IMG/VR virus record: IMGVR_UViG_3300021090_000098
Coordinates: 1 to 26,107 of that record
Length of the DNA: 26,107 nt
From: a virus
Reading direction: 5' to 3' (one strand)
In this document: in pieces, positions 1 to 26,107 of the stretch
Position numbering within the stretch: the stretch's first letter is position 1
Layout of the letters: every line of letters begins with the position of its first letter
Program-made: the position numbers and the translations under genes
Notes under the pieces: model-generated
Seen by the model: only the letters and a program-made list of their open reading frames with translations
Told to the model about the DNA's origin: nothing
Databases searched by the model: none

Positions 1-3
1 ATA

Positions 4-909
4 ATGATCAAATCAATCACTATAACAAATCATTTATCTGAATCTGTTGTCCTAACTTTGAGGAGCCCAGAGCAATCTGGGTTCTTCATTAAGGGGGTTG
101 ATGGGTTGGGCCCGGTCAAGGCAACAATTAATGTGACCGAGTCTTTAGCATTAGATGGGGGTAGGTATAACTCAGCAAGACAAACCCTTAGAAATATTGT
201 ATTTAGTCTTGGCTTTCTTGAGAGCCCGACGATCGAAAACACAAGACATTTGTCTTACAAATATTTTCCTCTTAAGAAACAGATAGAGGTACTCGTCGAG
301 ACAGACATCAGAACGACAAAGATACTGGGGTATGTTGAATCTAATGAACCAATTATATTTAGCAAGCAACAGACTAGTTTAGTATCTGTTATTTGTCCTG
401 ATCCATATTTTCGATCTACTGATGTGGAGCTAGTTGAGTTTGGCTCAACCCTATCTTTGTTCTCGTTTCCGTTTTCAAATGAGTCTTTAACAGAGAGCAT
501 GATCATATTTGGTAATTTGGAATTAGAACCACAGCAAATCATCTACTACACTGGCGACGCTGCAGTCGGTATTAAAATGCATGTTCATGCTTTGGGACCG
601 GTAGGCACAATACATATTTACAACACTGACACTAATCAGCACATGATGATAGATGCTGATGCAATAGCCGCGATAACTGGTTCTTCGATTGTTGCTGGGG
701 ATGATCTGATTATATCCACTGTACGAGGTGATAAGTACCTTCATCTTATTAGAGATGGTGTGACTATAAACGTATTAAATGCTCTTGGTGGGGATGATCC
801 GTGGTTTATTGTTGAGCGAGGAGAAAATAATTTCTATTTCATAGCAGATTCTGGTACTCAATCGTTGACATTTTCGGTTGAATATCAAAACATTTATGAG
901 GGTATTTAA
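4..909 (+). CDS. Distal tail (Dit)-like siphovirus tail protein
   Basis: The 301-aa product resembles the siphovirus distal tail/Sipho_tail family, which forms the ring linking the tail tube to the baseplate. The N-terminal half has the usual run of beta-strand blocks, an 'ILGYVESNE' segment and then an 'ICPDPYF' segment near residue 130, typical of the hinge between the ring domain and the C-terminal galectin-like domain. The C-terminal half (about 150-301) is beta-rich. The next gene, a Gp37-like baseplate protein, begins immediately after its stop, which is the usual Dit then Tal order. The start codon is 4 bases into the window, so its ribosome binding site is not visible. The family call is by recognition, without alignment. 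Confidence 0.75.
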   Translation: MIKSITITNHLSESVVLTLRSPEQSGFFIKGVDGLGPVKATINVTESLALDGGRYNSARQTLRNIVFSLGFLESPTIENTRHLSYKYFPLKKQIEVLVETDIRTTKILGYVESNEPIIFSKQQTSLVSVICPDPYFRSTDVELVEFGSTLSLFSFPFSNESLTESMIIFGNLELEPQQIIYYTGDAAVGIKMHVHALGPVGTIHIYNTDTNQHMMIDADAIAAITGSSIVAGDDLIISTVRGDKYLHLIRDGVTINVLNALGGDDPWFIVERGENNFYFIADSGTQSLTFSVEYQNIYEGI

Positions 910-1980
910 ATGGAATTAATAGTATTAAATACCCAATTTGTTAAAGTAAATGTTCTTGATGTTGTCGACTCTCTTATTTGGACAGATCGATACTCTAAAG
1001 CTGGAGATTTTGAGATCTATACCAAAGCAACCATTTCTTATATTCAAATGTTGCAAGAGGATTACTATTTATCATTTATTAGCTCTGAACATCTTATGAT
1101 CATAGAAACCATAAATCTCAAGACTGACATTGATGATGGAAATAAGTTTGTTGTTAAAGGTCGTTCATTAGAGTCAATCTTAGAACGAAGAATTATTTGG
1201 AAGCAAACAATGTTGAGTGGAAGTCTTCAGGCTGGTATCGAAAAGCTCCTGAACGAGAATGCTATAGCTCCAGAAGATCCAGACAGAAAGATATCTAATT
1301 TAATTTTTGAGGCGTCAACTGATCCTACCGTAACAGCCTTGTCTGTCGATCAACAATATACTGGAGACAATCTCTATACCGTTATACAAGAGCTTTGTCA
1401 GATAAATAAAATTGGTTTTAAGATCACCCTTTCTCCAGAAAACAAATTTATATTTAAACTTTATGCTGGACAAGACAGATCCTTTGACCAAGTTGTTAAT
1501 CCATTTGTATCATTTTCTCCGGATCTAGATAACCTAGCAAACACCAACTATTACCACTCAAAGATTCCACATCGAACTATAACTCTTATTGGTGGTGAAG
1601 GTGAGGGTTCAGATCGAGTAACTGCACAAGCGACTCTTCCAAGTGGTGCAAACACTGAGTTAGATCGTCGAGAAAAGTTTACGGACGCCAGAGATATTTC
1701 TTCTATGGTAGATGGGGTTTCTTTGACCGCTGAGGAATACAATACTCTATTGGTTGAACGAGGACTATTGAGTTTGTTAGAAAATCAGGCTATTTCCTCA
1801 TTTGATGGGATAGTTGATCCCGAGACAAATTATATTTATGGTGTAGACTTTTTCATCGGTGATATTGTTCAAATAGCCAATGAGTATGGTCTGCAGGGAA
1901 AAACCCGAGTTACTGAATTAGTATTCTCAGAAGATTTGACTGGCGTTGACACATATCCCACGTTCGAAATGATTCAATAA
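910..1980 (+). CDS. Siphovirus ReqiPepy6 Gp37-like baseplate/tail protein
   Basis: The 356-aa product matches the Sipho_Gp37 family: an N-terminal 'DSLIWTDRYSKAGDFEIY' block (about residues 21-38), a 'VVKGRSLESILERR' block near 80-93, and a C-terminal 'GVDFFIGDIVQI' block followed by 'VTELVFSED'. These proteins take the Tal/baseplate hub position under the Dit ring. The ATG abuts the TAA of the upstream gene, so translation is probably coupled; only a weak GAGGG lies upstream. No separate peptidase or lysin domain is visible, so a cell-wall-degrading role cannot be claimed. Confidence 0.78.
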   Translation: MELIVLNTQFVKVNVLDVVDSLIWTDRYSKAGDFEIYTKATISYIQMLQEDYYLSFISSEHLMIIETINLKTDIDDGNKFVVKGRSLESILERRIIWKQTMLSGSLQAGIEKLLNENAIAPEDPDRKISNLIFEASTDPTVTALSVDQQYTGDNLYTVIQELCQINKIGFKITLSPENKFIFKLYAGQDRSFDQVVNPFVSFSPDLDNLANTNYYHSKIPHRTITLIGGEGEGSDRVTAQATLPSGANTELDRREKFTDARDISSMVDGVSLTAEEYNTLLVERGLLSLLENQAISSFDGIVDPETNYIYGVDFFIGDIVQIANEYGLQGKTRVTELVFSEDLTGVDTYPTFEMIQ

Positions 1981-1992
1981 AGGAGAAAGAAT

Positions 1993-2538
1993 ATGACCGT
2001 AACTTATGGTTTTTATAACTCAGTAGGTGGAGATCGTACCTACGATGCTGTTCAATTATCAAGCATCTTTGATGGTGTAATCACCGATGGGGTATTTGAA
2101 ATGGTTGGTGATGGTCTGATTGTTGCTGATGGTTCTGGTTTGGGTATTGTTGTTGGAACAGGAAAAGCCTGGTTCAATCATACCTGGACAGTCAATGATG
2201 CTGATTTGGGTTTAACACTGGATGCTGCTGATATAGTTAATCCAAGAATTGACACTGTTATTATCGAGGTTGATGCATCTATAGGAGTTAGAGCAAATTC
2301 GATTAAGATAGTAACGGGAATTCCAGGAGCTGTTCCGGCAGAACCAACTTTATTAAACACAGAAGAAATACATCAATATCCACTAGCTCATATTTACCTT
2401 GGTGCAGGAGTATCGGAGATTGTTCCTGGTGACATAACAAATCTTATTGGTTCTGTCTATTGCCCATTTGTTACCGTGCCACAAGCAGGTACGGTAGGTG
2501 GTAGTGCTTCTATTCTAGAACTTCAAGTATTTTCTTAA
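1993..2538 (+). CDS. Putative baseplate or receptor-binding virion protein
   Basis: The 181-aa protein begins with 'YGFYNSVGGDRTYDA', a start common in phage baseplate and tail-appendage proteins, and continues with beta-strand repeats such as 'GLGIVVGTGKAWFNHTW' and a 'HQYPLAHIYLGAG' block. Similar N-terminal modules attach fibres or receptor-binding domains to the baseplate. The start has a textbook AAAGGAG 7 bases upstream and follows the Gp37-like gene directly. The exact family and receptor are unknown; the structural role is inferred from position and sequence style. Confidence 0.6.
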   Translation: MTVTYGFYNSVGGDRTYDAVQLSSIFDGVITDGVFEMVGDGLIVADGSGLGIVVGTGKAWFNHTWTVNDADLGLTLDAADIVNPRIDTVIIEVDASIGVRANSIKIVTGIPGAVPAEPTLLNTEEIHQYPLAHIYLGAGVSEIVPGDITNLIGSVYCPFVTVPQAGTVGGSASILELQVFS

Positions 2539-2548
2539 GGAGAAGAAT

Positions 2549-2902
2549 ATGGCTTCATATAACAAATTAAAACTGTCCGGTTCAGCGAATGGCAGACAAA
2601 TTAAGATTGGTGCTGTCGCAACGCCAGGAACACTTATTCATACGGCTGTTGCTGGTATAGTTGATATGGATGAGATTTGGGTATACGCTACAAATAACCA
2701 CACTGCGTCTTTAGCTTTGATTATTGAATATGGTGGTGTCTCAAGTCCTGACGATCTTATTCAAATGTCCATTCCATCAAAGACTGGTTTATTCTTGGTC
2801 ATTCCTGGTTTCCTTTTGAATAATGGTCTAATTGTGCGGGCATATGCTCAAACTACGAATCTTCTTAGCCTTTCTGGATGGGTTAATAGGATCACAGCGT
2901 AA
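2549..2902 (+). CDS. Small virion-associated protein, unknown family
   Basis: The 117-aa, beta-rich protein has small and hydrophobic residues alternating across its length and no cysteine or membrane segment. It starts after AAGGAG at 2538-2543, 10 bases beyond the preceding stop, and lies inside the tail-tip gene block. It may be a decoration or fibre-tip domain of jelly-roll type. I do not recognise a named family; the virion assignment rests on position. Confidence 0.55.
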   Translation: MASYNKLKLSGSANGRQIKIGAVATPGTLIHTAVAGIVDMDEIWVYATNNHTASLALIIEYGGVSSPDDLIQMSIPSKTGLFLVIPGFLLNNGLIVRAYAQTTNLLSLSGWVNRITA

Positions 2903-2906
2903 TAGA

Positions 2907-3041
2907 ATGGCTGACACCAAGAAAGTAACTAAGAAAAAACCTAAGTTGGAAATTCTCACCTCTAAATATCTCACCCCACCAAAACGAACCAAACCAAATC
3001 ACGAGAATCTTTCATCCAAATTCTTACCAAAAAATAAATAG
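2907..3041 (+). CDS. Small lysine-rich hypothetical protein
   Basis: A 44-aa, very basic protein with two partly similar halves: 'LTSKYLTPPKRTK' and 'LSSKFLPKNK'. The ATG at 2907 is preferred over an upstream in-frame start at 2832 because that extension would lie within the previous gene. The ribosome binding site is weak, so coupling to the upstream gene 4 bases away is likely. No function is recognised; the lysine and proline content suggests an unstructured nucleic-acid-binding or linker peptide. Confidence 0.5.
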   Translation: MADTKKVTKKKPKLEILTSKYLTPPKRTKPNHENLSSKFLPKNK

Positions 3042-3057
3042 ACAGGAGGTTAACATC

Positions 3058-3939
3058 ATGCCCGTAGGTAATGTAAAACGATCAGTTCTTCGAGAACCTG
3101 GTGCATTAGATGGTGTTGAGGGGGTTGTGTATATTCCACCGCCTCCAGAGTCTTACTTAATAACATATTTGGTTATTGCTGCTGGTGGTGGAGGAGGATC
3201 TGGTGGGGGTGCTACTGCTGGTGGTGGAGGTGGTGGGGGTGGATTTCTAACAGCATCCAATATCACTTTAATACCAGGAACTCTATATAACATAGTTGTT
3301 GGATTGGGTGGAGGACCAGATTATAATGGAGAAAATTCTATATTTGCAGCTTTTGCTACTTGTATAGGAGGTGGCAAGGGTGCAAAACTTGGTGCCAATG
3401 CTTCTATTGGTGGATCTGGTGGTGGAGGCGGTGGATTAGTTGGATCTAATGAGATTGGTGCTGCTGGAACGGTCGGACAAGGTAATTCCGGAGGAAATGG
3501 TAGCGATTCAAATGAAGCTGGAGGTGGTGGGGGTGGTGCTGGTGGTGCTGGACTAAATAATAGTACTGGTACCGGAGGAGATGGTGGTCCTGGAACTGTC
3601 TCTAACATAACCGGCGCAAATCAAACGTTTTCTGGTGGTGGGGGTGGTGCAGGAAATAGCGAGGCTAGCGGATATGGTGGTAATGGTGGTGCTGGTGGTG
3701 GGGGTAGAGGAGCTGGCGAACTAAGTCAACTTTCTCCTACAAATGGTGGAGCTAATACCGGTGGCGGTGGAGGCGGTGGAACGGCTCATATGGGTACTGG
3801 TGGAGGTGGATCTGGTATTGTTATTTTAAGAATTCCAACTGCTAGTTATTCCGGTCTTGTCACGGGATCGCCAATAGTTACAATTGATGGTGGTTTCAAA
3901 GTTGTCAAATTCATTAATAGCGGAAGTTATACCGCATAG
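3058..3939 (+). CDS. Glycine-rich tail fibre / adhesin-like protein
   Basis: The 293-aa product has a short N-terminal head (about 1-35), then roughly 200 residues dominated by runs of glycine with interspersed alanine, serine and asparagine, and a C-terminal 'GIVILRIPT' strand followed by a small beta domain. This arrangement is typical of phage glycine-rich fibre domains and related bacterial Gly-rich surface proteins, which can form polyglycine type II sheets. A perfect AGGAGG precedes the start. The repetitive GGT/GGA codons raise local GC and produce a spurious proline-rich reverse-strand ORF. Confidence 0.68.
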   Translation: MPVGNVKRSVLREPGALDGVEGVVYIPPPPESYLITYLVIAAGGGGGSGGGATAGGGGGGGGFLTASNITLIPGTLYNIVVGLGGGPDYNGENSIFAAFATCIGGGKGAKLGANASIGGSGGGGGGLVGSNEIGAAGTVGQGNSGGNGSDSNEAGGGGGGAGGAGLNNSTGTGGDGGPGTVSNITGANQTFSGGGGGAGNSEASGYGGNGGAGGGGRGAGELSQLSPTNGGANTGGGGGGGTAHMGTGGGGSGIVILRIPTASYSGLVTGSPIVTIDGGFKVVKFINSGSYTA

Positions 3940-3949
3940 GAGAATCCTA

Positions 3950-5347
3950 ATGGCAGACTTATCTAGAAGCGTTAGAGGAAGAAGGCGTCCAAGAAATCCT
4001 GGTCAATTGGATCTTGTAACGAAAAAAAGTGATTTTGATAACTATACAACATCTCTTCTTAAATTCAATGGAACTGATGGATCAGCCGTTTTTACTGATG
4101 AGATTGGCAGCATTTGGACTGCTGGTGGTAATGCACAACTAGACACAGCTCAAAAAAGATTTGAAACTGCATCAGCATTATTTGATGGCACGGGTGATTA
4201 TATATTAGGGGATGGGAGTGGTAACTTTGTTTTTGGTACTGGTGACTTCACAATAGATTTTTGGATAAGATTTAACACCATCCCAGCAACATTGATATCA
4301 ATATATGATCATAGACCAGCCAGTGGGTCTGGTCCTTATCCTCTATTCTATTACGATAATGTGTCGGGAAAGCTTAAATATCATGATGGAGTAACAGATC
4401 GAATTACTTCCACTACAACTCCAATCGTTCTGATATGGTATCACATAGCTTTAACAAAATCAGGAACAAGTCTTAAGTTGTTTATAAATGGTATACAAGA
4501 AGGATCTACATATACCGATTCAAACAATTATGGTCTAGGAGCTCTTAGACCGGCTATTGGTATTCATGGTCCAACTCTTAGTAGTTATCCTTTCAATGGC
4601 TGGATTGATGAATATCGAGTTAGCTTGGGAATTGCTCGATGGACGGCAAATTTTACTCCACCAGGTTATTCTTACAATGGTTTAAATTTAATAGACGATG
4701 CATTTACTACTTCGTTGTTACACTTTAATGGAGCAGACGCAACAATAAATTTCTTTGATGAGGGTGGACCATGTTGGTCCAGGGTTGGTGTTACACAGAT
4801 TGATACTGCTCAATCCAAATTTGGAGGATCGTCTCTATTATTTAATGGTACAACAGATCTTCTATATACAAATAATAACTACACGAATTTTACTTTTGGT
4901 ACTGGTGACTTCACAATAGATTTTTGGGTGCGACTTGCCTCAATAACACCATTACAAATAATCTATGATTCTCGAGCACCTAGTCCTATTGGTGGTTATC
5001 CTGTTGTCTATTATGATAATGTGTCGGGAAAATTTATCTTTTATAATAATGCGACACTAATGACGGGAACAACAACAGTTGCAGCTAATACCTGGTATCA
5101 TATAGCCGTGACAAGAGCAGGAACAGTTACTAAATTATTTGTAAATGGCGTGCAGGAAGCTATCAATAATAGTGATTCTAGTAACTATCTTGTCGGAACT
5201 CTTAGGCCTATTCTTGGTGTTGCAGGAACAACAGGAAATAGTTATTATTTCGGTGGTTGGATTGATGAGCTTCGAGTTAGCAAAGGTATTGCACGTTGGA
5301 CAGCTAACTTTACTCCTCCGACAGCGGAATATGCGCCACCGCCATAA
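3950..5347 (+). CDS. Tail protein with two LamG-like (concanavalin A-fold) domains
   Basis: The start at 3950 follows TAGGAG and the stop of the fibre gene; an upstream in-frame ATG at 3884 lies inside that gene and is rejected. The 465-aa protein has a basic N-terminus and two copies of a LamG/concanavalin-like domain (about residues 30-245 and 250-460). Each contains 'FGTGDFTIDFW', 'LFINGIQE' or 'LFVNGVQE', and 'RWTANFTPP'. Such domains bind carbohydrates, fitting a receptor-binding role at the tail tip. The repeats share long identical nucleotide runs (for example 4231-4264 and 4894-4927), indicating fairly recent duplication. Confidence 0.78.
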   Translation: MADLSRSVRGRRRPRNPGQLDLVTKKSDFDNYTTSLLKFNGTDGSAVFTDEIGSIWTAGGNAQLDTAQKRFETASALFDGTGDYILGDGSGNFVFGTGDFTIDFWIRFNTIPATLISIYDHRPASGSGPYPLFYYDNVSGKLKYHDGVTDRITSTTTPIVLIWYHIALTKSGTSLKLFINGIQEGSTYTDSNNYGLGALRPAIGIHGPTLSSYPFNGWIDEYRVSLGIARWTANFTPPGYSYNGLNLIDDAFTTSLLHFNGADATINFFDEGGPCWSRVGVTQIDTAQSKFGGSSLLFNGTTDLLYTNNNYTNFTFGTGDFTIDFWVRLASITPLQIIYDSRAPSPIGGYPVVYYDNVSGKFIFYNNATLMTGTTTVAANTWYHIAVTRAGTVTKLFVNGVQEAINNSDSSNYLVGTLRPILGVAGTTGNSYYFGGWIDELRVSKGIARWTANFTPPTAEYAPPP

Positions 5348-5373
5348 AAGCTTGAAAATGGAGAAAGGATAAT

Positions 5374-5730
5374 ATGAATGATATAACAAGTGTGCAAATT
5401 CTACAGATTATTATCCCGGTTGTAATCGCGGTAATAACATCCTCAGGTTTCTGGATATTTGTTGGATCTCGAAGAGATCGGAAAGGATATCAAACTGAAC
5501 TTCTAGTTGGTCTTGCCCACGATCGAATAGTATCTCTTGGTATGGCTTTTGTTACCAGAGGCTGGATCACGCAAGACGAATATGAGAATCTAAATCTATA
5601 TTTATACAGACCTTATGAGAAGATGGGTGGAAATGGGTCTGTACGTCGAATTATGTTGGAGGTCGATAAGCTTCCAATCAGAAGAAGCATGAAAATGCTA
5701 GAAAAACCAACAGGAGATACGCAACAATGA
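5374..5730 (+). CDS. Holin-like membrane protein
   Basis: The 118-aa protein has one N-terminal hydrophobic helix (about residues 8-30, 'IIIPVVIAVITSSGFWIFV') followed by a charged helical cytoplasmic part containing 'YRPYEKMGGNGSVRR'. Proteins of this shape are usually placed next to lysis genes in Gram-positive phages and called holins or antiholins. It overlaps the next holin gene by ATGA, so the two are translationally coupled. The lysis role is inferred from topology and context. Confidence 0.62.
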   Translation: MNDITSVQILQIIIPVVIAVITSSGFWIFVGSRRDRKGYQTELLVGLAHDRIVSLGMAFVTRGWITQDEYENLNLYLYRPYEKMGGNGSVRRIMLEVDKLPIRRSMKMLEKPTGDTQQ

Positions 5731-6224
5731 TTCTTACAAACAGGAACTACGATATTCTAAAATGGATCACTTTGGTCCTTTTGCCTTCACTTTCGGTTTT
5801 ATATTTGGCCCTATCCCAGGTATGGACGTTGCCTTTTGGAACCGAGGTTGTTGGTACGCTTTCAATAATTTCCCTCTTTCTTGCTGCTTTGCTTGGAATC
5901 TCAACAAGCTCCTTCAGAGTGAGAAATCCAATGTATCGTTTGGCTTTTGTAAAGCTTAGTGATAAAGCGGAATCAAATTGGGTTTTACCAAACAATACTT
6001 ATGAGATTCTTACCTGGATTGCACAGATTCTTCTTCCTGCCCTATCCGCAGCATATTTTGGCCTTTCACAAATTTGGGGTTTTCCCTATGGTGATCAGGT
6101 TGTTGGAACGCTAATGGCCATTGATGCTTTTCTTGGTATGTTGTTGGGCTTCAGTACAGCGCAATTTCACAAAAGTGTGGCTATTTCATCTGTTGAATGG
6201 CCTGAAGCTAGACTTGTCCCTTAA
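5727..6224 (+). CDS. Phage holin with two tandem holin domains
   Basis: The 165-aa protein consists of two copies of the same holin module. Copy 1 (about residues 6-64) and copy 2 (about 91-150) share the pattern N-x-Y-(D/E)-I-L-x-W-I, L-L-P-x-L-S, L-S-Q-(V/I)-W, P-(F/Y)-G and VVGTL. Each copy supplies two membrane helices, giving four predicted helices rather than the usual two. Holins form the membrane lesions that end infection. The start codon overlaps the upstream stop. No endolysin lies beside it in this window. Confidence 0.78.
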   Translation: MILTNRNYDILKWITLVLLPSLSVLYLALSQVWTLPFGTEVVGTLSIISLFLAALLGISTSSFRVRNPMYRLAFVKLSDKAESNWVLPNNTYEILTWIAQILLPALSAAYFGLSQIWGFPYGDQVVGTLMAIDAFLGMLLGFSTAQFHKSVAISSVEWPEARLVP

Positions 6225-6228
6225 CTCC

Positions 6229-6253
6229 TCGCAGCCTTTACGTATCCTATAAT
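6229..6253 (+). promoter_or_regulatory. Phage promoter P1 (TCGCA...TATAAT family)
   Basis: TCGCA at 6229-6233 and TATAAT at 6248-6253, upstream of the 96-aa gene at 6280. The spacer (CCTTTACGTATCC) is the most diverged of the family. Confidence 0.75.
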
Positions 6254-6279
6254 GAAACCAATCTTGAAAAGGAGATAAA

Positions 6280-6570
6280 ATGGATACAATAATGTTTAGA
6301 CCGAAAGGGCTAAGGGCATTGGATGATGAGATCGAACGATTAGTTCGTACGCTTGTAAATACGAGTGCAGTAAGTAAAGATTATGTTATAATATCAGAAA
6401 ATCTGAAGGTACTATGTGAAGCAAGAGAACGAAAGAACTCAAGGGACATTAGTAACGAAGCAATTCTGAGCGTTGTGACATCAATAGTTAGCTTACTGAT
6501 CGTACTCAAGTTCGAACAGTTGGACGTGATAACATCCAAAGCATTTAACCTAATACGTTGGAATAAGTAG
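6280..6570 (+). CDS. Small membrane-associated hypothetical protein
   Basis: A 96-aa protein with a charged helical N-terminal two thirds and one hydrophobic segment near residues 66-80 ('ILSVVTSIVSLLIVLKF'), so it is probably anchored in the membrane. It has its own promoter (P1), an AAAAGGAGA site 8 bases before the ATG, and a strong GAAA-loop terminator just downstream, making it a single-gene transcription unit. No family is recognised. Confidence 0.68.
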   Translation: MDTIMFRPKGLRALDDEIERLVRTLVNTSAVSKDYVIISENLKVLCEARERKNSRDISNEAILSVVTSIVSLLIVLKFEQLDVITSKAFNLIRWNK

Positions 6571-6592
6571 CCAATCGAAAAGAAAGATGGTC

Positions 6593-6630
6593 AAGAAGAG
6601 GGATCTAGGAAACTAGGTCTCTCTTCTTTT
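6593..6630 (+). terminator. Intrinsic terminator with GAAA tetraloop
   Basis: A 16-bp stem (6593-6608 with 6613-6628, two G-U pairs) is capped by GAAA and followed by a T-rich stretch. It closes the P1 transcription unit. Confidence 0.85.
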
Positions 6631-6688
6631 CTCGCATTTTAAATATCGTTTTTAAAAAATTCCCCCGGAAGGATTTTTGACTAAACAT

Positions 6689-6713
6689 TCGCAAGATTTA
6701 CATCTCCTATAAT
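6689..6713 (+). promoter_or_regulatory. Phage promoter P2 (TCGCA...TATAAT family)
   Basis: TCGCA at 6689-6693, spacer ending ATTTACATCTCC, TATAAT at 6708-6713. It fires into a region with no open reading frame, namely structured RNA A. Confidence 0.8.
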
Positions 6714-6876
6714 GATAGATAGTCGATGGCGCGATAATGCAAGTGCATTGGAGATTGCACCTTACGAAAGTAAGAAAAGCGGTAAACGCAATGAGCGATG
6801 ATGGCTGATTATCTATCAATATAAGGCTTTAGTAATAAAGACCGATCTGACGTGAGAACGACGGCTTATATTTTTT
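6714..6876 (+). ncRNA. Structured non-coding RNA A (cloverleaf-like plus terminator arm)
   Basis: The stretch between promoters P2 and P3 has no credible gene. An 11-bp closing stem (6714-6724 with 6807-6817, one G-U) encloses several hairpins: AATGC/GCATT, CTTAC/GTAAG with a GAAA loop, and GCG/CGC, giving a cloverleaf-like shape. A second arm begins at AATATAAG (6818-6825), pairs with CTTATATT (6865-6872) and runs into six Ts, so it looks like the terminator. It is not a tRNA: there is no T-loop consensus and the arms have the wrong lengths. The 5' end is uncertain because the closing stem starts right after the -10 box. Confidence 0.65.
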
Positions 6877-6900
6877 CGCAGAAATTACATCTCCTATAAT
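6876..6900 (+). promoter_or_regulatory. Phage promoter P3 (consensus copy)
   Basis: TCGCA at 6876-6880, spacer GAAATTACATCTCC, TATAAT at 6895-6900. It is identical to P4 and P7 over the 25-base core and drives structured RNA B. Confidence 0.82.
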
Positions 6901-7024
6901 GAAGAAGCAATCCCTGAGGGGATGACGAGATATATACTGAGGTCAGGGTTAAAGTCCCCCCCGCTATGACATGAAAGTCATTAAAGTAATAATTGTTTAT
7001 AGATTATTACGCTTCTTCTTTTTT
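6901..7024 (+). ncRNA. Structured non-coding RNA B with possible pseudoknot
   Basis: This lies between promoters P3 and P4 and has no gene. GAAGAAGC (6901-6908) pairs with GCTTCTTC (7011-7018), which runs into six Ts. Inside are CCCTGA/TCAGGG, ATGAC/GTCAT and a perfect GTAATAAT/ATTATTAC hairpin (6986-6993 with 7003-7010). The loop of the first hairpin holds GGGGA, which can pair with the TCCCC downstream and form a pseudoknot. With a normal 6-base discriminator, part of the 5' closing arm would not be transcribed, so the true 5' end needs mapping. It matches no RNA class I know. Confidence 0.65.
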
Positions 7025-7048
7025 CGCAGAAATTACATCTCCTATAAT
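7024..7048 (+). promoter_or_regulatory. Phage promoter P4 (consensus copy)
   Basis: TCGCA at 7024-7028, TATAAT at 7043-7048, same spacer as P3. It drives the 91-aa gene at 7064, leaving a leader of only about 10 bases that is mostly the ribosome binding site. Confidence 0.82.
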
Positions 7049-7063
7049 GAAAAGGAGATTAAA

Positions 7064-7339
7064 ATGAAAAATCTATTTAAGAAAGATAATCTATTGACTA
7101 TTGTCATGCAGATTCCCTTGGATAAAGAAGTTCAATCGTTTATAACCTTTATGGAGATAATATTTAAATATGTTCAAAAGAACAGTGCTATGCACAATAC
7201 TGATGAGTATATTGGTATATTCGAAATAAAGGAAAGTAAATACGAACAATTGACCAAGGAATTAGCAGATAATAATCTACGGATTATCCGAACAAAGGAT
7301 GAATTAGTATTCACCTTACAAAGAGTCGAACCCGCATAG
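7064..7339 (+). CDS. Hypothetical 91-aa protein
   Basis: The ATG at 7064 is chosen because AAAAGGAGA lies 6 bases upstream and promoter P4 just before it. A longer in-frame ORF from 6971 would start inside RNA B and run through P4, so it is rejected. The protein is mixed alpha/beta, with a beta-strand 'LLTIVMQIPL' start and a C-terminal 'LRIIRTKDELVFTLQ', possibly a small ferredoxin-like fold. No family is recognised. Its stop codon lies in the loop and stem of its own terminator. Confidence 0.68.
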   Translation: MKNLFKKDNLLTIVMQIPLDKEVQSFITFMEIIFKYVQKNSAMHNTDEYIGIFEIKESKYEQLTKELADNNLRIIRTKDELVFTLQRVEPA

Positions 7340-7353
7340 GGTTCTTCTTTTTT
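7328..7353 (+). terminator. Intrinsic terminator overlapping the stop codon
   Basis: GAACCC (7328-7333) pairs with GGGTTC (7339-7344) around a 5-base loop, followed by TTCTTTTTT. The TAG stop (7337-7339) spans the loop and stem, so the last codons also encode the terminator. Confidence 0.82.
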
Positions 7354-7377
7354 CGCGAGAATTACATATGCTATAGT
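7353..7377 (+). promoter_or_regulatory. Phage promoter P5 (variant copy)
   Basis: TCGCG at 7353-7357, spacer AGAATTACATATGC, TATAGT at 7372-7377, with an extended -10 TG. It drives the 50-aa gene at 7412. Confidence 0.72.
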
Positions 7378-7411
7378 GAAAGAACAAATCAAAAACTAAA
7401 AGGAAAATCAA

Positions 7412-7564
7412 ATGGCAACAATTGTAATTTTCATGATAAGAATGATGTTAATCTGGACTGAGTCTCGCGAAGAGGTAAAGCACAGATTAATAATCAGGAA
7501 ATGTCGTGACATAAGAGCAAGCATGTCTGTTGAACAGTACGCTAAGTTAATGGCTAGTTATTAA
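7412..7564 (+). CDS. Small basic hypothetical protein (50 aa)
   Basis: The ATG at 7412 follows AAAAGGAAAA. The product begins with a hydrophobic helix 'MATIVIFMIRMMLIW' and continues with a basic, helical tail 'ESREEVKHRLIIRKCRD' ending in 'QYAKLMASY'. It resembles a small amphipathic or membrane-anchored phage peptide. Promoter P5 and a dedicated GAAA-loop terminator make it a single-gene unit. No function is recognised. Confidence 0.6.
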   Translation: MATIVIFMIRMMLIWTESREEVKHRLIIRKCRDIRASMSVEQYAKLMASY

Positions 7565-7565
7565 G

Positions 7566-7598
7566 AAAAAGATTCTATGGAAACATAGAACCTTTTTT
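7566..7598 (+). terminator. Intrinsic terminator with GAAA tetraloop
   Basis: AAAAAG-A-TTCTATG pairs with CATAGAA-C-CTTTTTT around GAAA (7580-7583), with one A/C mismatch. It begins one base after the stop of the 50-aa gene. Confidence 0.83.
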
Positions 7599-7637
7599 AA
7601 TTTTCCTTTTAGTTGATTAAAGAAAAGGAGGTGTACT

Positions 7638-7682
7638 ATGCTGGGTTCGGACTCGAGAGAGTCTTTGATTAAAAATCATTAA
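7638..7682 (+). CDS. Possible 14-codon leader peptide
   Basis: An ATG at 7638 follows a perfect AAGGAGGTG and opens a 14-codon frame ending TAA (product MLGSDSRESLIKNH). Its coding bases form GACTC/GAGTC (7650-7654 with 7659-7663). GGGTT (7643-7647) and the overlapping GTTCGG (7645-7650) can pair with AACCC (7684-7688) or CCGAAC (7691-7696), which are mutually exclusive choices. That resembles a translated attenuator leader, but no promoter directly precedes it and no regulated gene follows before promoter P6. Confidence 0.35.
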   Translation: MLGSDSRESLIKNH

Positions 7683-7709
7683 GAACCCGACCGAACATAT
7701 TAATAAAAC

Positions 7710-7734
7710 TCGCAGAATTTACACGCCCTATAAT
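7710..7734 (+). promoter_or_regulatory. Phage promoter P6 (TCGCA...TATAAT family)
   Basis: TCGCA at 7710-7714, spacer GAATTTACACGCCC, TATAAT at 7729-7734. It drives structured RNA C. Confidence 0.78.
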
Positions 7735-7809
7735 GAGAAGAGTAGTAAGTATCTAATATGATACCTGCGGATCTAGAAATAGATTTGTAGACTTTTCTCA
7801 TTTCTTTTT
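7735..7809 (+). ncRNA. Small structured RNA C
   Basis: About 75 bases, with no gene. GAGAAGAGT (7735-7743) pairs with ACTTTTCTC (7791-7799, one G-U), followed by ATTTCTTTTT. Inside are GTATC/GATAC and ATCT/AGAT hairpins. Its size recalls a tRNA, but there is no T-loop consensus and the arm spacing is wrong. The terminating T-tract is weaker than in RNAs A and B, so transcription may continue into RNA D. Confidence 0.58.
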
Positions 7810-7965
7810 ATTGACTAATGGGTTGTTCTGATTTTATTCCAAGAACAAGGTGACAAAAGAGCGCATATTAGCTGGGTAGGAAATATGGCTTACAAATCAC
7901 TCGCCGCCCCAGCGGAAACCGGAACATTGTGTTTTCGGGATTCAGAGCAACCCGTTAGTCAATAA
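7810..7965 (+). ncRNA. Structured leader RNA D upstream of the GGDEF-like gene
   Basis: A 22-bp stem (7810-7831 with 7942-7963, two G-U pairs) encloses about 110 bases with further hairpins: GCTGGG/CCCAGC and a CCGGAACA/TGTTTTCGG hairpin. TTGTTCT (7823-7829) can pair with the distal AGAGCAA (7944-7950) or, perfectly, with a local AGAACAA (7842-7848), giving two exclusive folds. It lies 26 bases upstream of the GGDEF-like start and is a candidate regulatory leader. It lacks the GCAAACC and CGCAAAG signatures of c-di-GMP-I riboswitches. A 26-codon frame (7885-7965) lies inside but is unlikely to be the purpose of the region. Confidence 0.6.
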
Positions 7966-7991
7966 ACCAATCTCTTGAAAAGGAAAATAAA

Positions 7992-8555
7992 ATGGACACA
8001 AATCAAAGTACTATACCCGCTCTACCAGATCCAACTGATGTAATGAATGACTATATGCAAGATCTAACCTCAGATGAACTTAAGGTCCTTGTAAAGAAGT
8101 TAGCTTGGAATCGTGGTTTTGGATGTTTCACGAGAACAGGCTTTGAAGAGGTTGTTTGGCCATGTATCAAGGATCAAGCGAAATGGATTGTATATCTTGA
8201 CATCGATGGTATGCACTCATTGAATGCGGACTTCGATACATATGAGCCAGTCAACAAAATGATTCATGAGATTCTAGAAATTACTAGAGACACAGACGTT
8301 AAAGCTGGTCAGTTAAATTCAGGAGATGAGATTCTGATCGTTCTTCTTGAAACAAATATGAGACCCGATATGAGTGTGGATGCTCCTCAACGTTTGGTCG
8401 GTAGACTTGTTGAAAGCTTTAGTCAGAAAAACATGTCTGCAACTTTTGCTATAGTCCCTGTTATTTCAGAAGATTTGATGAAAAATCTAGAACCAGCAGT
8501 CGAGCAAGTTCATAATATTAAAATTAAACGTGGGTGGACGCCAAGAAGTCAATAA
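7992..8555 (+). CDS. Degenerate GGDEF-like (nucleotide cyclase fold) protein
   Basis: The 187-aa product has the order of blocks of a GGDEF domain: an 'NRGFGCFTRTGFEE' segment (residues 40-53), the metal-site strand 'YLDIDGM' with D70 and D72, N78 where the family has the 'iND' Asn, and 'NSGDEILIVLL' at 109-119 in the active-site turn. The signature reads S-G-D-E-I instead of G-G-D-E-F, so diguanylate cyclase activity is doubtful; it could bind nucleotide or act as a decoy. No signal, receiver or membrane domain is present. It begins after GAAAAGGAAAA and structured leader RNA D. Confidence 0.6.
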   Translation: MDTNQSTIPALPDPTDVMNDYMQDLTSDELKVLVKKLAWNRGFGCFTRTGFEEVVWPCIKDQAKWIVYLDIDGMHSLNADFDTYEPVNKMIHEILEITRDTDVKAGQLNSGDEILIVLLETNMRPDMSVDAPQRLVGRLVESFSQKNMSATFAIVPVISEDLMKNLEPAVEQVHNIKIKRGWTPRSQ

Positions 8556-8588
8556 GTCAATAAGTAATCTCTTGAAAGGAGACGCACA

Positions 8589-8930
8589 ATGGCTCGATAT
8601 AAAAATAGACACGCTGTTGACGACGATACTGTTTTTGCTACTAAACATCTACAAGAAGGAATGATCATATTTGTTACAATCGGTGTTCCTTTTAGTAGAA
8701 TTCCAATTATGCAAAAGGCTATGCTATTTGTCGACCAATCTACAGATACGCCAGTCACGGTAGCAAAAAATTTAAGAAAACATGTCGCTGATAATATTGA
8801 GATGTTTGGATGGGTCAAAGGTACTGAATTTGAACCCTCAGAACTATATTATCAAATCTTTGGTAGTGTCGATAATCAAATACCATTCTCGGTATCATCT
8901 AATTCACCCGTAAGGAGTCACAATGGATGA
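8589..8930 (+). CDS. Hypothetical 113-aa protein
   Basis: A soluble alpha/beta protein with a basic N-terminus ('MARYKNRHAVDDD') and a hydrophobic core around 'MIIFVTIGVPFSRIPIM'. It starts after the genome's extended leader CTTGAAAGGAG and overlaps the next start by ATGGATGA. No family is recognised. It follows the GGDEF-like gene by 33 bases and is probably cotranscribed with it. Confidence 0.66.
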   Translation: MARYKNRHAVDDDTVFATKHLQEGMIIFVTIGVPFSRIPIMQKAMLFVDQSTDTPVTVAKNLRKHVADNIEMFGWVKGTEFEPSELYYQIFGSVDNQIPFSVSSNSPVRSHNG

Positions 8931-9144
8931 ACTACTTAAAGCTCTGCAAGCGGGCAATACAGAACTTGTTGATCAACTGGCAAAAGCATTATTCATTACT
9001 GATCAAGGTAAATACAATTGGGGTCAAATGAATGAATTTGAGTATTATGCTCCGTGTAAAATATTTCAAGTTAGAATAAAAGATTCTGAGGGATATTTTA
9101 AAGGTGGTATAAACTATAACGGAGAAAACTACTATTTCGGTTAA
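8923..9144 (+). CDS. Hypothetical 73-aa protein
   Basis: An acidic, aromatic-rich protein whose N-terminal 20 residues form a helix and whose C-terminal part is rich in tyrosine and glycine ('GGINYNGENYYFG'). The start lies inside the last codons of the upstream gene and has its own AAGGAG, indicating coupled translation. No family is recognised. Confidence 0.64.
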   Translation: MDELLKALQAGNTELVDQLAKALFITDQGKYNWGQMNEFEYYAPCKIFQVRIKDSEGYFKGGINYNGENYYFG

Positions 9145-9165
9145 AATCTACGAAAGGAGATCATC

Positions 9166-9393
9166 ATGTTTTTTGAAAGATGTTTATATTTTGATAGTCC
9201 CGATGAATGGACTATAATTGATCATGCAATACTTCTTGCATATGTCCCGGATGAGAAGATAACCATGATGATTCAATTCAAAACAACGATTAGAATCGGA
9301 GGTGCATTGTATAGACGATATATACCAATGCTTATTTGGGATTGGGCAAAAAAAGATAATCTGGCACCCAGACCAATTTTCAATCAAACTTGA
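9166..9393 (+). CDS. Hypothetical 75-aa protein
   Basis: A small soluble protein with a central beta-rich stretch ('EKITMMIQFKTTIRIGGALYRRYIPM') and a short basic tail. It starts 8 bases after a perfect AAAGGAG and ends just before the CTTGAAAGGAG leader of the next gene. No family is recognised. Confidence 0.62.
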   Translation: MFFERCLYFDSPDEWTIIDHAILLAYVPDEKITMMIQFKTTIRIGGALYRRYIPMLIWDWAKKDNLAPRPIFNQT

Positions 9394-9410
9394 AAGGAGA
9401 GTAAGTAACA

Positions 9411-9695
9411 ATGAACAATTTAATGGCTTCGCTTCAGAAATTAGTAGATTCAATGGGGCCAATAACTCGTCAACCTAGACACACAATACCGATGGGGATA
9501 TCTAATCGTATATCCAAACATCAAATGTCGAAGATTAGTTCAGATCACAAAAAAGGGATATCTTTTAAGCCTAGGACCATTACTCGCGTGAAGGTGTCAG
9601 TTCCTGGGTTCATACTCCCCCAATACATCAGCCCAACCCCAGCACAATATCGTCGCATGCATCTCGGGAAAGCGAGCAAAGAAAATGGATCTTAA
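9411..9695 (+). CDS. Basic hypothetical protein (94 aa)
   Basis: A basic protein, rich in proline, serine and arginine and with little predicted regular structure. A C-terminal 'YISPTPAQYRRMHLG' is the most distinctive block. The start follows CTTGAAAGGAG, though the spacing to the ATG (about 13 bases) is long. It overlaps the next gene by 11 bases. It may bind nucleic acid or the membrane protein encoded next; neither is shown by the sequence. Confidence 0.58.
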   Translation: MNNLMASLQKLVDSMGPITRQPRHTIPMGISNRISKHQMSKISSDHKKGISFKPRTITRVKVSVPGFILPQYISPTPAQYRRMHLGKASKENGS

Positions 9696-10455
9696 TGTTG
9701 TTATGAAAGATCTACGACGAGTTTTATATAAGAATTCTCCTACTATTCTGACTGCTTTGGGTGTGGGTGGTCTGATCACCACAGTCATATTGGCTGTTAA
9801 AGCCACTCCAAAAGCTCTTGAGATTATCGAAATGGAAACAGAGTATCGGTCAACAGAGGAACATGATTCTAATTACATGAAACGAATTGAAACTCTAGAT
9901 GTTATCGAATTAACCTGGAAGGAGTATATTCCAACCATAGCAATGGGTGCGATCACAATAGCCTGCATTATCGGCTCAAATCGTATTCATATGCGACGCA
10001 ATGCAGCTCTAGCCAGCTTGTTCGCAATCGCCGAAACTTCTTTGAAGGAATACCAGGCAAGAGTGGCTGAGAAATTTGGTGAGAAAAAGGAAGAGATGAT
10101 TCGTGGTGAGCTCGCACAGGAGAAGCTTGATAAAAATCCTGTGGACGAGAAGATAGTTGTTCTTACGGGTAAAGGTCAGTATCTCTGCTATGATTCCTTC
10201 TCTGGTCAATATTTTAAGAGCGATATTGAAGCTCTTCATCGAGCTGAGAATGTATTCAATCAGAGACTCCTTCGGGAAGGTTGGCTTTGTATCAACAGCT
10301 TTTACGACGAGATAGGATTGGAACCCATTGCTCTTGGTGACGAGATGGGCTGGATTGCAGAGAAATCCTTACTTGAAATGAGATTCAACACCAAACTGGC
10401 AAAAGATGAGCCTTGTCTAGTGATTGATTACATGATCTCGCCAATTCATATTTAA
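9685..10455 (+). CDS. DUF6353-like phage membrane protein (paralog 1)
   Basis: The 256-aa product has two N-terminal hydrophobic helices (about 19-40 and 87-105), a charged helical linker, and a C-terminal alpha/beta domain with 'YLCYDSFSGQYF' and 'GWLCINSFYDEIGLEP'. The same architecture appears in the 314-aa gene at 15793, including 'L..VKATPKALEIIE' against 'MASKATLKVEALVE'. I recognise this as the DUF6353 type common in phages of gut Firmicutes; its function is unknown. A weak ribosome binding site and an 11-base overlap suggest coupling. Confidence 0.66.
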   Translation: MDLNVVMKDLRRVLYKNSPTILTALGVGGLITTVILAVKATPKALEIIEMETEYRSTEEHDSNYMKRIETLDVIELTWKEYIPTIAMGAITIACIIGSNRIHMRRNAALASLFAIAETSLKEYQARVAEKFGEKKEEMIRGELAQEKLDKNPVDEKIVVLTGKGQYLCYDSFSGQYFKSDIEALHRAENVFNQRLLREGWLCINSFYDEIGLEPIALGDEMGWIAEKSLLEMRFNTKLAKDEPCLVIDYMISPIHI

Positions 10456-10474
10456 GATTTAAGAGGAGATTGAG

Positions 10475-10729
10475 ATGTCAGACGAGGAGCAAAGCACTGT
10501 AAAAACCCAAACCATTCCACAATTTAACGAAAAAGAGAATGCTCATATATTGTATAACGAAGCACGAAAAGCTATGATTGAAAATCCATCTCAAGAAAAT
10601 ATAGATGCTTTTAGTCAAGCAAACGAGCATTTATTTGAGGTTGAAGATTTATATCGGATCGCTTTAAGATTACTTACCGAGAGAGCAATAAGACTTAAAT
10701 ATGCGATTTTAGGAAAACTATCCTCGTAA
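10475..10729 (+). CDS. Hypothetical helical protein (84 aa)
   Basis: A mostly helical, acidic protein with a TPR-like helix pair ('AHILYNEARKAMIENP' and 'NIDAFSQANEHLFEVEDLY'). It starts after AAGAGGAGA and ends immediately before promoter P7, so it is the last gene of its transcription unit. No family is recognised. Confidence 0.62.
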   Translation: MSDEEQSTVKTQTIPQFNEKENAHILYNEARKAMIENPSQENIDAFSQANEHLFEVEDLYRIALRLLTERAIRLKYAILGKLSS

Positions 10730-10730
10730 T

Positions 10731-10755
10731 TCGCAGAAATTACATCTCCTATAAT
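10731..10755 (+). promoter_or_regulatory. Phage promoter P7 (consensus copy)
   Basis: TCGCA at 10731-10735, spacer GAAATTACATCTCC, TATAAT at 10750-10755. Its 25-base core matches P3 and P4 exactly, about 3.7 kb away. It drives the 60-aa membrane gene. Confidence 0.82.
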
Positions 10756-10784
10756 GAAACCAATCAAATATAAAGGAGATTACC

Positions 10785-10967
10785 ATGTTAGACAAAATCA
10801 AGTCAAAATTGCAAAATGAACAGGTTCAACGCACTGTATTATCAGCTGGCGGAATGATTGTGACGTTTATAGCGACACAGGCATTCGCCATGTTAGTAAG
10901 CAAGGGCATTGAGACTGGCATCGACGCATTGATGACCAAGTGGCATCCGATAACGGAAGTGTCCTAG
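10785..10967 (+). CDS. Small single-helix membrane protein (60 aa)
   Basis: A charged N-terminal helix ('MLDKIKSKLQNEQ') is followed by one membrane helix (about residues 19-38, 'LSAGGMIVTFIATQAFAMLV') and a short tail. The layout matches the 67-aa gene at 12582, so they may be distant paralogs. It has its own promoter (P7), AAAGGAGA 6 bases upstream, and a GAAA-loop terminator after the stop. Confidence 0.65.
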   Translation: MLDKIKSKLQNEQVQRTVLSAGGMIVTFIATQAFAMLVSKGIETGIDALMTKWHPITEVS

Positions 10968-10975
10968 TAATTGGT

Positions 10976-11020
10976 AAAGAGAGGATTCATGGAAACATGG
11001 ATCTTTCTCTTATCATTTTT
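10976..11020 (+). terminator. Intrinsic terminator with GAAA tetraloop
   Basis: A 5' arm AAGAGAGGATTCATG pairs with CATGGATCTTTCTCTT around GAAA (10992-10995), with G-U pairs and one bulge, then ends in a T-rich tail. It ends the P7 unit; the genes that follow have no visible promoter and may depend on readthrough. Confidence 0.75.
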
Positions 11021-11034
11021 GAAAGGAGAAAACC

Positions 11035-11202
11035 ATGACAAATGTAATATTTTTGTGTATATCAATACTGCTAATATTGATGTCGCTTTTCAGTTCGTTC
11101 AGATTTATAGTCACAAAAGGAAACGGATGGCTGGTGTTGACCATGTTATTTCTCGGCTTGGGTATTAGCAGTATTTGTGCAGCGGGGGGATTGTTAAAGT
11201 GA
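11035..11202 (+). CDS. Small two-helix membrane protein (55 aa)
   Basis: Two hydrophobic segments (about residues 3-20 and 32-50) are joined by a short basic loop 'FRFIVTKGN'. The ATG follows GAAAGGAGAAAACC. The last codons overlap the GTG start of the next gene as GTGA, so the pair is translationally coupled. No family is recognised; small proteins of this kind often interfere with host membrane functions or superinfection, which is speculation here. Confidence 0.62.
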   Translation: MTNVIFLCISILLILMSLFSSFRFIVTKGNGWLVLTMLFLGLGISSICAAGGLLK

Positions 11203-11411
11203 TCGATTTGAAAAAATTCATAAAAGAGACTACGGAATCTGTTTACAAATTAGGAAGAATTTTTCGCCGTATGAAGAATTCTCAACGTCGTTGGAGAATG
11301 ATGGCCAAAAGTGGTAAGAATAAAAAAGAACGTCTTCATGATCAGGTACATCTGAAAGGCCGCGGTAAAAAAACTAGAAACGGTGGAACAACAACTCGTG
11401 ATCGTCGTTAA
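11199..11411 (+). CDS. Small arginine/lysine-rich protein (70 aa)
   Basis: A GTG at 11199 is chosen because GGGGGA lies 8 bases upstream and it overlaps the previous stop. An earlier in-frame TTG at 11175 would lie deep in the upstream gene. The 70-aa product is strongly basic, with an amphipathic N-terminus, 'RRMKNSQRRWRMM' in the middle and a flexible tail ending 'GGTTTRDRR'. The next gene has a similar 'GKGKNGGTTK' tail, suggesting a shared disordered nucleic-acid-binding element. Confidence 0.55.
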   Translation: MIDLKKFIKETTESVYKLGRIFRRMKNSQRRWRMMAKSGKNKKERLHDQVHLKGRGKKTRNGGTTTRDRR

Positions 11412-11442
11412 TCAAATTCAAACGAAAGGAGGAAACTCCACA

Positions 11443-11535
11443 ATGGGTAAAAAGCCTCGTCCTGGTACTAATGGCAAGGGTAAAAATGGCGGAACCACAA
11501 AGACGTCCGGTCCTCCTATAATATATCCTTCCTGA
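11443..11535 (+). CDS. Very small glycine/lysine-rich peptide (30 aa)
   Basis: A 30-codon frame starts 9 bases after a perfect AAAGGAGG and encodes a Gly/Lys/Pro-rich, probably disordered peptide beginning 'MGKKPRPGTNGKGKNGG'. Position, the strong ribosome binding site and similarity of its 'NGGTT' segment to the tail of the previous protein support it as real. Function unknown. Confidence 0.52.
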   Translation: MGKKPRPGTNGKGKNGGTTKTSGPPIIYPS

Positions 11536-11565
11536 TACTTTCATAATTACGAAAGGAGAATCTTA

Positions 11566-11745
11566 ATGATTGGGAATGTCTTCTTGTTATTCTTAGCAAC
11601 TCTTTTGTTTGGGATTTTTAATATATACATAAATTTAATAACTGGTGATGCACGTTTGAAAAGAATGACTTTGTTCTTAGTTTATGTATCTATTTGGGGT
11701 GAATTAACCATATTAATTCGAGCATTCGTTTTGCTAATGACATAA
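11566..11745 (+). CDS. Small two-helix membrane protein (59 aa)
   Basis: Two hydrophobic segments (about residues 3-25 and 35-57) flank a short polar loop 'LITGDARLKRM'. The ATG lies 8 bases after GAAAGGAG. Layout and size resemble the 55-aa protein at 11035. Its stop is the last coding base before the 830-base non-coding region. No family is recognised. Confidence 0.6.
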   Translation: MIGNVFLLFLATLLFGIFNIYINLITGDARLKRMTLFLVYVSIWGELTILIRAFVLLMT

Positions 11746-11749
11746 TAAA

Positions 11750-11840
11750 AGTTGCGCGGCTAAGCGGAGCAATAATTAGCTTGGTTGTCCTAGAGACATC
11801 ATTCTATATGAACCGTGTAGGTGTGAAACCTGCCGCAACT
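11750..11840 (+). ncRNA. Structured RNA motif, copy 1 (91 bases)
   Basis: AGTTGC-GC-GGC (11750-11760) closes against GCC-GCAACT (11832-11840). Inside are CTAA/TTAG (to 11779), TGTC/GACA with a 5-base loop, and GTAGGT-GTGAA-ACCTGC at the 3' side. Copy 2 repeats all of these with compensatory changes. A loop CGG can pair with the conserved CCG before the last hairpin, a possible pseudoknot. No reading frame of note covers it. I do not recognise the RNA class. Confidence 0.7.
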
Positions 11841-11926
11841 TCATATAGTGCCACAGTGAGAAACAACACAGCGTAGTTTAGACATTAGATATCACCAAGT
11901 CGCAACCAGCTGTGGTGCTATATGAA
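11840..11926 (+). other. Long hairpin between the two RNA motif copies
   Basis: Bases 11840-11856 pair with 11910-11926 in a 17-bp stem with two adjacent G-U pairs. The distal end of the stem, CTATATGAA (11918-11926), is identical to 11804-11812 inside motif copy 1, so TTCATATAG (11840-11848) has two exclusive partners. Confidence 0.6.
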
Positions 11927-11936
11927 ATTTGAAAAT

Positions 11937-12208
11937 ACTTGCGCGGCTAAACGGGACCGATCGCTATCAAGATAAAAGAACGTCCTGCTTGGAATATAAG
12001 CTCTTGTAGAATAATTAGCTTAGCTGGCCATTGAGCCAGATGAAGTTATGCAGACGTTAATATTTGTGAGCGTGTATCTCTTGGTTTCAGCAGAGTAAAC
12101 CCGATCTCCTATCCTTCCCAAATCCGATCTTCATTTCCTTTCTTTTCGGTAAGGGAAGCCACAAATTATTGACGAGAACACCGTGTCGGTGTGAAACCGG
12201 CCGCAAGT
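11937..12208 (+). ncRNA. Structured RNA motif, copy 2 (272 bases, with insertions)
   Basis: ACTTGC-GC-GGC (11937-11947) closes against GCC-GCAAGT (12200-12208). It shares CTAA/TTAG, the hairpin before the variable part (here CTGGC/GCCAG) and GTCGGT-GTGAA-ACCGGC. Extra arms absent from copy 1 include GGGAC/GTCCT, GCTT/AAGC, GGTTT/AAACC, ATTTGTG/CACAAAT and CTTCCC/GGGAAG. The pairing differences from copy 1 are compensatory, good evidence for a selected RNA fold. Confidence 0.7.
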
Positions 12209-12581
12209 TTGTTTAGGAATTTACTTGTATTCTGTACAGGCTCCAGCAATGGATAAAGTCCAAGGCAAAAAGGACACAAGTATATTCACAAAGAATCCAA
12301 GGCTGAACCAGGTGCGTTCTAGGGGAATTCTCCCATGTCATCTCCTGCTCTATAACAGTGGGCTTGAAGTTATTGACTGGGGTGGGAATAAGATAGGTCT
12401 CCTCCTGGCTGTGATAATTGACCTAAGCCAAATATAAAAAAGGTGCATCGTCACGAAAGAAAAGAACAACACTTGTCAACCGCTGGTACAAATCCAAGTT
12501 GAAAGTAACTGCCTGAGATTGGATGACGATCCGGATGGTGTAACCGGAAATCATAATCAAAATTCTAAAAGGAGCAACACA
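12209..12581 (+). other. Non-coding stretch after the RNA motif copies
   Basis: No credible gene is seen. A 70-codon frame from a TTG at 12225 lacks a ribosome binding site and is rejected. The stretch contains a GGGGAATTCTCCC hairpin, a bulged CTT-g-TCAAC/GTTGAAAG hairpin and ATCGTC/GACGAT, so it may be a continuation of the same large RNA, giving a transcript of up to about 800 bases. Its end merges with the AAAAGGAG of the next gene. Confidence 0.4.
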
Positions 12582-12785
12582 ATGTTAAAAGAAAAGATGG
12601 CAGCCCTTTGGGCAAAAGCAGTTGACAACAAAGAACTACTGATCAAGGTTGGTTTGACTCTCGCCGGTGTGGCAGTAGGCGCGATAACGACATCAATCGT
12701 CGCCAATATTCAGGAAAGAAATATTCTTGAAGAGCTTCTGATGGTGCAAGATGAAGAAGAGGATGAGGACGAGGACTCTTCGTAA
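12582..12785 (+). CDS. Small single-helix membrane protein with acidic tail (67 aa)
   Basis: A charged N-terminal helix, one membrane helix (about residues 20-42, 'LIKVGLTLAGVAVGAITTSIV') and an extremely acidic C-terminus ('DEEEDEDEDSS'). The start at 12582 follows AAAAGGAGCAACACA; an extension to 12519 would begin inside the non-coding region without a site. It resembles the 60-aa P7 protein in layout. The function of the acidic tail is unknown. Confidence 0.62.
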   Translation: MLKEKMAALWAKAVDNKELLIKVGLTLAGVAVGAITTSIVANIQERNILEELLMVQDEEEDEDEDSS

Positions 12786-12822
12786 TAAGCAATAACCCAC
12801 ATATTCTTGAAAGGAGTATGAA

Positions 12823-13341
12823 ATGTTCAAAAAGACCACTAGTGCTTTTGTTGTATTGGTTGTGTTGATAGTTACAATCTTCTTGCTATTTGATCCGACT
12901 GGAAGTTCATACTCCTTTATGGTCAATGTATTGGATTGCGACAACATCAACTACATGAGCGGGTGCCGCCATGAAATTGGCCACAAGATGGATGACGAAC
13001 TCAATATGCCTTCCCTATCAAAGGAATTTGGCGGAGCAGTTCAATTATATATTCTGGCTGAAATGAAAAAGCCAGATACATCTGCGCTGGCACTGATTAT
13101 CTTGACCCATCCAGGTGTATATTCATACGACAGTACACATCCAATTATGATCCAAAGAGAAGTGTATGCTAGTATTTATGCTTGGGCTGAGGGCGATATC
13201 AATCTTATACCAGATATATTCAAGAGCTTCTATTCAACAGACAGATCATATTTAGATCTCTATGAATGTCTGGCTCAACCTGGATTCAATGTCTGTAACG
13301 GATTAAACATATCAAACATGAAAGGAGAATACAATGGATGA
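12823..13341 (+). CDS. Membrane-anchored HEIGH (zincin-like) protein
   Basis: The 172-aa protein has an N-terminal membrane helix (residues 8-23) and an exported or periplasm-facing domain. H50-E51-I-G-H54 is the HExxH signature of zinc metallopeptidases; the third ligand could be E68 in 'SKEFGGAV' or a later acidic residue. Four cysteines (C39, C48 and two near the C-terminus) could form disulfides outside the cell. The start follows CTTGAAAGGAG. The family is not one I recognise and a peptidase role is inference from a short motif. The gene overlaps the next by ATGGATGA. Confidence 0.55.
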   Translation: MFKKTTSAFVVLVVLIVTIFLLFDPTGSSYSFMVNVLDCDNINYMSGCRHEIGHKMDDELNMPSLSKEFGGAVQLYILAEMKKPDTSALALIILTHPGVYSYDSTHPIMIQREVYASIYAWAEGDINLIPDIFKSFYSTDRSYLDLYECLAQPGFNVCNGLNISNMKGEYNG

Positions 13342-13537
13342 AATAACACAGATGGATGTCTATAAAATGCCTGGTATTGCCGATCTGCCCATGTCTGTTC
13401 GAGCCCCATTTGGCAAGGCATGGTTTGCTGAGTACAATGGCAACACTGTCTTGGCTTTGGAATTACTTGACCAGGCTGTTGAAGCTGAGGCCAAGCTTTT
13501 GGCTAATGTTGCTGCTGCGCTAGCAGGCAAGCGGTGA
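13334..13537 (+). CDS. Hypothetical 67-aa helical protein
   Basis: A helical protein with an alanine- and leucine-rich C-terminal half ('ALELLDQAVEAEAKLLANVAAALAG'). Its start lies within the last codons of the HEIGH gene, and its AAAGGAG is encoded by that gene's 'MKGEYN' codons. It may be a partner of the HEIGH protein; this is inferred only from the coupling. Confidence 0.62.
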   Translation: MDEITQMDVYKMPGIADLPMSVRAPFGKAWFAEYNGNTVLALELLDQAVEAEAKLLANVAAALAGKR

Positions 13538-13545
13538 TATTTCTC

Positions 13546-13570
13546 TCGCAAAAATAACATCTGCTATAAT
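13546..13570 (+). promoter_or_regulatory. Phage promoter P8 (variant copy)
   Basis: TCGCA at 13546-13550, spacer AAAATAACATCTGC, TATAAT at 13565-13570 with an extended -10 TG. It starts 8 bases after the stop of the 67-aa gene and drives RNA E. Confidence 0.78.
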
Positions 13571-13643
13571 AGAAGAGTGTATTTATAAACTGACATATGG
13601 CTTATATATAGCTATATCCAGTGGTTTGACACTCTTCTTTTTT
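13571..13643 (+). ncRNA. Small structured RNA E
   Basis: AGAAGAGTGT (13571-13580) is complementary to ACACTCTTCT (13629-13638), which runs into six Ts, an intrinsic-terminator shape. Inside is a hairpin ACTG-ac-ATATGGC paired with GCTATAT-c-CAGT. No frame is coded. It shares the GAAGAGT/ACTCTTC ends with RNAs C and F. Confidence 0.66.
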
Positions 13644-13676
13644 GTTTTTTAAAAACTCTTGAAAGGAGCAAAGACA

Positions 13677-13943
13677 ATGACTAAAGATTCCACAAAAATT
13701 CATTACCCCGTTCATTATCACGTCACAAAAAAGTCAGTCATTTCTAATACTATTTCTGAAATCATGATGGATCATGATGCAAGTCGAATAAGATATGCTG
13801 AAATAGTTCAGAAGGTAAAAGACGTTACCGAAGCTACAGTTAATTATTTCACCTATTATGTTACCTATTTTACAAATATGGACATTGTTCGTTGGAGACC
13901 TTGTGACGAGGATTGTCTTGTTGATGAGGAAAAGAAAGAATGA
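13677..13943 (+). CDS. Hypothetical protein with HYHV and RWRPCDxxC motifs, paralog 1
   Basis: The 88-aa product starts at 13677 after CTTGAAAGGAGC. It has 'HYPVHYHVTKKS' near the N-terminus and 'DIVRWRPCDEDC' near the C-terminus. The next gene has the same two blocks, so they are tandem paralogs. The two C-terminal cysteines, spaced C-x-x-x-C, could bind metal or form a disulfide. It overlaps the next gene as ATGA. No family is recognised. Confidence 0.68.
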   Translation: MTKDSTKIHYPVHYHVTKKSVISNTISEIMMDHDASRIRYAEIVQKVKDVTEATVNYFTYYVTYFTNMDIVRWRPCDEDCLVDEEKKE

Positions 13944-14200
13944 ACCCACTCACAAAACCTTTTTATCCTCTACACTATCACGTGTCACGATCATCGACTA
14001 AAGATGGAGTTGAAGTAAAAATCATAAAAGATCTTGCTGAGAGTAGAACAGAATATGATAATAATGTTCAACTAGTAAAAGATCTTACTGGTTCTCCCAT
14101 CATTAGTACCGATCAGTATATTACTAGGTTTGAGAATCTGGATATTGTTAAGTGGCGACCTTGTGATCGGAATTGTATTCCAGAAGAAATAGGAGTTTAA
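13940..14200 (+). CDS. Hypothetical protein with HYHV and KWRPCDxxC motifs, paralog 2
   Basis: The 86-aa product matches the preceding protein at 'YPLHYHVSRSS' and 'DIVKWRPCDRNC' and has similar length and central charged helix, so it arose by tandem duplication. The start overlaps the upstream stop. The conserved Cys spacing is C-x-x-x-C in both. Function unknown. Confidence 0.68.
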   Translation: MNPLTKPFYPLHYHVSRSSTKDGVEVKIIKDLAESRTEYDNNVQLVKDLTGSPIISTDQYITRFENLDIVKWRPCDRNCIPEEIGV

Positions 14201-14202
14201 AA

Positions 14203-14427
14203 ATGACTGTAATCACTTCGTTTTATACTAATAATGATGAAGACATGAATGACGGTGGTTTACTCATCACAATTAAAATTTCCAGAGATGAAATGGCCAC
14301 CGTTAATTTTGAGGCTGATGAGACAGCATTGTTACAAAAAGCCAATGCTGGTGTATTAGATCCAATTATGATGATCAAAGTTCTTTTAATGATCGTCATT
14401 AAAATTGAGGAGAGGAAAGCAAAATGA
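14203..14427 (+). CDS. Hypothetical 74-aa protein
   Basis: A small protein, beta-rich at the N-terminus ('GGLLITIKISRDEMATVNFEA') and helical at the C-terminus ('MMIKVLLMIVIKIEERK'). The start at 14203 follows TAGGAG and lies 2 bases after the upstream stop; an extension to 14173 would overlap the upstream gene. The stop overlaps the next start as ATGA. No family is recognised. Confidence 0.62.
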   Translation: MTVITSFYTNNDEDMNDGGLLITIKISRDEMATVNFEADETALLQKANAGVLDPIMMIKVLLMIVIKIEERKAK

Positions 14428-15104
14428 CGACTAAAGTTAATTTAGATGACGAATATCCCAGCAATTCAGATGCTAGTCGTCGGGTGGCTCCCATTCGCGA
14501 GTCAAGGCGTAAGCAAAAAAAAGTTGTCGATGAGGAAGTCGTCGAGCCCAAGCGAGTAAAGAAGTCGATCGCAGGACGAGCTACTCGACAGAAGAGATCA
14601 ATGTCACAGCAGATCGCACATAAATTTCTCGGTGAGGACACACAAAATGTTGGATCTTATATTGTAAACGATGTTCTAATCCCGGCAGCCAAAACAACAA
14701 TCCAGGAGATGATAACATCAGGAATTGAGATGATGCTGTTTGGTGAAAGACAGCCTCGTGGTAGAGATCGTGACAGGGGACGTAGTACCGTTAGTTATGG
14801 CAGCTATTACAAAGAGCGTGATCGTAAAGAAGAGCGTCGTCCTAGTTATCGAGGAGACAAGTTTGATCTGGATGATATTTTCTTTAGACATGGCGATGAG
14901 GCAGCGGAAGTTCTTTCTGACTTGTGTGATTTGCTCGAAGAATATGAGCAGGTAACTGTAGCGGACTTCTTTGAGCTCTCAGGTATTGAGGGCGCTAGTT
15001 GGGCACATAACAAATACGGTTGGGAAGATCTGCGAAAGGCTAGAGTCACACATACTCGCCAAGGATATTTGATCCTATTCCCCAAACCTATAGAATTAGA
15101 CTAG
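14424..15104 (+). CDS. Arginine-rich phage protein with folded C-terminal domain
   Basis: The 226-aa protein has a basic, disordered N-terminus (about 1-60), a helical middle ending 'GIEMMLFGER', a second Arg/Asp/Gly/Ser-rich stretch (about 110-145) resembling RNA-binding RGR repeats, and a C-terminal alpha/beta domain with 'GDEAAEVLSDLCDLLEEYEQ' and 'YLILFPKPIELD'. Proteins of this layout recur in phages near DUF6353 genes. Nucleic acid binding is likely from composition; the role is unknown. Confidence 0.6.
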   Translation: MTTKVNLDDEYPSNSDASRRVAPIRESRRKQKKVVDEEVVEPKRVKKSIAGRATRQKRSMSQQIAHKFLGEDTQNVGSYIVNDVLIPAAKTTIQEMITSGIEMMLFGERQPRGRDRDRGRSTVSYGSYYKERDRKEERRPSYRGDKFDLDDIFFRHGDEAAEVLSDLCDLLEEYEQVTVADFFELSGIEGASWAHNKYGWEDLRKARVTHTRQGYLILFPKPIELD

Positions 15105-15117
15105 GAATAACGATATT

Positions 15118-15588
15118 ATGAACAAAAAAGATGAATTGGAAGACTATGTCTGGTCTGATGAGAATGAACCAAAAGAAGAATATCAAGTGTTTGATAAAGG
15201 AGAAACCACAATGATCAAAATCACAGGACGACTAATGTCATCCAATATAACTAAAAACAGGACGAAGTTTGCTCCTGTTGTTTTGGAAGATTTGGAAAAG
15301 AAACAACCCATTGTTCCAGTTTATTTTAACTTTACCGGGCTTCCAATTGGTAAAGTAGATAAATATGAATTAATTAATGGGGAACTTGTAATTGAAGGAA
15401 CCATATTTTCGCCCCCATCAGATATCGAAGATAAATTCATAGTTCCTAGAGGAATAGTAAAGATAGAAGACATTGAAGTTGATTCTGATGGTTATCGAAT
15501 AATCAAAAAAATGGAATTAGAATCCACATCAATAACAGATACTCCAGCAGATCCAACGTTATCGAAAATTAAGAAGGAAAAACCATAA
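15118..15588 (+). CDS. Hypothetical protein with a second in-frame start
   Basis: The 156-aa frame starts at 15118 with a modest AGGA, but a much stronger AAAGGAGAAACCACA lies before an in-frame ATG at 15211 (residue 32). That site is identical to those of two other genes (before 15793 and 22793). The short form would be 125 aa and start 'MIKITGRLMSS'. The extra 31 residues are acidic. Both forms may be made, or the short one is the real gene. The main domain is beta-rich ('VYFNFTGLPIGKV', 'GELVIEGTIF'). No family is recognised. Confidence 0.6.
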   Translation: MNKKDELEDYVWSDENEPKEEYQVFDKGETTMIKITGRLMSSNITKNRTKFAPVVLEDLEKKQPIVPVYFNFTGLPIGKVDKYELINGELVIEGTIFSPPSDIEDKFIVPRGIVKIEDIEVDSDGYRIIKKMELESTSITDTPADPTLSKIKKEKP

Positions 15589-15806
15589 TGGCTGAGGATT
15601 TGATTAAATTTACTCTCTATTGGAATGATGGAAAAAAAGAGGTAATAGAAGGAACATCTGTCTTCGACGCGATATCTAGAAATGGATATACGTCCAAATC
15701 AAAAACAGAGTTAGCTTATGCTGTCTCTGGAGATGACGATAGTCTAAAATGGAATGCAGTTAAGAATCAATGGGAAAAAAGGAGAAACCACAATGATGAA
15801 TATTAG
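15588..15806 (+). CDS. Hypothetical 72-aa protein
   Basis: A small alpha/beta protein ('FTLYWNDGKKEVIEGTSVFDAISRNGY') ending in a basic tail. The start overlaps the upstream stop by one base. Its last codons overlap the next gene and carry that gene's ribosome binding site. The fold may be ubiquitin-like; no family is recognised. Confidence 0.64.
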   Translation: MAEDLIKFTLYWNDGKKEVIEGTSVFDAISRNGYTSKSKTELAYAVSGDDDSLKWNAVKNQWEKRRNHNDEY

Positions 15807-16737
15807 TGACATCAAAAGAAGTATTGGTCGTGGGGGTTTATATTTGCGCAAGTACAGCCCGGAAATCCTTCTGGGCACAGGTTTAATTGGTGTGGTAGCT
15901 ACAGTTGTGATGGCCTCGAAAGCCACATTGAAGGTGGAAGCACTTGTTGAAGAAACAGTACTGATAACTACTAAAATCAATGATGCAGGAGAACTTGGAA
16001 AAACCAGTGATGGTCGCCCATATTCTGCAGAGGATCATCAGAAAGATCTGGCAGTGCATTATATTCAAACTGGCCTCAAATTTGCCAAACTATACGGACC
16101 GGCTGTTGGTGTTGGTATATTGTCACTCACAGCGATCCTGGCATCGCATGGTATTATGGCACAGCGACAGGTTGCACTGATTGCTGCTTACAATCTTCTG
16201 CATGAGGGTTACCAGGCTTATCGTCATCGTGTGGTCGACGAGTTGGGTGAGGATGTGGACCGTAACTATTATCTTGGTTTGAGCGATGAGGTATATAAGG
16301 AGACTGTGGTTGATGAGGATGGTAATAAGACCAAAACCAAAAAGACAGTCAAGATTCGTAGTGGTAGGCCTCTCAGCATGTATGCTCGATGCTATGACAA
16401 AGGTAATACTCAATATCGTGGCGATCGCATTATGGACCGGGCATTTCTTATGGGGCAACAGCGATATGCAAATGATAAATTGCTTCTGCATGGCCATGTC
16501 TTCTTGAATGAAGTGTACGAGTCTCTCGGATTCCCTCATACAAAAGAAGGGCAACTGGTTGGATGGGTTTTGCGTGGTGATCCCAGGCAGATGGAAGATG
16601 AAGGTCGAGATGGTTATATATCGTTTGGTCTTGATCTCCCCAGCATGCCAACCGCTGATCGGGAATTTATGGATGGTGAGAACGATGCCATCTGGCTTGA
16701 ATTCAATGTCGATGGTGTTGTATACCAACTTATTTGA
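15793..16737 (+). CDS. DUF6353-like phage membrane protein (paralog 2)
   Basis: The 314-aa form starts at 15793 after AAAGGAGAAACCACA. Two membrane helices (about 26-43 and 100-122) and a soluble alpha/beta domain match the gene at 9685: 'SPEILLGTGLIGVV' against 'SPTILTALGVGGLI', and 'VFLNEVYESLGF' against 'LCINSFYDEIGL'. The frame stays open for 31 more codons beyond its TGA, to a TAA at 16831-16833 beside the next ribosome binding site. The shorter end matches the paralog's C-terminus better. Function unknown. Confidence 0.68.
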   Translation: MMNISDIKRSIGRGGLYLRKYSPEILLGTGLIGVVATVVMASKATLKVEALVEETVLITTKINDAGELGKTSDGRPYSAEDHQKDLAVHYIQTGLKFAKLYGPAVGVGILSLTAILASHGIMAQRQVALIAAYNLLHEGYQAYRHRVVDELGEDVDRNYYLGLSDEVYKETVVDEDGNKTKTKKTVKIRSGRPLSMYARCYDKGNTQYRGDRIMDRAFLMGQQRYANDKLLLHGHVFLNEVYESLGFPHTKEGQLVGWVLRGDPRQMEDEGRDGYISFGLDLPSMPTADREFMDGENDAIWLEFNVDGVVYQLI

Positions 16738-16844
16738 CAGCGTGAGGCACTGGCGGCGATAGCATCCGGGAATATATTTGAACCATTAGACATAAACCCG
16801 GATGACTATGTCTACGGTGATCCATATTTATAAGGAGACACACA

Positions 16845-17546
16845 ATGAGCAATAGCAATATCAAAATTTTACTCGGGGGGATAATTGGTGGATCAATTGG
16901 ATATTTCTTTGGATGCGTGGTGTATGAATATCTCGCAGCAAAAGAAGAATACTCGACAGAAGATGATTTCTCAGATCAAGAAGGAGATCTCCCGGGTCAA
17001 GACGACATCGATCGTGTCGATGAATATCATGATCTACCTACAGTAAACCTTGTGAGAACAAAAAAGAAAGGTGCTGGTGTAGTAGTAAGAAACTACAGTG
17101 AAATGTTCAAGAAAAATGATCTTAATGATTTGACTATTCTTACCGAGGGGAAGTATCATGTGATCGATATGGAAGCTCGAACTGAAGAAGGAATCGAAGG
17201 ATTGCATACTCCAATTGAGAAAGGGATAAAAATGTCAGAAGAAGAACTTGATCCAGACGATGATCTAACCCAATATAGTGGTGAAGAAAAAGACATTTCG
17301 ATCATATCCATAACCGACTACCTTAATGCTGAGGATTTTGAACAGATAACTCTCAACTACTATGATGATGATGTCGTAACAGACGAGCATGATAATCCGA
17401 TCAGTCAGCCCATTCAAATTCTTGGTAACGATGCTCTGGTCTCGTTTGGTGTGTTGTCGGGTGACGAGGACGTGGTCTATGTCCGCAATAGGACTAAACA
17501 AGCCATCTATGAAATCGTACGTACGAACAAAAATTACGGCGCATAA
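16845..17546 (+). CDS. Membrane-anchored acidic phage protein, partner of the DUF6353 type
   Basis: The 233-aa protein has one N-terminal membrane helix (about residues 7-28, 'ILLGGIIGGSIGYFFGCVVY'), a long acidic linker and a C-terminal domain with 'ISITDYLNAEDFEQITLNYYDDD', 'VSFGVLSGDEDVVYVRNRT' and 'IYEIVRTNKNYG'. I recognise this C-terminal pattern from phages carrying DUF6353-like genes, but its function is unknown. It starts after TAAGGAGACACACA. Confidence 0.62.
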   Translation: MSNSNIKILLGGIIGGSIGYFFGCVVYEYLAAKEEYSTEDDFSDQEGDLPGQDDIDRVDEYHDLPTVNLVRTKKKGAGVVVRNYSEMFKKNDLNDLTILTEGKYHVIDMEARTEEGIEGLHTPIEKGIKMSEEELDPDDDLTQYSGEEKDISIISITDYLNAEDFEQITLNYYDDDVVTDEHDNPISQPIQILGNDALVSFGVLSGDEDVVYVRNRTKQAIYEIVRTNKNYGA

Positions 17547-17589
17547 AAGGATCATCCTCGACGTCGATTAGAGTTTAAGGAGAAAGAAT

Positions 17590-18162
17590 ATGACGATGAG
17601 GACAACACTTAGGGAAGACTATTTTCACTGGTTATACGACCGCGTGGGAAGTAAACATCATAGATACAAACTCCTTTGTCGTGAGCTGCATAGGAAGAGG
17701 TTCCGCTGGCATATTCATAATGATGACAATCGTTGTGAGGATGGTATAAATCTGAGGGATATATTTGCTGAGGAGCGAGACTTGGATGAGGACCATCTTG
17801 AGATGCGATATTTCTTTAAGGGGGATTGTACTGTATTTGAACTTCTGGTGGCTCTTGCACATCGTATGAACGAACTCATGTTTGACCTGGCAGAACAGAA
17901 GGACCGCTCGCCTAAATGGTTCCATGAGATGCTTTTAAATCTGGGTTTGAATGTGTTTATTGATAATTATAATCTTGGGCGGAAATTTGATCCTGTGACG
18001 GAAGCCAAGATTGATGATATTTTAGAGGTTTTGATGGATCGTACGTACGACTTCTATGGACGTGGGGGCCTGTTCCCTCTCAAGAAGCGTCCGCTCAAAG
18101 ACCAGACCCAGGTCGAGATTTGGTACCAGCTTATGCTTTATTTGAACGAGAATTACGGATAA
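17590..18162 (+). CDS. Conserved hypothetical phage protein (190 aa)
   Basis: A soluble, charged, helical protein with a basic N-terminal part ('SKHHRYKLLCRELHRKRFRWHIHNDDNR'), 'DLAEQKDRSPKWFHEMLLNLG' in the middle and 'QVEIWYQLMLYLNENYG' at the end. It has a perfect AAGGAG and lies just upstream of the origin-like region and the replication genes. Members of this type are recurrent in gut phages; the function is not known. Confidence 0.62.
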   Translation: MTMRTTLREDYFHWLYDRVGSKHHRYKLLCRELHRKRFRWHIHNDDNRCEDGINLRDIFAEERDLDEDHLEMRYFFKGDCTVFELLVALAHRMNELMFDLAEQKDRSPKWFHEMLLNLGLNVFIDNYNLGRKFDPVTEAKIDDILEVLMDRTYDFYGRGGLFPLKKRPLKDQTQVEIWYQLMLYLNENYG

Positions 18163-18167
18163 GCAGC

Positions 18168-18413
18168 TGTGACGGTTTTAGGCTTTTGTGACGGTTTTGA
18201 ATGCCTCGAAAAAGCACTTTTTACTCTACTTTGTGACGGTGTTGTTACATTGTTACACTTTAATTTACTATTAATAATAATAATAATATATATATATAGG
18301 GATTTCACAGATTTTTGTGTGGGAGCTCTTGCAAAAAAAAGTGTCACATGTCACAAGTAGAGTAATTGTAGAGTAGAACGAATGTCAAATTAGTGTCACA
18401 ATCGTCACCGTCA
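18168..18413 (+). other. Candidate replication origin or operator region with iteron-like repeats
   Basis: Direct repeats of TGTGACGG start at 18168, 18187 and 18232. Inverted forms TGTCACA (18342-18348, 18349-18355, 18394-18400) and ACCGTCA (18407-18413) lie on the other side of an AT-rich tract (about 18260-18299). An inverted repeat flanks the tract (18222-18237 with 18350-18364). There is no credible gene, and the helicase-polymerase gene starts at 18434. The arrangement suits a phage origin with an unwinding element, or an operator; the sequence cannot separate these. Confidence 0.6.
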
Positions 18414-18433
18414 AGACTGAAAGGAGAAAACAC

Positions 18434-21400
18434 ATGGATTTTTACAAGATAGAAGAAAGGCAGCTCAAGGGCGACGGGATAGAGATATATCCGGCCTTTA
18501 CCTTTACCAGGTCTAAGGATTTAATGGTCAGAGGAAACAATTTTTATGCCATTTGGGATGAGAACGCGGGTTTTTGGTCCACAGATCCGTTCGACGTCAT
18601 CAGACTTGTGGACAGGGATTTATCCGAAGCCAGAGACAAGAAACGTGCAACATATGGGGATAAAATTGCTGTGCGATGGATGCACGACTCCAAGTCAAAT
18701 AGTTGGTATCAATTCCAAAGATATATTCTTCAACATCCAGAGACATCCCAGCAGTTGGATACAAAGCTGACCTTTGCTAATACAGAGGTTAAAAAATCAG
18801 ATTATGTTAGTCACCGACTTCCATATTTTTTGGAAGAAGGATCTATTGATGCTTGGGATACTTTTATGTCTACGGCATATGAACCTGAGGATAGAGAGAA
18901 AATCGAATGGGTTATAGGAGCGATTGTTTCTGGAGAGGCAAAATATATTCAGAAGTTCCTTGCTATTTATGGAGCTGCAGGTAGTGGCAAATCCACAGTA
19001 ATAAACGTAATTCAGAAATTGTTTGAGGGTTATTATACTACCTTTGGATCGAAAGCTCTTGGTTCATCTAATAATGCCTTTGCAATGGAATCATTTCGTG
19101 GAAACCCATTAGTGGCTATTGAACATGACGGAGATTTGTCCAGGATCGAAGACAATACAAAACTAAATTCGTTAATTTCACATGAAGATATGCCCATGAA
19201 TCAAAAGTTTAAATCTGCATTCAATTTTAAGTCAAATGCATTTGTTATTATGGGTACAAACAAAACAGTTAAAATAACAGATGCTAAGTCCGGAATTCTT
19301 CGTCGGTTAATTGATGCTTATACTTCGGGAAGAACTTTACCAAAACCACAATATGACATAATCATAAATAGAATGAATTTTGAGTTGGGTGCTATTGCTT
19401 ATCGTTGTCTTGGTGTATTTAACAGATTGACTAAAGACATGTACAGCAACTATCGATCAAACCGAATGCGAGCAGATACTGATTTCTTCTATAGTTTTGT
19501 TGATGAGAATTTTAGAATCTTCCAAGAACAAGATGGCACAACTTTGTCTCAAGCATGGGAGATGTATAAGAAATATTGTGATGATTCTTCTATAGAGTTT
19601 AGACTCCCTAGACATAAATTTCGAGCCGAATTGGAAAACTACTTCAAGGTTTTTAAAGAAGTTGGGAGGAATGCAGAAGGCAAACAAATTAGAAGTATGT
19701 TTATTGGATTCAAAACAGAAACTTTTAGTTCTTATATTGAGACCACAAACGATCCCATATCTTTAGCTCTTGACTACGACGTCTCTCTATTAGATAATAT
19801 TTTGTCTGAACAGCCAGCACAATATGCTGATGAGGTTGGTCTTCCTTCCCATAGGTGGACAAATGTCCATACAACCCTTGCAAACATTGATACCAAGAAG
19901 CTGCATTATGTGATTTTACCAAAGCAGCATATTGTGATTGATTTTGATCTGAAAAATACCCAGGGGGAGAAATCTCTAGAACTCAATCTATATGCTGCGG
20001 GCAAGTGGCCACCAACTTATACTGAGTATAGTAAAAGTGGCAAAGGGATACATCTGCATTATATTTATGATGGAGATCCAGACAAGCTGTCTAGTCCATA
20101 TTCTAAGGGGATTGAGATCAAACGAACCATCGTTGGAGACAAAGGACCCTCAACTTTGCGACGCCAATTGTCTAAATGTAACAATATTCCTATTGCTCAC
20201 CTCAATAGTGGTTTGCCCTTGAAAGGAGAAAAGATGATAGATCTAAAGGCGGTTGCTAGCGAGAAAGGTCTTCGTGAGCTAATCGTGCGCAATTTAAACA
20301 AAGAAATTCACCCAGGCACAAAACCCAGCATTGATTTTATCTACAAGATTCTGGAGGATGCATATTCTTCGGGGCTTAAGTATGATGTGACTCAACTTCG
20401 TCCGCGCATTCTAGCTTTTGCTAACAACAGCACAAACCAACCGGAATATTGTGTGAAGCTCGTCAGTAAGATGAAGTTTCAGTCGGATCATGAGGAAGCC
20501 GAGCAAGTATTGTTTGTTGGGGTAGAATATCCAACAGTAGACGATAGTGATTTGGTCTTCTATGATGTCGAGGTATATCCAAACCTTTTTGTTATATGTT
20601 GGAAACGCCAAGGCGTTGATCAAAAGAAAGTATATATGATTAATCCGGCACCGAATGAGGTTGAAGAGCTATTTAAGATGAAATTAGTTGGCTTTAATTG
20701 TCGTAGGTATGACAATCATATTCTGTATGCTAAGTATATAGGTTATGATAATCTGAAGCTCTTCCAGGTTAGTAGCAGGATCGTTAGCAATGATAACCAG
20801 AACGGATATTTTCGCGAGGCCTATAATATTTCTTTCACTGATGTTTATGACTTCTCTTCGGCAGCAAATAAGAAGAGTCTTAAAAAGTGGGAGATTGAAC
20901 TGGGCGTTCACCATCAAGAGTTAGGTATTCCGTGGGATCAACCTGTTCCAGAAGAAAGATGGTTAGATGTTACTGAATATTGTGGTAATGATGTTGACGC
21001 GACCGAAGCCGTATTTTATCATTTATCGGGTGATTGGGCCGCTCGCAAAGTTCTAGCTGAATTGAGTGGGTTGAGTGTCAATGATACTACAAATCAGCAC
21101 ACTACTAGGATTGTTTTTGGGAGCAACAAGAACACAGAAAATGATCTAGTCTACACGGATTTGTCAAAGATGTTCCCTGGTTATATTTATGACGCTGGAA
21201 AGAGCACCTATCGAGGGGAAGAAGTGGGTGAGGGTGGATATGTATATGCTGAGCCAGGGATATATGAGGATGTTGCTTTGCTTGATATTGTATCTATGCA
21301 CCCAACAAGCATTGAGAATCTCAATTTGTTCGGCAAATACACACAGAGATATAGCGACATGAAGCGTGCTCGTGTTGCAATTAAACATAACGATCGAAAA

Positions 21401-22246
21401 GGACTTAAGACTCTTCTGGATGGAAAATTAATTCCACTTATTGAAAGATCGGATGTTGGTCAGTTTAGTTTGGCTGATCTATCCAACGGTCTTAAGACTG
21501 CACTCAACTCGGCATATGGATTGACCTACGCCCACCATGATAATGCGTTTAAAGATCCACGAAACATTGATAACATTGTAGCTAAGCGGGGCTCGTTATT
21601 TATGGTTGATCTGAAGCACGCGGTTCAGGAGGAAGGCTTTGTGGTTGCTCATATTAAGACTGACTCTATTAAGATCCCCAATGCATCCCAAGAGATTATA
21701 GATTTCGTGTTTGAGTTTGGTCGAAAATATGGCTATGACTTTGAGCATGAGGCAACATATTCAAAGTTTTGTCTGGTTAATGATGCAGTCTATATTGCTA
21801 GATACAAGGATGGTAAACATGAAGGACAATGGACAGCTACTGGAGCTCAGTTCGCTCATCCGTTTGTATTTAAGTCTCTCTTCTCGAAGCAAGATATTAC
21901 TTTCGAAGATGTTTGTGAAACTAGGTCAGTAACTGGTAACTCTGCATTATATCTTGATTTGAATGAGGGGTTAAAGGAAGAAGAGCATAACTATCAATTT
22001 GTTGGAAGGGTAGGCTTGTTCTGTCCTGTTGAGCCTGGTACTGGTGGCGGATTATTAATGAGAGAGAAAGAAGGGAAATATTATGCAGCTACCGGAACAA
22101 AAGGATATCGATGGTTAGAAGCAGAAACTGTTAAAGATTTGGGTATATCTGATCAAATTGATACGGTTTACCATGCTGAACTTGTTGATGCAGCTATCGA
22201 ACATATTTCAAAATTTGGAGACTTTGATTCGTTTATATCTGAATGA
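18434..22246 (+). CDS. SF3 helicase - primase (AEP-like) - family B DNA polymerase fusion
   Basis: The 1270-aa product holds an N-terminal SF3 helicase with Walker A GAAGSGKST (180-188), an acidic Walker B-like strand 'LVAIEHDGD' near E230 and a sensor 'MGTNK'. A primase-polymerase-like block follows: D503-F-D505 and 'SGKGIHLHY' with H540. The polymerase part has exonuclease motifs D711/E713, N755...D760 and Y849-xxx-D853, motif A D951 in 'DIVSMHPTS', motif B K1021...NSAYG (1025-1029) and motif C 'KTDS' with D1077. The start follows GAAAGGAGAAAACAC. An internal AAAGGAGAAAAG-ATG at 20221-20236 opens the same frame at M601, giving a possible 670-aa polymerase alone. Confidence 0.82.
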   Translation: MDFYKIEERQLKGDGIEIYPAFTFTRSKDLMVRGNNFYAIWDENAGFWSTDPFDVIRLVDRDLSEARDKKRATYGDKIAVRWMHDSKSNSWYQFQRYILQHPETSQQLDTKLTFANTEVKKSDYVSHRLPYFLEEGSIDAWDTFMSTAYEPEDREKIEWVIGAIVSGEAKYIQKFLAIYGAAGSGKSTVINVIQKLFEGYYTTFGSKALGSSNNAFAMESFRGNPLVAIEHDGDLSRIEDNTKLNSLISHEDMPMNQKFKSAFNFKSNAFVIMGTNKTVKITDAKSGILRRLIDAYTSGRTLPKPQYDIIINRMNFELGAIAYRCLGVFNRLTKDMYSNYRSNRMRADTDFFYSFVDENFRIFQEQDGTTLSQAWEMYKKYCDDSSIEFRLPRHKFRAELENYFKVFKEVGRNAEGKQIRSMFIGFKTETFSSYIETTNDPISLALDYDVSLLDNILSEQPAQYADEVGLPSHRWTNVHTTLANIDTKKLHYVILPKQHIVIDFDLKNTQGEKSLELNLYAAGKWPPTYTEYSKSGKGIHLHYIYDGDPDKLSSPYSKGIEIKRTIVGDKGPSTLRRQLSKCNNIPIAHLNSGLPLKGEKMIDLKAVASEKGLRELIVRNLNKEIHPGTKPSIDFIYKILEDAYSSGLKYDVTQLRPRILAFANNSTNQPEYCVKLVSKMKFQSDHEEAEQVLFVGVEYPTVDDSDLVFYDVEVYPNLFVICWKRQGVDQKKVYMINPAPNEVEELFKMKLVGFNCRRYDNHILYAKYIGYDNLKLFQVSSRIVSNDNQNGYFREAYNISFTDVYDFSSAANKKSLKKWEIELGVHHQELGIPWDQPVPEERWLDVTEYCGNDVDATEAVFYHLSGDWAARKVLAELSGLSVNDTTNQHTTRIVFGSNKNTENDLVYTDLSKMFPGYIYDAGKSTYRGEEVGEGGYVYAEPGIYEDVALLDIVSMHPTSIENLNLFGKYTQRYSDMKRARVAIKHNDRKGLKTLLDGKLIPLIERSDVGQFSLADLSNGLKTALNSAYGLTYAHHDNAFKDPRNIDNIVAKRGSLFMVDLKHAVQEEGFVVAHIKTDSIKIPNASQEIIDFVFEFGRKYGYDFEHEATYSKFCLVNDAVYIARYKDGKHEGQWTATGAQFAHPFVFKSLFSKQDITFEDVCETRSVTGNSALYLDLNEGLKEEEHNYQFVGRVGLFCPVEPGTGGGLLMREKEGKYYAATGTKGYRWLEAETVKDLGISDQIDTVYHAELVDAAIEHISKFGDFDSFISE
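20217..20236 (+). promoter_or_regulatory. Internal ribosome binding site and start inside the fusion gene
   Basis: CCTTGAAAGGAGAAAAGATG lies in frame at codon 601, between the primase-like and polymerase parts. It is the same extended leader used at gene starts elsewhere (for example before 8589, 12823 and 11035). Confidence 0.6.
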
Positions 22247-22263
22247 CAAAAAAAGGAGAGCTT

Positions 22264-22662
22264 ATGATTTACTATTTAAATTTTCAACTTTTCGGAGTAC
22301 CAATTGGTTTCACATTAACTGGAGTTAATTATATGTGGGATTGGTTGGTATTCACAATGTATTTTCTTGTTATGATTGGAACGCCAATTGTTTTAATCGG
22401 AATGATTTATTTCGATGATTTGCGTTATCAAAAGATAATACAACCAGAATTATTAAAAACGAATCTTAAAGGAGATTTTCGATGGGATCCACTAACAGAA
22501 ATACCATTATCCATATTGTACAATTACTCGTTATCGTCGCCTTACTTCTCTCCGCATGTCAAGAAGGAACAAAAACTGTTGTTGATAAACGGATTGAAAC
22601 ACATTCAAACCAAATTGGTGATCAACTTGCGGTTGAAACTACAACATATTTTCTCTCGATAA
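22264..22662 (+). CDS. Small membrane protein, C-terminus overlapping the next gene
   Basis: The start at 22264 has AAAAAAGGAG 6 bases upstream; an alternative ATG at 22243 overlaps the polymerase stop. The first 73 residues hold two membrane helices (about 9-22 and 29-46). The last 60 residues overlap, in another frame, the lipoprotein gene at 22482 and look like shadow sequence. The natural end is probably near residue 75, so a frameshift or lost stop may have extended it. No family is recognised. Confidence 0.5.
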   Translation: MIYYLNFQLFGVPIGFTLTGVNYMWDWLVFTMYFLVMIGTPIVLIGMIYFDDLRYQKIIQPELLKTNLKGDFRWDPLTEIPLSILYNYSLSSPYFSPHVKKEQKLLLINGLKHIQTKLVINLRLKLQHIFSR

Positions 22663-22772
22663 AGAGATGTAGTGGTAGTACACCAACTCCCGAAACTTGT
22701 GATACTTATGAAAAGGTCGCAACTAAATGGGAATTTGAAAAATTTGAATCTGGTGATTTATATTCACCCTAA
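22482..22772 (+). CDS. Phage lipoprotein
   Basis: The 96-aa product has an N-terminal signal with a lipobox L-L-S-A-C (cysteine at residue 26), so it is predicted to be exported, lipidated and membrane-anchored. The exported part is short and polar, with one cysteine pair. It starts after AAAGGAG. Phage-encoded lipoproteins often act in superinfection exclusion, though this one is not recognised. Confidence 0.7.
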   Translation: MGSTNRNTIIHIVQLLVIVALLLSACQEGTKTVVDKRIETHSNQIGDQLAVETTTYFLSIKRCSGSTPTPETCDTYEKVATKWEFEKFESGDLYSP

Positions 22773-22792
22773 GGAATAAAGGAGAAACCACA

Positions 22793-23296
22793 ATGGCACC
22801 AAAAAAGAAAGAAACGAAACGACGGGTTCCGCCAATGACAATCCGAAATGCTCAGCTTATATATCGGAATTTCTCTGGTAGAGCAAGACAGTTCAACGCA
22901 AAAGGTTTGCGAAATTTTAATATTGTGTTAAATCCAACAGATGCAGAAATGCTAGCTCGAGATGGATGGAATATCAAATGGGACGATCCCAAAGAAGAAG
23001 GAGATTCCCCCCGTGCCAGGATCAAAGTTTGGGTTCGTTTTGATAATTACCCGCCTCGCATTTGGCTGGTAACAGAACGAGGCAAAACACTTCTTGATGA
23101 AGAAACCGTCACCCTTCTTGATGATGTTGAGCTCTCTAATGTAGATCTGGTGTTGACTGCCTCTACCGGAGAGATGGAAGGAAAACCATATGTCAAGGCA
23201 TATTTGCAAAAGATGTTCGTTACTCTCGACGAGAACGACCTTGAAGTAAAATATGCTCGAGGACCATCCCACCGGCAAGACGTCAATGAAGATTAG
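22793..23296 (+). CDS. Putative single-stranded DNA-binding protein
   Basis: The 167-aa product has a lysine-rich N-terminus, then 'NAQLIYRNFSGRARQFNAKGLRNFNIVL' (about 19-46) and beta-strands ending with 'YVKAYLQKMFVTLDEND'. I recognise this pattern from OB-fold ssDNA-binding-like proteins common in actinobacteriophages and gut phages. It lies between the polymerase and helicase, as expected for a replication gene. Its last codons overlap the helicase start by 11 bases. The start follows AAAGGAGAAACCACA. Confidence 0.62.
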   Translation: MAPKKKETKRRVPPMTIRNAQLIYRNFSGRARQFNAKGLRNFNIVLNPTDAEMLARDGWNIKWDDPKEEGDSPRARIKVWVRFDNYPPRIWLVTERGKTLLDEETVTLLDDVELSNVDLVLTASTGEMEGKPYVKAYLQKMFVTLDENDLEVKYARGPSHRQDVNED

Positions 23297-24464
23297 CCTT
23301 TTCTCATATCAAAAGAAGGCAGTATCAGAACTAAAGACCGGCTCCATCCTCTGGGGTGGGGTCGGTTCTGGTAAGTCAATAACAGCTTTAGCATATTATT
23401 ATACTATTGAATGTGGCGGATCGATAGACCCAAAGTTTACAGTAATGACAAAACCAAAAGATCTTTATATTATAACAACACCTCGAAAAAGGGATGAGTT
23501 AGATTGGCAAAGAGAAGCAGCTAATCTTGGACTCATTCCAACAGTAGATTCCTGGAATAACATAGGAAAATACAAAGAGGTTAAAAATGCCTTCTTCATA
23601 TTTGATGAACAAAAGGTTGTCGGCTATGGGGCCTGGGTCAAAGCCTTTCTCAAAATAGCCAAGTTAAATAACTGGATATTGTTGTCGGCAACTCCAGGAG
23701 ATACCTGGATGGATTACGTTCCTGTATTCATAGCTAATGGCTTTTACAGGAATAAAACTGAGTTCACCAGACAGCATGTGGTATATAATACATTTACCAA
23801 CTATCCAAAGATAGATCGCTATGTTGAAACAGGAAAACTTACTCGATTGAAACGTAAAATTTTGGTGGTAATGGATTATCAAAAGAAAACCGTAGATAAT
23901 ATTGTCAAATTAGTTGTTCCACATAATGAGCAAAAGTTTGACCTAATCTATAAGAAACGCTGGAATCCATTCAAAAATCGCCCTATTCAAACCGCAAGTG
24001 AAGCTTGTTATGCTATGCGTCAAGTTGTAAACAGTGACCCTAGCCGATTTGAGGCTATAATTCAGCTGGTCGAGAAACATAGAAAGTTGATAATTTTCTA
24101 TAATTTTGATTATGAGCTCGATATTCTAAGGAGGCTAAATGATGTGCTGGATATTCCAGTGGCAGAATACAATGGGCACTTACATGAGCCCATTCCTCAA
24201 GGAGAATCGTGGATTTACTTGGCTCAATATCTTTCTGCTGGAGAAGCTTGGAATTGTGTGGAAACCAACACAATAGTTCTATATTCCAGGAATTACTCCT
24301 ACAGACAAACTATACAGGCGATGGGCAGAATTGATAGGCAGAACACCCCATTTATGAATTTGTACTATTATTTCCTAACTTCTGAGTCTGAAATAGACTG
24401 GGGTATAGAAAAGGCATATTCTGCTAAAAAGAACTTTAACGAGACGAAATTTCTCAAAAATTAG
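23286..24464 (+). CDS. SF2 helicase (SNF2/DEAD-like)
   Basis: The 392-aa product carries Walker A 'GGVGSGKSIT' (K30), a DE box D107-E108 in 'FIFDEQKV', motif III 'LSATPGD' (S134-A-T) and motif VI 'QAMGRIDRQ' (Q344...R348, R351). It is compact, with no accessory domain seen. It probably acts in replication or repair with the polymerase fusion. The ATG at 23286 overlaps the ssDNA-binding gene; longer forms starting at 23253 are less likely. Confidence 0.82.
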   Translation: MKISLFSYQKKAVSELKTGSILWGGVGSGKSITALAYYYTIECGGSIDPKFTVMTKPKDLYIITTPRKRDELDWQREAANLGLIPTVDSWNNIGKYKEVKNAFFIFDEQKVVGYGAWVKAFLKIAKLNNWILLSATPGDTWMDYVPVFIANGFYRNKTEFTRQHVVYNTFTNYPKIDRYVETGKLTRLKRKILVVMDYQKKTVDNIVKLVVPHNEQKFDLIYKKRWNPFKNRPIQTASEACYAMRQVVNSDPSRFEAIIQLVEKHRKLIIFYNFDYELDILRRLNDVLDIPVAEYNGHLHEPIPQGESWIYLAQYLSAGEAWNCVETNTIVLYSRNYSYRQTIQAMGRIDRQNTPFMNLYYYFLTSESEIDWGIEKAYSAKKNFNETKFLKN

Positions 24465-24466
24465 CC

Positions 24467-24491
24467 TCGCGTGGGAAACATATGCTATAAT
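24467..24491 (+). promoter_or_regulatory. Phage promoter P9 (variant copy)
   Basis: TCGCG at 24467-24471, spacer TGGGAAACATATGC, TATAAT at 24486-24491 with an extended -10 TG. It lies 3 bases after the helicase stop and over 10 kb from the next nearest copy. Confidence 0.75.
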
Positions 24492-24548
24492 AGAAGAAGA
24501 GTCGTCAAATTTAAATTGACAACCATTTGAGTATGATTACTCTTCTTT
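24492..24548 (+). ncRNA. Small structured RNA F
   Basis: AGAAGAGT (24495-24502) is complementary to ACTCTTCT (24539-24546), followed by a short T-tract. Inside is GTCAA/TTGAC. An alternative hairpin GAGT/ACTC competes for the 3' arm. No gene is coded. The ends match RNAs C and E. Confidence 0.6.
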
Positions 24549-24574
24549 TAATTTTGCCCCTGAAAGGAGGGGTG

Positions 24575-24898
24575 ATGATTTTAGAAAGCAAATTTAAATC
24601 GGATCTAATTAAGGAGATAGAAAAACAATATCCTGGTGCGGTTATTTTAAAAAATGATGCCAAAATGCATCCAGGAATTCCTGATCATATTATTCTATAC
24701 GGGCCAAGATGGGCTATGTTTGAGGCCAAAAGGTCAGAAAATTCACCACATCGTCCAAATCAGGATTATTTCGTTGAATTTTTAAATCAAATGTCGTATA
24801 CCACCTTCGTATACCCACAAAATAAGGAGGTTTTTCTTAATGAACTTCAACAAACATTTCGACTTGGTAGGAGAACACGCCTTTCTAGGTCCTTCTAA
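24575..24898 (+). CDS. VRR-NUC-type nuclease
   Basis: The 107-aa product starts after GAAAGGAGGGGTG and has the VRR-NUC core: 'KNDAKMHPGIPD' with D37, 'AMFEAKR' with E50 and K52, then a conserved 'QDYF' with glutamine. These are the PD-(D/E)xK metal-binding residues. The last 20 residues overlap, in another frame, the next gene. It probably resolves or trims DNA during replication, recombination or packaging, as in other phages. Confidence 0.78.
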   Translation: MILESKFKSDLIKEIEKQYPGAVILKNDAKMHPGIPDHIILYGPRWAMFEAKRSENSPHRPNQDYFVEFLNQMSYTTFVYPQNKEVFLNELQQTFRLGRRTRLSRSF

Positions 24899-25400
24899 AT
24901 ACCATTGGAGCAACTATGATGAAGACAAGGTTTCGAGTTCCTATCTCAAATTCTTAGCAATTCAAAAAGGAACAGAACTTCATGAGTTTGCTAAGCGCTG
25001 TATAGAACTCAAACAGCGGCTTCCTAAAATTAAAAAATCAATTAATACATTTGTTAATGATGCTATTGGTTATAGGATGCGTGCAGAACAACCTCTTTTT
25101 TATTCTGTTAATGCTTTTGGTACTACTGATGCTATATCTTTCCGGGATCGTATTTTAAGAATTCACGACTTAAAAACAGGGGTTTCTCCGGTATCTATGC
25201 GTCAGTTGGAAATTTACACCGCTTTATTTTGTCTAGAATACAAAACAAATCCAAAAGAAATTGACATTGAACTCAGGATCTATCAAGCAGACGAGATTAT
25301 TATCCACAAACCGGGAAGAGAAGATATTCGTCAAATAATGGAAAAGATCATTAATTTTGACAAAAGGATTGAACTAATCAAATCAGAAATGGAGGATTAA
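24840..25400 (+). CDS. PD-(D/E)xK nuclease (RecB/Cas4-like)
   Basis: The 186-aa product has H48 in 'GTELHEFA', 'GTTDAI' with D97, 'IHDLKTG' with D110 and K112, and Q122 in 'MRQLEIY', the motif order of RecB-type nucleases. No iron-sulfur cysteines are seen, so it is not a typical Cas4. AAGGAGG lies upstream of the start. It overlaps the VRR-NUC gene by 59 bases. Confidence 0.78.
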   Translation: MNFNKHFDLVGEHAFLGPSKYHWSNYDEDKVSSSYLKFLAIQKGTELHEFAKRCIELKQRLPKIKKSINTFVNDAIGYRMRAEQPLFYSVNAFGTTDAISFRDRILRIHDLKTGVSPVSMRQLEIYTALFCLEYKTNPKEIDIELRIYQADEIIIHKPGREDIRQIMEKIINFDKRIELIKSEMED

Positions 25401-25404
25401 TCCA

Positions 25405-26107
25405 ATGGCCGTCATAAAGCATTATGGAACTCCGCGGCATTCTGGCCGATATCCTTGGGGATCAGGAAACAATGAAGAACAAAGAAATAAAAGTCTTCTA
25501 GGATATGTCAAAAAGCTCCAAGAAGAAGGTATTTCTGATGTTGATATTGCAGAAGGAATGGGTATGTCCACAACACAACTCAGAATAAGAAAATCTATAG
25601 CTAGATCACAACTTCGATTAGACGCGTCAAAACAAGCTCAAAAACTTCATGATAAAGGCATGTCTAATATTGCTATTGGGCAAAGAATGGGAGTTAATGA
25701 GTCATCAGTTAGAGCACTTCTTAATCCTACCCTTCAAGCTCGATCTAACATTGCTGTTTCTACAGCAAAAATGTTAAGAGAGCAAGTCGAGTCAAAAGGA
25801 TATATTGATGTTGGTGGTGGTGTAGAAAGTCATATTGGTATTAGTAGAACCAAACTTAATACTGCTGTAGAGCTTCTTAAAGAAGAAGGTTATACTATTC
25901 ATTTTGTTAGAGTTCTACAACTTGGAACTGGAAAATATACATCAATTAAAGCTCTTGCTGCTCCCGGTGTTCCATATCGAGAGGTTTATGATAATCAAGA
26001 AAACATTAAGACTGTTACTGATTATAGTGAAGATGGAGGAAGATCCTATCTTGGTTTAGAGCCAATTGAGAGCGTTTCAAGATCCAGAGTACAAATAAGG
26101 TATGGAG
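25405..26107 (+). CDS. Multi-HTH phage protein, partial at window end
   Basis: The frame starts at 25405 after GGAGGATTAATCC and runs off the window (at least 234 codons). The N-terminus has 'KHYGTPRHSGRYPWGSG', a signature I recall from phage virion-associated or packaging-region proteins. Two helix-turn-helix units follow (about 28-55 and 65-90, 'GISDVDIAEGMGMSTTQLRIR' and 'GMSNIAIGQRMGVNESSV'), then a third HTH-like or winged segment (about 130-165). DNA binding is likely; the role and length are not visible. Confidence 0.68.
   Translation, partial: MAVIKHYGTPRHSGRYPWGSGNNEEQRNKSLLGYVKKLQEEGISDVDIAEGMGMSTTQLRIRKSIARSQLRLDASKQAQKLHDKGMSNIAIGQRMGVNESSVRALLNPTLQARSNIAVSTAKMLREQVESKGYIDVGGGVESHIGISRTKLNTAVELLKEEGYTIHFVRVLQLGTGKYTSIKALAAPGVPYREVYDNQENIKTVTDYSEDGGRSYLGLEPIESVSRSRVQIRYG

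Follow-up and report, generated by a model that had tools for sequence, protein, structure and literature searches.

What might a phage maintain in an intergenic stretch that carries the same motif twice, with the base changes on one strand of each stem answered on the other? The question is raised by a fragment of an uncultured phage from IMG/VR (26.1 kb, hereafter the window, meaning the whole 26,107-nucleotide stretch that was analyzed), whose proteins include distal and minor tail proteins, a DUF6353 protein, and a DNA primase/polymerase sharing ~54% identity with the enzyme of Gordonia phages such as Captrips. Two paralogous genes, at 9685–10455 and 15754–16737 (both phrog_2152, the former matching DUF6353), flank the region of interest. 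The RNA features and all window genes relevant to them lie on the plus strand.

Copy 1 of the motif is a short intergenic form (11749–11841) in which comparison places a closing stem P1 (11749–11756/11834–11841), a hairpin P3 (11759–11763/11776–11780), and a hairpin P4 (11786–11798), followed by a T-arm with a TGTGAAA loop (11817–11833); it has no P5 arm. Copy 2 is a long form, likewise intergenic (11937–12208), with P1 (11937–11943/12202–12208), P3 (11946–11950/12015–12019), P4 (12024–12039), and the T-arm (12185–12201) again placed by comparison, and with a predicted P5 arm at about 12055–12174. A reading of the sequence alone had claimed compensated differences between the two copies, and all three are present: AGTTGCG/CGCAACT versus ACTTGCG/CGCAAGT in P1, GTAGG/CCTGC versus GTCGG/CCGGC in the T-arm, and TGTC/GACA versus TGGC/GCCA in the middle hairpin. 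Its further claims also hold, in that GCGCGGCTAA, AATAATTAGCTT, and the TGTGAAA loop are common to both copies, the extra arms of copy 2 amount to ~58 nt more in the loop of the first arm and ~120 nt before the T-arm, and the region is non-coding, with no ORF bearing a Shine–Dalgarno sequence over either copy and the upstream ORF stopping at 11745. An independent repeat search recovers the corresponding direct repeats (37 nt at 84%, 21 nt at 86%, and 20 nt at 85%). When copy 1 is folded without constraints, the minimum-energy structure differs from the proposed one and is better by only ~2 kcal/mol, and for this reason the structure rests on comparison and not on energy. Copy 1 is followed by a strong, near-perfect hairpin of 17 bp (TTCATATAGTGCCACAG/CTGTGGTGCTATATGAA, 11840–11926, z −3.5), the 5' arm of which can also pair with CTATATGAA within copy 1 (about 11801–11809), an alternative pairing that possibly forms a putative switch.

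Beyond the window, whose own record is excluded from the collections searched, the element was found in four phages (G001, G006, G007, and G008) with one copy each, which gives six copies in five phages. G001 is a true homologue retrieved when 2.9 million viral contigs were scanned with a T-arm pattern, G006 came from a scan with a pattern of the 5' half, and G007 and G008 were found among 31 contigs with relatives of the nearby DUF6353 protein; a relaxed T-arm pattern returned the same four contigs and otherwise coding coincidences only. Since the DUF6353 protein of these phages is only ~58–65% identical in amino acids to that of the window, the RNA core, 55–77% identical between copies, had time to diverge. 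Copy 2 is 74–77% identical to the copies of G001, G006, and G007 and 71% identical to copy 1, and because it is nearer to these copies than to its neighbor, it seems to represent the standard form, with copy 1 as a reduced paralog.

Other matches were discarded. The first pattern scan (GCGCGGCTAA..TTAGCTT, 51 contigs) gave chance matches only; the T-arm pattern matches in contigs L058, L059, L061–L065, L123, L124, L126, L127, L129, and L130 are coding coincidences without the 5' half; and the sole match in the genome collection, in a Chloroflexi MAG, is a coincidence in GC-rich, coding-looking sequence, also without the 5' half. A search of 20 more distant phage contigs produced no convincing match to the model (one at E 0.08, 15 bits, was dismissed), a search of named phages and plasmids with the core produced no real match, and no description of the RNA was found in the literature searched.

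From 5' to 3', the core runs through P1, CG, P3, UU, two bases, P4, P5, an ACCGU linker, the T-arm, and P1'. P1 has 7–8 bp, with NUUGCG on its 5' strand and CGCAN on its 3' strand, and P3 is a D-arm-like hairpin of five pairs whose loop begins with RCGG and ends with AUAA; P4 is a short hairpin. The T-arm (GNNGG-UGNRANN-CCNNC) combines a 5-bp arm and a 7-nt loop, with no gap before the 3' strand of P1, so that the junction is tRNA-like; its loops (UGUGAAA, UGAGAAA, UGCGAAA, and UGCAAAC) keep U-G-N-R-A in all six copies, and its U-G pair is kept in five of them, which fits an RNA. In a hand-trimmed alignment of the six copies (A5), both-side changes affect 12 of 27 pairs and 93.8% of cells are paired, versus at most 43% in slid controls; the trimming of inserts by hand is a weakness of these figures, although the anchors flanking P3, P4, and the T-arm hardly vary. 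The covariation score was reached by none of 500 shuffles. Most of the covariation is carried by P3 and P4, and P1 and the T-arm contribute three pairs with both-side changes. P3 reads GCUAA/UUAGC, GCUAG/CUAGC, GUCAG/CUGAC, or GUGGG/CCCAC among copies, and it underwent a fresh test, as the helix was proposed from three sequences and the later G007 and G008 form different perfect helices, with a chance of ~0.8% for each.

The RCGG of the P3 loop can pair with the CCGU of the linker in all six copies (in copy 1, GCGG at 11764–11767 with CCGT at 11813–11816), and because this pseudoknot is nearly invariant, we keep it as a proposal. The long P5 arm is predicted in five of the six copies with its closing helix at the same place, and its folding energies are no better than those of shuffled sequences. 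The long inserts of copy 2 and G001 are placed in loops, which fits an RNA fold. The sequence-only reading had held that the motif is a selected RNA structure, and this is supported by the four further phages, which carry the element with new compensatory changes; neither homologues without covariation nor a known family emerged. On the strength of sequence comparison, we regard the element as a firmly established, previously uncatalogued family of structured RNA in a small clade of tailed phages.

Rfam 15 gave no match at the RNA in the window (E up to 5) or at this place in contigs L080–L082 (E up to 1), and its matches elsewhere in the sequences are at chance level only. Closeness to GOLLD, ROOL, and HEARO, which had been raised as a comparison, was not found, there being no match in Rfam 15; no Rfam match spoke for a group I intron or a known ribozyme either, and both ideas were dropped.

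The position of the RNA is conserved as well. In four of five phages, it begins 3–5 nt after an upstream stop codon; in the window, the 59-aa, membrane-like upstream ORF (11566–11745) ends in a stop codon, after which come a second TAA and, immediately, copy 1, and the exception is G007 (22 nt), where the called upstream ORF is short. Upstream genes differ among the five phages, and the same gene of 57–67 aa (LLIK..LAG) is found 120–375 nt downstream of the RNA in all five (12582–12785 in the window, 67 aa, with no match in a Pfam search), with one or two ORFs in between in two of them. The RNAs of G001 and G007 are each followed, within 21–27 nt, by a start codon that has a Shine–Dalgarno sequence. 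No promoter or terminator was called around the RNA. Because it lies close after a stop codon and near the same gene, with no evident promoter or terminator, the RNA is most likely part of an operon transcript.

A second conserved RNA element, with an H-type pseudoknot (GGCU..CCAGG..UAGGUC..CCUGG..GACCUA..AGCC), lies at 12301–12429 and has counterparts in G001 and G008; each of the three sequences forms all 15 pairs, two of which show compensatory changes. Where it stands relative to the first RNA, in order and in spacing, varies from phage to phage, and on these grounds it is a separate module. With the consensus GRCU..CCARG..UAGGUC..CYUGG..GAYCUA..AGYC, it directly precedes the start of a gene in three phages (at 12301–12429 in the window, about 11395–11530 in contig L076, and about 8222–8335 in contig L121); it is not in Rfam, and its core motif is in no other viral contig searched.

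What the first RNA might do is suggested by its P5 arm, which is rich in CUCCU, UCCUUUCU, and CCUCCUUU. In copy 2, the pyrimidine-rich segments of the arm (CTCCTAT and TTCCTTTCTT, 12106–12144) are mostly unpaired and resemble the 3' tail of 16S rRNA. Taking the 7-mers of AUCACCUCCUUUCUAA as the tail, we found 5 clusters of matches in the six copies against an expectation, based on the five contigs, of 0.55–0.58 (P about 3e-4), the target having been chosen post hoc, after inspection of the arms. Shuffled tails gave a mean of 0.75 clusters, with none of 300 reaching 5, and shuffling sequence by sequence gave a weaker result (P 0.02–0.4). In constrained ensembles, the segments are 64–98% unpaired versus 42–47% overall in the copies holding them. 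Pyrimidine-rich unpaired loops are present in five of six copies, of which that of G007 has CUCCU repeats only; copy 1 has neither P5 nor the motif. Complementarity to the Shine–Dalgarno sequence downstream in each phage is generic and not co-evolving. At the corresponding place of a more distant phage, an apparently non-coding stretch of ~690 nt (L083, 11423–12112) matches the 16S tail over 10 nt (ACCTCCTTTC) and does not match the RNA model.

On this basis, our leading, if tentative, proposal is an operon-embedded RNA that controls translation by binding Shine–Dalgarno sequences in cis and possibly in trans; our confidence is limited because the per-sequence shuffles are weaker, the target is post hoc, and copy 1 has no arm. 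The RNA would be transcribed together with the operon, may be freed by RNases, and would fold with the P3-loop/linker pseudoknot, and the P5 arm would expose a 16S-tail-like pyrimidine loop able to pair with Shine–Dalgarno sequences. Such pairing would act on the following cistrons, possibly also in trans, and may repress or time their translation. The start of P1 is near enough to the stop codon that a terminating ribosome should unfold the stem, and RNA folding could in this way be coupled to translation of the upstream gene. Gram-positive sRNAs such as RsaE/RoxS and LhrC also bind Shine–Dalgarno sequences through C/U-rich loops. The phage RNA would resemble them in exposing pyrimidine-rich loops complementary to Shine–Dalgarno sequences, but they are simple hairpin sRNAs with their own promoters, whereas its loop is carried by a conserved multi-helix core inside an operon. 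A bolder version, in which the tRNA-like fold and the copy of the 16S 3' tail together make a trans-acting ribosome mimic that captures host or phage Shine–Dalgarno sequences and reprograms translation during infection, seems to us rather improbable.

Two other readings are serious rivals to translational control through the P5 loops, although each appears less probable than that proposal. The RNA could be a cis-regulatory leader of the small downstream gene, its core sensing a ligand or binding a phage or host protein to gate translation or transcription of the next cistron, with the pyrimidine loops incidental; we consider this unlikely but the closest competitor. The constancy of that gene in all five phages despite differing upstream genes speaks for such a leader, as do the nearby start codons of G001 and G007 and the second pseudoknotted element directly before the same gene in two phages, but the distance to the gene is variable, other ORFs lie in between in two phages, neither a terminator nor a sequestering stem was seen, and synteny is weak evidence because gene order is broadly conserved in these phages. 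Slightly less likely still is a stand-alone structural RNA that self-assembles or, during lysis, serves as a scaffold for the ribosome or for a protein of the phage or its host, as proposed for GOLLD and ROOL. These are likewise structured non-coding phage RNAs of unknown function with a conserved core and variable arms, and GOLLD is reported to bind ribosomes (PMC12286853). The compact, heavily conserved core, the two linked copies in one phage, and the lack of coding capacity would suit this reading, but the RNA (about 95–275 nt) is roughly three to eight times smaller than GOLLD or ROOL, has no sequence or model similarity to them, lies outside any tRNA island (none was found near it), and has no promoter of its own that we could find.

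The layout of the RNA is tRNA-like, but the RNA is not a tRNA. The order and number of helices are those of a class II tRNA, with a 5-bp arm and a 7-nt loop of T-loop consensus stacked on the closing stem and usually a long variable arm before the T-arm, and the RNA could on this account mimic a tRNA, as a substrate or decoy of RNase P, a synthetase, a modification enzyme, or a tRNA-cutting defense nuclease. We find this improbable: the tRNA covariance model has no match in the five phages even at E 10 (controls match in 14 of 14 genomes), ARAGORN calls no tRNA, the 3' flanks examined hold no CCA end, the P4 loop has 4–6 nt instead of the 7 of an anticodon loop (one copy having inner hairpins), and the sequence is unusual at positions 8–9 and in the D-loop. 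A further difference from a tRNA is that the proposed pseudoknot joins a loop to a linker, not D-loop to T-loop bases. Least probable by far is a DNA-level element, such as an origin or a packaging or recombination site that folds as a single strand and was duplicated in the window phage; inverted repeats and a second copy in the same intergenic stretch could be expected of it, but in none of the five phages does the element change strand with respect to the genes, and the conserved U-G pair and T-loop consensus of the T-arm are RNA traits.

Other features were observed in the window. A promoter-like repeat, TCGCAGAAATTACATCTCCTATAATGAAA, starts at 6213, 6673, 6860, 7008, 7337, 7694, and 10731 and is conserved in the four related phages. 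Three short non-coding stretches with inverted repeats (6715–6860, 6895–7020, and 7735–7805) are candidate small phage RNAs, each preceded by a promoter-like repeat and ending in a T-rich hairpin. In a non-coding gap at 7807–7966, the arms of a 25-nt inverted repeat are 92% complementary and stand 110 nt apart.

To our knowledge, new phage structured-RNA families with prospectively confirmed covariation are uncommon, and this one adds an unusual architecture, tRNA-like without being that of a tRNA. Several conserved RNAs of these phages, this one among them, are uncatalogued, which makes the clade look rich in structured RNA. Should the 16S-tail-like loops prove functional, the RNA would give the phage a means of competing with the ribosome for translation start sites.
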